From: Roseibium sediminis
GTDB lineage: Bacteria > Pseudomonadota > Alphaproteobacteria > Rhizobiales > Stappiaceae
NCBI RefSeq assembly: GCF_008711325.1
Contig: NZ_VXDB01000002.1
Location: 248,001 to 312,000, forward strand
Length of the DNA: 64,000 nt
Reading direction: 5' to 3'
The notes under the pieces were generated by a model. That model was not told where the DNA came from. It made no database searches and saw nothing but the letters and a program-made list of their open reading frames with translations. Positions 1 to 64,000 of this stretch are shown here, one piece after another. How positions within the stretch are numbered: the stretch's first letter is position 1; every line of letters begins with the position of its first letter. Both the position numbers and the translations under genes were made by a program.

Positions 1-163
1 GGCCTTCGGTGGCTCGCTCCGGCTCGCCGGACAGCGTTGCGCTGCTTGAACGGCCAGTCAGGCCGTCCTGCGCAGCGCGCCTTGCCGGACAAACCGGACC
101 AGAGCCATCAGATGGGTTCTTATCCTTTGAGGTTGGTATGAATGTCCAATTGCAGAGATCGGG
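1..163. other. Window edge, no supported gene
   Basis: Downstream of the cytochrome c' gene and cut by the window edge. On the minus strand the only ATG opens a 16-codon frame ending at 58. No protein family is recognisable in any frame of this short stretch. A gene whose body lies to the left of the window cannot be excluded. Confidence 0.3.
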
Positions 164-625
164 TTACTTGACCCGGTAGCCTTCATGGCAGGACTTGCAG
201 GTTCCAAGGATCGGAGCGAACGAAGCCTTGAAAGCCTCGATGTCAGCCGGACCTTCCTTGCCGGAAGCAGCAGCTGCAGCGTGGGCAGCGCCGGAGAATT
301 TCGCCAGTTCCGCCTCAAACCCGGCCCGATCTTCCCAGATCTTCGGTGCAGCTGTGGTGTCGGCGGCCACATCAGACCCGTCCGGGAACAAGGCACCGAA
401 GGTGTGGCCTGCTGCGTTCATGGTGGCGATGGCGGCCTTGCCGGCGGCCGGTGTGTAGGCGATTTCGCCCTTCATCATTCCGCCGCCAAGACCGGCAGCG
501 GCCCCGACGGACTGCATGACAGCCTTGCGGTCAACAACCGGATTGCCTTCTGCAGCAACTGCGGCAACGCTTGCGGCAGCCAAGGATACGACGGCAGCGG
601 CAATACCATATTTCAAATAACGCAT
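164..625 (-). CDS. Cytochrome c' (class II c-type cytochrome)
   Basis: 153 residues. An N-terminal signal peptide (about residues 1-25, ending in an Ala-rich AVAAEG region) should direct Sec export to the periplasm. The C-terminus carries the heme attachment motif CKSCH in the last 11 residues, the hallmark position of class II cytochromes c', which fold as a four-helix bundle with a C-terminal heme. The family binds NO/CO and may protect against nitrosative stress or act as a minor electron carrier; which applies here is not visible. The gene is followed by the convergent window edge and has its own upstream spacer before sodB. The length is normal for a cytochrome c' precursor. Confidence 0.9.
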   Translation of the reverse strand: MRYLKYGIAAAVVSLAAASVAAVAAEGNPVVDRKAVMQSVGAAAGLGGGMMKGEIAYTPAAGKAAIATMNAAGHTFGALFPDGSDVAADTTAAPKIWEDRAGFEAELAKFSGAAHAAAAASGKEGPADIEAFKASFAPILGTCKSCHEGYRVK

Positions 626-741
626 GTGTTTCTCCTCTCAAGAACACTCGCAACGTGAAACCGTGCGAATTTACGTATGGGAATACACTTAGGCATTTCC
701 GTGTTCGAAGGACAAGACACGTCGAAGTGAAACAGTTTCAA

Positions 742-775
742 ACAAAAAACCCCGGCCCATACGGACCGGGGTTTG
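742..775 (-). terminator. Rho-independent terminator of sodB
   Basis: Inverted repeat AACCCCGG (748-755) / CCGGGGTT (766-773), extended by two more pairs after one mismatch, around a short loop. On the minus strand it is followed by a run of T (A744-749 on plus). It lies 25 bp past the sodB stop. Confidence 0.8.
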
Positions 776-800
776 TTCAATAATTCTTGCTGATTTGGGA

Positions 801-1400
801 TCAGGAAGCTGCTTCGTAGAGTTCCAGAACGTAGTCCCAGTTGATCAGGCTATCGACAAATGCCTCAAGGTACTTCGGACGGGCATTGCGATAATCGATG
901 TAGTAGGAGTGCTCCCACACATCCACGCCCAGAAGCGGAGTTGCGCCCAGAACCAGCGGGTTTTCGCCATTCGGGGTCTTCATGATTTCCAGCTTGCCAT
1001 CCTTGAGCGCCAGCCATGCCCAACCGGATCCGAACTGTGTGGTGCCAGCTGCGATGAAGTCGGCGCGGAACTTGTCGTAGCCGCCCAGATCGCTGTCGAT
1101 CTTGGAAGCCAGAGCACCCGGAAGGGCCTTGCCGCCACCATTCGGCTTCATCCACTTCCAGAAATGGATGTGGTTGTAGTGCTGACCGGCATTGTTAAAG
1201 AGGCCAGCATTTTTGCCGAAGCTTTCCTTGACGATCTCTTCCAGGGACTTGCCTTCCAGACCGCTGTCTTTCAGCAGATTGTTGCCGTTGGTCACGTAAG
1301 CCATGTGGTGCTTGTCGTGGTGGAACTCCAGCGTTTCGGCAGACATGTACGGGCCGAGTGCATCATAGGCATACGGAAGATCGGGCAATTCGAAAGACAT
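801..1400 (-). CDS. sodB: Superoxide dismutase, Fe-type
   Basis: 199 residues, the full length of a cytosolic Fe/Mn superoxide dismutase, converting superoxide to O2 and H2O2. Metal ligands are visible at His27, His77, Asp160 and His164 (the DVWEH signature). Gln73 in NNAGQHYNH sits at the position that carries the outer-sphere Gln in iron enzymes, while the Mn-type C-terminal Gln is replaced by Gly in PNGENPL. I therefore call it Fe-type, although cambialistic use cannot be excluded. No signal peptide is seen. It has its own terminator and a spacer upstream, so it is probably monocistronic. No clear Fur or Irr box was identified by eye. Confidence 0.95.
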   Translation of the reverse strand: MSFELPDLPYAYDALGPYMSAETLEFHHDKHHMAYVTNGNNLLKDSGLEGKSLEEIVKESFGKNAGLFNNAGQHYNHIHFWKWMKPNGGGKALPGALASKIDSDLGGYDKFRADFIAAGTTQFGSGWAWLALKDGKLEIMKTPNGENPLVLGATPLLGVDVWEHSYYIDYRNARPKYLEAFVDSLINWDYVLELYEAAS

Positions 1401-1514
1401 GGCAAAACTCCCTTGGGTCTGAGGCTAACGGAAGGAGCAACCCAATTCTGCTTCGGCCTTCCGCTTCGGGCTGCAATTTAGGAGCCCGAATGCCAAACGG
1501 CAATGACGGAATGC

Positions 1515-1546
1515 GGAATAAAGAAAATTTTTCTTGTTTTTATTCC
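1515..1546 (-). terminator. Hairpin after the DUF6159-like gene
   Basis: An AT-rich imperfect inverted repeat, GGAATAAAGAAAA against TTTTCTTGTTTTTATTCC, 10 bp past the stop of the minus-strand gene at 1556. It is weak in GC, so termination is only likely. Confidence 0.4.
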
Positions 1547-1555
1547 TCCGGACAA

Positions 1556-2413
1556 TCACGTATGCACGAATGCGTTCCGCATCAGCTGACTGTCGAACTG
1601 ATCGGGCACCTCGCCTTCCACCGCATAGATGTAAAGCGCCGCGCGCATGATGGCGCTCAAGGTGGAAATCACCAGATTGGCAAGCACGATCCAGATAATG
1701 GCCATGGCCACCAGACCCATTGCCAACTCCGGTGAAGTGGGAGCCAATTGCCCGACCAAGAGAAACACGGGTAAGACGACAATCGTGGCGAACATACTCA
1801 GCACGCCAAAACCTACGTGGCTGACAAGGGACTCCCCCCATGTCTTGCGGATAGCTTCGACAGATCGCTTCAAGGCTTCCGTTGGCCCTACACCGTCGAC
1901 GACCAAAATGGGAACTGCAAAATAGGTAGCCACGGACCATGCAGCCCCAAGCAGCCCGGTCAGAAGCTTGGCAAGGCCCTCCAAGCGGCTTTCAAGGAGC
2001 TGAAGAAGCACGCCGACGGTTGCGGTGAGAAGCGCCCACGTCGCGATCTGTGGCAGGTTTTTGATGGAAAGACGGAACCCGTCCGCAATGGTCGGGTTTC
2101 CGCCAGAAAACCTGATCAAGGCACATCCGATCAACGCTGCATTGAAAAAGATAATTACGAAGTAACAGGCGAAGTAGAAGCCTAAAGCCAAAACCATATA
2201 GAGGATCTGCTGATCAACCTGCTGGCCGTCGCCCGTGTTTTGCGTAAGTGCATCGAGAATACCGGCCTCTTTCAGCGGAATAAACCCGCCGACCAGAACA
2301 GCAACAAGTGCAATCGCGCTCATGACAGGAAACAACAGGAGTTCCTTGTCCAGCATGAGCACGCGCCAGCACGGACCTAGCAGACTAAACGCGCGGGAAA
2401 CCTTGTCAAACAT
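1556..2413 (-). CDS. Multi-pass membrane protein, DUF6159-like
   Basis: 285 residues with about five to six hydrophobic segments (roughly 24-45, 70-95, 123-140, 152-172, 200-225 and 232-255). The overall pattern resembles the DUF6159 family of inner-membrane proteins: an N-terminal SLLGPCWRVLMLDKELLLFP block, then paired helices, and an Ala-rich C-terminal helix. The function of the family is unknown. No catalytic motif is seen. The start ATG is the first in frame. The gene is divergent from the nuclease gene and is not in an obvious operon. Confidence 0.7.
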   Translation of the reverse strand: MFDKVSRAFSLLGPCWRVLMLDKELLLFPVMSAIALVAVLVGGFIPLKEAGILDALTQNTGDGQQVDQQILYMVLALGFYFACYFVIIFFNAALIGCALIRFSGGNPTIADGFRLSIKNLPQIATWALLTATVGVLLQLLESRLEGLAKLLTGLLGAAWSVATYFAVPILVVDGVGPTEALKRSVEAIRKTWGESLVSHVGFGVLSMFATIVVLPVFLLVGQLAPTSPELAMGLVAMAIIWIVLANLVISTLSAIMRAALYIYAVEGEVPDQFDSQLMRNAFVHT

Positions 2414-2541
2414 TCACGAGCTCCCAAACCAACCTCCCCTTGACTGCAATAGTTTGATTTACCTTGGGTAAATTTCACTGATTTTCCGCTCAATCGTCAC
2501 GAAATCGCTCTGTTTGCGTCCAACCATGGCAAACAAGTCCT

Positions 2542-2570
2542 TACCGACAGGTCTTTTCAACCTGTCGGTA
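2542..2570. promoter_or_regulatory. Perfect 11-bp inverted repeat upstream of nuclease gene
   Basis: TACCGACAGGT, a 7-nt loop, then ACCTGTCGGTA, lying 57 bp before the nuclease ATG in the divergent spacer with the DUF6159-like gene. There is no T-run, so it could be an operator or a 5'-UTR hairpin rather than a terminator. Confidence 0.45.
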
Positions 2571-2626
2571 ACCCGCCAGATGCCAACAGTTGAAACTGGC
2601 CAACTCGCGATTCGATTGAAGTTCAC

Positions 2627-3307
2627 ATGACCCAGCCGTGTAAAACCGGGTTCCGCGCGCTGATTTGCGCCCTGCTTTTAATACCCGCGAGCTGGGTCGC
2701 TCCAGCGGCCGCGGCAACGAATGTGCGTGTCGTGGACGGCGACACACTGGTTATCGGCGGTCAGACCTTCCGTCTTGAGGGCATCGATGCTCCGGAGCTC
2801 GGTCAAAAATGCGTGAGTGCCAATGGCAATACGGTTCGCTGCGGCGCGGCTTCCAGAAAATATCTGGAACGCCTTGTCTCCAGGAAAACCATCACCTGTT
2901 CCGGAGATACACGCGATGCCTATGACCGCGTGATCGCGACCTGTTTCGCCGCCAGTTTGAACCTCAATTCCGAAATGGTTCTGCGTGGGCAGGCCTTCGC
3001 CTTTCGAAAATACTCAAAGCGCTACATCCGCGAGGAAACCCAGGCACGCAGCGCCAAAGCCGGGCTTTGGGCCGGACGGGCGGAAATGCCTTGGGACTTC
3101 AGGGCCCGAAAATGGGAAGTGGCCGATCAGGGGGCTCCGGCGGGATGCCCAATCAAGGGTAACATCTCCGATCGTGGCAAAATCTATCATCCGCCTTGGT
3201 CACCTGCCTATTCCCGCACCCGCATCAATGTGGCGAAAGGCGAACGCTGGTTCTGCTCGGAGCGCGAAGCCCGGGAGGCGGGCTGGAGACCTGCTGCAGG
3301 CTCATAA
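2627..3307 (+). CDS. Secreted thermonuclease-family (SNase-like) protein
   Basis: 226 residues. A signal peptide (about 1-30, cleavage near APAAAA) is followed by a staphylococcal-nuclease OB-fold domain (about 33-145). VVDGDTL and RLEGIDAPE carry the calcium-binding Asp and the catalytic Arg and Glu, and the later Arg is in YDRVIATC. The C-terminal about 60 residues (GCPIKGNIS, then IYH, ending WFCSEREAREAGWRPA) match the small sunset-type extension often fused to bacterial SNase proteins. Predicted to act on nucleic acid in the periplasm or outside the cell. It stands alone downstream of a perfect inverted repeat. Confidence 0.88.
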   Translation: MTQPCKTGFRALICALLLIPASWVAPAAAATNVRVVDGDTLVIGGQTFRLEGIDAPELGQKCVSANGNTVRCGAASRKYLERLVSRKTITCSGDTRDAYDRVIATCFAASLNLNSEMVLRGQAFAFRKYSKRYIREETQARSAKAGLWAGRAEMPWDFRARKWEVADQGAPAGCPIKGNISDRGKIYHPPWSPAYSRTRINVAKGERWFCSEREAREAGWRPAAGS

Positions 3308-3519
3308 AACAGATCATGCGGATTAACCGCTATCCGCATCAATCAAAACGATAGAAACTCCACATACAACCCTGACACGGTTAACACGGTTCCCACAGGT
3401 CATTTATAGTTCCGGTCAGGCGCACGAAGTTTCCGGAAAAAGTTCCGGAAGCATTGGCCCTGCTTGTTCGGCTGATGTGCTGAAATGGTAGGCGCGACGA
3501 CGCATGGGGCGGGTGGTGA

Positions 3520-5697
3520 ATGCCGGCAGGCACGAAAAGGCAACTTTCTCCCGCACTACGCGAGAAAGATGAAAGCCCAGACGAGAACCCGGTTGTAAGC
3601 GAGCTGGATATTATCCGGTTGGCCTGCGGCTTTCCCTCACCGTCCATCAGGAAAGCCACGACCCGGTTTGTTCGACAGGAACAGTTCCGCAACTTCTTCT
3701 CCGGCAACATCCATATGCAAATGCTGGGATTTCCGGGCCTGCTTGCCACCTACATGATCATTCATCCGTTTTCAAACGGCACGCAGGTGGCGTGGTTTTT
3801 CCTTACTGCGATGGAATTTGTCGTTCAGTTCCTGCTTCTGATCGCTTTTGGAAACGCGGAGAAGCGGCGTCGCTATTCCCGCCGCCGCATTTACGGCGTC
3901 TATTTCCTGATGGCGATCTGGATTTCCGTTGCAGTGGGCTTGATGCCAATGATTGCCGACCAGACCGCCCATGGGGAATCCCAACGGCTGGTCCTCTATT
4001 TCATCTTTCTATTGTGGGTGTTTTTCGTCACGTGGTGGTGCGCGTTCTTTCCGATCATGAGCCTTGTCGCAGTGACCATCATGATGTCCCTGTATCTGAT
4101 AACGTCGCAAAATTCCGACATAGTGGGGCGGATCGAGTGGACCATTCCCTGTATCTACATGCTTTTCGTCATCTTTTTCTGGCGACAATGGCGCGTGTTC
4201 GTGGACAGCACGCTGCTGCGCGACGAGATCAGGAGATCGCGGGACAATGTCTCCCTCGCCCTTGCAGAATTTGAGATAGCTGCGGAAGACTGGCTGTTCG
4301 AAACCGACCCGGACGGTCGTATCAACACCGTGCCAGACCGGATGCGCGAGGCTGCAGCTCCAATCATCATCATCGAAAACCAGACCCGGCTTTCAGACCT
4401 TTTTGAGGAAGCCACCGGCGCGTCCTACAATCTGATGACGTCTTATCGCGTCCGCCTGCCCATCCGCGATCTGGTGGTGCAACTGAAACCCGCCACGGAC
4501 GAGCGGTACTGGAAACTTCGCGGTCGCCCCTTCCACGACGAGGACGAGGGGTTCAGGGGGTACCGGTTCATCGCTACCGATTTTACCGAAACCCATGCGC
4601 TCCAGATCTCTTCGGCAGAGCGGGAAAGACACGATGCCATTGTGCGAATGACCGCCATCATCGCCCATGACTTCAACAACTACCTCGCCACCATTGTCGG
4701 CTCGCTGGATGTTCTGGAAATCCGGGACAACCTCTCCCCGGCAGGAAATGCAGCTCTTCAAAATGCCCGAAAGGGTGCGATGCGGGCGGCCCAGGTAACC
4801 CATGACCTTCTGTCCTTCACCAATGATCACAAGCCGCTGGCGGCCCGGCAGATCAACTGCCTGAAATCCATTGAAGATGTCTCGCAGGATATCCTGAGTG
4901 CCCACGGCCTCGCTCTCATTTTCAAGATCTCCGTCGACGCTGACCTTCATGTGCTCGCCGATCCGGTGACGTTTCAGCGGGCCCTTCGCAATCTGATGGA
5001 AAACGCGGCAAAGGCCATGAGTTTCAATGGCCTGATCAAGGTGCGCGCGGAAATGATTGACGATGGCAAGATCGCAATTTCGATCCGCGATCACGGCCCG
5101 GGAATCCCCGACGACATGCTAGACAAGGTCTTTGAGCCGTTCTTCACCACACGCAGATCCGAAGGGGGAACCGGTCTCGGGCTTGCCATGGTGAAGGCCT
5201 TTGCCCGCAAGTCCGAAGGTCATGTGAAACTGGAAAATGCCCATCCCGGCCTGAAGGCGACACTGGTTTTACCCGCGGCACTGGCCTTGCAGGACTTTGC
5301 TCCGGAAGCCGATGAAACCCGCCACCAGCCGCGATCCTATAACGGTCGGAAAGCCTTGCTTCTGGAAGACAACAAGGAGCTGGAGGCGACCATGAGAGAG
5401 ATCCTTGCCGATCTCGGATTTCAGGTGACCTCTGCCGACAGTCTGGACGCCTTGAAAAACCGGACGCGGCTGGATGGCCGACTGGATCTGATTGTAAGTG
5501 ATATCGTGCTGACCGACGGGCATTCCTTTAGTGCCGTGGAAGATATACGCCGCTCACGCGAGAAGCCGCCCGCGGTGATTTACGTTTCAGGCTACTCCAA
5601 GGTGCAGCCGCCCGAAGGCACCGAAATCCTGCTCAAACCCTTCTCCATGAACGACCTTTCCGCCCGCATCCATGCTGTTCTGGGTGCCGAGGCGTGA
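3520..5697 (+). CDS. Hybrid sensor histidine kinase/response regulator
   Basis: 725 residues. An N-terminal membrane part with about six hydrophobic helices (roughly 70-235) serves as the likely sensor. It is followed by a PAS-like stretch (about 250-370), a dimerisation box with phospho-acceptor His383 in AHDFNN, a HATPase_c domain (N-box [10 protein letters not shown]1 [10 protein letters not shown]-box EPFFTT, G2 GGTGLGLA), and a C-terminal receiver with phospho-acceptor Asp661 and Lys in LLKPF. It has no separate output domain, so the receiver probably feeds a phosphorelay or controls the kinase itself. No response regulator gene is adjacent, and the signal is unknown. Confidence 0.9.
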
Positions 5698-5783
5698 ACG
5701 GCTAGCACCCAAGCTGCAGCTTGATCTTGCACGACCAAAGCAGGTAGCCTCAGCCACCTTCCCGTTTTGCGATTGGTCATTGC

Positions 5784-6950
5784 TTGCGCCCGTCATCTTC
5801 TCCGCTTCTTCTCGCCGTTGGCGGCCTGATTTCCCTTGCAGCCGCCATGGGAATTGGCCGCTTTGTCTACACACCGATCCTGCCTTTCATGCTGGATGGC
5901 ACGAGACTTTCCGCCGACGATGCAGGTCTTGTCGCCTCGGCGAATTTCCTCGGCTATCTTGTCGGGGCTCTGGCCGGGTCCATGCGGGGGCTCCCCGGCA
6001 GCCCGAGAGGCTGGTTCCTCACAGCCCTTCTGGCCAGCGCGATCAGTTCGGTGATGATGGGGTTTGGCGAGAGTTTGGGCGGATTTCTTGCCCTTCGGTT
6101 CATCGGCGGCTTTGCCAGCGCCTTTGTGCTGGTGTTTTCCTCCGCCCTTGTTCTGGACCGGCTCAGGGACGCGGGAAGGCCGGATCTTTCCGCCGTCCAT
6201 TTTGCAGGGGTCGGCTGCGGAATTGCCTTTTCGGCGATCCTGATTGCAGCGCTCGGCCATCTCGGAGCCAACTGGCAGGAGCTTTGGTATGCTTCCGGAG
6301 CGGCAACGCTGTTGCTCTTTGGCCTTGCAGCGCTCTTGGTTCCCGCGACATCGCCTGCGCCAGCACCAGCCGCCGCATTGCCTGGGCAGGAGGCGCGAAC
6401 CTCACCGTTTGACGCCCCCCTCTTTCGCCTGATCGCCGCCTATGGCCTGTTCGGGTTCGGATACGTCATCACCGCAACTTTTGTGTCCGCACTTGCCCGC
6501 TCCACCCCGGCCTTGCAGGCAAGCGAGCCCTATGTATGGCTGGTGGTGGGGCTTGCAGCCGCGCCGTCGATCTTTGTCTGGAACCGTGTGTCCGTGGCCA
6601 TCGGCTCCCGCAAGGCATTCAGCCTTGCCTGTGTCGCGGAAGCCTTCGGTGTCAGCCTGACAGTTCTCAGCCAGAAACCGCTTCTCTTTGTTCTGGGGGC
6701 TGGACTATTGGGGGCAACATTCATGGGCATTACAGCCCTTGGGCTTATGGAAGCCCGCGCCCATGCAGGGCGTCAGGGGCACGCCAATCCGAGACAGATC
6801 CTTGCAATCATGACGGCTAGTTTCGGGCTTGGCCAAATGGCGGGGCCGTGGTTTGCCGGAGAGCTGCATGCCCTTACCGGTTCGTTCCAGACCCCGACCC
6901 TGTGCGCTGCAGCCGCGCTGCTTGTGGCGGCTGCGCTTGTTTACAGGTGA
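5784..6950 (+). CDS. MFS transporter, YbfB/YjiJ family
   Basis: 388 residues, about 12 hydrophobic segments. The N-terminal GIGRFVYTPILPFM motif is characteristic of the YbfB/YjiJ branch of the major facilitator superfamily, whose substrates are mostly undefined. The start is TTG at 5784: no ATG lies upstream in frame and the first internal ATG would cut the first membrane helix. The 3' end overlaps the first copy of a tandem 14-bp repeat (6942-6971). It converges on the aminotransferase gene with only 25 bp between stops. Confidence 0.85.
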   Translation: MRPSSSPLLLAVGGLISLAAAMGIGRFVYTPILPFMLDGTRLSADDAGLVASANFLGYLVGALAGSMRGLPGSPRGWFLTALLASAISSVMMGFGESLGGFLALRFIGGFASAFVLVFSSALVLDRLRDAGRPDLSAVHFAGVGCGIAFSAILIAALGHLGANWQELWYASGAATLLLFGLAALLVPATSPAPAPAAALPGQEARTSPFDAPLFRLIAAYGLFGFGYVITATFVSALARSTPALQASEPYVWLVVGLAAAPSIFVWNRVSVAIGSRKAFSLACVAEAFGVSLTVLSQKPLLFVLGAGLLGATFMGITALGLMEARAHAGRQGHANPRQILAIMTASFGLGQMAGPWFAGELHALTGSFQTPTLCAAAALLVAAALVYR

Positions 6951-6971
6951 TCAGCTATACAGGTGATCAGC
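6942..6971. repeat. Tandem 14-bp duplication over the MFS stop codon
   Basis: TACAGGTGATCAGC occurs at 6942-6955 and again at 6958-6971. The first copy includes the TGA stop of the MFS gene. It probably arose by replication slippage. Confidence 0.7.
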
Positions 6972-6975
6972 CAGC

Positions 6976-7833
6976 TCACGCGTGGGCAAATTCCCAATAC
7001 AGCTCGCGCGCCTTTTCCGCGACCGGGCCGGGCTGGAGGCTGCGCTCTTCAATTCGGTTGACCGGCGAGACCTTGTTGTAGTTCCCGGTCGAGAAGATTT
7101 CGTCCGCTTCCAGGAAATCCTTGTAGGCCAAGGTCCGTTCATGCACCGGAACGCCCGCCCGGCGCAGCAGATGAATCACCCGCTGGCGCGTCAGACCATT
7201 CAGGAACGTTCCGTTCGGGGTTGGTGTATGGACTTCGCCATCCTTTGCCATGAAAAGATTTGCGGAGGTCAGTTCGGCGACATTGCCCAGCATGTCCAGC
7301 ACCACGGCGTTGTCAAAACCGCGGCCCTTCGCTTCTACCATTGCCCGCGCGTTGTTGGGATAAAGACAACCGGCCTTGGCGTTGACGGGCATGCATTCCA
7401 TGGTCGGACGGCGGAATGGCGACAAGGTGATCGAGGCCGCAGCACCTTTCGGGGCCATCGGCGCATCGAAAAGGCACAGGCAGAACTGCGTGCTGTTGGC
7501 ATCCGGCGCAATCACACCGGGTCCATCGCCTTCCGCCCAATACATCGGCTTGATGTAGATCTGCTTGTCGGGAGAGAATTTCGAAACGCCCTCCTTCGTC
7601 AGCTCCATCATCTTGCCAACCTCAAACGTTGCCTTCATGCCAAGCGCCGCTGCGGAATCGTTCACGCGCTGGCAGTGAAGATCAAGGTCCGGCATCACGC
7701 CTTCGAAATAGCGGGCACCGTCAAACACGCTGGACCCGAGCCAGGACGCATGGGTGCGAGGCCCCATGATCGGCGGGTTGCCCGCATGCCATTCGCCTTC
7801 ATACCAGGTCCAGGTTTCGCTCCAGGAACTCAT
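6976..7833 (-). CDS. ilvE: Branched-chain amino acid aminotransferase (class IV PLP)
   Basis: 285 residues from the ATG at 7833, chosen because GGGGAAG lies 7-13 bp upstream; a longer frame to 7917 lacks support. It is a fold-type IV aminotransferase. The PLP-binding lysine is Lys153 in VNAKAGCLY, followed by the conserved Glu region DMLGNVAELTSANLF and the NGLTRQRV phosphate-binding loop. Predicted to transfer the amino group between Glu and Leu/Ile/Val in the cytosol. D-amino-acid transaminases share this fold, but the overall pattern (WYEGEW, VFDGARYFEG) fits the branched-chain type. It is monocistronic by context. Confidence 0.88.
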   Translation of the reverse strand: MSSWSETWTWYEGEWHAGNPPIMGPRTHASWLGSSVFDGARYFEGVMPDLDLHCQRVNDSAAALGMKATFEVGKMMELTKEGVSKFSPDKQIYIKPMYWAEGDGPGVIAPDANSTQFCLCLFDAPMAPKGAAASITLSPFRRPTMECMPVNAKAGCLYPNNARAMVEAKGRGFDNAVVLDMLGNVAELTSANLFMAKDGEVHTPTPNGTFLNGLTRQRVIHLLRRAGVPVHERTLAYKDFLEADEIFSTGNYNKVSPVNRIEERSLQPGPVAEKARELYWEFAHA

Positions 7834-8173
7834 GATCGTTTCTTCCCCAAAATCGCATTCTCGGCCCAGGCCTGTATCTGCCTGCGCACTCTTCGTCTTT
7901 AGTGGAAAGAACGACACCCGCTCAGCAAGGTCAATACTTTCGCCGTCATTTGGTTCTTTTGGAATGAATAATCCCGCTGAGCCCGGTTTGTCGAAATAAA
8001 TGGAATCAAAACCCCACCCACTCCGTCACTTTTTTCTCGCATTCCGGCGCTGGAATGATCGACAGAATTTACACGATGTACACGTTAGCGCGGTTTTCAC
8101 AGCGGGCGGCGATTGACACCGCGAATTTCGTGTTCCTACTATGTTCTCACAAAATCAATATAGGGCTTTCGTG
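7834..8173. other. Divergent spacer, aminotransferase / VOC gene
   Basis: 340 bp holding the promoters of two divergent genes. I see no gene, no strong inverted repeat and no recognisable operator. Confidence 0.4.
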
Positions 8174-8605
8174 ATGGAACAGCGACTCAGCATGGTCACC
8201 CTGTCGGTACAGGATGTTGCGGAAACCCGCCGATTTTTCGAGCAGGGCCTCGGTTGGAAGGCGAACAACTTCGAGAGCGATGACATCGTCTTCTTCCAGA
8301 CTGGCGGAAGCGTTCTGGCCATCTATTCGCGTCAAGCGCTTGAACGGGATCTCGGACAGGCCGCCACCCAATCCCTCGGTGCGATGACGATCGCCTGGAA
8401 CGCCCGCACTGAAAGCGAGGTGGACGAGGTCTTCTCCCAAGCCATGCGGGCCGGGGCGATCTCGGTTTCACGACCAGCCAGAGCCTTTTGGGGAGGCTAT
8501 TCCTCCCATGTCGAGATTCCCGGCGGACACCTTCTGGAGATCGCCTACAATCCCTTCTGGTCCATCGACGATGCTGGCAATGTGACGATCCCCGAAGGAA
8601 CGTGA
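8174..8605 (+). CDS. VOC-family protein (glyoxalase/bleomycin-resistance fold)
   Basis: 143 residues from the ATG at 8174, which has AGGG about 9 bp upstream; an alternative ATG at 8141 adds 11 residues without a ribosome-binding site. One vicinal-oxygen-chelate module: it begins with RLSMVTLSVQDVAETRRFFEQGLGW and ends with a beta strand and metal-site Glu region (GHLLEIAYNPF). Such single-domain proteins dimerise in the cytosol and may be metalloenzymes or binding proteins; the substrate is unknown. It precedes the dehalogenase gene by about 120 bp in the same direction and could be co-transcribed. Confidence 0.8.
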   Translation: MEQRLSMVTLSVQDVAETRRFFEQGLGWKANNFESDDIVFFQTGGSVLAIYSRQALERDLGQAATQSLGAMTIAWNARTESEVDEVFSQAMRAGAISVSRPARAFWGGYSSHVEIPGGHLLEIAYNPFWSIDDAGNVTIPEGT

Positions 8606-8725
8606 CCGTTCTTCCGCAACGACCTTTTACCGCAGTGCACACTTACGCGGTTTGTACGGCTTGACGATTGTCGGGGCGTCTGGTCATGTGAGCGCCGTTT
8701 GGTGCCCAAATGGCTGGAGTCTCGC

Positions 8726-9388
8726 ATGTCGCACGCTGCTTATGTTTTTGATGCATATGGAACTTTGTTCGATGTTCATGCGGCGGTGCGCAAAAACTCC
8801 GAAAAGCTCGGCCCGGATGCACAGCGCCTCTCCTCGCTCTGGCGGGAAAAGCAGCTGGAATATTCCTGGGTGCGCGCACTCATGGGGCAATACAAGGACT
8901 TCTGGCAGCTGACGGAAGACGCGCTGGACACGGCCTTTGCGCTGGTCCCCAGCGCCGACAAGTCCATGCGCGAGGAGTTGCTCAACGCCTACTGGACGCT
9001 GGACTGCTATCCGGAAGTTCCAGAAGTGCTGACCCAGCTGAAGGCAACCGGCGCAAAGCTCGCGATCCTCTCCAACGGTTCGCCTGCCATGCTGGACGCT
9101 GCCGTTAAGGCCGCCGGCATCGCAGAGCTGCTGGACGACGTCTTTTCCGTCGACAGCCTCAAGACCTTCAAGACCGACCCGAAGGTCTATGAAGAGGTCA
9201 CTTTCTCCTACCGGATCTACCCGGACGCGGTCTCCTTCCAGTCGTCGAACCGCTGGGATGTTGCGGGCGCAAAGAAATTCGGCTTCCGCACCGTATGGAT
9301 GAACCGCACCGGCATGCCCGATGAATACGCGGACCTTTCTCCAGCCGCGACCCTCAACGACCTTACGGGCCTTCCGGCGCTCGGATAA
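8726..9388 (+). CDS. (S)-2-haloacid dehalogenase-type HAD hydrolase
   Basis: 220 residues from the ATG at 8726 (GGAG 7 bp upstream). The HAD superfamily core is complete: nucleophile Asp in VFDAYGTLFD, motif II in ILSNGSP, and the type II dehalogenase signature SSNRWDVAGAKKFGFRTVWMNR near the C-terminus. The family displaces halide from L-2-haloacids by an Asp-ester mechanism; many members have other small substrates, so the biochemical role is inferred. A spacer crowded with palindromic repeats follows. Confidence 0.88.
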   Translation: MSHAAYVFDAYGTLFDVHAAVRKNSEKLGPDAQRLSSLWREKQLEYSWVRALMGQYKDFWQLTEDALDTAFALVPSADKSMREELLNAYWTLDCYPEVPEVLTQLKATGAKLAILSNGSPAMLDAAVKAAGIAELLDDVFSVDSLKTFKTDPKVYEEVTFSYRIYPDAVSFQSSNRWDVAGAKKFGFRTVWMNRTGMPDEYADLSPAATLNDLTGLPALG

Positions 9389-9394
9389 CTCTCT

Positions 9395-9475
9395 CCTCCC
9401 GAGAGATCGCCGCCCCTCGCCCGCCGCTGCGCGTCGACCTCTCCCCATGGGAGAGGTGAAACGGCATCGCGCTCA
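9395..9475. repeat. 81-bp dispersed repeat, copy 1
   Basis: Matches 9892-9972 with 5 differences by eye. It contains the hairpin CCTCTCCC / GGGAGAGG and the CGCTGCGCGTCGACC core. Confidence 0.85.
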
Positions 9476-9510
9476 AACGGAATTGGGTTGACGATTCTGA
9501 GAGCTGCCCT

Positions 9511-9603
9511 CTTGCGCCGTCCTGCACGTGATGCGGGACCTGTTTCAGCAGTCATTGGCAGTCGCAGTAGATCCCGGCTCGCACTGCGCTTGGCCGGGAC
9601 GGC
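9511..9603. repeat. 93-bp palindromic element, copy 1
   Basis: Matches 13525-13617 with about 10 differences. Its ends are related inverted sequences beginning GCCGTCC and ending GGGACGGC, and each end is itself hairpin-forming. Confidence 0.85.
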
Positions 9604-9709
9604 GGCAGGGGCGGACATTCGATTTGTGATCAACGACCGATGCGCTCCCTCTCCCCGGTCCGGACTCCCCCAAGGGGGAGGGGATTGAAAGATCGCGCAC
9701 AGCCTCATC

Positions 9710-9822
9710 CGTCATCCCGGCCAAGCGAAGCGCGAGCCGGGATCGGAGAGCCCCCAATGTCCATGTAAGATACCGGGTTCACCGACCCCGGATCTCCGCT
9801 GCGCTTCGTCCGGGGTGACGAT
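9710..9822. repeat. Inverted-repeat element, REP-like
   Basis: The left end GTCATCCCGGCCAAGCGAAG and the right end, read on the minus strand as GTCACCCCGGACGAAGCGCA, form an imperfect terminal inverted repeat around about 55 bp. It is related in sequence to the ends of the 93-bp element. Confidence 0.6.
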
Positions 9823-9891
9823 GGAGAGATGCTGCTACACCTCCCTCTCCCACCGGGAGAGGGCTGGGGTGAGGGGCCGAGATGCCACTGC

Positions 9892-9972
9892 CCTCCCGAG
9901 AGATCGCCTCCCCTCACCCGCCGCTGCGCGTCGACCTCTCCCCTTGGGAGAGGTGAAATGGCATCGTGCTCA
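9892..9972. repeat. 81-bp dispersed repeat, copy 2
   Basis: Second copy of the element at 9395-9475, same orientation, ending 26 bp before the cupin stop codon. Confidence 0.85.
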
Positions 9973-9997
9973 TCTCGAAAGAAGTTGCAGGGAGCCT

Positions 9998-10423
9998 TTA
10001 CTCTGCAGCTTCCTGAAACGGCTTGCCTTTTTCAATGACATGCGTGGTGTAGACGACAACCGGCGCGGAGCCGGTGTTGGTCATGCCGCCGTGGACCTTT
10101 CCTTCCGGAAAATGAACCGTCATGCCTTCGGTGAACATGATGGCCTTGCCATTGGGCGCGGTCATTTCTCCGCCGTCGACCACCACCAGATGCTCATCCC
10201 CGTGATGGGTGTGGAGCGGAATGCGCGCGCCCGGAGCAATCTCCAGCCGGGAGACGACAACCTCGATCGACGGATCGCGGGTCAGGTCCGCACGGTTGAG
10301 GATGGTACGGGTCACGCCGTCTTGCGCAAGCGCCTGCAATCCACCCGACAAGACCAATGCCGCAAGACCCAAAGCGCCAAAAGCCAAAGCCCTACTTGAA
10401 AATACCTTTCCGAGCACAGTCAT
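9998..10423 (-). CDS. Exported cupin-domain protein
   Basis: 141 residues. A signal peptide (about 1-34, Ala/Leu-rich, ending ALAQD) is followed by one conserved cupin barrel. Motif 1 has PLHTHHGDEH with the metal-binding His, His and Glu/Asp set, and motif 2 has HFPEGKVHGG. A single small cupin in the periplasm could bind a metal and a small ligand; no substrate can be inferred. It stands alone between the repeat-rich spacer and an unrelated lipoprotein gene. Confidence 0.82.
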   Translation of the reverse strand: MTVLGKVFSSRALAFGALGLAALVLSGGLQALAQDGVTRTILNRADLTRDPSIEVVVSRLEIAPGARIPLHTHHGDEHLVVVDGGEMTAPNGKAIMFTEGMTVHFPEGKVHGGMTNTGSAPVVVYTTHVIEKGKPFQEAAE

Positions 10424-10552
10424 TTCCTCCCCTGCTGCGCACGTTCAACGCGTGCACAGTGAGAATACAACAAGTTACCAGCAAGTCTTCTGATTCCTCA
10501 CCAAACGGAGGCTTTTAATCTGGCTCTTCGGCGAAATGTCCCTTCACCAGTT

Positions 10553-11011
10553 TCAGAACTGGATCGGCAATGTCTCGCCCGTGGACAGACGGCAGGAGCC
10601 GACGCCGCCGCCGGAAAAACCCGATCCGGGGCTCGCAAGGGTCAGGCGGCATTCCATTGACCGGGCGTGGCTCATCAATATGCCACGTGCTGTAGATGTC
10701 GACTCGCTCTTGGCATTTTCAAACAGGGCAAGATCCCCGAACTTTTTCTTGTCTATGTTCCAGTTAAGACCGACGCCCAGATTGTCTGAGACGGCCTTTT
10801 CAATAACCAGCTTGCCCTGAAAAAGCTCGCCGTTTTTCATCTTCGCTGTTGCCATGGCGCTGTCCTCCAGGAACTCCTCGCGGATATCGAAGGTAACGCG
10901 CTCGGCGGCATAGCCGTTGAGGGCGGTGAGCTGGCCGCTGCCGGTCGTTGTCTGGGTACAGGCGGCCAGCATAAGGGCGCAAGCAGCCGCGCCGGTGAGT
11001 GTCGTTTTCAT
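10553..11011 (-). CDS. Small lipoprotein of unknown function
   Basis: 152 residues. The N-terminus is a lipoprotein signal with lipobox LAAC (Cys18), giving a lipid-anchored periplasmic protein. The rest has no family I recognise. It has a central charged segment (GELFQGKLVIEKAV) and a Gly-rich C-terminal end (GSGFSGGGVGSC), with two late Cys (in MECRL and VGSCR) that could pair. It shares strand with the outer-membrane protein gene upstream (81 bp gap), so co-transcription is possible. Confidence 0.65.
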   Translation of the reverse strand: MKTTLTGAAACALMLAACTQTTTGSGQLTALNGYAAERVTFDIREEFLEDSAMATAKMKNGELFQGKLVIEKAVSDNLGVGLNWNIDKKKFGDLALFENAKSESTSTARGILMSHARSMECRLTLASPGSGFSGGGVGSCRLSTGETLPIQF

Positions 11012-11092
11012 GTTTCCGTTTTCCAGTGGGAGTAAGGAATGACCTCCCCCGGCCGGGATGTGGGTCTCCGGCCGGGAAGATGGTCCGCCTGA

Positions 11093-11866
11093 TCAGAATG
11101 CGTAGGAGACACCCAGCATCAGGCGATGGTTTGCAGCGGTGCGCTCGATCTGGCTTCCACCGAACATGTCCTTTTCGTTGAGGATGCCGGTTGCCGAATA
11201 ATCCGCACGAATGCGCCAGTTTTCAGAGACAGCCACTTCGACACCGCCGCCGAACATCAGGCCGACCCCGACCGAGGAATGCGTCTTTCCATTGGCCTTG
11301 GTGGAATGTTCGGTTGCCGCCAGACCGGCGGAGAGATACGGCATGAAAGTTTCGAACGGCAGACCGACGCGGGCGCGCAGACTGCCTGACCACTTGCTGC
11401 CGGCCTTCACCGACCCGACGCCAGCCAGGTTCTTCTTGCTCTGACCGCCGAGATAGGTTGCCCCCGCCTCGACACCCAGCACAACGCGGGAAACCTGCCA
11501 GTTGTAACCGCCGAACAGGCCAAAGGCGGCATCTGTGCGAGACGCGGTGCTCTTGGCGCCGGTTGCCTTCAGTTCCGTCAGGGTTTGCGAACCGCCGACT
11601 TCCGCACCGAAATACGCCCCTTCCCAGATGGAGCCGCGCGAGGGCAGGGTTGGCGTGACGAATTCATCATAAACCGGCAGGTCGGCAGCCTTGGCTCCAA
11701 CAACGAGCCCGCCGAGCACGGTGCACATGACAAGCGGGCGCAGCCAGAAATTCCGGTGCGCAGCCACCCGGCCAGCCGCTCCACGGCCCGCGGACAGGCG
11801 GTGGTACGGGAATACGGGCTTCAGGCCTGCATGCTTCATTTGATCAATCTGCATTGGATATCCCAA
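11093..11866 (-). CDS. Omp25-like outer-membrane beta-barrel protein
   Basis: 257 residues. A hydrophobic export segment at about 43-60 ends in AKAADLP, the usual mature start of alphaproteobacterial Omp25/31-type proteins. The mature part has alternating strands (GAYFGAEVGGS, GLFGGYNWQVSRVVLGVEAG, YLSAGLAATEH, NWRIRADYSATG) and ends in YAF, the terminal aromatic needed for outer-membrane insertion. The N-terminus before the signal is long (about 42 residues, with a second Met at 5 and one at 10), so the true start may be further in. Its role is probably structural or surface. Confidence 0.8.
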   Translation of the reverse strand: MGYPMQIDQMKHAGLKPVFPYHRLSAGRGAAGRVAAHRNFWLRPLVMCTVLGGLVVGAKAADLPVYDEFVTPTLPSRGSIWEGAYFGAEVGGSQTLTELKATGAKSTASRTDAAFGLFGGYNWQVSRVVLGVEAGATYLGGQSKKNLAGVGSVKAGSKWSGSLRARVGLPFETFMPYLSAGLAATEHSTKANGKTHSSVGVGLMFGGGVEVAVSENWRIRADYSATGILNEKDMFGGSQIERTAANHRLMLGVSYAF

Positions 11867-11899
11867 TCACTCTTGCTTCAATCTTGCCTCTTCGAATAA

Positions 11900-11918
11900 A
11901 TTATCGTGAGACAATAAT
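11900..11918. promoter_or_regulatory. Candidate operator, imperfect palindrome
   Basis: ATTATCGTGAGACAATAAT: arms ATTATCG and CAATAAT differ at one position, separated by 5 bp. It lies in the AT-rich spacer between the divergent outer-membrane gene and the DUF2975 cassette. A binding factor is not identifiable; the XRE regulator of the cassette is one candidate. Confidence 0.35.
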
Positions 11919-12032
11919 TTTCTAATTTGCTAGTTTTATTTTTTTGTCAATCGCTATATTTTTTTCTTGTACCATTCCCATCTTGGGGCTAAACACCCCA
12001 CACTCGCCAAAGTCTGCCCGAAGGAGAGCGAT

Positions 12033-12626
12033 ATGAGCCCGGCTGAAGCTGCTGTGAAATCACGCTCGGAACGAGCGGCGCGTCTGACCCGTATTCGGCG
12101 GGTGTCGCGGCTCATGAAATGGTTCGTGACCCTGTTCATGATGCTCTTGCTGGCGACGCTGGTCCTGACGATTGCAGCGGTCTATTCACCTGAAAGCTTT
12201 GATGCTGCTGGAGAAATCATTGAGCTTGGCGATTTCGAACGTCGCCTTGGAGACATTCCGCTTGAGCAAAGAATGCTTACCATGGGCCTGCTCGGCCTGG
12301 CCTTCGGCATCCTGTTCGTCATTTGCTGGCAAGTCCGGCGGTTGTTCGAGTTTCTGCGTCAGGGAGACTTCTTTTCTCCACGCACCCTGTCGTGTTTCGT
12401 TGCCATCGGCCTTTGGCTGATTGCCTTCGGGATCCTCGAAATCCTGATCGATCCGATTGCGTCCTACCTGCTGACACTGGACATGCCGGACGGACAACGC
12501 GTATTCGACATCAGCCTTGATGGCGGGGAACTGTTTTTCGGCATTGTCGGCGGGCTGATGATCGTCTTTGGCTGGACCTTGCGGGAGGCCGCAGCCATCG
12601 CCGAAGAGAACCGGCAGTTCGTGTAG
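12033..12626 (+). CDS. DUF2975-type membrane protein, first of tandem pair
   Basis: 197 residues from the ATG at 12033, which has AAGGAGA 6-12 bp upstream; the longer frame from 11967 is not needed. Four hydrophobic segments (roughly 28-50, 88-108, 122-142 and 168-188) and the C-terminal FGWTLREAAAIAEENRQFV are typical of DUF2975. In Bacillus such proteins (YoaS type) pair with a small XRE regulator (YozG type), as here. Function unknown. It is about 40 percent similar by eye to the next gene, consistent with tandem duplication. Confidence 0.82.
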   Translation: MSPAEAAVKSRSERAARLTRIRRVSRLMKWFVTLFMMLLLATLVLTIAAVYSPESFDAAGEIIELGDFERRLGDIPLEQRMLTMGLLGLAFGILFVICWQVRRLFEFLRQGDFFSPRTLSCFVAIGLWLIAFGILEILIDPIASYLLTLDMPDGQRVFDISLDGGELFFGIVGGLMIVFGWTLREAAAIAEENRQFV

Positions 12627-12651
12627 GGCGCAAGGAAGACAGGAGAAACCG

Positions 12652-13233
12652 ATGGATTTGCCCCTCTCACAAGACACCGCAGTGCGCTTGCAGCGACTCA
12701 GCAGGCTTGCCTGTATCCTCAAGTGGGTTACGACGGCTTGCATCGCAATCATGGTTGTCGCCGCAGCTGGTCTTGCCCTCGCGCTGGTCTTTCCCGATTT
12801 CGACTACTTGGCGCCCGAGACGTCCGTCTATCTGGAGGATTATGAGCGCGCCTATGCTGATATCCCGCTTCTGCAGAGGATCGGTCTGCTAGGGCTTGCT
12901 CTTGGGTTCTTCGGCTTTCTGAGCGCCCTTGCCTGGAACATGCGTGCACTGTTCAAGCAATTCGAATCCTTGCGCTTTTTTGAGCAGGAAACCCTGCACC
13001 GTATCTTCCTGATTGGCAGCTACCTGATCGCGTTTGCAGTGTTCGACTTTGTCGAGGACCCCATTTCCTCTGTTCTGACCACGCTCGATTTGCCTGAAGA
13101 CCAAAGGATCGTTGAAGTTTCCACGGACGGAGCCGAACTGTTTGTTCTGATCTTCGGCGGCCTCATTCTCGTGTTTGGCTGGATCATGCGCGAGGCGGCG
13201 TTGATCGATGAGGAGAACCGGCACTTTGTCTGA
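12652..13233 (+). CDS. DUF2975-type membrane protein, second of tandem pair
   Basis: 193 residues from the ATG at 12652 (AGGAGA 5-10 bp upstream). It has the same layout as its upstream paralog: basic N-terminus, TM helix, an acidic extracytoplasmic segment (YLEDYERAYADIPLLQRIGLLGL against GDFERRLGDIPLEQRMLTMGLLGL in the neighbour), two more helices, then FGWIMREAALIDEENRHFV. It begins 25 bp after the first copy and is followed after 38 bp by the XRE gene, so the three form a single operon. The biochemical role is unknown. Confidence 0.82.
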   Translation: MDLPLSQDTAVRLQRLSRLACILKWVTTACIAIMVVAAAGLALALVFPDFDYLAPETSVYLEDYERAYADIPLLQRIGLLGLALGFFGFLSALAWNMRALFKQFESLRFFEQETLHRIFLIGSYLIAFAVFDFVEDPISSVLTTLDLPEDQRIVEVSTDGAELFVLIFGGLILVFGWIMREAALIDEENRHFV

Positions 13234-13271
13234 ATTCATCGCTTGTCCGCCCGGTTGCCCGGAGGTGCCCC

Positions 13272-13493
13272 ATGCCCATCATCATTGAGCTGGATGTCAT
13301 GCTGGCCCGGCGCAAGATGCGCTCCAAGGAGCTGGCCGAACGCATCGGAATCACCGAGCAGAATGTCTCGCTGCTGAAATCCGGCAAGGTAAAGGGCGTG
13401 CGGTTCGAGACTCTGGAAAAAATCTGCGAAGTCCTGAACTGCCAACCCGGCGACATTCTCATCTATGAACCGGAAGATGGCGCCGAAAGCTGA
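13272..13493 (+). CDS. XRE-family HTH regulator, YozG-like
   Basis: 73 residues, essentially one helix-turn-helix domain: LDVMLARRKMRSKELAERIG, recognition helix region ITEQNVSLLKSG, then LEKICEVLNCQPGDILIYEP. The GAACC-like ending CQPGDILxY is typical of the small XRE proteins linked to DUF2975 genes. Predicted to be a cytosolic DNA-binding protein that regulates its own operon, with the membrane proteins possibly controlling its activity. Start ATG with GGAGG 4-8 bp upstream. Confidence 0.85.
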   Translation: MPIIIELDVMLARRKMRSKELAERIGITEQNVSLLKSGKVKGVRFETLEKICEVLNCQPGDILIYEPEDGAES

Positions 13494-13524
13494 CTGTTCT
13501 CTGGAACAAGGCGCGCGTCACCCC

Positions 13525-13617
13525 CTTGCGCCGTCCCGCACCCGATGCGGGACCTGTTTCAGTACTCATCGACAGTCGCAGCAGATCCCGGCGCGCGCTG
13601 CGCTTGGCCGGGACGGC
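13525..13617. repeat. 93-bp palindromic element, copy 2
   Basis: Same orientation as the copy at 9511-9603, about 89 percent identical by eye. It lies in the 254-bp spacer between the convergent XRE and mutB genes, where it may also help stop transcription. Confidence 0.85.
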
Positions 13618-13747
13618 ATGTGGAGAGAATTCGTCGTCCTCCTCGGCCCTGTGCCGAGGATCTATCCAAGGCTGATGTTCCGTAGATGGTCGGGACAGGC
13701 CCGACCAAGACGAAGATTGTAGTTGGCGTCGCCGACTGCCTGCGCCC

Positions 13748-15916
13748 CTACTCCGCGGCCTGCTTCGGCTCATAGCCCAGCGCTGCGTTCAGCTTGCCGA
13801 TGAGATCGACGGCGGCTTCGGCGATGACGGTGCCGGGGGGGAAGATGGCGGAGGCGCCAGCGGCCAGGAGTTCGTCGTAATCCTGCGGCGGAACAACACC
13901 GCCGACCACGATCATGATGTCCCCTCGTCCCTCATCCGCCAGAGCCTTTTTCAAGGCCGGAACGAGGGTCAGGTGTCCTGCGGCGAGCGATGACACGCCA
14001 ACGACGTGAACGTCGTTTTCCACGGCCTGACGGGCAGCTTCTTCCGGGGTCTGGAACAGCGGGCCGATATCCACGTCAAAGCCGAGATCGGCAAAGGCGG
14101 AGGCGATGACCTTCTGGCCACGGTCGTGGCCGTCCTGCCCCATCTTGGCAACGAGGATACGCGGACGGCGTCCGTCGTTTTCCTCGAACTCTTCGACGAG
14201 CGACTGGATCTTGTCGAGCGTTCCGCCCATGGCACCTGCCTCCCTCTTGTAGACACCAGAGATGGACTTGATCTCGGCGCGGTGGCGGTCGAAGACCTTT
14301 TCCATGGCCATGGAGATCTCGCCCACGGTGGCCTTGGCGCGGGCGGCCTGAACCGACAGGTCCAGGAGGTTGCCTTCGCCAGTTTGCGCGCATTTGGTAA
14401 GCGCCTCAAGGGCGGCTTGAGTTTCGGCCTCGTTGCGCTCGGCGCGCAGGCGTTCCAGCTTTTCGATCTGGCGCGCCCGGACTTCCGCATTGTCCACTTT
14501 CAGGACATCGATCGGCTTTTCAAAGTCGGGCTTGTACTTGTTGACGCCGACCACGGTCTGCGCGCCGCTGTCGATGCGGGCCTGCGTCTTTGCGGCCGCT
14601 TCCTCGATGCGCAGTTTCGGAATGCCCTTCTCGATGGCCTTGGCCATGCCGCCAAGCTCTTCCACTTCGCGAATATGCGCCATGGCCTTGGCGGCGAGAT
14701 CGGCGGTCAGCTTTTCGACATAGAAAGACCCGCCCCACGGGTCGATGACCTTCGTGGTGCCGCTTTCCTGCTGCAGGAACAACTGGGTGTTGCGGGCAAT
14801 GCGGGCGGAGAAATCCGTCGGCAGCGCCAGCGCCTCGTCCAGCGCGTTGGTGTGCAGCGACTGGGTATGGCCCTGCGTTGCGGCCATGGCCTCAACACAG
14901 GTGCGCACCACGTTATTGAAGACATCCTGCGCGGTCAGAGACCAGCCGGACGTCTGGGAGTGGGTGCGCAGCGACAGGGATTTCGGGTTTTTGGGCGCGA
15001 AATTCTCGCGCATCAGGGTCGACCAGATGAGACGCGCGGCACGAAGCTTGGCGACTTCCATGAAGAAGTTCATGCCAATCGCCCAGAAGAAGGACAGGCG
15101 CGGCGCAAAGGCGTCGATATCCATGCCTGCAGCAACCCCGGCGCGGGCATATTCAATCCCGTCGGCAATGGTATAGGCCAGCTCCAGATCCGCCGTCGCA
15201 CCGGCTTCCTGCATGTGGTAGCCGGAAATGGAAATGGAGTTGAAGCGTGGCATGTTTTGCGAAGTGTACGAGAAGATATCGGAGATGATCTTCATCGATT
15301 GCTTCGGTGGGTAGATGTAGGTGTTGCGGACCATGAACTCCTTCAAAATGTCATTTTGAATGGTGCCCGAGAGGTCTTTCTGGGCAACGCCCTGCTCTTC
15401 TGCTGCCACGATATAAAGCGCAAGAACCGGCAGCACAGCGCCGTTCATGGTCATGGAAACGCTCATCTTGTCCAGCGGGATGCCGGAAAAGAGCGTGCGC
15501 ATATCATAGATGGAGTCGATGGCCACACCGGCCATGCCGACATCGCCGGAAACGCGCGGATGATCGCTGTCATAGCCGCGATGGGTGGCGAGGTCGAAGG
15601 CAACCGACAGGCCCTTTTGCCCGGCGGCCAGATTGCGCCGATAGAAGGCGTTGGATTCTTCTGCTGTCGAGAAGCCGGCATACTGGCGCACGGTCCAGGG
15701 CTGCTGGACATACATGGTGGGATACGGCCCACGCATGAAGGGAGCAAGACCCGGCCAGGTGTCGAGGTGTTTCAGGCCGGCAATATCGTCGGCGGTGATC
15801 ACTGGCGCAACATCGATGCCTTCCGGCGTTGTCCAGGTGCCGGCGTCCTTCGGGGTGGCAGCCTTGCCAAGAGCGTCCTTGAAGGCAATGGTCGAAAAAT
15901 CGGGGATCCGGCTCAT
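13748..15916 (-). CDS. mutB: Methylmalonyl-CoA mutase, catalytic (alpha) subunit
   Basis: 722 residues. Adenosylcobalamin-dependent isomerisation of (R)-methylmalonyl-CoA to succinyl-CoA in the cytosol, feeding propionate, odd-chain and branched-chain breakdown into the TCA cycle. The N-terminal TIM barrel (about 30-560) has [23 protein letters not shown], the CoA-channel signature, and the catalytic region YPPKQSMK with [13 protein letters not shown]. The C-terminal B12-binding domain carries DGHDRG at 595-600, whose His is the lower axial ligand of cobalt, and a later GG motif (VVGGVVPP). It overlaps the mutA stop by 4 bp (ATGA), showing translational coupling. Confidence 0.97.
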
Positions 15917-17937
15917 GACTTGGCCTCCAGCTTCACAACATTGTCTTCCGCAGTCTTCGCGATCCCCAGACGCTCATGCGCCTCGCCAAGCAGCGACAGG
16001 AGATTTCCGCCAGCATAAAGATAGGTGTCAACGCCTGCGCCCGTGAGAGCCGCTTCCAGCTCTCCCGGCTTTCCTGCAAGGTAAAGATGGCTGGCGCCAG
16101 CCGCCTTCAGCGCCTTTGCGGCAGCTTCGGCCTGATCGGCATACACACGATCTGACGAGACGATACAGGCCATGCGCGCGCCGCTTGCCTTGAAGGCGGC
16201 AACAAGGTCGTCCAGCGAGGCGACAACATCCCCGCCCCGGGCCTCAATGCCGCCTGCGGCGAAGGCATTGCGGGTCCAGGTCGCTCTTGCGGTAAACTCC
16301 GACAGGGAGCCGAGGCAGGCGAGGAAGATGCCGGGCAGTTGCCCAGTCTTCAGTTTCGCAAGCTCTGCCTGCTCACGCAGGATTTCAAACGGCACAGCCT
16401 CCCGCTGGGCATGGATGCGTTCCATGGTGCCAGCCGGTGCGCTGCCGGGTCCGCCGATGGTGATCAGCTCGCAAATGTCCGCACCGTCGAGATAGGCCGC
16501 GATCTTGGCCTTCAGGAAACTTCCGTCGGATGGCTTGGGGAGCTCCCGACGTGCTGCGCTCAGTTGAACGTCAAGCGCCTTGTTTTCCAGAACCGAGACA
16601 GGCTTTTCGAAAAGGTCAGGAAACTCGCTGACACCTGTGATCGGACGCAGACGACGGGCGATCTTTTCGCCGCGCGCTGCTGCTGTCGCGGCGATGCGGT
16701 TCTGCACGATACCCTTGGTCAGGGCCTTGAACAGCCCCCCTTCCTTCTCGATGTCCTGCAGCATGCTCCAGGCGGCCTCGACCAGCTGCTCCGTCCGTGC
16801 CTCAATGGCACCGGAACCCGCGGAAGGATCGGCCACCATGTGCAGGTTGCTTTCCTCGATCAGGATGGACTGTGTGTTGCGCGACAAACGGCGGGCGAAG
16901 CTGTCCGGCAGGCCGATGCTGCCGGTGAACGGCAGGACGGCCACCGTATCCGCCCCGCCAATACCGGCTGAGAAGGCAGCGACCGTGTTGCGCAGCAAAT
17001 TGACCCAGGGATCGTTCGTGGTCAGCATCCGGTAGGAAGACTGCATGTGCAGTCGCATGGGTGTTTGGTCCAGACCACATCCATCCAGAATGGCAGCCCA
17101 AAGCCGGCGAGCTGCGCGGGCCTTGGCAATGGTCCCGATCTGGTCGGCATCTGCAGTCAGGGTGAAACCGATACGGTTCTGAGGGGCAGTATGATTAGGC
17201 AGACCAGCCTCGAGCAACCGCAGATACTCGATTGCAGCGGCCATCACGCAAGCGAGTTCCTCTGCCTGGCTCGCACCTGCGTTGTGCCAGGTCCGTCCAT
17301 CCGGCTCCAAAACATGCGCCCTGCAGCCGATTTCATCCAGAGCGGCAACCGCATCACAGATCCGGGCGCTCACCATCTCGCGGTCAAACCAGTATTCGCC
17401 GCGCTGCGCGTTCCAGCCAAGAGGATCCCAACCGGCGTTCAGGGAAACCGTTTTGGGATCCAGACCGGTTTTCGAGAGGTGGGCAGCAAACATGGCCAGC
17501 ATGGGCGCCCACTCGTGCCCGGCAGCGATGCGCAGCGTCACGAGATCCAGAAGCACGCCATCCAGCAACTGGCCAAGATCGGCAACCGTGTTGACCCGAA
17601 TGCCATTGCCGTCTGAAATCGTCGAGCTGGCAAATACAAGCTCCAGACCACCAGCACCGCCATTGAGGTCTTCAAGGATCTGTGCATTGGCATCGCGGAC
17701 TGAGGGAAGATCCACACGCTGGACGATCGTCCAGGGAACCCCTGCACCACGTCCCGCCTGCGGAGCTGCATCTCCACGACGCTTATATATAGGCTCGATC
17801 GAGAAGCCGTCTTCCGACCGGCCCGTCAGTCTGGAGCGGTCTGCGCCTTTCAGGGCGGCATCAACGGCGGTCCACCAGTCCTCTTCCCGTGCTTCAAGAA
17901 AAGAATCGGGTATCGTCACAAAAGGGCAATCAGTCAT
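15913..17937 (-). CDS. mutA: Methylmalonyl-CoA mutase, small (beta) subunit
   Basis: 674 residues from the ATG at 17937 (TGGAGA upstream); a longer frame reaches 18006. It has the same two-domain layout as MutB but is diverged, and the cobalamin-binding DxHxxG is absent at the corresponding place ([14 protein letters not shown]). That is the expected non-catalytic partner of heterodimeric mutases. Conserved blocks [37 protein letters not shown] and [12 protein letters not shown] support the call. It is first in the mutA-mutB operon; no cobalamin riboswitch was recognised upstream. Confidence 0.94.
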
Positions 17938-18552
17938 GCGCGTCTCCAGTTGCCCTGTTTTAGTCTTGATGCTGAAAAAAAGGCAACTCAGCCGTTGGGA
18001 TAGCACGCCCCATGCGACTACACATCACGGCTTTCTGCCAATTATTGGTTGCAGGCAAAATAGATCGGGACAATACGGCGCCAATTACGTCAGTTTGACA
18101 CCATGACGAATCGGGTTTTCCGGCAAATCATTCACTACAATCAAAGATTGCATTAACGAAAATTAACTACGAAAAATTGTTGTTATTCTTTGTTTACTTA
18201 GCCTTATCGATGGTTTTTACAACTTGATACTTGCTGCTCATTACAAGAGATTGTCTTCACGTTGGCTTTTTTATTAACCCGACTTTTTACGACAAATTTC
18301 TGGCGTAAAATGCCAATTTCCCGGAATTTCCCTATTGGTACGATCGTCAATTGTATTGTACTTTCTCAGTGCTGCCGCATGGGAAGAATGCCCCCATACT
18401 AGCAGGAGGCTTGCAGAGCCTCGTCTACTCAACGGAAGGAGACGCTGAAATCTGCTAAATCCCATCGGCGGGCCGCCGAAATAAGTGCAAAAATGCACAG
18501 CGAGCGGGCCGGACAAAAAAGCGATCGATGAAAAAAGATTGCAAAACAATGG
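17938..18552. other. AT-rich spacer upstream of the LuxR gene
   Basis: 615 bp between divergent mutA and the LuxR-type gene, clearly lower in GC than its surroundings around 18100-18360. It must carry both promoters. I see short inverted repeats only (for example CAATCAAAGATTG at 18138-18150) and no gene. Confidence 0.5.
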
Positions 18553-19263
18553 ATGTGCACAATGCTTGACCAATCTGAACTGAAGAACAAACTCCGCGCT
18601 ATTTCCGAGGCGAATGCCGCTCACCACGTGTTGGACATTCTTGAGTCCAATCTGCGCCGTATGGGTGCGACCCACGTGCTGATCACCGGCCTTCCGATGC
18701 CGAACCGGCCGATCGACAGCCTCGTTCATCGCTTCCGCTGGCCAGACCAGCGCAATGATGGCATCGAGAGCACTTCGCTTTCTGCCAATGACAGCGCCCT
18801 CATGCTGGGCCTTGCTTCCAACCGCGCCATGGTCTGGACCATTTCCGCTGGCGACATGGAGCATTCCGACCTTCTGGCAGCAGCCGGTGAAGGCAACCAG
18901 GTCGTGATCGTTCCGGTCACCGAACTGCACCCCTTCCAGGCATTCGTATATGCCAGCGGCCCGTCCATTCAGGCGAACAAGTGGGAGCTGGCAGGTCTTG
19001 AAGTCCTGTCCAACGCTGCCTTCGCCCGTCTTCGTGACCTTGGTGTGGTTTCCGGCCAGCGTCCGGGCGCCCTCTCTACTCGCGAGCGCAAGGTTCTCGA
19101 ACTGACCGCTTTCGGCAAGACTGCCGGTGAAATCGCCGACCTGCTGGATATTTCCCAGCGCACGGTTCACGCCCACCTGCAAAATGCCAGCGTCAAACTG
19201 AACGCCTCCAACAAGACACACACTGTTGTCGAGGCTCTGCGGTACGGTCAGATACGTGTCTGA
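18553..19263 (+). CDS. LuxR-family transcriptional regulator (solo)
   Basis: 236 residues. The N-terminal about 165 residues correspond to an autoinducer-binding-like domain, and the C-terminal about 65 form a LuxR HTH (LSTRERKVLELTAFGKTAGEIADLLDIS, recognition helix QRTVHAHLQNASVKLNASNKT). The usual acyl-homoserine-lactone contact set (paired Trp/Tyr, and Asp-Pro) is not evident in the RFRWPDQRNDGIESTSLSAND region. No luxI gene occurs in the window, so it is an orphan and may bind another ligand or none. Two ATGs lie close together (18553 and 18562) with no clear ribosome-binding site. A strong terminator follows. Confidence 0.82.
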   Translation: MCTMLDQSELKNKLRAISEANAAHHVLDILESNLRRMGATHVLITGLPMPNRPIDSLVHRFRWPDQRNDGIESTSLSANDSALMLGLASNRAMVWTISAGDMEHSDLLAAAGEGNQVVIVPVTELHPFQAFVYASGPSIQANKWELAGLEVLSNAAFARLRDLGVVSGQRPGALSTRERKVLELTAFGKTAGEIADLLDISQRTVHAHLQNASVKLNASNKTHTVVEALRYGQIRV

Positions 19264-19291
19264 CTGAACCCCTTCAAGAAATGAAACTAAC

Positions 19292-19325
19292 AGGCGCCTG
19301 ACTTCCACCAGCAGGCGCCTTTTTT
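19292..19325 (+). terminator. Rho-independent terminator of the LuxR gene
   Basis: AGGCGCCTG (19292-19300) / CAGGCGCCT (19312-19320) followed at once by five T. It lies 29 bp past the LuxR stop. Confidence 0.88.
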
Positions 19326-19351
19326 CATGCCAAAATCAGCGTTTCAAATAG

Positions 19352-19379
19352 AAAATGCCCGCCAAAAGGCGGGCATTTC
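19352..19379 (-). terminator. Rho-independent terminator of the DUF4332 gene
   Basis: Perfect 11-bp stem AAATGCCCGCC / GGCGGGCATTT with a 4-nt loop, 22 bp past the stop of the minus-strand gene. It may also back up the LuxR terminator from the other side. Confidence 0.8.
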
Positions 19380-19401
19380 TGTTGTCAACGAGCTGTCAGG
19401 C

Positions 19402-19809
19402 TCAGTAGGTCATCATCGGCGGCAGTTCTTTTGCCTGCTCGACCCACTTGATCACCTGGCTTTCGCTCGGCACCTGACGGACGAGTTTCTTTTCCTCGTT
19501 CACCTCGACCATCTTGGCAGCGAGGTTTTCCGGCTTGCGGTGCTTGAGTTCCTTGACTGTGTCCACACCGGCAGCTTCCAGAAGCTCGGAATATTCTTCA
19601 CCGACGCCCTTGATGCGCATCAGGTCAGCCATATTCGCCCATTTCAGGATGCGCTTGTCATCAATGCCGGTTTCCTCGGCCAGAGCCTTGCGACCCTTCG
19701 GGTCCTTGGCACGCTCCAGATAAGCATCCGTGGTCTTGATGCCGACAGCCTGAAGCTTCTCAGCGTAAGTCGGACCGATTCCTTCAATCTCAATGATCGA
19801 ATATGCCAT
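19402..19809 (-). CDS. DUF4332 helix-hairpin-helix protein
   Basis: 135 residues. Two helix-hairpin-helix-like units are visible: IEGIGPTYAEKLQAVGIKTTDAYLERA near the start, and MRIKGVGEEYSELLEAAGVDTVKEL at about 64-90. This is the architecture of DUF4332 proteins. Such motifs bind DNA non-specifically in many repair proteins, but the role of this family is unknown. No signal peptide, so cytosolic. It shares strand with the DUF2267-like gene upstream (45 bp apart) and has its own terminator. Confidence 0.85.
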   Translation of the reverse strand: MAYSIIEIEGIGPTYAEKLQAVGIKTTDAYLERAKDPKGRKALAEETGIDDKRILKWANMADLMRIKGVGEEYSELLEAAGVDTVKELKHRKPENLAAKMVEVNEEKKLVRQVPSESQVIKWVEQAKELPPMMTY

Positions 19810-19854
19810 CAGCCAATGTCTCCTTCCAACCGAACCTCTTGAACCCTGGGGTAA

Positions 19855-20250
19855 TCAAATGATCTGGCTCAGGCCCGGGATATTCGAAATCACATCGTTT
19901 ACGACGTCGTCCCCGGCCTTTTCCTTAGCATAAGATACGAGTTCTTTTGTAACTGTTTGTACTTCTCCCATGGAAAGACCTGACGATGTCAGCTCTCCAA
20001 GCGCTGCCATGGCGCCGCCGCTGCCACCCATCATGCCGCCGAGCGCACCCAGAATGCCGCCGCCACCGCCGCCGCTTACTGCACGTTCGGCAATCAGTTC
20101 CGATGCTCCCGGCAAAGCTGCCAGAACCTGCTGCATCTGGTTGGACGGGCCATCCTTGTTGAGAAAGTCAAGGATGATCGCGATTGCCTTCTTGGCGAGA
20201 TCGGCATCGATTCCCGCTGCCCCTGCAATGCGATTGATCAGTTCTTCCAT
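19855..20250 (-). CDS. Small DUF2267/DUF2780-like protein
   Basis: 131 residues with no signal peptide. An N-terminal helical region (MEELINRIAGAAGIDADLAKKAIAIILDFL) and a C-terminal helical region (GELTSSGLSMGEVQTVTKELVSYAKEKAGDDVVNDVISNIPGLSQII) flank a Gly-rich linker with a run of six Gly. The layout fits the DUF2267/DUF2780 type of small helical proteins, whose function is unknown. Co-directional with the DUF4332 gene and probably in one transcript. Confidence 0.6.
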   Translation of the reverse strand: MEELINRIAGAAGIDADLAKKAIAIILDFLNKDGPSNQMQQVLAALPGASELIAERAVSGGGGGGILGALGGMMGGSGGAMAALGELTSSGLSMGEVQTVTKELVSYAKEKAGDDVVNDVISNIPGLSQII

Positions 20251-20412
20251 AAGTCACTCCCATAGCCTTCCCGAAAGGAAAGCGATTCACCAAAATTCCC
20301 GCACACCTTCGCTATAAGGCAGACGAAGTTCATCGTCGACCGTGACAATACGATTGCGGAATGCTTTCTTTGGGGCAATCAGTAATTGGATTCGCTTGGA
20401 GGAAAAAACGCG

Positions 20413-21972
20413 GTGAGCAAGGATACGGGTATATTTGTCGGAGCCGCTCCGCAGGACATTTTCCTGAACCTCAAGCTGGCCAACCGGCATGGCCTGATTG
20501 CAGGCGCGACAGGAACCGGGAAAACGGTCTCTTTGCAGATCCTTGCGGAAGGGTTTTCAAACGCGGGCGTCCCGGTCTTTTGCGCCGACATCAAGGGCGA
20601 CCTGTCCGGCATCGCGATGAAGGGGGTCGAGAAGGACTTTCTGGAAAAGCGCGCCAAGGACATCGGGTTTGCGGACGAATTTTCCTACACGTCCTTTCCC
20701 GCGACCTTCTGGGACCTGCTCGGCGAACAGGGACACCCGATCCGCACCACGATCTCCGAGGTCGGTCCGCTTCTGCTCGCGCGATTGCTGGAGTTGAACG
20801 ACACGCAGGAAGGCGTCCTGAACATCGTGTTCGAGCTTGCAGATGACGAAGGTCTCCTGCTTCTGGACCTCAAGGACCTGCGCTCCATGCTTGCCCATGT
20901 CTCGGACCGGGCAGACGAGCTATCCAAGCACTATGGCAACGTGTCCAAGGCCTCGGTCGGGGCCATCCAGCGCCGGCTGCTGGTTCTGGAACGGCAGGGC
21001 GGCGAAAACTTCTTCGGCGAACCGGCGCTGAACATCCGCGACTTCCTGCGCACCGGCCCGGACGGCCGGGGCATGATCAATGTGCTGGCCGCCGACAAGC
21101 TGATGACGGCGCCGCGCCTTTATTCGGTCTTCCTTCTCTGGCTTTTGTCAGAGCTGTTTGAGGAGCTGCCCGAGGTTGGTGATCCGGAAAAGCCGAAGCT
21201 CGTCTTCTTTTTCGATGAGGCACATCTCCTGTTCAACGATGCGCCCAAGGCCCTGGTTGAAAAGGTGGAACAGGTCGTTCGCCTGATCCGCTCCAAGGGG
21301 GTTGGCGTGTATTTCGTCACCCAGAACCCGCTCGACATTCCCGAAACGGTCCTCTCCCAGCTTGGCAACCGGGTACAGCATGCCCTTCGCGCCTTCACAC
21401 CGCGTGACCAGCGGGCTGTTCGCGCAGCAGCCGAAACCTTCCGCCCCAATCCGGACCTCGACACGGATCGGGTGATCATGGAACTGGGCGTTGGCGAGGC
21501 GCTGGTTTCAACGCTGGAAGGCAAGGGCATTCCGTCCGTTGTGCAGCGAACCCTCATCCGTCCCCCCTCCTCCCGCCTTGGCCCGGTGACCGATGCCGAA
21601 CGGCGCGAGATCATTCAGGCGAGCCCGTCCTTCGGGGTCTATGAGCGCGTTCGCGACCGGGAATCGGCCTATGAGGTGCTTCTGCAGCGTGCCGAGGAAG
21701 CGCAGCGGCAGGAGGAACGCCAACGGGCTGCCGAGGAAGAGGAATGGGACCGCGCAGGCGAACCCCGTCGCACCCGTTCGGGCTTCCAGTTGCCGGATTT
21801 TGGCCGCGATGACCGCCCGACGCGCAAGAGCACACAGCGCCGGACCCAGCGCCGCAGTTCCCGCGATAACGCCATGGAAGCCGGCCTGAAATCCGCGGCC
21901 CGCAGCATCGGCAATTCGCTTGGTCGCGCTCTGGTTCGCGGCTTGCTCGGATCGCTAAAACGCGGCTTCTAG
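20413..21972 (+). CDS. HerA-like ATPase (DUF853 family)
   Basis: 519 residues from the GTG at 20413, chosen because GGAGGA lies 10 bp upstream; a TTG at 20386 is the alternative. It is a RecA-fold ATPase of the HerA/FtsK group, DUF853 branch. Walker A is GATGTGKT at 31-38, Walker B is [11 protein letters not shown], and a sensor-like [32 protein letters not shown] is present. A basic, low-complexity Arg/Glu/Gln-rich stretch covers about residues 420-490. The cellular role of DUF853 proteins is not established; related HerA ATPases pump or process DNA. No NurA-type nuclease lies nearby, so it appears to act alone. Confidence 0.88.
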
Positions 21973-22127
21973 AAACACCCTGTGGTAGAGGTCAGATCCC
22001 TTTGCGGAAGCCTGACCTTTGCCAAAATTGGGTTTGCGATCCGCCCCGATTTGGTGTCTGTTGAGCGTTCTTTGAAGCGGCTGCAAGGGCTGCTTTGGAA
22101 CCCGATTTTTTCTCTTGAGGATACGCG

Positions 22128-23516
22128 ATGAGCAACATCGACACGGTCCTCGCCCGGATTGATTCCAATCTGGATGCGAGCCTTTCCCGCCTTTCAGACC
22201 TTTTGAAAATCAAGAGCATCTCCACCGATCCCGCGTTCAAGGCCGACTGCCGCGCTGCCGCCGAATGGCTCGCCGCCGAGCTGAACGAGATCGGCATCGA
22301 GACGCGCGTTCGCGACACGAGCGGCCATCCGATGGTCGTTGGCCACAAGAAGTCCGGCAAGCCGGGCCCGCATGTCCTTTTCTACGGCCATTATGACGTT
22401 CAACCGGTCGATCCGATTGCCCTTTGGAACAGTGATCCGTTCGATCCGCAAATCGTCACCAAGGCCGACGGCACGAAGATGCTGGTTGCGCGCGGTGCCT
22501 CCGACGACAAGGGGCAGCTGATGACCTTTGTCGAGGCTGCACGTGCCTTCATCCAGGAAACCGGCGATCTGCCGATTGATGTGACGATCCTGTTTGAGGG
22601 CGAGGAAGAAAGCGGCTCTCCGTCGCTGCACCCGTTCCTGGAGGCCAACAAGGACGAGCTCTCCTGCGATCTGGCGCTGGTTTGTGACACGGGCATGTGG
22701 GACGCCAACACGCCTGCCATTTCCACCATGCTGCGCGGCATGGTCGGCGACGAAATCATCGTGCGGGCAGCGTCCCGTGACCTGCACTCGGGTTCTTACG
22801 GTGGCTCTGCCCAGAACCCTAACCATATCGTCGCCAGCATCATTGCCGGGCTTCACGACGAAAATGGCCGGGTCACCCTGCCCGGTTTCTATGATGGCGT
22901 TCCCGAAATTCCGGCGGACATTATGGAAAACTGGAACAACCTTGGCTTCGATGTTGAAGAGTTCCTTGGCGAGATCGGCCTGAAATATCCGCGCGGCGAA
23001 AAGGACCGCACCCCGCTTGAGCACCTGTGGGCCCGCCCGACGGCGGAAGTCAACGGCATGTGGGGCGGCTATCAGGGCGCCGGGTCCAAGACCGTCATTC
23101 CGGCCGAGGCCCATGCCAAGTTCACGTTCCGCCTTGTGGGCGACCAGGACCATGAGAAGGTTCAGGAAAGCTTCCGCGCCTATGTCCGCTCCAAGATCCC
23201 GGCCGACTGCACGGTGGAGTTCATTGCCAAGGAAGGTAGCCCGGCAACCCGCCTCGACACGACCATTCCTGCCGTAGCAAAAGGCAAGAAGGCGCTCAAG
23301 GACGAATGGGGTGTTGATGCGGCTCTCGTTGGCATGGGCGGCTCCATCCCGATCGTGGGCGACTTCAAGCGTATGCTCGGCATGGATTCCCTGCTGATCG
23401 GTTTTGCGCTGGAAGACGACCAGATCCACTCCCCTAACGAAAAATACAACATAAAGAGCTTTCATAAGGGGATACGCTCTTGGGCACGGGTTCTGGACGA
23501 GCTGTCCAGAGGTTGA
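22128..23516 (+). CDS. M20-family dipeptidase/metallopeptidase
   Basis: 462 residues. Zinc-dependent hydrolase of the M20/M25/M40 family. The metal ligand motif is GHYDVQPV (His and Asp), then GASDDKGQ with the bridging Asp, EGEEESGS with the catalytic and ligand Glu, and a late His in DDQIHSPNEKYN. A dimerisation (lid) domain lies in about residues 200-340, as in dipeptidases of the CNDP type. It is cytosolic, since no signal peptide is seen. The substrate is probably a dipeptide or N-acylated amino acid. The LOG-family gene starts 51 bp later in the same direction. Confidence 0.92.
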   Translation: MSNIDTVLARIDSNLDASLSRLSDLLKIKSISTDPAFKADCRAAAEWLAAELNEIGIETRVRDTSGHPMVVGHKKSGKPGPHVLFYGHYDVQPVDPIALWNSDPFDPQIVTKADGTKMLVARGASDDKGQLMTFVEAARAFIQETGDLPIDVTILFEGEEESGSPSLHPFLEANKDELSCDLALVCDTGMWDANTPAISTMLRGMVGDEIIVRAASRDLHSGSYGGSAQNPNHIVASIIAGLHDENGRVTLPGFYDGVPEIPADIMENWNNLGFDVEEFLGEIGLKYPRGEKDRTPLEHLWARPTAEVNGMWGGYQGAGSKTVIPAEAHAKFTFRLVGDQDHEKVQESFRAYVRSKIPADCTVEFIAKEGSPATRLDTTIPAVAKGKKALKDEWGVDAALVGMGGSIPIVGDFKRMLGMDSLLIGFALEDDQIHSPNEKYNIKSFHKGIRSWARVLDELSRG

Positions 23517-23567
23517 TTGGACATGCTGCGGGAGCCCGGTTCCCGCAGCTTCCACCGGAGGAATGAG

Positions 23568-24149
23568 ATGAAGTCAGTCTGTGTGTTCTGCGGCTCCAAC
23601 TATGGAACCAGTGAAGCCTATTCTCAGGCAGCATGGGACATGGGAAAGTCCATTGCGGAAGCCGGCCAGACGCTTGTCTATGGCGGTGCCAATGTCGGCC
23701 TGATGGGGATGGTGGCTGATGGCGCCATTGATGCCGGGGGCAAGGTCATCGGCATCCTGCCGAAGGCGCTGCAGGAAAAGGAACTCGCCCACACCGGCCT
23801 GAGCGAACTGCATATCGTTTCCTCCATGCATGAGCGCAAGGCCATGATGGCCGAGCGATCGGATGCCTTTGTGGCCCTGCCCGGCGGAGCGGGAACCATG
23901 GAAGAGATCTTCGAGGTCTGGACCTGGGGCCAGCTTGGCCTGCACCAGAAACCGTGCGGACTTTTGAACATCCACGGCTTCTACGACCATCTGATCGAGT
24001 TTCTCGACCATCAGACAACTGAAGGATTCATGAAGCGGGAAATGCGCAACATGGTTCAGGTTGCGGAAAAGCCTGAGGCGATTTTGCAGCTGTTTCGGAC
24101 CTATGTGCCGCCGTCCACGCCGAAGTGGATCCGGAAAAGCGAGACATAA
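23568..24149 (+). CDS. LOG-family protein (cytokinin riboside phosphoribohydrolase-like)
   Basis: 193 residues from the ATG at 23568 (CGGAGGA 7-13 bp upstream). Rossmann-fold protein of the TIGR00730/LOG family: nucleotide-binding VYGGANVGLMG, and the catalytic signature LPGGAGTMEEIFE. Characterised members hydrolyse N6-modified AMP or plain AMP to release the base and ribose 5-phosphate. In non-phytopathogenic bacteria the physiological role is uncertain. It lies right behind the M20 peptidase and may share its transcript. Confidence 0.9.
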   Translation: MKSVCVFCGSNYGTSEAYSQAAWDMGKSIAEAGQTLVYGGANVGLMGMVADGAIDAGGKVIGILPKALQEKELAHTGLSELHIVSSMHERKAMMAERSDAFVALPGGAGTMEEIFEVWTWGQLGLHQKPCGLLNIHGFYDHLIEFLDHQTTEGFMKREMRNMVQVAEKPEAILQLFRTYVPPSTPKWIRKSET

Positions 24150-24294
24150 GGGCTGAAAGAGCAGCTCTAACCTTTTGTGTTTTCTAGCAAACCATAAAAA
24201 GCCGTTCAGAACATTTTCCTGCCTTTGCGTCGCCCAATTTCGAGTGCTAATTGCTTCGCACCTGACAAAAACAACACTACCGGGTGCTTGATAT

Positions 24295-24882
24295 ATGGCT
24301 TTGCCTCGCCTTGTTGGCGCGCTGCTGATCGCCGCAGCTGCTGCCGCCTGTTCTCCTACAATGGACAGTGATGGTCCGCTTCTGGTTCCGCGGACATCGG
24401 ATGTCACGCTGGTGAAATTCACCGACGACCATGTTGGCGGCATCACGGCCAACACGAGCTATGGTGCCAAGGCCATCGAGGCGGCCCTTCCGGGCTTCAC
24501 CACCGAAGGCATCCAGTCTGCCAACGAGAACAAGACCGAATGGGCGCTCGCCGCGTTCAACTCCGACGGTTTTCAGGTTCTGCAGGTCTTCAAGGGTGAC
24601 AATGGCAAGGTGCGCACCGTTCATGGCGTGACCCACCATCTGGAAGGCCCGAACGGCGAGCGGATCGGCATGACCTTTTCCGAAACGCGCCAGCGCCGCA
24701 GCCAGTGCCGGGTTGGCAGCAACCTGTGGCGCGGCATGGCCATCTGTGCCTCCAGAGGCCATCCGAGCGTGGAGCTGATCTATTCCATCCCCGGCTTTCA
24801 GGGCCCGTTCGACAAGCTCGCCCCTGACAACGAGCTGGAAAATGCGATCCTGCAACGCATCGTGTGGACACCGCGGAGCTGA
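24295..24882 (+). CDS. DUF1131-family lipoprotein (YfeY-like)
   Basis: 195 residues. A lipoprotein signal with Ala-rich h-region and lipobox AAAC (Cys19). The mature part contains SYGAKAIEAALPGFTTEGIQ, GDNGKVRTVHGVTHHLEGPN and CRVGSNLWRGMAICASRG, which I recognise as the DUF1131 pattern. E. coli YfeY of this family is an RpoE-regulated envelope lipoprotein without known activity. Predicted to sit in the periplasm, lipid-anchored. It is followed by meaB after 100 bp, with no functional link evident. Confidence 0.72.
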   Translation: MALPRLVGALLIAAAAAACSPTMDSDGPLLVPRTSDVTLVKFTDDHVGGITANTSYGAKAIEAALPGFTTEGIQSANENKTEWALAAFNSDGFQVLQVFKGDNGKVRTVHGVTHHLEGPNGERIGMTFSETRQRRSQCRVGSNLWRGMAICASRGHPSVELIYSIPGFQGPFDKLAPDNELENAILQRIVWTPRS

Positions 24883-24982
24883 GGGTCGCTTCCCTCAGCT
24901 TATCCAAATGTCTGATGGCTTTGCCGGGCTTCCGGCTCAAAAGGCCCGTGACGGCGGGCTGCATGTCGGTTAAGCCTTGGGA

Positions 24983-25987
24983 ATGTCGATTCAAACTCCA
25001 TCGCGCCTGAACAAGGACGCCCTTGCCGAGGGGCTTCGGCAGGGCAATCGTGCGGCTCTTGCCCGCGCCATAACGCTTGTGGAATCCCGCAAGGCCGAGC
25101 ATCGCCAGATCGCCCGTGCGCTCATTCAGGACCTGCTGCCCCTGACCGGCAAGGCGCACCGCGTTGGCATCACCGGGGTGCCCGGTGTGGGCAAATCCAC
25201 CACCATCGACATGCTGGGCTCCAACCTGACAGCCGCAGGTCACAAGGTGGCCGTGCTGGCGGTTGACCCGTCCTCGACCCGCACCGGCGGCTCGATCCTC
25301 GGCGACAAGACCCGCATGGCGCAGCTGGCGGTCGACACAAGTGCCTTCATTCGCCCCTCACCATCTGCCGGAACACTTGGCGGCGTCGCGGCCAAGACCC
25401 GCGAGACGATGCTTTTGTGCGAGGCAGCGGGTTTCGACATCATCCTCGTGGAAACCGTTGGCATCGGCCAGTCCGAGACCACGGTTGCCGACATGGTGGA
25501 CTTCTTCCTTGTCCTGATGCTTCCCGGCGCGGGCGATGAGTTGCAGGGCATCAAGAAGGGCGTTCTGGAAATTGCCGACATGATCGCCGTCAACAAGGCT
25601 GATGGTGACGGCGCACTTCGGGCCCGCTCGGCGGCCTCCGACTATCGCGCCGCGTTGCATATCCTGGCGCCAAAGTCTCCCACATGGTCGCCGCCCGTGA
25701 TGACCATTTCCGGCCTTGTCAATCAGGATCTCGACAAGCTGTGGGAGCAGGTGGAACTCCACAAGGCGAAGATGACCGCCACAGGCGAATGGCAAACCCG
25801 CCGCGCCGACCAGCAGGTCGCCTGGATGTGGGACATGCTGCAACAGCGCATGATGGAAGCCCTGAAAACCGACCCGCGCACTGCCAGCCGCCTCAAATCC
25901 CTTGAGACATCCGTCCGCAACGGCGAAACCGCCGTGTCCTTTGCAGTCGACGAACTAGCCGGGCTGATCGGGCTTTCTAACACATGA
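24983..25987 (+). CDS. meaB: Methylmalonyl-CoA mutase-associated GTPase MeaB
   Basis: 334 residues from the ATG at 24983 (a TTG two codons earlier is less likely). G3E-type P-loop GTPase that loads and protects adenosylcobalamin on methylmalonyl-CoA mutase and ejects damaged cofactor. Visible: Walker A GVPGVGKST at 65-73, AVDPSSTRTGGSILGDKTRM, DIILVETVGIGQSE (switch region), and the NKAD guanine specificity motif. It is the expected partner of the mutA-mutB pair 7 kb away on the opposite strand. The stop overlaps the pcp start by 4 bp. Confidence 0.95.
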   Translation: MSIQTPSRLNKDALAEGLRQGNRAALARAITLVESRKAEHRQIARALIQDLLPLTGKAHRVGITGVPGVGKSTTIDMLGSNLTAAGHKVAVLAVDPSSTRTGGSILGDKTRMAQLAVDTSAFIRPSPSAGTLGGVAAKTRETMLLCEAAGFDIILVETVGIGQSETTVADMVDFFLVLMLPGAGDELQGIKKGVLEIADMIAVNKADGDGALRARSAASDYRAALHILAPKSPTWSPPVMTISGLVNQDLDKLWEQVELHKAKMTATGEWQTRRADQQVAWMWDMLQQRMMEALKTDPRTASRLKSLETSVRNGETAVSFAVDELAGLIGLSNT

Positions 25988-26586
25988 CCACCAAAACAAT
26001 CCTCGTTACCGGCTTTTCCGGGTTCCCGGGAATGCCGATCAATCCGACGGCGACGCTGGTTCAGCGGTTGCCGAAGCGGTTGCCGGCTCGTGTGCGCGGC
26101 GTTTCGTTTCGCTTTGCCGTTTTGCCGCCGGAATGGCGGGCGCGGGAGAGCGTGACGCAGGCGCTTATCCGGGATGTTGATCCCGATTGCGTGGTTCACT
26201 TCGGGGTGGATGGCAAGCGCCGGGCGATCAATATCGAAACCCTGGCCCGCAACTGGGCCTCGACGATCCGGGCGGATTCTGCGGGCGATGTCGCCCCTTC
26301 TGCGCTGCTGGCCCCAGCCGGCACGCCTGATCGGCCCTCAACCCTGCCCGTGCAGCATATGCAGCAGGCTGCGTCGCGCAGCGGGGTTGATGTGCGGCTG
26401 TCCGACAATGCCGGGGATTATCTCTGCAATGCGACCCTGTGGGACACGCTTGGCACGGGCCGCCCGGCGGTTTTTGTCCACGTGCCCGCCTTTCCTCGTG
26501 GACGCTTTGAGAACCGGCCCGCCTATCACGCGGTGGAAGATGCTGCCGTTTACATGCTGCGCGATCTGGCGCTGCGGATGAGCTGA
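25984..26586 (+). CDS. pcp: Pyroglutamyl-peptidase I (C15 family)
   Basis: 200 residues. Cytosolic cysteine peptidase removing N-terminal 5-oxoproline from peptides. The C15 triad can be placed at Glu85 (INIETLARNW), Cys148 (DNAGDYLCNATLW) and His166 (VFVHVPAFP), with the N-terminal TGFSGFPG loop. The region between Glu85 and Cys148 is less conserved than in well-known members. It is translationally coupled to meaB (ATGA overlap), though no biochemical tie is known. Confidence 0.85.
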   Translation: MTTKTILVTGFSGFPGMPINPTATLVQRLPKRLPARVRGVSFRFAVLPPEWRARESVTQALIRDVDPDCVVHFGVDGKRRAINIETLARNWASTIRADSAGDVAPSALLAPAGTPDRPSTLPVQHMQQAASRSGVDVRLSDNAGDYLCNATLWDTLGTGRPAVFVHVPAFPRGRFENRPAYHAVEDAAVYMLRDLALRMS

Positions 26587-26707
26587 TCTTTTGAGATCGG
26601 CATGACGACATCATGAAGGCGGAAAGACCGGCCTCACGCAGTTGTTGGTTGAGTGTCATCGGCCCAACCCCCATTTTCAGTCCACAGACAGTTTGTGGAG
26701 GTTTGCC

Positions 26708-27148
26708 ATGTTCACCCGTCGCCGGATTTCGATCATTGCCCTTTTGGTGCTTGGATTTGCCGCCGTCCTGACGTGGATCGTACCGTCCGAGGCCAAGGAC
26801 CCGCTGGCCCTGACCGGGTATGATCCGGTCTCCTATTTCGCCGGATCGAAGCCGGCGAAAGGCAAGGCCGAGTTTACGGCGGACCACCGCGACCAGACCT
26901 ACCGGTTTGCCTCTGCCGAGAACCGGGATGCCTTCTCCGCCAATCCGACACAATACGCGCCCCAATATGACGGCTATTGCGCCTATGGCGTCTCACGCGG
27001 CTACAAGGTCGGCGTTGATCCGCTGGCCTACAAGGTCGTGGATGGGAAGCTTTACGTGAACTACTCCAAGTCCGTGCAAAAGACATGGAGCAAGGATATT
27101 GCAGGCTACATTTCCAAGGCCGAGCAGAACTGGTCGAGCCTGAAATAG
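26708..27148 (+). CDS. Exported YHS-domain protein, paralog 1
   Basis: 146 residues from the ATG at 26708 (TGGAGG 7-12 bp upstream). A single hydrophobic N-terminal segment (about 8-25) anchors or exports the protein. A YHS-type module follows: LTGYDPVSYFAGSKPAKG, then YRFASAENRDAFSANPTQYAPQYDGYCAYGVSRGYKVGVDP. YHS proteins are suspected metal or small-ligand binders; none of this exported subgroup has an assigned role known to me. It converges tail-to-tail with a TetR gene (1-bp gap) and has a paralog on the far side of it. Confidence 0.82.
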   Translation: MFTRRRISIIALLVLGFAAVLTWIVPSEAKDPLALTGYDPVSYFAGSKPAKGKAEFTADHRDQTYRFASAENRDAFSANPTQYAPQYDGYCAYGVSRGYKVGVDPLAYKVVDGKLYVNYSKSVQKTWSKDIAGYISKAEQNWSSLK

Positions 27149-27149
27149 G

Positions 27150-27737
27150 TTATCCCAACTTCAAAAGGCGGCGGACCTCGCTCAGGACACCGTCGCCGAA
27201 ACGAACAGACTGGCCTGCCCGCCCGAGCACTCGAAGCCCCATGAATTGCGACACGAGCGCTTTTGCCCCGGCGCGAACGTCTTCCGCTTCCGGCCCCTTG
27301 TTCAGGTGATCGGCAAGCGCTGCTGCAAATCCGTCCTCCATGCGGGCAAACATGGAATTGAGGCGCAGTTCGACATCCGGATCATGCGCCGCGCGATCAA
27401 CTGCTGCATTGCAGAGAAAACAGCCGACCCTGTCGCCGTTTGATCGTCCCATGTCGACGATGGACTGGAAAACCCTCAGGATGCGGTCGTGGCCCGACCC
27501 CGCAGTTCTGTCCATCAGCCCCTCCACCATCGGTACGATGGACTGTCTGGCATAGAGATCAAGCGCGGCGAGATAGAGCGATTTCTTGTCCAGAAAGGCC
27601 TTGTAGAACGAGCCCTTGGTCAGACCCATATCGGCGAGCAGATCGGCAAGGCTGGCATCTTCGTACCCCTGATTCCAGAAAACCCTCATGGCCGACTCTA
27701 GCGCCTTGTCTTCGTCAAATGTCCTGGGTCTTCCCAT
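27150..27737 (-). CDS. TetR/AcrR-family transcriptional regulator
   Basis: 195 residues. The N-terminal HTH domain is typical: RTFDEDKALESAMRVFWNQGYEDASLADLLADMGLTKGSFYKAFLDKKSLY. An all-helical ligand/dimer domain with Cys residues at GCFLCNAAVD follows. It is divergent from YHS paralog 2, and the 192-bp spacer has two palindrome-like sites sharing ATCGGTTC. It is therefore the likely repressor of that gene and of itself. The ligand is unknown; the two adjacent Cys hint at redox or electrophile sensing but this is speculative. Confidence 0.9.
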   Translation of the reverse strand: MGRPRTFDEDKALESAMRVFWNQGYEDASLADLLADMGLTKGSFYKAFLDKKSLYLAALDLYARQSIVPMVEGLMDRTAGSGHDRILRVFQSIVDMGRSNGDRVGCFLCNAAVDRAAHDPDVELRLNSMFARMEDGFAAALADHLNKGPEAEDVRAGAKALVSQFMGLRVLGRAGQSVRFGDGVLSEVRRLLKLG

Positions 27738-27787
27738 TCGGCTCCGGCCTCACAAGTGTCTCACGCGTAGTTGAACCGACGTGTTTT

Positions 27788-27868
27788 GTACCAATCGGTT
27801 CCAAACCTTATGTTTGGTCTGTCGGACCCAAACGAACCGGTCGCGCCCTTTAGGGAACTGATCGGTTC
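27788..27868. promoter_or_regulatory. Candidate TetR operators
   Basis: Site 1 is ACCAATCGGT (27791-27800, 8 of 10 symmetric). Site 2 is GAACTGATCGGTTC (27855-27868, 12 of 14 symmetric). Both contain ATCGGTTC on the plus strand and lie in the spacer between the divergent TetR and YHS genes. Confidence 0.5.
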
Positions 27869-27929
27869 ACTAATCTCTCACACTCCCGACGCACCGACAA
27901 TCATGCCGTTTCACTCAGGAGCCACCCGA

Positions 27930-28400
27930 ATGTTCAGCTATCTCAAAAAGGGCATCGTCGCTGCCCTGTTCCTCGCAGGAACGACTGTTTCCGTTCTCGC
28001 CGCCGGAGCCGATGTCAACACGACTGTCACCGGCCTTGCCATTCGCGGCCATGACCCCGTTGCCTATTTCACCAAAGGCGAGCCGACCGCTGGTGAGGTC
28101 AACATCACGGCGGACTATAATGGCGCCACCTATCGTTTTGCCAATGAGGCAAACCGGGACGCCTTCAAGGCCGACCCGGCGAAATACGCTCCCCAATATG
28201 GTGGCTTCTGCGCCTTCGGCACCGCGATGGGCTTCAAGTTTGATGGCGATCCGGACGTCTGGAAGATCGTCGACAACAAGCTTTACCTGAACCTGTCCAA
28301 GAGCGTTCAGGAGCGCTGGAATGAAGACGTTCCGGGCTTCATCGAGACCGCCAACACCAAGTGGACCGACATCAAGGACGTTGCCCCCGGCGATCTGTAA
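27930..28400 (+). CDS. Exported YHS-domain protein, paralog 2
   Basis: 156 residues from the ATG at 27930 (AGGAG about 10 bp upstream). Signal peptide at about 1-25 (VSVLAAGA). It is a clear paralog of the protein at 26708: IRGHDPVAYFTKGEPTAG, YRFANEANRDAFKADPAKYAPQYGGFCAFGTAMGFKFDGDP, and KLYLNLSKSVQERWNEDVPGFIETA against KLYVNYSKSVQKTWSKDIAGYISKA. Predicted to be periplasmic. Candidate operators for the divergent TetR lie upstream and a hairpin lies downstream. Function unknown. Confidence 0.85.
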   Translation: MFSYLKKGIVAALFLAGTTVSVLAAGADVNTTVTGLAIRGHDPVAYFTKGEPTAGEVNITADYNGATYRFANEANRDAFKADPAKYAPQYGGFCAFGTAMGFKFDGDPDVWKIVDNKLYLNLSKSVQERWNEDVPGFIETANTKWTDIKDVAPGDL

Positions 28401-28430
28401 AAACCGCTCGCCATCCTGATGTCAGCAAGC

Positions 28431-28459
28431 AAAGGCCGGGTCTGCCCTCCCCGGCCTTT
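28431..28459 (+). terminator. Hairpin terminator after YHS paralog 2
   Basis: AAAGGCCGGG (28431-28440) / CCCGGCCTTT (28450-28459), a perfect 10-bp stem 30 bp past the stop. The T-run after it is short. Confidence 0.7.
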
Positions 28460-28613
28460 GTCGCTTTGTACCAACCTGCGAAGACCAGAACTTGTCCTTG
28501 CAGGTGCGAATTAAACCATCCCCTTGGCAAAATGACGAAACGGCACGGTGCTTGCACAGTTGGCATCAAGTAGATCCAACGATCCCGAAACGGGACAATG
28601 CAGGGCAAAAATC

Positions 28614-29987
28614 GTGGCGTTTCGAGACACATCCGTATTGAACCGACGTGCCTTTCTGGCAGGAAGCGCCTTGTGCCTGTCCTCGGCGAGCGCAAATGCT
28701 CTGGTTCAAATCGCGGAAATGCGCGGATCCATCGAGGCGCCGGAGCTTGGCCTGTTGCCGAATACGGGGACAGACCAGACCCAGCAATTCCAGAGCGCGG
28801 TCAACCGGGCCGTAGAGAATGGCCGTGCCCTGTTCCTGCCCGCAGGCATCTATCCCGTTGCCAATCTGCGCTTTCCCAGCGGCTCATTGATCGTTGGCAT
28901 TCCGGGGCGCACGCGTCTTGTCTATCAGGGTGGCGGCGGCCTTCTGGCCCGCGCGGAAGGTGTCAGCAATATCGGGTTGACCGGAATCACCTTTGACGGC
29001 GCGAACCGCACCATTGGCGAGTTCACCGAAGGCCTTTTGCATTTCATCGGCGTTCGAAACCTCACACTGGAAAATTGCGAGATTGCGGGCTCGACCCGTA
29101 CCGGCCTGCTGGTTGACCGCTGTTCCGGGCGCATCGAAAACTGCCGCATTTCGGGTGCTGCGGAAGCCGGCATCCGCTCCAACGAGGCAGACGGGCTCTC
29201 CATCATAGGCAATACCGTTGCCGACTGCGCCAATGGCGGTATCTGGGTGCATCGCTGGCGTGACGGCGAGGACAACACGATTGTCTCCGGCAACCGGGTC
29301 GAGCGCATTGGCGCCAAATACGGCGGCACGGGACAGTTCGGCAATGGCATCAACGTTTTCCGCGCCCATGGCGTCACCGTGTCCAACAACAAGGTGTCGG
29401 ATTGCGCCTTCTCGGCCATTCGCTCCAACGCCGGGTCCAATGTCCAGATCGTTGGCAACACCTGCCTTCGGTCGGGCGAAACGGCGATCTACTCGGAGTT
29501 CGGATTTCAGGGTGCGCTGATTTCCAGCAACATCGTCGATGGCGGCACGATGGGCATTTCCATCGCCAACTTCATGGATGGCGGGCGTCTTGCTGTCTGC
29601 TCGAACAATCTGATCCGCAACCTGACAACCCAAGGGCCTTACAAGCCGGAAGTGGCTGGGTTCGGTATCGGTATTGCCGCAGAAGCAGACACGACGATCA
29701 CCGGTAATGTCATTGAAGGCGCACCGCGCTTCGGGATGCTTCTGGGCTGGGGGCCCTATATGCGCAATCTCGTCGCTTCCCAGAACATTGTCCGTCAATG
29801 CGGAACGGGAATCGCGGTGTCGGTCGTGGAGGGCGTCGGCTCGGCGGTCATTTCCGGCAACATAATCCAGGGCAGCGAAAACGGAGCCATCACCGGTTAC
29901 CGCTGGCTGGACAAGGCAACCGGCGAGCTGAACGGCTCAGATGAGTTCCCGTCCCTTTCTGTCACCGGCAACCAGATTTCGGCGTAA
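28614..29987 (+). CDS. TAT-exported beta-helix repeat protein (TIGR03808-like)
   Basis: About 457 residues from the GTG at 28614; starts at GTG 28548 and TTG 28638 are also possible and I see no decisive ribosome-binding site. The N-terminus has the twin-arginine signal LNRRAFLAG followed by an Ala/Ser-rich hydrophobic stretch. The rest is a right-handed parallel beta-helix of the pectate-lyase type, with many coils built on N-x-I/V and G-N-x-I patterns (GNTVADC, GNRVERIG, NNKVSDC, GNTCLRSG). This matches TIGR03808 proteins of Rhizobiales. Their substrate is unknown; similar folds bind or cut polysaccharide. Confidence 0.85.
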   Translation: MAFRDTSVLNRRAFLAGSALCLSSASANALVQIAEMRGSIEAPELGLLPNTGTDQTQQFQSAVNRAVENGRALFLPAGIYPVANLRFPSGSLIVGIPGRTRLVYQGGGGLLARAEGVSNIGLTGITFDGANRTIGEFTEGLLHFIGVRNLTLENCEIAGSTRTGLLVDRCSGRIENCRISGAAEAGIRSNEADGLSIIGNTVADCANGGIWVHRWRDGEDNTIVSGNRVERIGAKYGGTGQFGNGINVFRAHGVTVSNNKVSDCAFSAIRSNAGSNVQIVGNTCLRSGETAIYSEFGFQGALISSNIVDGGTMGISIANFMDGGRLAVCSNNLIRNLTTQGPYKPEVAGFGIGIAAEADTTITGNVIEGAPRFGMLLGWGPYMRNLVASQNIVRQCGTGIAVSVVEGVGSAVISGNIIQGSENGAITGYRWLDKATGELNGSDEFPSLSVTGNQISA

Positions 29988-29995
29988 GGGAATAA

Positions 29996-30286
29996 TCACC
30001 CTTCCGCGTGGCGCTCGGCCTGGATCACGAGGTTGCGGAGCATGGCTTCGGCCTTGCCGCGGATATTGGCAAGGGCCGGATCGCTCTCGGCAATGCCGGA
30101 TGGAACCAGACTTTCCAGCGAGTCGATCAGGGAATAACGCATGTCGATGGCGGCCAACTGGCTGTTTTCCGCCATCAAGAGTTCCTGCTGCAGACAACGA
30201 ACGATGAAGGCCATATTGACCTGTTCGACCATGCGCGATCGGTCGATGAGTTCCTGCAGATGCTCTGCCAATTCCTCGTTGGTCAC
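29996..30286 (-). CDS. Small helical protein of unknown function
   Basis: 96 residues from a GTG at 30286 preceded by GGAGCGG; a longer frame reaches 30349. No family recognised. It is almost entirely helical and amphipathic (ELAEHLQELIDRSRMVEQVNMAFIVRCLQQELL, then a C-terminal KAEAMLRNLVIQAERHAEG), without signal peptide or membrane segment. It could be a small regulatory or structural cytosolic protein. It converges with the beta-helix gene (8-bp gap) and lies downstream of DDAH on the opposite side of a short spacer. Codon use looks like its neighbours. Confidence 0.6.
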   Translation of the reverse strand: MTNEELAEHLQELIDRSRMVEQVNMAFIVRCLQQELLMAENSQLAAIDMRYSLIDSLESLVPSGIAESDPALANIRGKAEAMLRNLVIQAERHAEG

Positions 30287-30387
30287 TGGTGCCCGCTCCG
30301 TGCATACATTAGCGGCGCCAAGGCAACCACGGTCCGATAAAAATGACAAGGGCGACCGGTGATTTCGGCCAGTACTCCCCAGAGGAG

Positions 30388-31200
30388 TTAAGCCTTTGGC
30401 TCCGCTGCGGCAAATCGCAGGGACAGACAGGACAGCCCGCCATCCACCTTGCGTGCCTCATGCGTCGGCACAATAACTGTCCTGAAGCCAGCCTCGCGGA
30501 TTGCCACATCGGTTTTCGGATAGCCTTCCGGCACGAGCACGACATCGTTCACACGGATCACATTTGCCGCATAGTCTTCCCCATCCGGCACGACAACGAC
30601 TTTTCTACCATCGAAAAAGCCGCTCTCCGCCATCACGCGGGTCGCAAGGATTGCGCCGTCGCCAAGGGTTGAACAGGCCGTCTTGAAGTGCAGCACGCCG
30701 TCCGGCGTCTCGCAAACCCGAGCCTCGTAACCGAGCGCATTGAGGATCGCCTTGAAGTCCTCCGCCCCGCGACGGTCCGTGCGCGCGGAAAGACCGATAA
30801 GGATTTCGTCGTCCAGCATCAGGACATCGCCACCATCGACAAAGCCCCCCTCCGGCAGGTCGATGATTACGTCAAACCGGTCTTCGAGCGCGGCGCGAAT
30901 TTCTTCAGCCTCACCCCGTCGGCTCTGTGTTCCCGGGCGCAATACGATCGCGGCGTCCGGCAGGCAAAAGGCAGGGTCCTCGACGAAACAGCTGTCGGGA
31001 TAGCCCTCCAGTGCTGGCAAAACGGTGACCTCGAGTCCCGCCTCTTGCAAGGCACTGACGTAGCGTTCATGTTCCAACCGGAAGGCTGGACCGCTCGGGT
31101 CGCCCGAATCCACGGCCCGCAACCCGTTGGCGACACTGTCGGCAGGCGTGCGGGTGATGGCGTGGGTGAAGCGGAACGAGAGACCGGTTTGAAGGGGCAT
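30388..31200 (-). CDS. Dimethylarginine dimethylaminohydrolase (DDAH)-like amidinohydrolase
   Basis: 270 residues, the size of bacterial DDAH. Guanidine-modifying (pentein) superfamily: catalytic His171 (VLHFKTAC) and nucleophile Cys258 (GGLSCLSLRF), with the substrate-binding acidic region CFVEDPAF (73-78) and GGFVDGGDVL. Predicted to hydrolyse N-omega-methylated arginine to citrulline and methylamine, or a related guanidino compound, in the cytosol. It is divergent from a GNAT gene with only 24 bp between the starts, so their promoters must overlap the opposite coding ends. Confidence 0.88.
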   Translation of the reverse strand: MPLQTGLSFRFTHAITRTPADSVANGLRAVDSGDPSGPAFRLEHERYVSALQEAGLEVTVLPALEGYPDSCFVEDPAFCLPDAAIVLRPGTQSRRGEAEEIRAALEDRFDVIIDLPEGGFVDGGDVLMLDDEILIGLSARTDRRGAEDFKAILNALGYEARVCETPDGVLHFKTACSTLGDGAILATRVMAESGFFDGRKVVVVPDGEDYAANVIRVNDVVLVPEGYPKTDVAIREAGFRTVIVPTHEARKVDGGLSCLSLRFAAAEPKA

Positions 31201-31224
31201 TGCGTAAACTCAGGTTTGTTTCAA

Positions 31225-31662
31225 ATGACTGACATCACTCTTAGACCGGCACGATTGGAAGATACAGAGGGATTGGCACATTGTATTGACCGTGCCTACG
31301 AACCGTTCAGAAAGACCATTCCCGACCTGCCGGATGTTTCTGCGGGTTTGGCAGAGGACATTCAGGACCACACCGTCAATGTAGCCATGGCTGGCGACGA
31401 AATTGTTGGTGGCTCCGTTCTCATCCTCAGCGAAAACCGGGCAACCCTGGCTAACATAGCCGTTGCGCCGGATCAGGGCGGCAAGGGCATTGGCGGGTTG
31501 CTGATCCGTCAGGTGGAAGTCGACACAAAGGCTGCCGGCCACACGGAACTGCACCTGGCGACCCATGTGGACATGCCGCAGAACGTGAAGCTCTACGAGC
31601 ATCTGGGCTGGAAAGTCACGGAAACGACTGGCCACAAGGTCCTTATGGTCAAGCAGCTATAA
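31225..31662 (+). CDS. GNAT-family N-acetyltransferase
   Basis: 145 residues from the ATG at 31225. GNAT fold: the N-terminal ITLRPARLEDTEGLAHCIDRAY, the beta-bulge VAPDQGGKGIGGLLIRQVE that forms the acetyl-CoA pyrophosphate loop (Q/RxxGxG/A), and the C-terminal LYEHLGWKVTETTGHKVLMVKQ. It transfers an acetyl group from acetyl-CoA to an amine; the acceptor cannot be inferred. The stretch upstream of the ATG is non-coding with respect to this frame and overlaps DDAH on the other strand. Confidence 0.88.
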   Translation: MTDITLRPARLEDTEGLAHCIDRAYEPFRKTIPDLPDVSAGLAEDIQDHTVNVAMAGDEIVGGSVLILSENRATLANIAVAPDQGGKGIGGLLIRQVEVDTKAAGHTELHLATHVDMPQNVKLYEHLGWKVTETTGHKVLMVKQL

Positions 31663-31693
31663 TACCAACCTCCAAAGATAAGAACGCTTCTGT

Positions 31694-32392
31694 TCAGTCC
31701 ACGAAGACCGCGCCGCCGTTTTCGATTCTTGCCATGATCGCATCGATGGTCCGACGCCCGTTTTCGACTTCTCCGTCCAGCTTTTTCTCCAGCGCGCAGA
31801 CATGCGTCAGCCGTTCGATGACCGCGTCTATCTGGTCGAATGGCACAACCACCACGCCATCACGGTCTGCGACGATCATGTCGCCGCTATTGACTGTCTG
31901 CCCGCCGATTTGCAGCGGCAGGCCGATGCGTCCGTGCCCGGATGAAAAGGGAGAGGCGGGATTAAGTCCCGTACACCAGGCAGGAAGACCTGCGTCGACA
32001 ATGCCCTGATAATCCCGCATGGGTCCGTCGGTGACAAATCCGGCCCCGCCAGAGTTGCGGAGCATGCCCATGACCCGGTCACCGGCCACTGCCGTTCCCT
32101 GATGCGCATTGTTACCCGCAACAAGAACGTCACCAGGCTGCACATATCCAAGGGCAGCCAGCGTCGCCAGAACATCGGCCGGCCCATTGTCGGCAGTCAG
32201 TACCGGACCAACGGCCACACAGTTCAGATCCCGCCCGTCACCAATGGGGCGGATGGACATGTCCAACGCGCCGCGTCCGTCCATGGCATCGACCACAAAA
32301 CTGGTCGGCATGCCCTTGAACGTATCAATCTGCGCTTGTGTTGGCCGTGCCCAATGACGGCGAATAGTCAAGGATTTCGGTTCTTCGATCAT
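31694..32392 (-). CDS. RraA-like protein (HMG/CHA aldolase family)
   Basis: 232 residues. Signature region of RraA-like proteins: AVGPVLTADNGPADVLATLAALGYVQPGDVLVAG, then VTDGPMRDYQGIVDAGLPAWCTGLNPASP with the Arg-Asp pair used for Mg2+ and pyruvate binding in 4-hydroxy-4-methyl-2-oxoglutarate/oxaloacetate aldolases. The alternative annotation (RNase E inhibitor, or demethylmenaquinone methyltransferase-like) is shared by the fold; the aldolase-type residues make the enzyme role more likely. It is followed by the asparaginase gene upstream on the same strand (96 bp gap), possibly one transcript. Confidence 0.8.
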   Translation of the reverse strand: MIEEPKSLTIRRHWARPTQAQIDTFKGMPTSFVVDAMDGRGALDMSIRPIGDGRDLNCVAVGPVLTADNGPADVLATLAALGYVQPGDVLVAGNNAHQGTAVAGDRVMGMLRNSGGAGFVTDGPMRDYQGIVDAGLPAWCTGLNPASPFSSGHGRIGLPLQIGGQTVNSGDMIVADRDGVVVVPFDQIDAVIERLTHVCALEKKLDGEVENGRRTIDAIMARIENGGAVFVD

Positions 32393-32488
32393 GGCCCCCT
32401 CCCGGTCTGGAACAGAACGGTAGGAGGCCGCCAGATCGTTGACAATGGCAGTTCCGTGCGGATGTGTTCGCCCGAACAGGCAATCGCG

Positions 32489-33517
32489 TCAGACAGCTGC
32501 CTGACGCACCTTTTCCACGAAATCGGCGGTCGGGCGAACCTGACCGGCCACCACTCCGCGCCGGGTCAGGATGTCGGTGCGAACATCCTTTTCCAGAACC
32601 TTGGCTTCGTCGTCGCTGAGATCCAGAAGGCCCTGCAGAACAGTCGCCATCATGACTTCGGATGCGCGGGTTGCCCCGTCGTCGCATTTCAGGGCAACGC
32701 CATAGCCAAGTTCGGGAATGGCAGCGCAAAAGACACCTTCAGCGCCCGTCTTCACGAAAACACGGCCACGGAACGTTTCCATGCTGCGGGTGCAGAAACG
32801 ATCTGTTCCGGCCACCATATAGGGCTCGTTGACACAGGCTTCATAGAGCCGCTCCGCAGCCTTGGCCCGAAGGGGATCCAGCCCCTCGCCGGTCCCGAAG
32901 CGTGCAAAGGCAAGCGCGAACTTGTCCAGGGCGGTGGCATAAGTGGGGATCGAACAGCCATCCGTTCCACACACATCGGCGGTCAGCGTGTCGCCGGTCA
33001 TCTGCTCCATGACCAGCTTGATTTCCTGCTGCACTGGGTGGTCGGCATTCACATAGCCCTGCGTCTGAACGCCCATGACGCGGGCAAGGCCCAGAAAACC
33101 GGCATGTTTGCCCGAGCAATTGTTGTGAAGCGCACAAGGCTGTTCGTCGGCCTGAATAAGCTTGGCCGCGTCTTCCATGCGCTTGGGCCACTGCGAGCCG
33201 CATTCAAGAGCCTCTTCGCTCAAGCCCGCCTTGATCAGCATGACGCGAGCGGAGTTGGCGTGAACCTCTTCCCCGCTATGGGAAGCACAGGCAAGCGCGA
33301 GTTCCGCATCATCATAATCCAGCGCTTCGGCAGCACCCGACTCCACCAGCGGCAAGGCCTGGAACGCCTTGATGGCCGAACGCGGAAAGACGCGGGCAGA
33401 CACGTCGCCAATGGACAAGACAGACTTGCCGTCCGCATCAAAGATCGAGATTGCGCCACGGTGGCGGCATTCAACGAGTGACCCGCGGGTCACTTCAACA
33501 AGCGTGGGATTATCCAT
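32489..33517 (-). CDS. Asparaginase, Rhizobium-type (asparaginase II family)
   Basis: 342 residues. The family is the Rhizobium etli-type L-asparaginase, unrelated to the classic E. coli enzymes. Visible: RHRGAISIFDADGKSVLSIGD, ACASHSGEEVHANSARVMLIKAGL, NNCSGKHAGFLGLARVMG (Ser-Lys pair of the active site) and CGTDGCSIPTYA. It hydrolyses asparagine to aspartate and ammonia in the cytosol. The aminotransferase gene lies just upstream on the same strand (41 bp between its stop and this start), so asparagine breakdown and transamination may be co-expressed. Confidence 0.9.
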   Translation of the reverse strand: MDNPTLVEVTRGSLVECRHRGAISIFDADGKSVLSIGDVSARVFPRSAIKAFQALPLVESGAAEALDYDDAELALACASHSGEEVHANSARVMLIKAGLSEEALECGSQWPKRMEDAAKLIQADEQPCALHNNCSGKHAGFLGLARVMGVQTQGYVNADHPVQQEIKLVMEQMTGDTLTADVCGTDGCSIPTYATALDKFALAFARFGTGEGLDPLRAKAAERLYEACVNEPYMVAGTDRFCTRSMETFRGRVFVKTGAEGVFCAAIPELGYGVALKCDDGATRASEVMMATVLQGLLDLSDDEAKVLEKDVRTDILTRRGVVAGQVRPTADFVEKVRQAAV

Positions 33518-33558
33518 GCGCCAAAGCCTTTTGGAGGATTGGTCTTTCGACCGATATT

Positions 33559-34740
33559 TCAGCGACTAGCTAACGCAGTTTCCGGCAAAAGGTAAGCGGA
33601 AAGACGCGACAACGCTTCGTCAATTACGTCATCCTTCTTGCAGAAGCAGAAACGGACAAAGTGGGTCGGCGCGTGATCGGCGTAGAAGGCTGAAACGGGT
33701 ACCACGGCCACCCCGGCCTCCTCGACCAGCTTCTTGCAAACACTCACGTCATCTTCGCCAATCCCGAGGCCGGAAATGTCGCATGTCAGGAAGTAGGTCG
33801 CCGCGCAGGGAAGAACCTTGAAGCCAAGTGCTTCCAGCCCCTTTGCCATGCGGTCCCGCTTTTGCTGCAGGTCTCCGGCAAGCCCTTCGTAATAGTCGTT
33901 TTCCTTTGCCAGCCCGAAAGCAACTGCCTTTTGCAGGTTGGGCGGGGTGGTGAAGGTCACATATTGGTGGGCCTTGGCAATCGGATCGATCAGCTCTGCA
34001 GGACCAGTGATATAGCCCACCTTCCAGCCGGTCAGGGAGAAGGTCTTGCCAGCAGATCCGATGCGCACACAGCGGTTTCGCATGCCGGTGAAATTCATCA
34101 AGGGCCAATGGCTCTGGTCATCGAATACCAGATGCTCATACACCTCGTCGCAGATGGCAAACACATCATGCTGAACACACAGGTTTGCAATCTGGTTGAG
34201 TTCCTTGTCGGAGAACACCTTGGCGGCCGGGTTCATCGGATTGTTGATGAGGATCGCCTTGGTGTTTTCTGTAAACGCCTCGCCCAGTGCCTCAAGATCA
34301 AGGTCCCAGCTTGGCGGCGTCACGCGCACCCGAACCGGGATGCCGCCTGCCCGCTGCACCAGCGGCATGTAACAATCATAGAGCGGCTCAATGAGGATCA
34401 CCTCGTCGCCCGGTTCCACCAGCGCCATGATCGTGTCGGCAAGTGCTTCCGTTGCGCCCGAGGTGATCAGGACTTCGGTTTGCCAGTCGATATCAAGGCC
34501 GTAGAAGCGCTTGTTGGCGTCTGCCACCGCCTTGCGCAGGTCCGGCAGGCCCAGCATCGGCGGATACTGGTTCGGCCCGTCAATGAGCGCCTCAGCCGCC
34601 ACGCGGCGAATGTCTTCCGGCCCGTCCACATCGGGGAAACCCTGCCCAAGATTTACCGCACCATGCGCCATGGCAAGGCGTGACATGGTTTCAAAGATGG
34701 TGGTCTGCAGGCCGGTAAAAACCGGATTGGTTGGCTTCAT
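33559..34740 (-). CDS. Class I/II PLP-dependent aminotransferase
   Basis: 393 residues from the ATG at 34740 (GGGAG 7 bp upstream); the longer frame to 34881 has no support. Fold-type I: substrate loop NLGQGFPDVDGP, ITSGATEALADTI, cofactor-contacting NNPMNPAAKVFS and CDEVYEHLVFDD, and the PLP-lysine region GSAGKTFSLTGWKVGYI. The sequence resembles the methionine/kynurenine/glutamine-preferring aminotransferases (KAT/MetAT type, YbdL-like), but the exact substrate is not clear. It lies upstream of asparaginase on the same strand. Confidence 0.9.
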   Translation of the reverse strand: MKPTNPVFTGLQTTIFETMSRLAMAHGAVNLGQGFPDVDGPEDIRRVAAEALIDGPNQYPPMLGLPDLRKAVADANKRFYGLDIDWQTEVLITSGATEALADTIMALVEPGDEVILIEPLYDCYMPLVQRAGGIPVRVRVTPPSWDLDLEALGEAFTENTKAILINNPMNPAAKVFSDKELNQIANLCVQHDVFAICDEVYEHLVFDDQSHWPLMNFTGMRNRCVRIGSAGKTFSLTGWKVGYITGPAELIDPIAKAHQYVTFTTPPNLQKAVAFGLAKENDYYEGLAGDLQQKRDRMAKGLEALGFKVLPCAATYFLTCDISGLGIGEDDVSVCKKLVEEAGVAVVPVSAFYADHAPTHFVRFCFCKKDDVIDEALSRLSAYLLPETALASR

Positions 34741-34877
34741 GAAGGGCTCCCGACGGGTTTTCCGGCATTCTTCTGTCTGGGCGGATATACGCGGTTCTAC
34801 CCGCCTCGGCCCGTTCCGTCGAGCATGTTTTCCGATTTGCAACCACGTGATTAAGGATGGGTTCCCGGTCCGCGACG

Positions 34878-35660
34878 TCAATTCATATCGACGGAACCGA
34901 CATAACCTTCAGCGATTGTTTGCGGGTATCGTTCTGCGACCAGTTCGCCGATGATCCGATCAAATTCCTCGAACCGATGGACCCAATGCGACTTTCTCGA
35001 AATGCCGAGATAAAGGTTCACCGTGTTCCCCGGCCGGTAAGCGGTCTTTTCGAACAGTCCCGACAGGCTGTTGGATTCCAGATAGTAGTCGACCTGACAG
35101 TCCGTGCCGACGATTGTCTTGATGCGCTTGTTGATCAACATGTCGACGAGGTTTTCCTCGGTCGCAACACCAACCTTGCGGATGGAGTCATCCGCGTCGA
35201 AGGGCTCGAAATAGGCCGAGTGCAGAACGTAGCCAACGCTGAACTTTTTCAGATCCTGATAGGTCGCAATGTCCTTGCCCTCGCCTTTCGCCGTGTAGAA
35301 AACCGTCGAGCAGGCGTAATAGGGTGTGCTTGTGTAGAGGATGTATTTGGCCCGCTCTTCCCGATAGGCCAACCCGGTCATGACGTCCAGAATCCCGAAC
35401 TCCATGGATTTCAGGCTGCGTCCCCATGGCTTGTGCTCGATCTGAAACTCGATCCCCATGCGCCGTGACACCTCGGTGATCAGGTCTACATCAATGCCTT
35501 CATACCCCTTGGGAGTCTCGATCCGGAAAGGCGGCCATGCGTCCATTCCAAGGCGAATGGTTTCAGCATGCACAGGGCCCTCTGCCGCAATCATCAACAG
35601 GCCAGCCCCCAGAACGGCACGTGCCAGGCTTCCCAACATCTGTCGAATATCCTCGATCAT
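34878..35660 (-). CDS. Periplasmic solute-binding protein (SBP family 3-like)
   Basis: 260 residues from the Met at 35660 (a frame six codons longer exists). Signal peptide about 1-33 (ending PVHAE). The mature protein has the pattern of family 3 binding proteins: TIRLGMDAWPPFRIETPKGYEGIDVDLITEVSRRMG, then DVMTGLAYREERAKYILYTSTPY. No permease or ATPase gene is next to it, so it may be an orphan binding protein or a sensor component instead of a classic ABC partner. It has an AT-rich upstream spacer shared with sulP. Confidence 0.82.
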   Translation of the reverse strand: MIEDIRQMLGSLARAVLGAGLLMIAAEGPVHAETIRLGMDAWPPFRIETPKGYEGIDVDLITEVSRRMGIEFQIEHKPWGRSLKSMEFGILDVMTGLAYREERAKYILYTSTPYYACSTVFYTAKGEGKDIATYQDLKKFSVGYVLHSAYFEPFDADDSIRKVGVATEENLVDMLINKRIKTIVGTDCQVDYYLESNSLSGLFEKTAYRPGNTVNLYLGISRKSHWVHRFEEFDRIIGELVAERYPQTIAEGYVGSVDMN

Positions 35661-36022
35661 GCGCGCCTGCAAAACCAAGCCTTATGAAATAAAAAATGCG
35701 ACGCACCAACAGAGCTTTGAATAAATCATGGTCCGATGCAATCCACTTTCACTAAACACATCGGCCTATACCATTATCATGGTTCTTTTTTCATTTTTCC
35801 ATACGCGAATTTCCCCAGAGGAACTTCCCATGATGCAAAAAGTGGCGAGGGTCTGTCCGCAGGGGCGAATTTATTGACGCTAACGGGAAGAAAGCGGCCA
35901 ATTACTCTTGCTGCATTGCAGAAGGGTCGTTACAAGTTCCGCCAACGTTGCGTCCCTTGCGGCCTCCTGCGCCCCCGGATCGTACACAAAATCCTGTCGC
36001 CAGTTGAAATTTGGAGCTCGCC
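35661..36022. other. Divergent spacer, binding protein / sulP
   Basis: About 360 bp, AT-rich on the left side. It holds the promoters of two divergent genes. No gene, and no palindrome strong enough to name. Confidence 0.4.
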
Positions 36023-37600
36023 TTGTCCGCTCGCGCCGAGGCCCTTGGGCCCGTGTCTACCGAATTAACGCCAAGCCGCATCAAGACCGAAGTCCTCGCC
36101 GGACTGACCGTCGCGCTGGCTCTCGTCCCCGAAGCCGTTGCCTTTGCCTTTGTTGCAGGGGTCAATCCGCTTGTCGGGCTTTATGCCGCTTTCATCGTCG
36201 GCCTCATTACAGCCTGCTTTGGTGGTCGTCCCGGGATGATTTCCGGAGCGACCGGCGCTCTGGCAGTGGTCATGGTGTCTCTGGTCGCCCAGCACGGGGT
36301 CGAATATCTGTTTGCCACCGTGGTCCTGATGGGGCTGATCCAGATCGTGGTCGGCGTCCTTCGCTGGGGCAAATTCATCCGCATGGTGCCTCATCCGGTC
36401 ATGCTGGGCTTCGTCAATGGCTTGGCCATTGTCATCTTCCTTGCCCAGATGGGGCAGTTCAAGGTTGAGGACGCAAGCGGCGCGCTGACCTGGATGACGG
36501 GAGCTGACCTCTACCTCATGCTGGGGCTCGTTGCCCTGACCATGGCGGTCATCTGGCTCTTGCCGAGGCTCACGACCGCCTTCCCGGCTCCCCTCGCCGG
36601 TATCCTGTTCGTGTCTGCCATCGTGCTGGGACTTGGGCTGGATACGCGTTCGGTTGGCGATCTGGCCAGCATCGCCGGAGGATTGCCGTCCCTGCATATC
36701 CCCATGGTGCCGCTGACGCTCGAAACGCTGGAAATCATTCTGCCCTATGCCATCATTCTGGCAGCCATCGGCCTGATTGAATCCCTGCTGACGCTGAACC
36801 TTGTGGCCGACATGACCGGAACCAAGGGCGGCGCCTCCAAGGAGTGCCTTGCCCAGGGCGCGGCCAATGTGGTCACGGGCTTCTTCGGCGGCATGGGCGG
36901 CTGCGCGATGATCGGGCAATCGATGATCAACGTGAAATCGGGCGCCAGAACCCGCATTTCCGGCATCATGGCTGCCTTGTTCCTGCTGTCCTTTATCCTG
37001 TTTGCCTCCCCGCTGATCGAACAGATTCCTGTCGCTGCACTGGTCGGCGTCATGTTCATGGTCGTCATCGGCACCTTTGCGTGGGCCAGTTTGAAGATCA
37101 TGCACAAGATCCCGCCCACAGACGCGCTTGTGATGGTGGTGGTGACCTGTGTGACCGTCTATTCGGATCTTGCCGTGGCTGTTGTCGTCGGGGTGATCAT
37201 TTCGGCTCTAGCCTATGCCTGGAATGCCGCCAAGCGGATTGATGCGCGGATCGGCACGAGCAAGGAAGGCTGGAAGGTCTATCGTCTGTCCGGGCCGCTG
37301 TTCTTCGGTTCCACGACCGGCTTCACCGACCTGTTTGATCCGGCAACCGACCCGGACGACATCGTGATCGATTTCATCGACAGCCGCGTTGTCGACCATT
37401 CCGGGCTGGAGGCCATTGATGCCGTGGCTTCAAAATACGAAGCAGCTGGCAAGCGCCTGCATCTGCGGCACCTGTCGCCGGACTGCATGAAGCTGCTCGA
37501 CAAGGCAGGCAATCTTGTCGAGGTCTCCGTTCTGGAAGATCCCGACTATGAGATTGCAGTTGATTACGGCCACCGGTTCGAAACACCGGCCAAGTCCTGA
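36023..37600 (+). CDS. SulP-family inorganic anion transporter
   Basis: 525 residues from a TTG at 36023, chosen because GGAG (36013-36016) lies 6 bp upstream; the earlier TTG at 36011 would overlap this site and no ATG is available before residue 70. About 11-13 hydrophobic segments, with the SulP signature LVPEAVAFAFVAGVNPLVGLYAAF near the N-terminus. A C-terminal STAS domain (about 415-510, VIDFIDSRVVDHSGLEAID) is present. Predicted to move sulfate, bicarbonate or another small anion across the inner membrane. It ends in a bidirectional terminator. Confidence 0.92.
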   Translation: MSARAEALGPVSTELTPSRIKTEVLAGLTVALALVPEAVAFAFVAGVNPLVGLYAAFIVGLITACFGGRPGMISGATGALAVVMVSLVAQHGVEYLFATVVLMGLIQIVVGVLRWGKFIRMVPHPVMLGFVNGLAIVIFLAQMGQFKVEDASGALTWMTGADLYLMLGLVALTMAVIWLLPRLTTAFPAPLAGILFVSAIVLGLGLDTRSVGDLASIAGGLPSLHIPMVPLTLETLEIILPYAIILAAIGLIESLLTLNLVADMTGTKGGASKECLAQGAANVVTGFFGGMGGCAMIGQSMINVKSGARTRISGIMAALFLLSFILFASPLIEQIPVAALVGVMFMVVIGTFAWASLKIMHKIPPTDALVMVVVTCVTVYSDLAVAVVVGVIISALAYAWNAAKRIDARIGTSKEGWKVYRLSGPLFFGSTTGFTDLFDPATDPDDIVIDFIDSRVVDHSGLEAIDAVASKYEAAGKRLHLRHLSPDCMKLLDKAGNLVEVSVLEDPDYEIAVDYGHRFETPAKS

Positions 37601-37608
37601 CCATATTG

Positions 37609-37637
37609 AAAAAGGGGCGGATTTTCCGCCCCTTTTT
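37609..37637. terminator. Bidirectional Rho-independent terminator
   Basis: AAAAGGGGCGGA with TTTT loop and CCGCCCCTTTTT. It serves sulP on the plus strand and the chemoreceptor gene on the minus strand, where the stop lies 31 bp away. Confidence 0.9.
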
Positions 37638-37668
37638 CTTTTTGCTTGCTGTCAAATGCAAGCGTTCC

Positions 37669-39828
37669 TCAGGCCGCTTCCACGCCCTTGAGGAAGCTAT
37701 CGACCTCGTTGTTGATCTCCTGCGTGCGACGCGCGAGCCCGGACGATGCCTCAAGCACGCTGTCGGCGGAGTTCTTGGTCTCTCCGACCGCTGAGCGCAC
37801 ATGTTCCATATTGCCGGTAACCTGCTTGTTGCCTTCGGCGGCACTTTGCACGTTGCGGGCGATCTCGACAGTGGCTGCGGACTGCTGCTCGACAGCGGAA
37901 GCAACGGAGGCAATGAACTCGTCGATCTCCGACATGGAAGAGGCGATGCCACCAATGCCGTCGACGGCCTCTTCGGTTGACGCCTGAATGGCCGTCACCT
38001 GCTGGGAGATTTCCTCCGTCGCGCGGCTGGTCTGTTCGGCCAGCGACTTCACTTCGGACGCCACGACCGCAAAGCCCTTGCCCGCCTCGCCAGCACGAGC
38101 GGCCTCGATGGTCGCATTGAGTGCCAGAAGATTGGTCTGGGAGGCAATGTCGGAAATCATGCCGATGACCTGACCGATCTGCTGTGCTGCAGTCGCCAGG
38201 GAGCGGACCTTTCCGTTGACGCTTTCAGAATCCGCAGTTGCCGTGTTCACGAGGTTCAGGCCCTGTGAAAGCTTGTCGGAGATCTCGCGGATCGATGCTG
38301 TAAGCTCCTCGGTGGCCGAAGCAACCGTTTCCGCATTCTGTGTCGCTTCAACAGAGGCGTCAGACGCGCTTTCAGCTGTTGTCGAGGTTTCCTCGGCGAT
38401 CTGGTTCAAGGTGCCTGCTGCTGCGCTCAACGCACCGCTATCGCCGGAAATCTCGCTCAGGATCGTCTGGACACGCGAGCGGAAGCGGCTGATGAGCTCA
38501 TCCACCTTCCGCTGACGGGCAGCGCTGCGCTCGCCAGCCTTGGCAGCCTCACCTTCCAGCTTGACCCGTTCCACGCCGCTCATGCGGAAGACCTCAAGAG
38601 CCTGCGCAATCTTGCCGATTTCGTCAGCACGATCACGGTAAGGCACGTCGATTTCAAGCTCACCCCTGGCAAGCCGCTCCATGAGATGTGTGATCTCGTT
38701 CAGAGGCTGGATTGCCGTCTTCTTGACAAGGAGCCCGAGCGCAACTCCAAGGCCAATCACAAGAGCGCCAAGGGAGCTTAAGATAACAGTTGCCTTCGAA
38801 ACCAAAGCTGCTGCACGGTCGTCCGCACTGTCGCTCAGCGCATCAGCCGCGTCGATCACAACGTTGATCTGGGCGACCAGATTGTCACCAATCTTGTCGA
38901 CTTCCTCAGCCTGAAAATCGGCTTCCAGCTCAGCCTTGAGCATCTTTTCGTGCGTGCTGAAGACACCATCAGCAGCAAGCGCCATGTCCGCCCAAACCTT
39001 GAAGTCGGCATGAACGTCCTTCATTTCGGCAAGGTCGGCATCTGTCTCTGCGTTGTCTTCCAGAACCTTTAGCCATTTATCTGCGGATGCTACGAGATCA
39101 GAATAGATTTGGCGGTGCTTCAGCATGTTTGCCGGGTCTTCCTCGGCGAGCGTCTCATCCACGGCGCCTTCGATCGCCTTGACCAGCGCGCGAAGCTTCA
39201 GGGAAGCTTCCACCATCGGGTAATCGCGTTCAAAGAGTTCACCGAGAATGTCATTCACCTGAGCTGCCGTTGACCCCGCCTTGCCAGCGAGGACGTCGCC
39301 CGCCTCTTCAGCGGCTGCCATCTCCTGCTCATTGCTCTCGGAAATATCCAGTAGCCGTTTGCTGAACGCGTCGCCTAGCGCATCCTGCTCTTCCATTTGA
39401 TGTTCGGCCTTGACCTCAAGATTGAGGGCGCTCAGGTGCGCGGAGTACATGGCATCCGCTGCGGCGAACAGGGCCTCCTTCTCGTCGGCGAGCGAATTGA
39501 CAGCCTCATCCATCTCGGGATCGATGATGACTTCCTTCAATTCCTCAAGCGCCTTGTTGAATCTCACGACGGTGGCCGCATATTCCTGCTTCAGGCCCTC
39601 GACATCGGGGATATCCTCGTCCGCCAACATTTCGACAATGAGCTTCTGCATTTCCGTCGAGTAGTAGACAACGTCATCCGCTGTCTCGACTGTCGGCGCG
39701 ATCACGTCCGAAATCTCGTTGATCTGCCCCTCGATCGACTTCACCTGCCAGAGCCCGATCCCGCCAGATATGACAGCCAGAACTGCCATCAACAGGATAC
39801 CTGACATCACTTTCTGCTGAATTGTCAT
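37669..39828 (-). CDS. Methyl-accepting chemotaxis protein
   Basis: 719 residues from the ATG at 39828 (GGAGTGG upstream). TM1 at about 8-30, a long helical periplasmic sensor (about 31-345, very rich in Glu/Asp/Ala, and so probably a coiled helical bundle), TM2 at about 346-368, HAMP (to about 425), then the cytoplasmic signalling hairpin with the conserved tip [28 protein letters not shown]. The tip should bind CheA/CheW. No che genes are in the window. The large acidic sensor domain has no recognisable ligand-binding family and the ligand is unknown. Confidence 0.93.
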
Positions 39829-40030
39829 CCCACCACTCCGAGAACCTCGTGATGACAGAGTTACCACCAGCCTTTTAATTAGCTCTTAAAATATTGTATT
39901 TATTACGTTATTTGCATTTATATCATCCTGATTAATAGCAGGGACTTTTCATTTTGAAACAAATGCCAATAGTCTCCTCAGGCGCGAACTCGCAACACGC
40001 CTGCGCCGAGCAACCGATCAGGTACCGACC

Positions 40031-41869
40031 TTGAAGACCAAACTCAAAATCGTACCCACCCTGTCCACCGTGATAGGCACGTTTGTGTTCCTGACGTCTG
40101 CGCTGATCCTTTTCGTGGAGTTCCGGGCTTCACAGAAGCTGTTGCGAGACCTGGGCAGCGAGTTGATTGTCGAAACGGTCTCCAGTCTGGGGCTGTTCCT
40201 TGATACGCGTGGGCAGGATGTGGAGGAACAGGCGGGTTTCATTGCAACATCGATAGAAGCCGGCAGTCTGCTTCTTGAGAACAGACAAACGGTCGCCTCT
40301 TTCATCTACGGGGCCATGGCCGGTACGCCGCAGACCTCTGACATTTGGGTCGTTGATCCCGATGGAAACGCTGTCGGTGTCGAACAGGGAGATGCAGATG
40401 GCATTTTTGCGCCCCTGCTTGTTCACATCGACAATCTCCCCCTCCTGAAACCCATATTTGAAGAAGCCCGGACATCCGAAGGAGCCTTCTGGACCGATCC
40501 GATCTACTTCACCGAGCGTGGACAGACCTATTTCATCTTTGCCGATCCGGTGCGTGGCAAGGACACGTTTCTGGGACTTGTTCTCGTCATGGTGTCGATA
40601 AGCCAGGTCTCGGAGGTTGCAGCACAATTGTCGGACGATGATTTCACGGTGTTCATGACGGCGGAAAACCTGCTCATCGCCCATCCGGATATCGAGGAAT
40701 CGCTTGTCAATCTCTCGTCAGCAAAACCGTTTCCGCTGCTGGAAGAAGCGAGCGATCCTTTCATCGCCTCCTTCAAGCAGCTCGAGCGACTGGATAACGA
40801 AACCTATGGCCTTGAAGACAACTACGAAGTCTATTTTGGAAATGCGCCCGGAGGCGACAAGCGCTTCATGGTGCTCCAGCGGCCGGTCAAAGGCGACTTT
40901 TCAGATGTGACGGTAGGCGTTCATTTTGACGCTGCGCTTTTTGGCCAACCTTTCCTGCAATTGATCGAAGCCGCCCTTCTGGCGCTTGCCATTCTTGTCG
41001 TCGCGCTGGTGTGTGCGGTTTTCCTTGCCAAGTGGATTGCGCGCCCCATTCGCCGGGCAGCCTTCGGAGCCCGGCAGGTCGCCGATTTTGACCTGGAGGC
41101 GGTTCAGTCGCTGCCTGCCAGCAAAATTCGCGAGCTTGATGACCTTGCCTCCGGCTTCAATGCCATGGTGGAGGTGCTGCAGGCCTTTGTACGTTATGTC
41201 CCGCGCAGCCTTGTCCGGCGCATCATGTCCGAAGGGCGTGACATTTCAGCCCCGACCGAACGCCAGCTGGCTGTCCTTTTCACCGATATTGCGGGTTTCA
41301 CTTCGGTCTCGGAAAAGATGGGAGCCGTTGAGACAGCGGGCTTCATCAACCATCACCTCGGTCTTGTCGGCAATGCGATTGAAGCCAATCACGGAACAAT
41401 CGACAAATATATCGGCGACAGCGTCATGGCCTTTTGGGGCGCCCCGGAACATGTTGACCATCCCGAGCGACTGGCCCTGTCTGCTGCTCGTTCGATCGCA
41501 ACTGCCATTCGGCAAGACAATGCGACCCGCCAGACAAAAGGGCTTCCGCCGGTGCGTATCCGCATCGGCATTCATGTCGGGCCTCTGGTGGTTGGTGATA
41601 TCGGCGCGCCGGGCCGGGTCAACTATACGGTGATCGGCGACACGGTGAATATCGCTTCAAGGCTCGAAAGCCTCGGACGCGATGTTGATCCTGATGCGGA
41701 CGTCATGATCCTCGTCTCGCGCGAGGTGATTGCAGACCACTCGAATGCAGACCTGACCATGGAAGACATCGGCGACCGCGCCGTGAAGGGCAAGGATCAG
41801 GCCGTGCATGTGGTACGGGTTTTGCCCGAAGCCGAAACTGCCCGCTTTTCAGCGGACAGTTTTACTTGA
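40031..41869 (+). CDS. Membrane-bound class III adenylate/guanylate cyclase
   Basis: 612 residues from a TTG start (no ATG is available before the first membrane helix). TM1 at about 10-30, a periplasmic Cache-like sensor (about 35-305), TM2 at about 310-335, HAMP (about 335-385), then a class III cyclase domain (about 405-600). Metal-binding Asp is in VLFTDIAGFT and the second in KYIGDSVMAFWG. The substrate and transition-state residues lie around NYTVIGDTVNIASRLE. The Lys before YIGD and the Asp in IGDT favour ATP over GTP. A CNMP-gated antiporter is encoded 18 kb away. Confidence 0.9.
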   Translation: MKTKLKIVPTLSTVIGTFVFLTSALILFVEFRASQKLLRDLGSELIVETVSSLGLFLDTRGQDVEEQAGFIATSIEAGSLLLENRQTVASFIYGAMAGTPQTSDIWVVDPDGNAVGVEQGDADGIFAPLLVHIDNLPLLKPIFEEARTSEGAFWTDPIYFTERGQTYFIFADPVRGKDTFLGLVLVMVSISQVSEVAAQLSDDDFTVFMTAENLLIAHPDIEESLVNLSSAKPFPLLEEASDPFIASFKQLERLDNETYGLEDNYEVYFGNAPGGDKRFMVLQRPVKGDFSDVTVGVHFDAALFGQPFLQLIEAALLALAILVVALVCAVFLAKWIARPIRRAAFGARQVADFDLEAVQSLPASKIRELDDLASGFNAMVEVLQAFVRYVPRSLVRRIMSEGRDISAPTERQLAVLFTDIAGFTSVSEKMGAVETAGFINHHLGLVGNAIEANHGTIDKYIGDSVMAFWGAPEHVDHPERLALSAARSIATAIRQDNATRQTKGLPPVRIRIGIHVGPLVVGDIGAPGRVNYTVIGDTVNIASRLESLGRDVDPDADVMILVSREVIADHSNADLTMEDIGDRAVKGKDQAVHVVRVLPEAETARFSADSFT

Positions 41870-41885
41870 GTAGGCTCGACCCAGA

Positions 41886-43472
41886 TTATCGAACCAGAAT
41901 GTTCTTGAACTGCCACGGGTCGGAGAGATCGAGATCCTCCGGGAAGAAGCCCGGGCGGCCGTCCAGCGGGGTCCAGTCGGTGTAATACCCGTTGACCGGT
42001 CCGAGATACGGCTTCTGGATTTCAAGGCAGCGCCGGAAGTCCATCTCGTCGGCTTCGACGATCCCTGCTTCCGGGTTTTCCAGTGCCCAGACCATGCCCG
42101 CCAGCACCGCAGAGGTCACCTGCAGGCCGGTCGCGTTCTGGTACGGGGCCAATTTGCGGGTTTCCTCGATGGAAAGCTGGGAGCCATACCAATAGGCGTT
42201 CTTGCCGTGGCCATAGAGCAGGACACCGAGCTCATCGGTGCCGTCCTGAATTTCGCTTTCATCCAGAACGTGGAGCTTTTCCTGGATCTTGCCTGCGGAG
42301 CCGAACATCTCATGCAGGGAAAGAACGGCCACATTTGCCGGATGATAGGCATAGTGGCAGGTCGGCCGGTAGGCGAAGTTCTTGCCTTTCTTCACGGTGA
42401 AGTAGTCCGCAATCGAGATCGACTCGTTGTGGGTGACAAGAAAACCGAATTGCGGTCCCGGCGTCGGGCACCAGGTGCGCACGCGGGTGCTGGCGCCCGG
42501 CTGCTCCAGATAGATCGCGGCCTTGCTGCCCTTCTTGTGCTTTTTCGCGTTTTTCGGCTTCCACTTTTCGTGGGTACCCCAGCCCAGTTCAGCTGGCTGA
42601 AATCCTTCCGACAGAAACCCTTCAACGGACCAGGTGTTCCAGAAGGCATCCATCGGCTTGGGGGAGTTGGCACGCTGGGTGTCGCGTTCGGCAATGTGGA
42701 TACCCTTCACGCCGACGGTCTGCATGAGCATGGCCCAGCCCTTGCGGCTCTGGGGCATGTCGAATTCCAGACCGCTTTCAGCAGCAATATCGACAAGGGC
42801 CTGCTTGACGAACCAGGAAACCATCCCCGGATTGGCGCCGCAGCAGGATACGGCCGTCGTTCCACCCGGACGCTTCTTCTTCTCCTTGCGAACGGTTTCG
42901 CGAAGAGCGTAGTTGGTGCGGGCAGCAGCGGGAGCGGTTTCGTCGAAATAGAAGCCGAGCCAGGGTTCAACGACCGTGTCGATATACAGAACGCCCAGCT
43001 TGCGGCACAGCTTCATCAGATCCAGCGAGGAGGTGTCGACCGAAAGGTTGACCACAAATCCCTGCCCTTCGCCTTCTGTCAGCAGCGGGGTCAGGATGTC
43101 CTTGTAATTGTCAGGCGTCAGCGCAACCTGCTCGAAGCGGTAGCCTCGATCGGTTACCAGCTTTGCATCGGTGTCGACAGGATCAATGACGGTAAAGCGC
43201 GACTTGTCGAAGTCGAAATGACGCTCGATCAAGGGAAGCGTTCCCTTGCCAATGGAGCCCAGACCGATCATCACCAGCGGTCCGGTGATCGTTCCGTGCT
43301 TTGGCCAGACCTGAGCCTTGGGTGCGGCTTTGCCCGGTTTGCGCGCTGCCGACTTCTTGGCAGCAGCCGGTTTCCGCTTGGCAGGTGCCGGTTTTGCCGG
43401 ACTTGCTTCGGCCTTGGCTCTTACTGGCCTGGCCCTCCCCGCGGTCACCGTTTTTCCGGTTTCTTCGGTCAT
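41886..43472 (-). CDS. hss: Homospermidine synthase with basic N-terminal extension
   Basis: 528 residues; bacterial enzymes are usually about 470-480. The NAD+-dependent enzyme joins two putrescines (or putrescine and spermidine) to homospermidine in the cytosol. The Rossmann motif VMIGLGSIGKG, the conserved TTAVSCCGANPGMVSWFVKQ and the C-terminal FKNILVR region support the call. The first about 53 residues are Lys/Ala/Pro-rich (SPAKPAPAKRKP, AAKKSAARKPGKAAPK), like the tail of histone H1. Start ATG with AGGAG 6 bp upstream. It lies 144 bp downstream of the GNAT gene in the polyamine cluster. Confidence 0.95.
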   Translation of the reverse strand: MTEETGKTVTAGRARPVRAKAEASPAKPAPAKRKPAAAKKSAARKPGKAAPKAQVWPKHGTITGPLVMIGLGSIGKGTLPLIERHFDFDKSRFTVIDPVDTDAKLVTDRGYRFEQVALTPDNYKDILTPLLTEGEGQGFVVNLSVDTSSLDLMKLCRKLGVLYIDTVVEPWLGFYFDETAPAAARTNYALRETVRKEKKKRPGGTTAVSCCGANPGMVSWFVKQALVDIAAESGLEFDMPQSRKGWAMLMQTVGVKGIHIAERDTQRANSPKPMDAFWNTWSVEGFLSEGFQPAELGWGTHEKWKPKNAKKHKKGSKAAIYLEQPGASTRVRTWCPTPGPQFGFLVTHNESISIADYFTVKKGKNFAYRPTCHYAYHPANVAVLSLHEMFGSAGKIQEKLHVLDESEIQDGTDELGVLLYGHGKNAYWYGSQLSIEETRKLAPYQNATGLQVTSAVLAGMVWALENPEAGIVEADEMDFRRCLEIQKPYLGPVNGYYTDWTPLDGRPGFFPEDLDLSDPWQFKNILVR

Positions 43473-43616
43473 TTGGTACTCCTGCTATGTCACTCAGCCG
43501 GGCTGACAAACCCTGGCATCCTGTCGCTGACGTCCTTCTGGAAAGGTGCGTTGTTTCCGATCACCGGATACAACGCTGTCTCACTGTCATATACAACTTC
43601 GCAATTCAGTCGGCTA

Positions 43617-44168
43617 TCACAGCCGATCGCCAATTTGCGAAAAGCGATCCTGATCTGTCGCCAGACCGGTCTGTGCCATCTCGCCTGCCGCCTGCAGCAC
43701 GCCGCAAAGGGCAGCAGATGCCCCTGCCCGCAAGTCAAGCGCAAGGAAGCGGTGCCGGTCAACCGGGCCGGGAAGGTCCAGATTAGCCAGCAGGCCACCG
43801 CGGAAACCGAAACGAACATAGTAGTTCGGGTCTCCCACGAGGATGACAGAGCGATGGCCGAAGACGGCAGCCTGGTTCAGGGCGTGACGCATCAGCCGGT
43901 CGCCGACCTTCTGGCCACGCAGGGCCGGGTCCACAGCCAGCGGGCCCAGCAACAGGCAGTCCGTGCCGTCCTCGTCGCGGACGGCCCACAGGCGAACGGT
44001 CCCCACAAGGGTGCCGTTTTCATCCAGCGCGCTGTAGGCAAAGACCGGCAGGCGGCCTTCACGTAGCCGCTCGCTGGTTTTCAGATGCCGATCGGGACCG
44101 AAGCTCAGGTCGAGCAGGGCCTCACGGACGCCGGTGTGAGCCGGCACCTCATCAACAATCGTAACCAT
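43617..44168 (-). CDS. GNAT N-acetyltransferase (YhbS-like)
   Basis: 183 residues. GNAT core with the acetyl-CoA loop ALRGQKVGDRLMRHAL (Q/RxxGxG-type) and the late VGDPNYYVRFGFRGG, the pattern of the YhbS/COG3153 group. It lies between ornithine decarboxylase (11-bp gap) and homospermidine synthase on the same strand, so a polyamine or ornithine-related acceptor is a reasonable guess, but nothing in the sequence shows it. The last about 45 residues (DRHRFLALDLRAGASAALCGVLQAAG) are Ala-rich and less conserved. Confidence 0.85.
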   Translation of the reverse strand: MVTIVDEVPAHTGVREALLDLSFGPDRHLKTSERLREGRLPVFAYSALDENGTLVGTVRLWAVRDEDGTDCLLLGPLAVDPALRGQKVGDRLMRHALNQAAVFGHRSVILVGDPNYYVRFGFRGGLLANLDLPGPVDRHRFLALDLRAGASAALCGVLQAAGEMAQTGLATDQDRFSQIGDRL

Positions 44169-44179
44169 GACCCTGGTTC

Positions 44180-45310
44180 CTAGATCACGTAGGAGGCGAG
44201 CGGCGCGAAGCCGTTGAAGCCCACTGTCGAGTAAGTGGTGGTGTAGGCGCCGCAGGCTTCGATCAGGACCTTGTCCCCGATGGACAGGCTGACCGGCAGC
44301 TCATAGGGCGTCTTCTCGTACATCACATCGACGCTGTCGCATGTCGGACCGGCCAGAACACACGGAGCAGTCAGGTCCCCGTCCTTCGGGGTCCGGATCG
44401 GATAGCGGATGGCTTCGTCCATGGTTTCGGCCAGCCCGTGGAACTTGCCGATGTCCAGATAGACCCAACGCACTTCATCCTCGGCGGACTTGCGGGAAAT
44501 CAGGACCACTTCGGCCTCGATCATGCCGGCATTACCAACCATGCCGCGGCCCGGCTCGATGATGGTGGATGGCAGGCGATTGCCGAAGTGTCTGGTCAGC
44601 GAACCAAAAATGGCAGCCCCATAGGTCGGTACGCCCGGAACATCCTTCAGATAGCGGGTGGGGAAGCCCCCACCCATGTTGACCATCTTCAGTTCGATCC
44701 CGCGAAGCGCCATTTCCTTGAAGACCCCGGCTGCCATGGCGAGAGCGAGATCCCAGGCTTCGAGGTTGGCTTGCTGTGAGCCGACGTGGAAGGAGACGCC
44801 GTGTGCGAAGAGGCCGAGTCGGTGGGCGTGTTCGAGCACGTCCGGGGCCATAGCTGCATCACATCCGAATTTTCTTGAAAGCGGCCATTCGGCTCCGACA
44901 CCGTCACACAGGACGCGGCAGAAGACGCGGCTTCCAGGCGCAGAACGGGCAATTTTTTCGACTTCTTCGACACAGTCCACGGCAAAGAGGCGGACCCCGT
45001 ACGCGTAAGCTTTGGCAATGTCCTTCTCCTTTTTGATGGTGTTGCCATAGGAAATTCTGTCGGCGGAAGCGCCGGTTGCGAGAACCATTTCGATTTCGCC
45101 GACCGAGGCGCAATCGAAGGACGAGCCAAGACGCTCCAACAACGCCAGGATTTCCGGCGCCGGATTGGCCTTGACTGCGTAAAAAACGGAAGTGTCCGGC
45201 AGGGACCGGGCAAAGGCGTGATAGTTTTCGCGCACAATGTCGAGATCGACGACAACGCAAGGGCCGTCTTCGTCGCGTCGGCGAAGAAACTCGCGGATAC
45301 GTTCGCTCAT
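44180..45310 (-). CDS. odc: Ornithine decarboxylase (group IV, alanine racemase fold)
   Basis: 376 residues from the ATG at 45310 (GGAAGGGG upstream). Type III PLP-dependent decarboxylase: Lys47 in YAVKANP forms the Schiff base, followed by FDCASVGEIE, FHVGSQQ, NMGGGFPTRY, EPGRGMVGNAG and the catalytic Cys region LAGPTCDSVDV. It makes putrescine from ornithine, and some homologs also take lysine. It is the first gene of the odc-gnat-hss cluster and is preceded by a long structured leader. Confidence 0.95.
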   Translation of the reverse strand: MSERIREFLRRRDEDGPCVVVDLDIVRENYHAFARSLPDTSVFYAVKANPAPEILALLERLGSSFDCASVGEIEMVLATGASADRISYGNTIKKEKDIAKAYAYGVRLFAVDCVEEVEKIARSAPGSRVFCRVLCDGVGAEWPLSRKFGCDAAMAPDVLEHAHRLGLFAHGVSFHVGSQQANLEAWDLALAMAAGVFKEMALRGIELKMVNMGGGFPTRYLKDVPGVPTYGAAIFGSLTRHFGNRLPSTIIEPGRGMVGNAGMIEAEVVLISRKSAEDEVRWVYLDIGKFHGLAETMDEAIRYPIRTPKDGDLTAPCVLAGPTCDSVDVMYEKTPYELPVSLSIGDKVLIEACGAYTTTYSTVGFNGFAPLASYVI

Positions 45311-45700
45311 GAGGGTTTCCCCTTCCAATTTTCAGCTGCAAGCGCGCATTTCTTGTCTTTGCGCAATGCAGTTTCACGTCGCAGGGTGCTGATGACGCGG
45401 CGTCCCTCCTCCGGTTTGGAGCCGGAAGACGGATGACGAACCTCAGCGACGGTTGGGCGATGCGTTGACAGGCGCAAAGCTTTCCCGCGTCGGGAATGCC
45501 GTTGATTGGATCGGGATACCGAACCGCACGTCGGGCAAGGATGTACTAGGTGCCTCTTCTCAGTAACCCCGGAGGATGGAACCCCGGCAGAGACCAAAAG
45601 GGCCCTCTTACGTCGTTGCTTTAAGCCGTCCGGACTTTGCTGCCCCGCCCCTTGGCGGTGTTTACTGGCAGCGGCCCCTTAAGAGATTTCTGATGAACCT
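45311..45700 (-). ncRNA. Structured 5' leader of odc (candidate speF-type leader RNA)
   Basis: About 390 nt before the odc start with no credible gene, but with a chain of stable hairpins on the minus strand: TCCGG/CCGGA (45410-45426), TTCCCG/CGGGAA (45482-45496), a stem near 45590-45610, and nested GCTGCC/GGCAGC with CCGCC/GGCGG (45639-45672). In alphaproteobacteria ornithine decarboxylase genes often carry the speF leader motif. I cannot confirm the Rfam match by eye. A polyamine- or ornithine-responsive control element is a plausible role. Confidence 0.45.
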
Positions 45701-45911
45701 CATGAACGACCACGGGCACGTGCGAATTTGGGCAAGACCCATATGCGGCCAAATACCCTTAAGATCAAGTATAAATTTCGCGTTTTTCGGAATTGTTTTT
45801 GGAGAATGCAAAAGACCGCCCGGATGCTATCCGAAGGCGGTCTTTGTCCTGTCTTTTCAAACAGCTATCTGAGGCCCGGCGAAAACCGGAATTCCTTGGT
45901 TTTGAGAGGTA
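45701..45911. other. Spacer between odc leader and the helical-repeat gene
   Basis: Contains a probable odc promoter (minus strand, AT-rich 45760-45800) and, at 45811-45845, the hairpin terminator of the gene to the right. Nothing else seen. Confidence 0.4.
45811..45845 (-). terminator. Hairpin terminator of the helical-repeat gene
   Basis: Perfect 10-bp stem AAAGACCGCC / GGCGGTCTTT, with an inner CGGAT/ATCCG stem. It lies 67 bp past the stop of the minus-strand gene at 45912. No long T-run follows, so it may act as a processing or attenuation hairpin. Confidence 0.65.
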
Positions 45912-46931
45912 TCAGGCGACCTTGCCGACGACCTTTTCCATCAAGGGTTCCAGCAAGGGATGGATGTTCGGGCTTTCCTCGTGGATGAAGCGCAAAAGAG
46001 CCTTCTCGTTCTCGTGAAGGATGCCGTCCCGGCCAATGCGATCCACCAGCCAGCGGGCTTCCGATTCCGTGACCACTTCGTTGGCGGCAATTTCCTCTGC
46101 CAGTCGGGCGGTCCTTTCGGCTGCCGGGTCCCTTGTGAGGTCATTATAGGCGTCACGCGCGGTGGACGTGCTCGCGCCGACCATGGATTTGAAGAACCCG
46201 CTTACCCCGCCGTCAAACCCGCCTTCCTGGGAAAGCCAGTTCTCACGCGCCAGAGCTACTTCTCGCGAAGGAGGTGTGAAGCCGGAAAGCCCCATCAGGA
46301 AGTTTGCAACAGCCTTGGCAAACAGCTCGGACCACGCTGGTGCATTGTCTGCCTCGGCGGTTGCGTCATTGATGTCGAACAGGATTTCAGCTTCCTCGCG
46401 GGAGATCGCAATGCCGCCGCCATTGGCTCCGGCATAGAGGATCTGGCGGATCAGCTCGACCTCGGCATCGGAAATGACACCGGGCTTCAGTTCCTTGCCC
46501 GACCGCGTCGTGCAGGCACCATGGATCACGGAATCCTTCACCGCCTCCAGCGCAAACAGCTCAAGGGATTTTGGCACCGAACGCGCCACATCCATTATCT
46601 TGAGGATCGCATCCAGTTCAGTTGGCGTGCAGATGTGATCATCCCGGGTAATCGCGGCAATCAACCAGTTCGACTGGTCCTCGGTCACATACCCGGCGGG
46701 CTTCATCTGATGCACCACAAAATCGGCAAGCGCTTCGGGAAACAGGACGCTCCATGCCGGGTCCGCATCGGATACATTTTCGTTCAGGTACAGAAGCGCT
46801 TCGGCCTCTTCCTGACTGACAACACTCTGTGCATCATAGATTGTTCGCCGCAGGCGAAAAACATCATCAGTCGTGATACGGTTTGAGCGAATAATCTCGT
46901 CGATCAACTGCCCCAGATTTTCCTGTTTCAT
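45912..46931 (-). CDS. Hypothetical protein with four helical repeats
   Basis: 339 residues; I do not recognise a family with certainty. No signal peptide or membrane segment, so cytosolic and acidic. It consists of four related units of about 60-75 residues, starting near 19, 82, 150 and 287. Each reads: V/I-T/S-x-(D/E)-x(3)-L-(I/V), then a hinge, then (Q/N)EEAEALLYLNE-like helix (SREEAEILFDIND, ENEKALLRFIHE), and a terminal helix (LFPEALADFVVHQM, LFAKAVANFLMG, LMEKVVGKV). This arrangement resembles TerB-like or EF-hand-like helical modules but lacks calcium loops. A Ser/Gly-rich linker follows unit 3. It is followed by a hairpin terminator. Function unknown. Confidence 0.8.
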   Translation of the reverse strand: MKQENLGQLIDEIIRSNRITTDDVFRLRRTIYDAQSVVSQEEAEALLYLNENVSDADPAWSVLFPEALADFVVHQMKPAGYVTEDQSNWLIAAITRDDHICTPTELDAILKIMDVARSVPKSLELFALEAVKDSVIHGACTTRSGKELKPGVISDAEVELIRQILYAGANGGGIAISREEAEILFDINDATAEADNAPAWSELFAKAVANFLMGLSGFTPPSREVALARENWLSQEGGFDGGVSGFFKSMVGASTSTARDAYNDLTRDPAAERTARLAEEIAANEVVTESEARWLVDRIGRDGILHENEKALLRFIHEESPNIHPLLEPLMEKVVGKVA

Positions 46932-47033
46932 GTGTCCCGGCCAATTTTTTCTAAAATACCGCGCAGAGAATGCCCACCAGCCGTAAAAATAGAAATAACG
47001 CTAGGGAACTTTATCAATGCAGGAATAAAAAAT

Positions 47034-47059
47034 CGGGGCCACGCCAGTGCGCAGCCCCG
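47034..47059 (-). terminator. Rho-independent terminator of the EF-hand gene
   Basis: CGGGGC (47034-47039) / GCCCCG (47054-47059). On the minus strand it is followed by six T. It lies about 50 bp past the stop of the EF-hand gene. Confidence 0.75.
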
Positions 47060-47109
47060 GTTTTGGTCTGATTCAAACGGCGTCTCCAGCTGGGAGATCA
47101 GCCATTTTG

Positions 47110-48069
47110 TCAGTTGTCGTCGCCATCGCGGTCGTTGTCATGACCGCGGCCATGGCCACGTCCGTGCTTCCACATGCCGCGCTTCAGGTCGGCCTTGGTG
47201 ATCACGCCGTCCTTGTTGCTGTCCATGCGAGCGACCATTTCGGCGGTCTTGGCCTGTTGCTCTTCGCTTGTGATACCGAGATCGCCATTGGTGTCCAGCG
47301 ACTGGAACATGCGAACGAGATGCTCGTCATTCAGTGTCGCCCAGATGGCGGAGAAGCCGTCCTTGTCGAAGGACCCCGTACCGGACGGATCGGCGGAGGC
47401 GAAGAGCTGACCGCGAACGGTGTCGAATTCCTCACGAGTGATCTTGCCGTCGCCATTCGTGTCGAAGGTTGAGAAGATCATGCGCATCGGGTTCGGTCCG
47501 CCGCGCTTGCCGCCATGATGACCATCACGGTCGCCACCACGGCCTCGTCCGTCTTCGCGAGCGTTTTCGCCTTCACCGCGTGCCTGTTGTTCGCCGCGCT
47601 CACCGCGCTTTCCGCCCTTTCGCGGTTCCAGAATGCCGTCTCCATCGCGATCCATCCGCGAGAAGATCTTTTCGGACAATCCGTCGAACTCTTCCTTTGT
47701 AACTGTGCCGTCACCATTGCGGTCGAGACGCTGGAACGCACGGATGCGCATCGGTTCGCTTTGCACGACGAACTGGGCCTTGAACTCCTCCAGTCCGACG
47801 ATGCCGTTTTTGTCGGCGTCTGCCGCAGTAAAGAGGCTCGCAGTTTCCGCATCCACTTCTTCCTGCGAAATCGAGCCATCCTTGTTGGTGTCGAAACGCT
47901 TGAACATGTGGCCGCCGCGCTTGCCGCCGCCCATGTGCCAGCCGAATGCCTTGTCACCGCCCCCCCAGTGACCGCCCTCACGGGCAGAAACCGCGTAGCT
48001 TGCAGTCAATGCGGTAGCGGCGACGGTTGCAGCCAGAAGAGCCAAAGTCGTTTTCTTGAACGGTGTCAT
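47110..48069 (-). CDS. Exported protein with eight EF-hand loops
   Basis: 319 residues from the ATG at 48069 (GGAG 9 bp upstream); a Met five codons earlier is the alternative. Signal peptide about 1-29. The mature part has eight calcium-loop candidates: DTNKDGSISQEE, DADKNGIVGLEE, DRNGDGTVTKEE, DRDGDGILEP, DTNGDGKITREE, DPSGTGSFDKDG, DTNGDLGITSEE and DSNKDGVITKAD. Loops 6 and 7 are less regular. The two halves are joined by a Gly/Arg/Glu-rich linker (about 150-185). Likely a periplasmic calcium-binding protein. It is divergent from a two-component pair, whose regulator probably controls it or senses the same stress. Confidence 0.9.
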   Translation of the reverse strand: MTPFKKTTLALLAATVAATALTASYAVSAREGGHWGGGDKAFGWHMGGGKRGGHMFKRFDTNKDGSISQEEVDAETASLFTAADADKNGIVGLEEFKAQFVVQSEPMRIRAFQRLDRNGDGTVTKEEFDGLSEKIFSRMDRDGDGILEPRKGGKRGERGEQQARGEGENAREDGRGRGGDRDGHHGGKRGGPNPMRMIFSTFDTNGDGKITREEFDTVRGQLFASADPSGTGSFDKDGFSAIWATLNDEHLVRMFQSLDTNGDLGITSEEQQAKTAEMVARMDSNKDGVITKADLKRGMWKHGRGHGRGHDNDRDGDDN

Positions 48070-48300
48070 CCCAATCAACTCCATCGGGTTTGTTTCCCGC
48101 AGGTTGTCCCTGCGACATCCTCAAGATAGGTGGGACATGTGGCAGAACTATCCTTGAAAAACCGCTGAACTGTCGCGGTCTGTCGCGAATCCCCGCGCTG
48201 ATACATACTGATACAAATTGACCCGGCTTCCGGCAGAAAATCGGGAAAAACCCTCACCAGATTGGTGTAGGAACAAGATCAGGCAAACCCGGAGCAACAT

Positions 48301-49029
48301 GTGTCCGACCCAAGTCCGCATATTCTCGTCGTAGATGACCACCGCGATATTCGCGAGACCCTCGCCCGCTACCTTATCAAGAACGGCTTTCGGGCAACGG
48401 CAGTCGAAAGTGCCGCCCATGCACGCAAGGCCCTGAAGGCCGCGGTGATCGACCTTGTCGTGCTGGATATCATGATGCCGGGTGAAGACGGCCTGTCCTT
48501 GTGCCGCCATCTGGTGGAGACAGGATCGATCCCCGTCATTTTGCTCACAGCGATGGCCGATGACATGGACCGGGTGATCGGTCTGGAGATTGGCGCGGAT
48601 GACTATGTGACCAAGCCGTTCAATCCCCGCGAATTGCTGGCACGGGTCAAAGCCGTCCTTCGCCGCACCAATCAGGAACCGCGCGACCGCGATCCGCTGG
48701 AAAGTGACCAGCTGCATTTCGAGGGATGGCGACTGGATGTGGGCAAGCGGGAGCTGTTCAACCAGCTCGGCGAGCCGGTCATCCTGTCCAGCGGTGAATT
48801 CCAGCTGCTCTGCGCCTTTTTGAAACGACCGCGCATGGTGCTCAACCGCGATCAGCTGATGGATCTGACCAGCGGGCGCATGCCAAACGTGTTTGACCGA
48901 TCCATCGACAATCAGGTCTCGCGCCTGAGAAAGAAGATCGAGGTTGACCCGAAGGATCCGCGCCTGATCAAGACGGTCTGGGGCGGAGGCTACATGTTTA
49001 CCGCCGATGTGTCGGATAGCGCCGCATGA
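48301..49029 (+). CDS. OmpR-family response regulator
   Basis: 242 residues, GTG start with GGAG 6 bp upstream (an overlapping ATG is out of frame). Receiver domain with acidic pocket VVDDH, phospho-acceptor Asp56 (VVLDIMMPGEDG) and Lys in VTKPFNPREL, followed by a winged-helix domain (RVKAVLRRTNQ linker, then VNQVSRLRKKIEVDPKDPRLIKTVWGGGYMF-type end). It overlaps the histidine kinase start by 4 bp. The divergent EF-hand gene is the first candidate target. Confidence 0.94.
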   Translation: MSDPSPHILVVDDHRDIRETLARYLIKNGFRATAVESAAHARKALKAAVIDLVVLDIMMPGEDGLSLCRHLVETGSIPVILLTAMADDMDRVIGLEIGADDYVTKPFNPRELLARVKAVLRRTNQEPRDRDPLESDQLHFEGWRLDVGKRELFNQLGEPVILSSGEFQLLCAFLKRPRMVLNRDQLMDLTSGRMPNVFDRSIDNQVSRLRKKIEVDPKDPRLIKTVWGGGYMFTADVSDSAA

Positions 49030-50426
49030 TCAAGGCCACCCTGTCCCGCCTTGCCCCGAAAAGCCTTGCCGGCCAGCTGATCTGTCTGCTTCTGGCGGCC
49101 GTCTTCGTGTCGCAGATGATCAGCATCTGGGTGTTTCATGACGAGCGCCGGATCGCCCTGATCCAGCTTGCGCGGGACAATCTGCTTCAGCGCAGCGTGG
49201 AAGTGGCCAAACTCCTTGAAGACACTCCGGCCGATCTTCATCCGCGTATTCTGGAAGCGTCGTCCAGCCAGTTCACCCGGTTCTGGGTCTCTGACAAGGC
49301 CCTGCTCCGGTCCAGCGGAACCAGCAGCACCGAACGTCATATCCTGCACATGCTGGGATCGGAATTCGCCGACGGCCGCGACATCAATCTGCAGATGGAA
49401 GACCCGCCCCGACGGGACAGGCGCCCGCCTCCCCCACCGCGCGCAGAGGATCGGCGCAAGGATCGCTCGCCGCCGGACCGGCTGCTGGGTCGCAAGGTGG
49501 ACCTGAAACTGAGCATTCCGCTCAAGGGCGGGTCCTATCTCAATCTGGCCACCAGCTATCGCCCGCCACCCTGGGCCATCAAGCCCCTGATGACCCAATT
49601 GGCGATCATGGCAGCCCTGATCATCCTGATCGTGATCTTCGTGGTGCGCCGCCTGACGCGCCCGCTGAAGAACCTTGCGGATGCCGCTGGCAGCCTGGGC
49701 CGGGGCGAGGATGTGCCGCCGCTGAAGGAAAGCGGACCCGGCGAAGTGCGGGCCGTGATCGCCGCCTTCAACGAGATGCAAGACCGGCTGACGCGCTTTG
49801 TCTCGGATCGCACCAAGATGCTGGCGGCCATCAGCCATGATTTGCGCACGCCCATCACCTCCCTGCGGCTGAGAGCCGAATTCATCGAGGATGACGAGAA
49901 CCGGGAGAAGATCATCCAGACCCTGGATGAAATGGCGTCCATGGCCGAGGCAACGCTGACCTTTGCCAAGGAAGCCTCCTTCAAGGAAAAGGGCGAGACC
50001 ATCGACCTTGCCGCCCTCCTGTCGGAGCTTGCCGCCGACCAGCAGACGCTCGGCCACGCCGTGTCACTGGAGGAAGCCGCACCCCTGCTTGCTCCTTGTC
50101 GTCCGATGGCGCTGAAACGGGCGCTGCGCAACCTCGTTGAAAACGGAGTGCGCTACGGGGAGGCGGTATCTGTTCGCCTGATGGCAGAACCGGACGCGGC
50201 CCTCATCACCATTTCCGACAAGGGCCCCGGCATTCCGGATCACAAGCTGGATGACGTGTTTGAGCCCTTCGTACGGCTTGAGGATTCCCGCAGCGAGGAA
50301 ACCGGCGGCATTGGTCTCGGTCTCTCCATTGCCCGCTCCATCATCCACGCCCATGGCGGGCAGCTGAGCCTCGCCAACGGACCGGCAGGCGGCCTTGTGG
50401 TGACAGTCAGACTGCCTTTGGGTTGA
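49026..50426 (+). CDS. EnvZ-type sensor histidine kinase
   Basis: 466 residues. TM1 at about 15-36, a periplasmic domain (about 37-190), TM2 at about 190-208, HAMP, then phospho-acceptor His271 in AISHDLRTP. The ATPase domain has N-box ALRNLVENGVRYG, SDKGPGIPD and GGIGLGLSIARS. The periplasmic domain holds an unusual Pro/Arg/Asp block (about 125-150: DPPRRDRRPPPPPRAEDRRK). It pairs with the upstream OmpR-type regulator in one transcript. The signal is unknown; a cation is conceivable given the divergent EF-hand gene. Confidence 0.93.
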   Translation: MIKATLSRLAPKSLAGQLICLLLAAVFVSQMISIWVFHDERRIALIQLARDNLLQRSVEVAKLLEDTPADLHPRILEASSSQFTRFWVSDKALLRSSGTSSTERHILHMLGSEFADGRDINLQMEDPPRRDRRPPPPPRAEDRRKDRSPPDRLLGRKVDLKLSIPLKGGSYLNLATSYRPPPWAIKPLMTQLAIMAALIILIVIFVVRRLTRPLKNLADAAGSLGRGEDVPPLKESGPGEVRAVIAAFNEMQDRLTRFVSDRTKMLAAISHDLRTPITSLRLRAEFIEDDENREKIIQTLDEMASMAEATLTFAKEASFKEKGETIDLAALLSELAADQQTLGHAVSLEEAAPLLAPCRPMALKRALRNLVENGVRYGEAVSVRLMAEPDAALITISDKGPGIPDHKLDDVFEPFVRLEDSRSEETGGIGLGLSIARSIIHAHGGQLSLANGPAGGLVVTVRLPLG

Positions 50427-51008
50427 TCATCGAAATGCAGTGATAGCGGCCCACTTGGTTTCAACTCCGTCATATCCGCTACCAAGCCATTCGTTCATAT
50501 TCACTTCGGACCAGGCACCGTTCCGGCGCCACACCGATATCAACTCTTCTGGGGTTAGGTAGTTATAATATCGACCAAATTTGTCATAACCCTCGGCTTC
50601 TCCAAGTTTGAAGCTTGCCCAAACTACTCCGCCCCCCAACAAGGCCTTGTTGATGCGGATAACTATGTCGGGCAGCAAGTTTCTTTCGGCGTGTGTGAGG
50701 GACGCACACGCATATACTCCGTCGAACGCACTATCGAATTCCAGCTCGTTGAACTGCATGATTTGAACTTGCCGCCCCAAACGTTCCGTGGCAATAGCGG
50801 CCAATTCTTCTGAACCATCTGTGGGCAGCACGTCAAAGCCGTTTGCAAGCATTATTTCTGCATCCGCTCCACTGCCAGTTCCCAGTTCCAGAACCTTGGC
50901 GCCAGATTTCAGATATTTTGTAAAATGATTTAAATTTTCATCGGGCATCCCCATATCAGAGGCGTATTTGAGGGCGTTTATATTGTAAAATTTCAAAGTA
51001 TCATTCAC
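50427..51008 (-). CDS. SAM-dependent class I methyltransferase, likely acquired
   Basis: 193 residues from a GTG at 51008 with TGGAGAAG about 6 bp upstream; the frame runs on to 51098 but without support. SAM-binding motif I is VLELGTGSGADAEIM, then an acidic loop (LPTDGSEELAAIA) and a motif IV-like FDGVYACASLTH. The substrate is unknown. Base composition is lower in GC than its neighbours (many AT-ending codons), which suggests recent transfer. It is convergent with the histidine kinase, starting the accessory-flavoured stretch at 50.4-54.9 kb. Confidence 0.82.
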   Translation of the reverse strand: MNDTLKFYNINALKYASDMGMPDENLNHFTKYLKSGAKVLELGTGSGADAEIMLANGFDVLPTDGSEELAAIATERLGRQVQIMQFNELEFDSAFDGVYACASLTHAERNLLPDIVIRINKALLGGGVVWASFKLGEAEGYDKFGRYYNYLTPEELISVWRRNGAWSEVNMNEWLGSGYDGVETKWAAITAFR

Positions 51009-51057
51009 TAGACTTCTCCATCTGCATGTAAAGACTTCACATACAACACTGGGTGTC

Positions 51058-51405
51058 TTACCCGCCATGCACCTCCACACTGTCCGTCGGGGCTTCATCG
51101 CGGTCGGTCATGCCATAGTCGCGGATGATGCTGACGACGCGCAGGCGATAATCCTTGAAGAAGCTGCCCCGGCCAGCGGCCTGGGCTTTCCTGTGCTGGG
51201 TCAGTTTTCGCCATTCATCGAGCGCGGCCTCGTCGCGAAAGAACGACAGCGACAGCAGCTTGTCCGGATTGGTGAGGCTCTGGAACCGCTCCACCGAGAT
51301 GAACCCGTCGATCTGCTCGACAAGCGGGCGCATCTGCGCGGCCATGGCCAGATAGGCGTCCTTCTTGTCCGCATGCGGTTCCACTTCAAAGATGACGCCG
51401 ATCAT
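51058..51405 (-). CDS. Antibiotic biosynthesis monooxygenase (ABM)-domain protein
   Basis: 115 residues. Ferredoxin-like alpha+beta fold of the ABM type: MIGVIFEVEPHADKKDAYLAMAAQMRPLVEQIDGFISVERFQSL, then a hydrophobic strand (LLSLSFFRDEAALDEWR). Such small proteins act as dimers; functions range from quinone oxidation to heme or aldehyde metabolism and to plain ligand binding. It is 16 bp downstream of the NIPSNAP gene on the same strand, the two related folds forming a small operon opposite an ArsR-type regulator. Confidence 0.8.
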   Translation of the reverse strand: MIGVIFEVEPHADKKDAYLAMAAQMRPLVEQIDGFISVERFQSLTNPDKLLSLSFFRDEAALDEWRKLTQHRKAQAAGRGSFFKDYRLRVVSIIRDYGMTDRDEAPTDSVEVHGG

Positions 51406-51421
51406 GATGTTTCCTCTCCCC

Positions 51422-51727
51422 TCATGAGGAGGCCAGCTTCAGGAAGGTGCGGTCTTCCCGCAAGAGGAATTTTTCCTTTTGCGCAAAGAGATAGTTTTCG
51501 CGGCCCAGCGGGTCGTTCATCAGCCGGGCGCGGTAGGCCTCGTATTCGGCTAGGCTTTCCATATTGTAAACCCCATAGGCCAGCGTGCTGGACCCCTCAT
51601 GCGGGGCATAGTAGCCAATGAGGTCTGCGCCGCAGCGCGGAATCGCAACGCCCCAATTGCGGGCATATTCCTGAAAGGCAGCCTTTTTCGTGGGGTCGAT
51701 GTGGTAACGGATGAAGCAGGTAATCAT
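51422..51727 (-). CDS. NIPSNAP-family protein
   Basis: 101 residues from the ATG at 51727 (AAAGGA about 8 bp upstream). [44 protein letters not shown] and [31 protein letters not shown] are characteristic of the NIPSNAP fold (a stress-responsive ferredoxin-like dimer). No catalytic residue is established. It is the first gene of an operon with the ABM protein, divergent from the ArsR gene; the 26-bp near-perfect palindrome in the spacer is its likely control site. Confidence 0.85.
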
Positions 51728-51780
51728 CGTGTTGGTCCTTTTTGGTTTGGTGGCCTGCTTCTGCCATGTTGCGCGCAACA

Positions 51781-51806
51781 CATGCTTCGATTAGGATCGA
51801 AGTATG
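51781..51806. promoter_or_regulatory. ArsR-type operator over the regulator start codon
   Basis: CTTCGAT (51785-51791), spacer TAGG, ATCGAAG (51796-51802), extended to a 26-bp palindrome (CAT...ATG) with one mismatch. It ends at the start codon of the ArsR gene. It could block both its own expression and the divergent NIPSNAP-ABM operon. Confidence 0.75.
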
Positions 51807-52493
51807 AAAGAAGGACCGGACATTGCCCAACTTGCCGCGCTGATCGGCGATCCCGCGCGTGCCAACATGCTGACGGCGTTGATGAGCGGCAAGGCGTTGA
51901 CCGCTTCGGAACTGGCTCAGGAGGCAGGAGTTGGTCTCTCCACCGCCAGTTCTCACCTTTCCAAGCTGCAGGACGGCGGACTTCTGGCGCAGGCCAAACA
52001 GGGACGCCATCGCTATTTCAGCCTCTCGGGGCCTGATGTCAGTGCGGTTCTGGAAGCCCTGATGGGTCTTGCGGCCAATCAGGGCCATTTGAGAACGCGC
52101 ACCGGCCCGAAGGACCCGGCCCTGCGCGCTGCCCGCGTCTGTTATGACCATCTGGCGGGCGATCTGGCCGTGCGTATCTTCGACAGCCTGACGGAACGCG
52201 GCTTCCTGACCGCCCAATCCGGGCCCGGCGGCCTTGCGCTGACGGCAGCGGGCAAGGCTTTCATGAGCGAGTTCGAGATTGACCTTGCTTCGCTTTCCAA
52301 AGCCCGCCGTCCCATGTGCCGCGCCTGCCTTGACTGGAGCGAACGCCGCAACCATCTGGCCGGCGGCATCGGCGCTGCCCTCCTCTCCCGCTTTCAGGAT
52401 CTCGGCTGGGCCCGCCGGGAAAAGGACAGTAGGATCATCCACATCTCCCCGACCGGTCGGCAGAAGCTGCTGGAGCTGTTCCCGCTCGGTTGA
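51804..52493 (+). CDS. ArsR-family winged-helix regulator, full-length copy
   Basis: 229 residues. N-terminal ArsR HTH (about 1-85: ALIGDPARANMLTALMSGKALTASELAQEAGVGLSTASSHLSKLQDGGLLAQAKQGRHRYFSL) plus a longer C-terminal region with RRPMCRACLDWSERRNHL, a Cys pair typical of this sub-group, and a second wing-like end (SRIIHISPTGRQKLLELFPLG). It presumably represses itself and the divergent operon through the palindrome at 51781-51806. Its last 49 bp are repeated at 54875-54923, about 2.4 kb downstream, beside glcB. Confidence 0.9.
   Translation: MKEGPDIAQLAALIGDPARANMLTALMSGKALTASELAQEAGVGLSTASSHLSKLQDGGLLAQAKQGRHRYFSLSGPDVSAVLEALMGLAANQGHLRTRTGPKDPALRAARVCYDHLAGDLAVRIFDSLTERGFLTAQSGPGGLALTAAGKAFMSEFEIDLASLSKARRPMCRACLDWSERRNHLAGGIGAALLSRFQDLGWARREKDSRIIHISPTGRQKLLELFPLG
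52445..52493 (+). repeat. arsR 3'-end repeat, in-gene copy
   Basis: The last 49 bp of the ArsR gene match 54875-54923 with 3 differences, 36 bp of them (52451-52486) exactly. Confidence 0.95.
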
Positions 52494-52917
52494 GCTGGCT
52501 GGACCCCATGCCTTGGAAACATGAGAACTTACCTTGCCAAAACGGGTGATGCGAAGCCCTGTGAATGCCGTTCATGTTCAGTTCGTCCTCCCCGACTTGA
52601 TCGGGGATCCATTGGATTCCAGCGGCCTATCCGTTTTAAAAGTTCACTCGACACGACAAGAGCTCACGTTTCAGCTCGTGCAAACCTGAGAGGCATATTG
52701 GATCCCGCATCAAGTGCGGGATGACGTCTCGTGTTGGTGGGGCCTCTGTGGTCTTAAAAAACAGCGCCGCACGCGATATCACCATCCCCTCCCCTTTTTG
52801 GCGAGGGAAATTCATCGCGTTCTGGCGATCACCGGAATTGACAGGGACCGCAGTTCCGACCACACCCAGACATAACGCAGAGGTATTTTAAGTCGTATTA
52901 TTGGGGAGCAGGCACTA
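52494..52917. other. Non-coding spacer with one inverted-repeat element
   Basis: 424 bp between the ArsR gene and the Imm11-type gene. It contains the 149-bp element at 52585-52733 and otherwise nothing that I can read as a gene. Confidence 0.6.
52585..52733. repeat. 149-bp MITE-like element, copy 1
   Basis: Ends are an inverted pair of about 27 bp: GTCCTCCCCGACTTGATCGG on the left and, on the minus strand, GTCATCCCGCACTTGATGCG from the right. Each end is itself a hairpin (ATCCCCG/CGGGGAT type). It differs from the copy at 53615-53763 at 5 of 149 positions. No ORF, so non-autonomous. Confidence 0.88.
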
Positions 52918-53556
52918 ATGGCATACTGGATAGAGCTGGCCTATAGCAATCGGGAACCGCGCTTTGAGTTTCTGGATGGGCCTGAGAACATGTACATGTA
53001 TGGCTTGAGCGCATACAGAACTGCTCCTGTTGAAAGGCTACCGACGCAGGCAAGGGAAACCTCCAAGAAAAAGGTCTATCCCGATATCTTCGCCATGCCC
53101 GGCCTCAATGCTGTCAGTGAGCGGTTCAAGACCCTTGTCGAGAGCTTTGAGCCGGGGGTCCATCAGTTCTTTCCCCTGACGCTTTATCGCAAGGATGGCG
53201 AGTTGGTCGAAGACCGTTACTACATCTTCAACTGCCCAATTTCCTTTGGTTGTGTTTTGACAAATCGTTCCGAGGTGATCTGGGTCGAAGGGACAGAATT
53301 ATATCCGCCACGCCCAGACCTAAGCCCCGCCAGAAAAACTGTGTTTAGTAAACCAGCCATCGATGGGCGACACCTTTGGGGAGAAAGTTTCAGAATGACT
53401 GGGCTTTTCATCTCGGACGAGCTTCACAAGGCGATGAAGCGCGAGAAGATCAAGTACTTTACCGCTGAGTATTGCGAAGAATTGGATGAGCCCTGGACGC
53501 CGGAAGACAACATTCAGCCGATCCTGGATTGGGAAAAGGCGCATTCTGGCAATTGA
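52918..53556 (+). CDS. Imm11-type (DUF1629) immunity-like protein, orphan
   Basis: 212 residues. It resembles the Imm11/DUF1629 immunity family: KKVYPDIFAMPGLNAVSERFKTLVESFEPGVHQFFPLTLYRKDG, YYIFNCP, SKPAIDGRHLWGE, and ISDELHKAMKREKIKYFTAEYCEE near the end. In known loci the protein shields the cell from a polymorphic toxin encoded next to it. Here no toxin or secretion gene is adjacent, and the gene lies between two 149-bp inverted-repeat elements in the same orientation. It has no signal peptide. Start ATG without a clear ribosome-binding site (GGGGAG 12 bp upstream). Confidence 0.75.
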   Translation: MAYWIELAYSNREPRFEFLDGPENMYMYGLSAYRTAPVERLPTQARETSKKKVYPDIFAMPGLNAVSERFKTLVESFEPGVHQFFPLTLYRKDGELVEDRYYIFNCPISFGCVLTNRSEVIWVEGTELYPPRPDLSPARKTVFSKPAIDGRHLWGESFRMTGLFISDELHKAMKREKIKYFTAEYCEELDEPWTPEDNIQPILDWEKAHSGN

Positions 53557-53614
53557 AAAACGGTTTTGCCCAAGGGAGCATTTGAGTCGGAATGATGTTT
53601 CGCCTTGCCCGACC

Positions 53615-53763
53615 GTCATCCCCGACTTGATCGGGGATCCATTGAATTCCAGCGGCCTGTCCGTTTTCAAAGTTCACTCAACACGACAAGAGCTCACGTT
53701 TCAGCTCGTGCAAACCTGAGAGGCATATTGGATCCCGCATCAAGTGCGGGATGACGTCTCGTG
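53615..53763. repeat. 149-bp MITE-like element, copy 2
   Basis: Same orientation as copy 1. Terminal inverted repeats are at 53615-53641 and 53729-53755. The middle carries a further CACGA/TCGTG pair. It differs from copy 1 at 5 positions. Confidence 0.88.
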
Positions 53764-53817
53764 GAGGTAGCAAGTTCCTGCTCGGCTGGAGCAACGGAAG
53801 CTGCACGATCTCTCCGT

Positions 53818-53921
53818 CCCCTCCCCCTTGTGGGGAGGGCAAGGGTGGGGGTGAAAGTCGTTCTGCAGGACCGGGTTTCCGGATGGGGCGGGATGTACCC
53901 CCTCCCCACAAGGGGGAGGGG
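53818..53921. repeat. 22-bp perfect inverted repeat pair
   Basis: Left arm 53818-53839 (CCCCTCCC start) and right arm 53900-53921 (ending GGGAGGGG) are exact reverse complements around 60 bp. Related CCTCCC/GGGAGG hairpins occur at 9426-9460 and 9640-9960. Confidence 0.85.
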
Positions 53922-53976
53922 AACAAGTGGCCATTGCAAGCCAAGCGGTGGAACGCAGACGACCAGAGACGCCCAA

Positions 53977-54060
53977 ATGAAAAAAGGCGCGGACCAATTC
54001 GATGTAGCTGTTTGGCTATCTTGTTCCTTTAAACACCAGATTATTGGCCGCGTGAACAGA
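53977..54060 (-). pseudogene. Decayed fragment of the glcB 3' end
   Basis: On the minus strand this reads AANNLVFKGTR, stop, PNSYIEL against [19 protein letters not shown] of malate synthase G at 55027-55090. The nucleotide match over 62 bp is about 73 percent by eye. Left of it, AAAAAAGGCGCGGACC resembles the glcB terminator start at 54928. The fragment is what remains if DNA between the two GGACCGG motifs (54938 and 55026) is lost. In-frame stop, so not functional. Confidence 0.65.
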
Positions 54061-54225
54061 GCGATATAATTTCAAGAAACGCGCCACGCCCGCAGCGTCG
54101 GAAACCCGATAAAAACACCCAAACTCCCTTAGATGAAGGCATGTATTTGGACCTTGCAAAGACACAACAACCTGAATAGCGTGCGCGACCGAATTAGCGA
54201 CAAAAAAGCCTTTTGAGGGAATCAA

Positions 54226-54813
54226 ATGAAAGCACTTTTCATCATGGTGTTGTCACTCGCGCTTACCGGGTGCCTGTCCAACGAAAACACTTACAAGCAA
54301 GCGGACGATAGCGAAATAACCGAGTACGAAAATCAATTAAGAAGCGGAAAATCGGTAGTCATGGGAGACGTCTATATAGACGAAACCTTTTGCGGGATCA
54401 GCACGACGTACATTGCGCGAGAAGGCGGAGAGGAGGTATACAGCATTAATAAACAAGATAAAATCAATCGATCTATTAGTATATTCTCCAAAGAAGATAA
54501 GGTCGTCGTTTCACCCGGCAACTACAGGGTGGTAGGATTACGTTGCTACAAGAGCTATGTATCACTAGAGGACGGAAAAAAGTCCCTCTCGAAAGAAATT
54601 AACGACCTGAAAGCACTTTTGCAGCCGCGATTTAATGTTAAAAGCGGGCAGATACTTCACATTGGCACCCTGAGAATTAAGACGGTAAAGAAATCTACGT
54701 TCCTAAACGACGCCCGGGTATTGGTGGTGAGAGAGCCCACATCTGAACAGGCGAAAGCAGCGGCAAGAGATGCATTCGGGCGATTGAGTAATCAGCTCGT
54801 ATTCACCGAATAA
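54226..54813 (+). CDS. Lipoprotein of unknown function, AT-rich
   Basis: 195 residues. Lipoprotein signal with lipobox LTGC (Cys16), then a polar, charged mature part. No known family. A candidate fold is a beta-sandwich: SVVMGDVYIDETFCGIST, KVVVSPGNYRVVGLRCYKSY, GQILHIGTLRIKTV. Three Cys (including FCG and RCY) may form a disulfide. Base composition is clearly lower in GC than the glcB/arsR surroundings, so it is likely acquired. It lies between the glcB fragment and the arsR 3' copy, followed by a strong hairpin. No partner gene is visible. Confidence 0.75.
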   Translation: MKALFIMVLSLALTGCLSNENTYKQADDSEITEYENQLRSGKSVVMGDVYIDETFCGISTTYIAREGGEEVYSINKQDKINRSISIFSKEDKVVVSPGNYRVVGLRCYKSYVSLEDGKKSLSKEINDLKALLQPRFNVKSGQILHIGTLRIKTVKKSTFLNDARVLVVREPTSEQAKAAARDAFGRLSNQLVFTE

Positions 54814-54838
54814 GTATGCCCTTGATAATTTTTATAGT

Positions 54839-54862
54839 CCTGATCGTTTTGCAACGATCAGG
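54839..54862 (+). terminator. Hairpin after the lipoprotein gene
   Basis: CCTGATCGTT (54839-54848) with TTGC loop and AACGATCAGG (54853-54862): a perfect 10-bp stem 25 bp past the stop. There is no T-run on the plus strand side, so its strength is uncertain. Confidence 0.6.
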
Positions 54863-54874
54863 ATCAATCCGAGG

Positions 54875-54923
54875 CTCCCTGACCGGTCGGCAGAAGCTGC
54901 TGGAGCTGTTCCCGCTGGATTGA
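54875..54923 (+). repeat. arsR 3'-end repeat, second copy next to glcB
   Basis: 49 bp matching the end of the ArsR gene (52445-52493). It encodes TGRQKLLELFPLD and a stop in frame, without any upstream reading frame, so it is a remnant or duplicated gene end. Confidence 0.9.
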
Positions 54924-54927
54924 ATGC

Positions 54928-54954
54928 AAAAAAAGCGCGGACCGGAGCCCGCGC
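54928..54954 (-). terminator. Rho-independent terminator of glcB
   Basis: GCGCGG (54935-54940) / CCGCGC (54949-54954), followed on the minus strand by seven T. It lies 29 bp past the glcB stop. Confidence 0.88.
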
Positions 54955-54982
54955 CTCATTATTCTGATGAAACCTGAAAGTG

Positions 54983-57145
54983 TCAGGCAGCGTTCTTGGA
55001 CTTGAACTCGGCCCGGCGGCGATGCAGGACCGGTTCGGTGTAGCCGCTTGGCTGCGTGGTTCCTTCGAACACCAGATCGCAAGCCGCCTGGAAGGCGACG
55101 GAGCCGTCATAGTCGGCCGCCATCGGACGGTAGAGCGGGTCACCCTCGTTCTGGCCGTCGACCACCTTGGCCATGCGCTTCATGGTCTCCATGACCTGAT
55201 CGCGGCTGGCAACGCCGTGATGCAGCCAGTTGGCAATGTGCTGGGCGGAGATGCGCAGGGTTGCGCGGTCTTCCATCAGGCCGACATTGTTGATATCCGG
55301 CACCTTGGAGCAGCCGATGCCCTGCTCGACCCACCGCACGACATAGCCAAGAATGCCTTGTGCGTTGTTGTCGAGTTCAGCCTGAATGTCTTCCGGGGCC
55401 CAGTTCGGACGCTCGGCGACCGGAATGGACAGGATGTCTTCCACCTTGGCCGGGGTGCGCTTCTTCAGCTCGGCCTGCCGCTCGGCAACGCTCACCTTGT
55501 GATAGTGCATGGCGTGCAGGGTTGCTGCGGTCGGGGACGGAACCCAAGCCGTGTTGGCGCCCGACATCGGGTGGCCGATCTTCTGCTCCAGCATGGTGTG
55601 CATCAGGTCCGGCATGGCCCACATGCCCTTGCCGATCTGCGCGTGACCCGGCAGACCGCAGGCCAGGCCGACATCCACGTTGTTGTTCTCATAGGCCGCG
55701 ATCCAGGTCGCTGCCTTCATGTCGCCCTTGCGGATCATCGGACCGGCATCCATCGAGGTGTGCATCTCGTCGCCGGTGCGGTCAAGGAAGCCGGTATTGA
55801 TGAAGAACACGCGATCCTTCGCAGCGCGGATGCATTCCTTGAGGTTGACCGTCGTGCGGCGTTCCTCGTCCATGATGCCCATTTTCAGGGTGTTGCGCGC
55901 CATGCCCAGCGCGTTTTCGATCCGGTCGAACAGCTCGACCGCGAAGGCCACTTCTTCCGGGCCATGCATCTTCGGCTTGACGATATAGACCGAACCGGCA
56001 CGCGAATTGGCGCGGCGGCCGTTCGGGCCAATGTCATGCAGCGCGATCAGGGATGTGACCATGCCGTCGAGAATGCCTTCCGGGATCTCGTTGCCATCCT
56101 TGTCCAGAACCGCATCGATGGTCATCAGGTGGCCGACATTGCGCACCAGCAACAGCGAGCGGCCATGCAGCGTGACCTTTGACCCGTCCGGACCGGTGTA
56201 GGCGCGGTCGCCATTCATCTTGCGCGTAACCGTCTTGCCGCCCTTTTCGAAGGATTCCTGCAAGTCGCCCTTCATCAGGCCGAGCCAGTTGGAATAGATG
56301 ACCACCTTGTCTTCGGCATCCACAGCGGCAACGGAATCCTCGCAGTCCATGATGGTGGACATGGCAGACTCGATCACGACGTCTGCGATGTGTGCCTTGT
56401 CTACGGAGCCGATCGGATGGTCGGCATTGATGATAATATCGAGATGGAGGCCGTTCTTCTTCAGGAGCACGCTCTTTGGCGCAGAAGCCTCGCCGGTATA
56501 GCCCGCAAATTGAGCGGCATCGGCGAGCGACGTGGCGCCGTCATCCGTGGAAACAACCAGAGCGCCATTGGCAACGGAGAGACCCGTGACGGCAGTCCAT
56601 GAACCGTCTGCCAGCGCGGCAGCTTCGTCCAGAACCCTGCGTGCATAGGCAATCACTTGCGCACCGCGAGCCGCGTCATAACCACCGCCCTGCGGCTTTG
56701 AGCCCATGGCGTCGGTGCCGTAGAGCGCGTCATAGAGCGAACCCCAGCGGGCGTTGGCAGCGTTCAGTGCATAACGGGCATTCATGACCGGCACGACGAG
56801 CTGCGGGCCGGCCACTTCGCCGATTTCCGGGTCGACATTGGTAGTTCCGACCTGAAAGTCGTCGCCCTGAGGGACCAGATAGCCGATCTCGCTGAGGAAC
56901 GCCTTGTAGGTTGCCATGTCCGGGGACCCCGGATTGGCCTTGTGCCAGGCGCTGATCTGCTGCTGCAGCGAAGCCCGCTTTTCAAGAAGGGCCCGGTTTT
57001 TCGGGCCAAGATCATGGACCAGTTCGGACAATGCTGCCCAGAACCCGTCTTCGGAAACACCAGTGCCCGGAAGTGCCTTCCGGTTGACGAACTCATAAAG
57101 CTCTGCGGCAACCTTGAGCCCATGAATGTCGATGCGATCTGTCAT
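54983..57145 (-). CDS. glcB: Malate synthase G
   Basis: 720 residues from the ATG at 57145 (E. coli GlcB is 723); the longer frame to 57232 is not needed. Cytosolic enzyme condensing glyoxylate and acetyl-CoA to malate. Signature blocks: [15 protein letters not shown] (Mg2+ and catalytic acidic residues), [38 protein letters not shown] and the C-terminal region [15 protein letters not shown]. No aceA or glc regulator gene lies next to it. Its 3' end is duplicated in decayed form at 53977-54060. Confidence 0.96.
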
Positions 57146-57445
57146 TAAAGCTAAACCCCAAATTCGTTCCAGAAACCGGCAATGAGTGCCGGACTTACCA
57201 CGCGTTGTGGGCCCCCATGGCCTTCGGGTCAATGGGACCTGCCCTTAATGACCTTCTACATTATCGAAACAATTGAAGTAACGCTTTTCCCAATTCAGGC
57301 AATCACATAATGCCTCTTCCGCCCTTGCCACCCTCGTGTTTCTGCGCCATGAGGTGTAGACATGCGGCTTTCAACCGATATCCCGGCAACCGATAGTCCG
57401 TCCCAACCGAAGACCTGCAACCGTCTTCCTTAAGCAGTTTTCGCA
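57146..57445. other. Divergent spacer, glcB / DMT transporter
   Basis: 300 bp with promoters for both genes. A GC-rich imperfect palindrome lies around 57195-57240. No gene seen. Confidence 0.35.
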
Positions 57446-58366
57446 ATGACCAGCGTCCTTTCCGTTCTTGGCGGTCGCCTTTATGGCAATGCCATCCTGC
57501 TGCTGACCCTGACAACGTTGTTCTGGGGCGGAAATGCCGTGGCTGGTCGGCTGGCGATTGGCGAAGTGTCCCCGATGGTCATCGTGACCTTGCGCTGGTG
57601 GATCGTCGGCTGTGTTCTGGGCATCAGTCTGTGGCCGCGCATTCGGGCCGAATGGCCCATGATGCGCCCCTATTTCGGCCGGATGATCCTGATGGCCGGG
57701 TTCGGCTTCATTGCCTTCAATTCGCTTTTCTACGTTGCCGCCTACACGACCACCGCCGTCAATATCGGCATCATTCAGGGATCGATCCCGATCCTTGTCC
57801 TGATCGGCTCTGTCTTTTTGTTCAAGACCCCGGCATCGCTTGCCCAGGTCCTTGGCATTTTGACCACCCTGCTAGGGGTCGCACTTGTTGCCTCGCATGG
57901 TGACCTGAGGGTTCTGCTGACACTGACGGTCAATCCCGGTGACGGCATCATGCTGTTCGCCTGCCTGCTCTACTCCGGCTACACACTTGCCCTGAGAAAA
58001 CGCCCTCAGGTTTCCGGTCTGGTTTTCTTTGCGGTGCTGGCAATGATCGCGGCGGTTACCTCGCTGCCCGCCCTCGCCTACGAGATTGCCAATGGCACCG
58101 CCCGGCTCCCCACGCAAAAGGGCTGGATGATCGTCATGTTCATCTCGCTGTTTCCGTCCTGTCTGGCGCAGATCTTCTTTATGCGCGGCGTGGAACTGAT
58201 CGGCCCGGCCCGGGCGGGGATTTTCGTCAATCTGGTGCCCATCTTTGCCCCCATACTGGCTGTTCTGGTTCTGGGAGAACCGTTCAAGTGGCACCACGCG
58301 GCAGGTCTTGCGCTTGTTCTGGGCGGAATCTACCTTTCCGAGAGGAAGAAAAAGGCTTCAATCTAA
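57446..58366 (+). CDS. DMT-superfamily transporter (EamA type)
   Basis: 306 residues with ten predicted helices arranged as two EamA repeats (about 15-150 and 160-300). The N-terminal TLFWGGNAVAGRLAIGEVSPM and the second repeat end LGEPFKWHHAAGLALVLGGIYLSER are typical. Members export or import amino acids, nucleosides or drugs; the substrate cannot be read from sequence. It is monocistronic between two spacers. Start ATG, with a weak ribosome-binding site. Confidence 0.9.
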   Translation: MTSVLSVLGGRLYGNAILLLTLTTLFWGGNAVAGRLAIGEVSPMVIVTLRWWIVGCVLGISLWPRIRAEWPMMRPYFGRMILMAGFGFIAFNSLFYVAAYTTTAVNIGIIQGSIPILVLIGSVFLFKTPASLAQVLGILTTLLGVALVASHGDLRVLLTLTVNPGDGIMLFACLLYSGYTLALRKRPQVSGLVFFAVLAMIAAVTSLPALAYEIANGTARLPTQKGWMIVMFISLFPSCLAQIFFMRGVELIGPARAGIFVNLVPIFAPILAVLVLGEPFKWHHAAGLALVLGGIYLSERKKKASI

Positions 58367-58498
58367 AGGCCTTACCCTAGGTTATTATACCAGATAATTT
58401 CCCATTTTTTTGACCAAACGGTTGACATTTACATCACGCAACGGAAGGTTCGCGCCAAACCTGAAGTCATTCATTTGAATTGTTTCGAAAGCGCGCCC

Positions 58499-60052
58499 AT
58501 GACCTTGTTTTTGAATCGCAAAACCCTTTCAGCCCTTATCGTACTCTTGGGCTTTTTGGCGCTGCCGCTTTCCGCGGAGGCGGGTTTGCTTTCAAAACTC
58601 GCAAGGGAAGGTGCAGAGGCTGCAGGCAGCGCTGCAAAAAAGTTTGATGCCCCGATCCCGAAACTGGAAGACGGCATATGGTTTGCCAAGAAACTGCCTG
58701 CCAAGGCCGGGGCCGCTAACATGGCCCTTCTGCCGGGCGAGAACGGCACCTGGCGGCTGATCACGGAAGCTGGCGACGAGGTTCCCCTTTCCTCTCTGGA
58801 TGAAATGGCCGGAGCTGCCGACGGCGCTGCAACGCAAGTCGTCAAGGGCTTGGCCGGAGACGCACCCAAGATCACAAAGCTGAAGAACACCCAGATCGCC
58901 ATCCGCGAGGCTGACTTCTTCAAACTGCGCGACCAGATCGGCGATATCCCGAAGTCGCTGGATCTTCAGATTGTCCGCAATTCCGGAAAGACCCTGCCAC
59001 TGAAGCAGGTTCGTGCCGGAGACAAGTCCCGCCTCATGGTGGAGCTCGACAAGGATGTCCTGCTTAACCCGAAAAACCTTCGGGCAATGGATGCGAACCT
59101 GAAGTTCCTCGACACACCGGTGAAGCAGGCGGACCTGAAAATCGCCCGGTTCGATAGCACCGCGAAGGCCAAACAGCAGGCAGCCAGGCAGACTCTGAAC
59201 GATCCGACATCCATTCTCGATCCAAACCTGCTGGAATCCAGCCTTGCCAAATACAAGAACCGAACCCTGATGCTTGGAGGCAAGGTGACCACGGATCCGG
59301 CAACCGGGGCGAAGGTCCTGCAGGTCAAGGACGGCGGCAAGATCGTCAATCTGGATCTCGCCACTCTGGATGCCTCTGCTGCGCGCCAGCGCGTCAATCT
59401 GATGCTGGTCGACACGGGAACCCCCACCCAACCGGGCAAGTCGCTCTTCTCCAAAACCAGTCTGGAGAAGCGCTTCGCGACAGCCCAGACGGCCTTCACT
59501 CAGGCTGATCTGATGAAGGCCGTAACGCCGCCCAATGCGAAGACGATCATCAATGCCGCCGAAGACGGCAAAACGCGGATCACAATGACGACCCGCCACT
59601 TTGACGCTGACCCGGCGGCCGCAGCTGCAGCCGCTGCAGACGATTACACGCTTGCCGGATGGCTACTGGAAGGCGGCGCGCGTGTTGCCGCCCGTCAGGT
59701 GACATACTTTGCCGAAGACCCGGATCATACCGAAGAGATGAACGGGCGCTGGCTGCCCTGGTTCAAGAACATGGACCTGATCGTCTATAGCGTGTTCGCT
59801 GTCGTCTTTGTCTTCACCGCTACCAAGACCTGGGGCTGGTGGAAGGCTCTTTGGCGGATGGTCGCCCGCAAATCTCGCGAGGATGAAGATTTCCCGAAGG
59901 GGGTGCGGATTGCCCGCATGATCACCTTTGCCCCGTTCTCCATGGTCATGTTTTTTCCGGCGCTTGTCTGGATCGGGGTTGTCAGCCAGCTCTCGTTCCT
60001 TGCATGGCCATTCCGCAAACTGTTCGGCAAGGCAAATCCCGGCGCAGCGTGA
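58499..60052 (+). CDS. Large membrane-anchored protein of unknown function
   Basis: 517 residues from the ATG at 58499 (a TTG at 58475 is the alternative). I do not recognise a family. N-terminal signal-like segment (about 7-28, LIVLLGFLALPLSAEAG), then an extracytoplasmic region of about 390 residues with scattered beta strands, several Asp-Pro turns and a run of seven Ala (DPAAAAAAA) before the first C-terminal helix. Two or three membrane helices end the protein (about 430-450, 475-510), with a basic loop in between (ARKSREDEDFPKGVR). It may be a periplasmic domain fixed by a C-terminal anchor. It has no neighbours that give its role away. Confidence 0.75.
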   Translation: MTLFLNRKTLSALIVLLGFLALPLSAEAGLLSKLAREGAEAAGSAAKKFDAPIPKLEDGIWFAKKLPAKAGAANMALLPGENGTWRLITEAGDEVPLSSLDEMAGAADGAATQVVKGLAGDAPKITKLKNTQIAIREADFFKLRDQIGDIPKSLDLQIVRNSGKTLPLKQVRAGDKSRLMVELDKDVLLNPKNLRAMDANLKFLDTPVKQADLKIARFDSTAKAKQQAARQTLNDPTSILDPNLLESSLAKYKNRTLMLGGKVTTDPATGAKVLQVKDGGKIVNLDLATLDASAARQRVNLMLVDTGTPTQPGKSLFSKTSLEKRFATAQTAFTQADLMKAVTPPNAKTIINAAEDGKTRITMTTRHFDADPAAAAAAAADDYTLAGWLLEGGARVAARQVTYFAEDPDHTEEMNGRWLPWFKNMDLIVYSVFAVVFVFTATKTWGWWKALWRMVARKSREDEDFPKGVRIARMITFAPFSMVMFFPALVWIGVVSQLSFLAWPFRKLFGKANPGAA

Positions 60053-60147
60053 CAACGCGGTCTCGACGGAAAAGCAGCGCTGTTTTGCCATAATTTTTCC
60101 GTCGAAACTGCTTGGAAATGTCATGAGTTAGGGGCACATTGCCCCGC

Positions 60148-62994
60148 ATGGAAACACCGATTGTCGTCGGCGCCTTTGCGCTTTTGCTCATCACGATCTC
60201 CCTGCTTCAGCCGCTTGCCCGCCGTCTTGGCGTTGCCCCGAGCGTGCTTCTGGCCATGGTTGGAACCTTGATCGGGATCGTGGCGACCTACCTGCTCTAT
60301 ACGCCGACAACCGATGCTTTCAACGAGATCGCGAACGTCTTCGTGAACCTGCCGTTCGATTCGGAGAAGATCCTCTACATCTTCCTGCCGATCCTGCTGT
60401 TCCAGACATCGCTGACCCTCGATTTCCGCCGGATCATGGAGGATATCGGCCCCATTCTGGTCATGGCGGTTGTCGCGGTGCTGTTTGCCACGGCCTTCAT
60501 CGGCTTTGCGCTTTATCCATTGTCCGGCGTTCCGCTGGTCGCCTGCCTGCTGCTCGGCGCGATTGTCGCCACCACGGACCCGGTGGCCGTCGTCGCGATC
60601 TTCCGGGATATCGGCGCCCCGGCGCGGCTTGGGCGTATCGTGGAAGGGGAAAGCCTTCTCAATGACGCGGCGGCCATCGTGCTTTTCGTGATTCTGCTTG
60701 GCATCCTGACGGGTCAGGCGGAGCCGGACGCAACGCACGCAGCCATTGCCTTTGGCCGGTCCTTCATTGGCGGTCTCATTGTCGGCATTCTCGTTGCGCG
60801 TCTTTTTGTCTTTGCCCTGCCCTTGCTGCGCGACCTTCCGCTGGCACAGGTGACCCTGAGCCTTGCCCTGCCCTATGCCATCTACGTTTTCAGTGACCAG
60901 TTTGCGGATGTGTCTGCCGTAGTGGCGGTTGTTGCGGCAGGCATCGTGTTCAATCTTCACGGCCCGTCCCGCATTTCGCCCCAGCACTGGACATTCCTTC
61001 ACAATGTCTGGGAGCAAATCGCGTTCTGGGCGTCCTCGCTCATCTTCGTTCTCGCCGCTATCTTGATCCCGCGGCTTGTGGCCGGATTTACGCCGCTCGA
61101 CATCCTGTTGCTTCTTGTGGTGATCATTGCGGCACTTGCCTCGCGCGCCGTCGTCATTTTCGGACTGCTTCCCGCCCTCAGCCTGTTTGACAAGCGCAAG
61201 GCCGTCAGCACCAAGTTCAAGACGGTCATGCTCTGGGGCGGCATGCGCGGCGCCATCACGCTCACTCTGGCACTCAGCGTTGCCGAACACTCAGCCTTGT
61301 CCGATGACATCTCCAGCTTTGTGACCCGCCTTGCCACCGGCTTTGTCCTGTTCACGCTTCTGGTCTATGGCACGAGCCTCAAACCTCTGATCCGCGTTCT
61401 GGGGATCGACAAGCTGTCCGCCCGAGATCAGGCGCTGCGCAGTCAATATCTCGCGCTGGCCCTGTCCGATGTGCGCCAGGGCGTCAGCGAAGCGGCGCAA
61501 GATTACCAGATCGATCCGTCGGTTTCCGGCCCGATCGTCTCGACCTATGCAGAACGAGCGGATGCGGCCCTTGAAAGCGCGGGACAGTCGGACGGGCTGA
61601 CCGACAAGGATCGCGTTATCCTCGGGCTGATCGCGTTGACCGACCGGGAACGTCAGCTGGTTCTTGAGCATTTCAACGAAAAGACGCTGTCGAACCGGAC
61701 CGTCGGCATGCACCTGGCACTTGCCGGTCGGATCAACGACCTGACGCGGCAGGACGGGCGTGCGGGCTACAACCGGGCAGCGCGCGAACCGCTGAAATTT
61801 GGCTGGCGGTTCCGGCTTGCCCAGATCCTCCAGCGCCGCCTGAAGATCAATCGGCCACTTGCCACGCTTCTGGCGGACCGGCTGGAGTTCCTCCTTGTCT
61901 GCAGGATCATTTCTCGTGAGCTCGTGACCTTCAACCGAAACCGCATTCGCCGGCTTGTCGGGCCGCGTGTCGGTGACATCTTGCACGAAACCCTTGCGAC
62001 CCGCCGTGGTGAAATCCTCAAAGCCATTGAGGCCATTCGCCTGCAGTACCCCGATTATGCCGACGCGCAGGAAGAGCTTTTCCTCAAGCGCACGGGCTTG
62101 CGCATGGAGGAGACCACCTATGCGGAGGCACATGAAAGCTCGCTGATCGGCACCGAGCTTTACAACGACCTGATGCGGGAGACGTCCAAGGTTCGCCAGG
62201 AGACAATGCGGCGCTCCGAACTGGATCTGCGGATGAAAACGCGTGAGCTTTTGGCCGAGCATACGCTGTTCATGGGCTTGTCCGACAAGCGTTTGAAAGA
62301 CATTGCCCGCATGATGCGCCCGCTTTTTGCAACGCCGGGCGAACGCCTGATCCGCAAGGGCGACAAGGGCGACAGGGCCTACTTCATTGCCTCTGGCGCG
62401 GTGGAAGTCCATGCTGGCAACAACGCCTTCCGACTTGGTAGCGGCGATATTTTCGGCGAAATCGCGCTGGTGACCGGCCAACCCCGCAGCGCCGATGTGA
62501 TTGCGCTTGGCTATTGCCAGTTGCTGACACTCAATGCATCCGACTTCCGTGCCTTGATGGAACGCGCCCCTGACCTCAAGGAGCACGTGGATCGTCTGTC
62601 GCGACGGCGCCTCAACATGAACACCGGTTCCGCATTGATCGAGCCGGAAGCCATCGCTGCGCCGGCAGAAACCCCGGTCCAACCCGCTACTGAACCTCCA
62701 GTATCCGAAGCTCCCGAAACAGTACCAGCGCCTGCAGATCCGGTTCCGGAACAGAATGAGGCAGCTCAGGCACCTGAAGCGGCGGAGGCTGACAGCAAGG
62801 CGGACACCACGACAGAAGCCGATACAGGGCCGACCCCGGTCAACACCACTGACGGACCTGCGGCCGAAGAACCTGCTGCGGAGACCACGGCCACAGATCC
62901 GGATCAGCCCGCGCCTAAGGTCGCACAGACGACGCCAACAGATACCGCCGAACCTTCACTCGAGGTGGCGGAGGCGACACCGCCAAAGCCTTAG
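60148..62994 (+). CDS. CPA1-type Na+/H+ antiporter with cyclic-nucleotide domain
   Basis: 948 residues from the ATG at 60148 (TTG at 60139 is possible). An NhaP-like transport domain of 12-13 helices (about 1-420) includes ATTDPVAVVAIFRDIGAP and GESLLNDAAAIVLF, the CPA1 ion-binding region. A cytoplasmic helical linker follows, then a cNMP-binding domain (about 707-820) with the phosphate-binding cassette FGEIALVTGQPRSA (Glu and Arg present). The C-terminal about 115 residues (832-948) are a Pro/Ala/Glu/Thr-rich disordered tail. Predicted to exchange Na+ or K+ for H+ across the inner membrane under cyclic-nucleotide control. Confidence 0.92.
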   Translation: METPIVVGAFALLLITISLLQPLARRLGVAPSVLLAMVGTLIGIVATYLLYTPTTDAFNEIANVFVNLPFDSEKILYIFLPILLFQTSLTLDFRRIMEDIGPILVMAVVAVLFATAFIGFALYPLSGVPLVACLLLGAIVATTDPVAVVAIFRDIGAPARLGRIVEGESLLNDAAAIVLFVILLGILTGQAEPDATHAAIAFGRSFIGGLIVGILVARLFVFALPLLRDLPLAQVTLSLALPYAIYVFSDQFADVSAVVAVVAAGIVFNLHGPSRISPQHWTFLHNVWEQIAFWASSLIFVLAAILIPRLVAGFTPLDILLLLVVIIAALASRAVVIFGLLPALSLFDKRKAVSTKFKTVMLWGGMRGAITLTLALSVAEHSALSDDISSFVTRLATGFVLFTLLVYGTSLKPLIRVLGIDKLSARDQALRSQYLALALSDVRQGVSEAAQDYQIDPSVSGPIVSTYAERADAALESAGQSDGLTDKDRVILGLIALTDRERQLVLEHFNEKTLSNRTVGMHLALAGRINDLTRQDGRAGYNRAAREPLKFGWRFRLAQILQRRLKINRPLATLLADRLEFLLVCRIISRELVTFNRNRIRRLVGPRVGDILHETLATRRGEILKAIEAIRLQYPDYADAQEELFLKRTGLRMEETTYAEAHESSLIGTELYNDLMRETSKVRQETMRRSELDLRMKTRELLAEHTLFMGLSDKRLKDIARMMRPLFATPGERLIRKGDKGDRAYFIASGAVEVHAGNNAFRLGSGDIFGEIALVTGQPRSADVIALGYCQLLTLNASDFRALMERAPDLKEHVDRLSRRRLNMNTGSALIEPEAIAAPAETPVQPATEPPVSEAPETVPAPADPVPEQNEAAQAPEAAEADSKADTTTEADTGPTPVNTTDGPAAEEPAAETTATDPDQPAPKVAQTTPTDTAEPSLEVAEATPPKP

Positions 62995-63129
62995 ACTTCT
63001 TTGAGCCAGTATCAAGGAGACTTGGCCTGCTGCGTCATGGCGAACCAATTCGCCGCCTGCAAGCCTTGTGTGACAGCTCTGACTGGGGAACTCTTCTTCC
63101 CAAAGATGATCTGAACCAGGGAGATGGGC

Positions 63130-63882
63130 ATGTCGTTATCCGGCAAGGTGGTTTTGGTAACCGGGGCAAGTTCGGGAATTGGTCGCGCGACGGCGCTCGC
63201 TTTTCTGAACGAGGGAGCCCGCGTGGTTCTGACCGGGCGCAGGCAAGCCCAGCTACAGGAAACGGCCGATCGGGCGAAATCGGGAGAAGCCCTGTGTGTT
63301 TCCTGTGACGTGTCCCAGTCGGATCAGGTGGATGACCTGTTCCGCCAGATCAAGGAACGCTTCGGACGGCTTGACGTCACCTTCAACAATGCAGGCAACA
63401 ACGTTCCGCAGGCCCCGATTGATGAAATCCCGGTCGAGGATTGGCTGAAGGTCCTCAATGTGAACCTGCATGGCGCGTTCCTGATTGCGCGCGGGTCCTT
63501 TGCGATGATGCGCCACCAGTCGCCGCAGGGGGGACGGATCATCAACAACGGGTCGATCTCCGCGTCTGCCCCGCGCCCGGGTTCTGCCCCCTACACCACC
63601 ACAAAACACGCCATCACCGGCCTGACCAAGACCCTGTCGCTGGATGGGCGGGCCTTTGACATTGCCTGCGGCCAGATCGATATCGGCAACGCAGCATCCG
63701 AAATGACGGCTGACTTCGGCAAGGGCATGCCTCAGGCCAATGGCACCGTGATGCCGGAACCGGTGATGGATGTGACCCATGTGTCCGATGCCGTCTTGAA
63801 CATGTCCCGGCTGCCGCTTTCCGCCAACGTGCAGTTCATCACCATCATGGCCACAAAGATGCCGCTGATCGGACGTGGATAA
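63130..63882 (+). CDS. SDR-family oxidoreductase
   Basis: 250 residues from the ATG at 63130 (GGGAG 6 bp upstream; an ATG two codons earlier overlaps this site). Classical short-chain dehydrogenase: cofactor motif TGASSGIG near residue 12, NNAG at about 87, and catalytic Ser and YxxxK (PYTTTKHAITGLT). The Rossmann start VVLVTGASSGIGRATALAFLNEGARVVLTGRRQ suggests NADP(H) preference (two Arg). The substrate is unknown. It is followed by a bidirectional terminator and the MscS gene. Confidence 0.92.
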   Translation: MSLSGKVVLVTGASSGIGRATALAFLNEGARVVLTGRRQAQLQETADRAKSGEALCVSCDVSQSDQVDDLFRQIKERFGRLDVTFNNAGNNVPQAPIDEIPVEDWLKVLNVNLHGAFLIARGSFAMMRHQSPQGGRIINNGSISASAPRPGSAPYTTTKHAITGLTKTLSLDGRAFDIACGQIDIGNAASEMTADFGKGMPQANGTVMPEPVMDVTHVSDAVLNMSRLPLSANVQFITIMATKMPLIGRG

Positions 63883-63887
63883 CAAAA

Positions 63888-63917
63888 GGGCGGGGTTTCC
63901 CCCGCCCGCTGTTTTTT
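63888..63917. terminator. Bidirectional Rho-independent terminator
   Basis: GGGCGGGG (63888-63895), TTT loop, CCCCGCCC (63900-63907), with six T after it on the plus strand and AAAA before it (T-run on the minus strand). It serves the SDR gene and the minus-strand gene at the window edge. Confidence 0.88.
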
Positions 63918-63931
63918 CCATGTGATGGTGC

Positions 63932-64000
63932 TTATGCCGATTTCGGCACAGACATGATGTGCGGGTAAGGAATGTTGATGCCGTTCTCGTCGAAGGCCTT
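63932..64000 (-). CDS. MscS-family mechanosensitive channel, C-terminal end (partial)
   Basis: Only the last 22 codons and the stop lie in the window. They read KAFDENGINIPYPHIMSVPKSA, which is the C-terminal motif of small-conductance mechanosensitive channels (FDxxGIxIPYP). The rest is beyond the right edge, so length and domain structure cannot be judged. Confidence 0.7.
   Translation of the reverse strand, partial: KAFDENGINIPYPHIMSVPKSA

Follow-up and report, generated by a model that had tools for sequence, protein, structure and literature searches.

The 64-kb stretch of Roseibium sediminis DNA analysed here (the window) carries a complete homospermidine synthase (HSS) gene, in whose product a short linker joins a Lys/Ala/Pro-rich N-terminal tail to the catalytic core (Table 1). 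The core contains two Pfam domains above cut-off, Sacchrp_dh_NADP (PF03435; residues 67-208) and Sacchrp_dh_C (PF16653; residues 212-496), and a phmmer search matched residues 56-528 to the HSS of Blastochloris viridis (PDB 4PLP; E 5.2e-235); no NCBIfam family matched the ORF at E 0.001. The B. viridis chain has no tail and aligns only from residue 56, which confirmed the claim of a sequence-only reading of this DNA that the enzyme is otherwise ordinary and normally about 50 residues shorter. The pocket residues of the B. viridis enzyme, given in passages of PMC4725965 as Asp94, Glu117, Trp229, Glu237, and His296, correspond to D146, E169, W281, E289, and H348 of R. sediminis HSS (a constant offset of 52). 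Their equivalents were kept in 35/35 genus HSS genes examined, a set that includes L010, whose tail is cut by a contig end, and leaves out the split gene L175. The enzyme core is otherwise normal by these marks, and the tailed HSS is predicted to synthesise homospermidine from putrescine with NAD. In the AlphaFold2 model of R. sediminis HSS (mean pLDDT 80.3; the other four models, 59-79), pLDDT was below 50 at tail residues 1-15, 17-24, and 26-52, most ten-residue blocks of the core exceeded 80, and residues 503-511 were low too. The tail is predicted from this model to be intrinsically disordered.

Table 1. Features of the HSS locus of R. sediminis (window coordinates)
Feature	Position	Strand	Remarks
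Adenylate/guanylate cyclase with HAMP domain	40031-41869	+	Convergent with the HSS gene
Homospermidine synthase (HSS) ORF	41886-43472	-	528 aa, complete; tail, linker, and core
HSS catalytic core, residues 59-528 and stop	41886-43298	-	Pfam, B. viridis HSS match, pocket residues
Linker AQVWPK, residues 53-58	43299-43316	-	Between tail and core; in tail-less HSS its counterpart (e.g. MTTWPV) is the entire N-terminus
Histone-H1-like N-terminal tail, residues 1-52 (MTEETGKTVTAG... KAAPK)	43317-43472	-	Net charge +12; predicted disordered
HSS start ATG	43470-43472	-	Opens the 528-aa ORF
Shine-Dalgarno AGGAG	43479-43483	-	6 nt 5′ of the HSS ATG
GNAT-family acetyltransferase	43617-44168	-	Pfam PF00583 above cut-off; in the HSS cluster, 5′ of HSS
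PLP-dependent decarboxylase, ornithine/DAP/arginine type	44180-45310	-	Pfam PF02784 and PF00278; 5′ of HSS
339-aa ORF	45912-46931	-	No Pfam or NCBIfam match at E 0.001

The decarboxylase is, on its putative substrate, the likely source of putrescine for HSS. A copy 89.6-90.7% identical to it lay 5′ of HSS in seven of eight named Roseibium loci (L090-L097, which were dropped from the counts below as duplicates of genomes already counted), and a GNAT gene in six of them; L097 gave no GNAT hit, and the sequence of L096 begins inside the tail. A cyclase hit was also present near HSS in five of the eight. Acetylation of the tail lysines by the adjoining GNAT was considered and set aside, since the tail-less HSS of Microvirga (L102) likewise has a GNAT hit about 1.5 kb 5′ of it, and the association is thus independent of the tail.

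Residues 1-52 contain 15 Lys and Arg (K, 0.19; R, 0.10) and only three Asp or Glu, with Ala and Pro at 0.29 and 0.13. The description of the N-terminus as dominated by Lys, Ala, and Pro was therefore confirmed, and its likening to histone H1 is supported by the residue composition and the net charge. The span assigned to the tail in the sequence-only reading, 43310-43472, takes in all of these residues but runs on to residue 54. The HSS ORF was ranked among all 132 window ORFs that run for 150 aa or more from stop to stop. When K+A+P was counted in any 50 aa with at least 8 Lys, the HSS ORF ranked top (34; next, 21), whereas by net charge alone it did not (14 vs 15-17 in seven other window ORFs). 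Conservation of the tail in all readable members of the genus, described below, is stronger evidence against chance than this ranking. No tandem repeats were found in the R. sediminis tail, and the AAKPAA codon pattern had no match at all in the R. sediminis genome. A secretion or membrane signal was set aside, as the tail, judged from its sequence, lacks a hydrophobic stretch. Salt adaptation as the reason for the tail was dropped, because an acidic composition is the usual tendency of proteins in cells with high internal salt.

HSS was found in 36 of 45 Roseibium (Labrenzia) genomes, and every HSS gene with a readable 5′ end carried the tail (35/35); L010 was left out of this count, with 76 tail residues visible ahead of the linker. 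In the G020 genome the HSS gene appears to be split between two places on one contig, on opposite strands (L175 and L288; G020:C16), through a rearrangement or an assembly error. The genus tails span 52-410 residues ahead of the linker (median 197), the shortest being that of R. sediminis, and have net charges of +10 to +92. Across the 35 genus tails, each additional residue brought about 0.22 of net charge, in a linear relationship (r = 0.99). Since tail length differs nearly eightfold between species of the genus, no precise length is required. With 20-29% K+R, 24-49% A, and 9-17% P, the genus tails form a long K/A/P-rich, nearly acid-free repeat region. Outside the genus, HSS was found in 22 of 42 genomes of the family, and a clearly basic leader (at least 10 residues, net +4 or more) preceded the core at 10 of the 22 loci. 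Six further leaders had net charges of +3 to 0 (16-42 residues besides the linker), those of L180 and L182 were net negative (26 residues each), that of L189 had only 6 residues, and L177 and L178 (genomes G047 and G045) had none; L176, whose start is doubtful, was kept in these counts. Whether relatives share the tail, a point raised by the sequence-only reading, was thus answered in the affirmative for the genus and for part of the remaining family.

The tails of the 35 genus genes open with a conserved head (MTDD in 19, MTDE in 14, MSDE in one, and MTEE in one, R. sediminis), the start picker having given extra weight to MT[DE][DEN] starts. The start codon was ATG in 31, TTG in three, and GTG in one, and GGAG or AGGAG lay 5′ of it in 34/35. 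Four of the 35 tails have no ATG, GTG, or TTG between the conserved start and the core, and in R. sediminis the sole in-frame internal start is a GTG located 50 residues ahead of the core with no Shine-Dalgarno match. We also calculated dN/dS for the 24 closest gene pairs, which are not mutually independent. The values were 0.06-0.61 for the tail (computable in 22 pairs) and 0.015-0.078 for the core, and the tail was less conserved than the core in every pair; the value of 0.61 came from a very close pair, L172/L173, with few changes. Since the head and the ribosome-binding site are conserved, some tails lack any internal start, and dN/dS is below 1, the tail has the character of translated protein sequence under looser constraint than the enzyme, and it is very likely translated. 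The earlier expectation of translation from a good ribosome-binding site therefore held, and a protein beginning near residue 50, which would have told against the tail, is unlikely. It is by the same token scarcely probable that the tail is an annotation artefact with the real start near the core. Genus cores do contain GTG, TTG, or ATG codons at positions 8-10, GTG lies inside many tails, and AAGG precedes an internal GTG in four tails (L009, L013, L024, and L175) and, as a weak match, one of the internal ATGs present in 5/35 tails (L025). However, starts at core positions 8-10 would, judging from the AlphaFold2 model, delete the first Rossmann strand, and the conserved head with its ribosome-binding site, the synonymous-rich divergence, and the tails devoid of internal starts speak against such an artefact.

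A tree was constructed from 63 HSS cores, with L010 and L175 left out; 34 of its 60 inner branches were well supported. Leader length along the tree was 0-2 residues in the outgroups and mostly 16-51 in other family members, 52-108 in the early Roseibium branches and R. sediminis, then about 140-270, and 257-410 in a nested group of 12. The tail lengthened gradedly within the genus. The tail-less L177 and L178 adjoin a tailed relative (fork support 94/64), and their lack of a tail may be a loss. In the two longest tails scanned, tandem arrays had periods of 12-135 nt (including 12, 24, 42, 84, and 123 nt), all divisible by three, with copies matching at 60-88%; a tail of 201 residues contained two short 15-nt arrays. 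Such diverged in-frame arrays are as expected of old in-frame duplications.

Selection on tail charge was evaluated from single-base codon differences in seven close pairs, which were hand-picked from the 24 and unpolarised, so that gain and loss of charge are indistinguishable. There were 318 synonymous, 126 neutral-neutral, 12 K/R-neutral, 11 K-R, 4 neutral-D/E, and no K/R-D/E differences, with 137 codons bearing more than one difference left out. Aligning repeats for best identity could understate amino-acid change, so tails evolved in a neutral simulation were put through the same realignment. The observed/expected ratios were 0.29 for neutral-neutral, 0.26 for K-R, 0.12 for K/R-neutral, 0.10 for neutral-D/E, and 0.00 for K/R-D/E differences, of which about 42 were expected. 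The gap-free pair L002-L006 alone gave 32 synonymous, 15 neutral-neutral, and 3 K/R-neutral differences and none involving D/E. These ratios to the realigned simulation indicate that selection acts on the tail, most strongly against switches between charge classes, and that charge is kept more strictly than sequence.

In the genus, codon use was more even in the tail than in the core (Lys AAA, 0.53 vs 0.24; Ala GCA, 0.28 vs 0.11), as for weak codon selection or selection against long DNA repeats. A Lys/Pro-rich leader with less biased codons might shift ribosome speed with the polyamine supply and thereby regulate the synthesis of HSS rather than its location, a scheme that the conserved head and GGAG at the start would also suit. 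We consider this very unlikely, since a model based on codon speed has no need of a conserved charge class and the stall motif PPP is absent from the 35 tails scanned (the cut tail of L010 included, L175 excluded).

Tails were sought beyond the family as well. None was present at the 112 HSS loci read in other families of the same order, of which 111 are distinct (L078 and L131 share core DNA, and one was dropped); 40 of the 112 came from the order survey and 72 from named records, whose order was judged by the record names. At these loci the core was preceded by 5-11 residues, most often 6 or 8. In other families of the class, one of 37 loci read by the nearest ATG had a tail, and the start of that one (L248) is doubtful. 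Four loci (L241, L242, L246, and L252) were removed from the class set as belonging to the order of Roseibium, without being added to the 112, and L281 as identical with L310, a locus of the alphaproteobacterial family f118. The surveys found HSS in 159/297 genomes of the order, 84/385 of the class, and 51/299 of the phylum; the tail reading covered part of these loci, among them a set of 20 picked chiefly for long open frames, and none of the new loci of the phylum survey. Open frames as long as 500 codons lie 5′ of HSS in other families (e.g. L240 and L191); they were rejected as tails because most have a Shine-Dalgarno start at the core. In f118, HSS was present in 71/75 genomes, and a short basic leader, e.g. 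MAKKTARKPSTKK or MARTAKKAAAPARRKVAGKAAGAAKAAYRK, in 29/30 loci read, although it reached at least 16 residues in only 4/30. The f118 cores are about 55-57% identical to that of R. sediminis. Since nearly all f118 loci read have leaders, the cores are diverged, and the other families of the Roseibium order have no tails in the loci read, a probable independent gain (convergence) is suggested for f118 as a simpler reading than repeated loss.

These data bear on the possibility that a short leader was merely expanded by well-tolerated in-frame duplication, constraint serving only to keep it soluble and disordered. The diverged in-frame repeats in the two longest tails scanned, the large length differences between species with the graded lengthening on the tree, the unusually even codon use, and the leaders that in some family members are near neutral or acidic would all fit such growth. 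We nevertheless regard it as rather unlikely, because tail dN/dS is below 1 wherever computable (22/24 pairs), selection is strongest on charge class and does not simply act against hydrophobic residues, all readable genus genes have kept the tail, and a second gain elsewhere is probable.

A high-scoring hit to nspC (carboxynorspermidine decarboxylase) was found in 16 of the 36 HSS-bearing genus genomes, and tail length, compared by eye, did not split clearly by this hit. The R. sediminis genome had no high-scoring nspC hit, its only one being at E 4.5e-9. Eight of the nine Roseibium genomes without HSS had a high-scoring hit (389-413 bits); the curated cut-off of 409 bits was passed by two of these eight and by 8/45 genus genomes overall. 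The genome G030 had neither HSS nor a high-scoring nspC hit. Separately, a protein with about 200 C-terminal residues of KPAAAK-type repeats was encoded by L273 (G004:C53:39500-43500, minus strand) and by L319 in G043. Its N-terminal part was found in only these two of 45 genus genomes, both with short HSS tails, and had no Pfam family above cut-off.

Polyamines exert most of their effects in the nucleic-acid-bound state, yet their synthases are treated as freely diffusing, a picture with which a synthase carrying its own polycation contrasts. With slightly better than even confidence, we propose from sequence and analogy that the HSS tail tethers the enzyme electrostatically to nucleic acid or some other polyanion, as has been put forward for the KPAA-repeat proteins AlgP and PhaF, with feedback by polyamine. 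The DNA or RNA binding suggested by the sequence-only reading would follow from the composition of the tail, the selection on its charge, and what has been published on KPAA-repeat tails. The disordered polycation would hold HSS on DNA of the nucleoid, on rRNA or mRNA, or on polyphosphate, so that the triamine might be made at the sites of putrescine accumulation and homospermidine action. Homospermidine would compete with the tail for the same phosphate sites, and rising polyamine could thus loosen the tether, providing a simple electrostatic feedback. A non-specific polyanion tether would be expected to look like these tails, i.e. disordered and acid-poor, with charge selected and sequence and length drifting. 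By its composition the tail should bind polyanions of any kind, acidic membranes among them, which singles out no partner. Several facts count against the tether: the R. sediminis tail is the shortest and has no AAKPAA match, only 10/22 family leaders are clearly basic, tail dN/dS reaches 0.61 in L172/L173, the tail is kept less well than the core in every pair, and its length varies nearly eightfold.

The tail might instead act as a pseudosubstrate plug, a tail lysine entering the acidic mouth of the pocket and inhibiting HSS until a polyanion or other cations free it. Lysine, like putrescine, carries an aminobutyl group (its side chain), and the pocket residues are kept in R. sediminis HSS and 35/35 genus genes examined. 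Passages of PMC4725965 describe the entrance and path of the B. viridis pocket as strongly negative (Asp94, Glu117, and Glu237) and the pore as about 4 x 5 Å when open, and that paper also has a reference to a ball-and-chain block of human deoxyhypusine synthase. One or a few lysines would be enough for a plug, however, and a length of up to 410 residues would be superfluous, which makes this reading quite improbable in our view. Aminobutyl transfer to a primary amine is the chemistry of HSS, and on a protein lysine that of deoxyhypusine synthase. We give only a very slight chance to the idea that HSS transfers the aminobutyl group of putrescine onto its own tail lysines, which would give side chains resembling deoxyhypusine and a brush of protein-bound polyamine; if this were true, HSS itself would set the charge density of the brush.

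The tailed HSS offers a direct route to testing whether cells make polyamines on their polyanions and sense that synthesis through them, for which the natural series of tail lengths (0, about 30, 52, 200, and 400 residues) provides ready-made variants. No report of such an HSS tail was found among the matches listed by a full-text search of open-licence literature, and one may exist elsewhere. What appears new is that a known metabolic enzyme, HSS, carries an H1-like, charge-selected tail in every readable member of a genus, and that such a tail was probably gained more than once, the second gain being shorter.

According to passages of PMC9239181, KPAA-repeat peptides and a fragment of AlgP bind DNA, and the composition of the KPAA repeats is likened there to the histone H1 tail. 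Pseudomonas AlgP and PhaF, as described in those passages, resemble the tailed HSS in having a K/A/P-rich repeat tail joined to another domain, but they bear the repeats at the C-terminus and are not metabolic enzymes (PMC9239181). Since the HSS tail is N-terminal, it may be said to work like the AlgP/PhaF type rather than to be a member of it, low-complexity repeats precluding a test of descent. The genus tails have a repeat region of the AlgP/PhaF type, whereas the R. sediminis copy is short and without tandem repeats or AAKPAA. The chlamydial protein Hc2, as described in PMC2848022, likewise has lysine-rich repeats and varies in size by duplication and deletion of repeat elements; unlike the HSS tail, it is a stand-alone DNA-binding protein and not the tail of an enzyme (PMC2848022).
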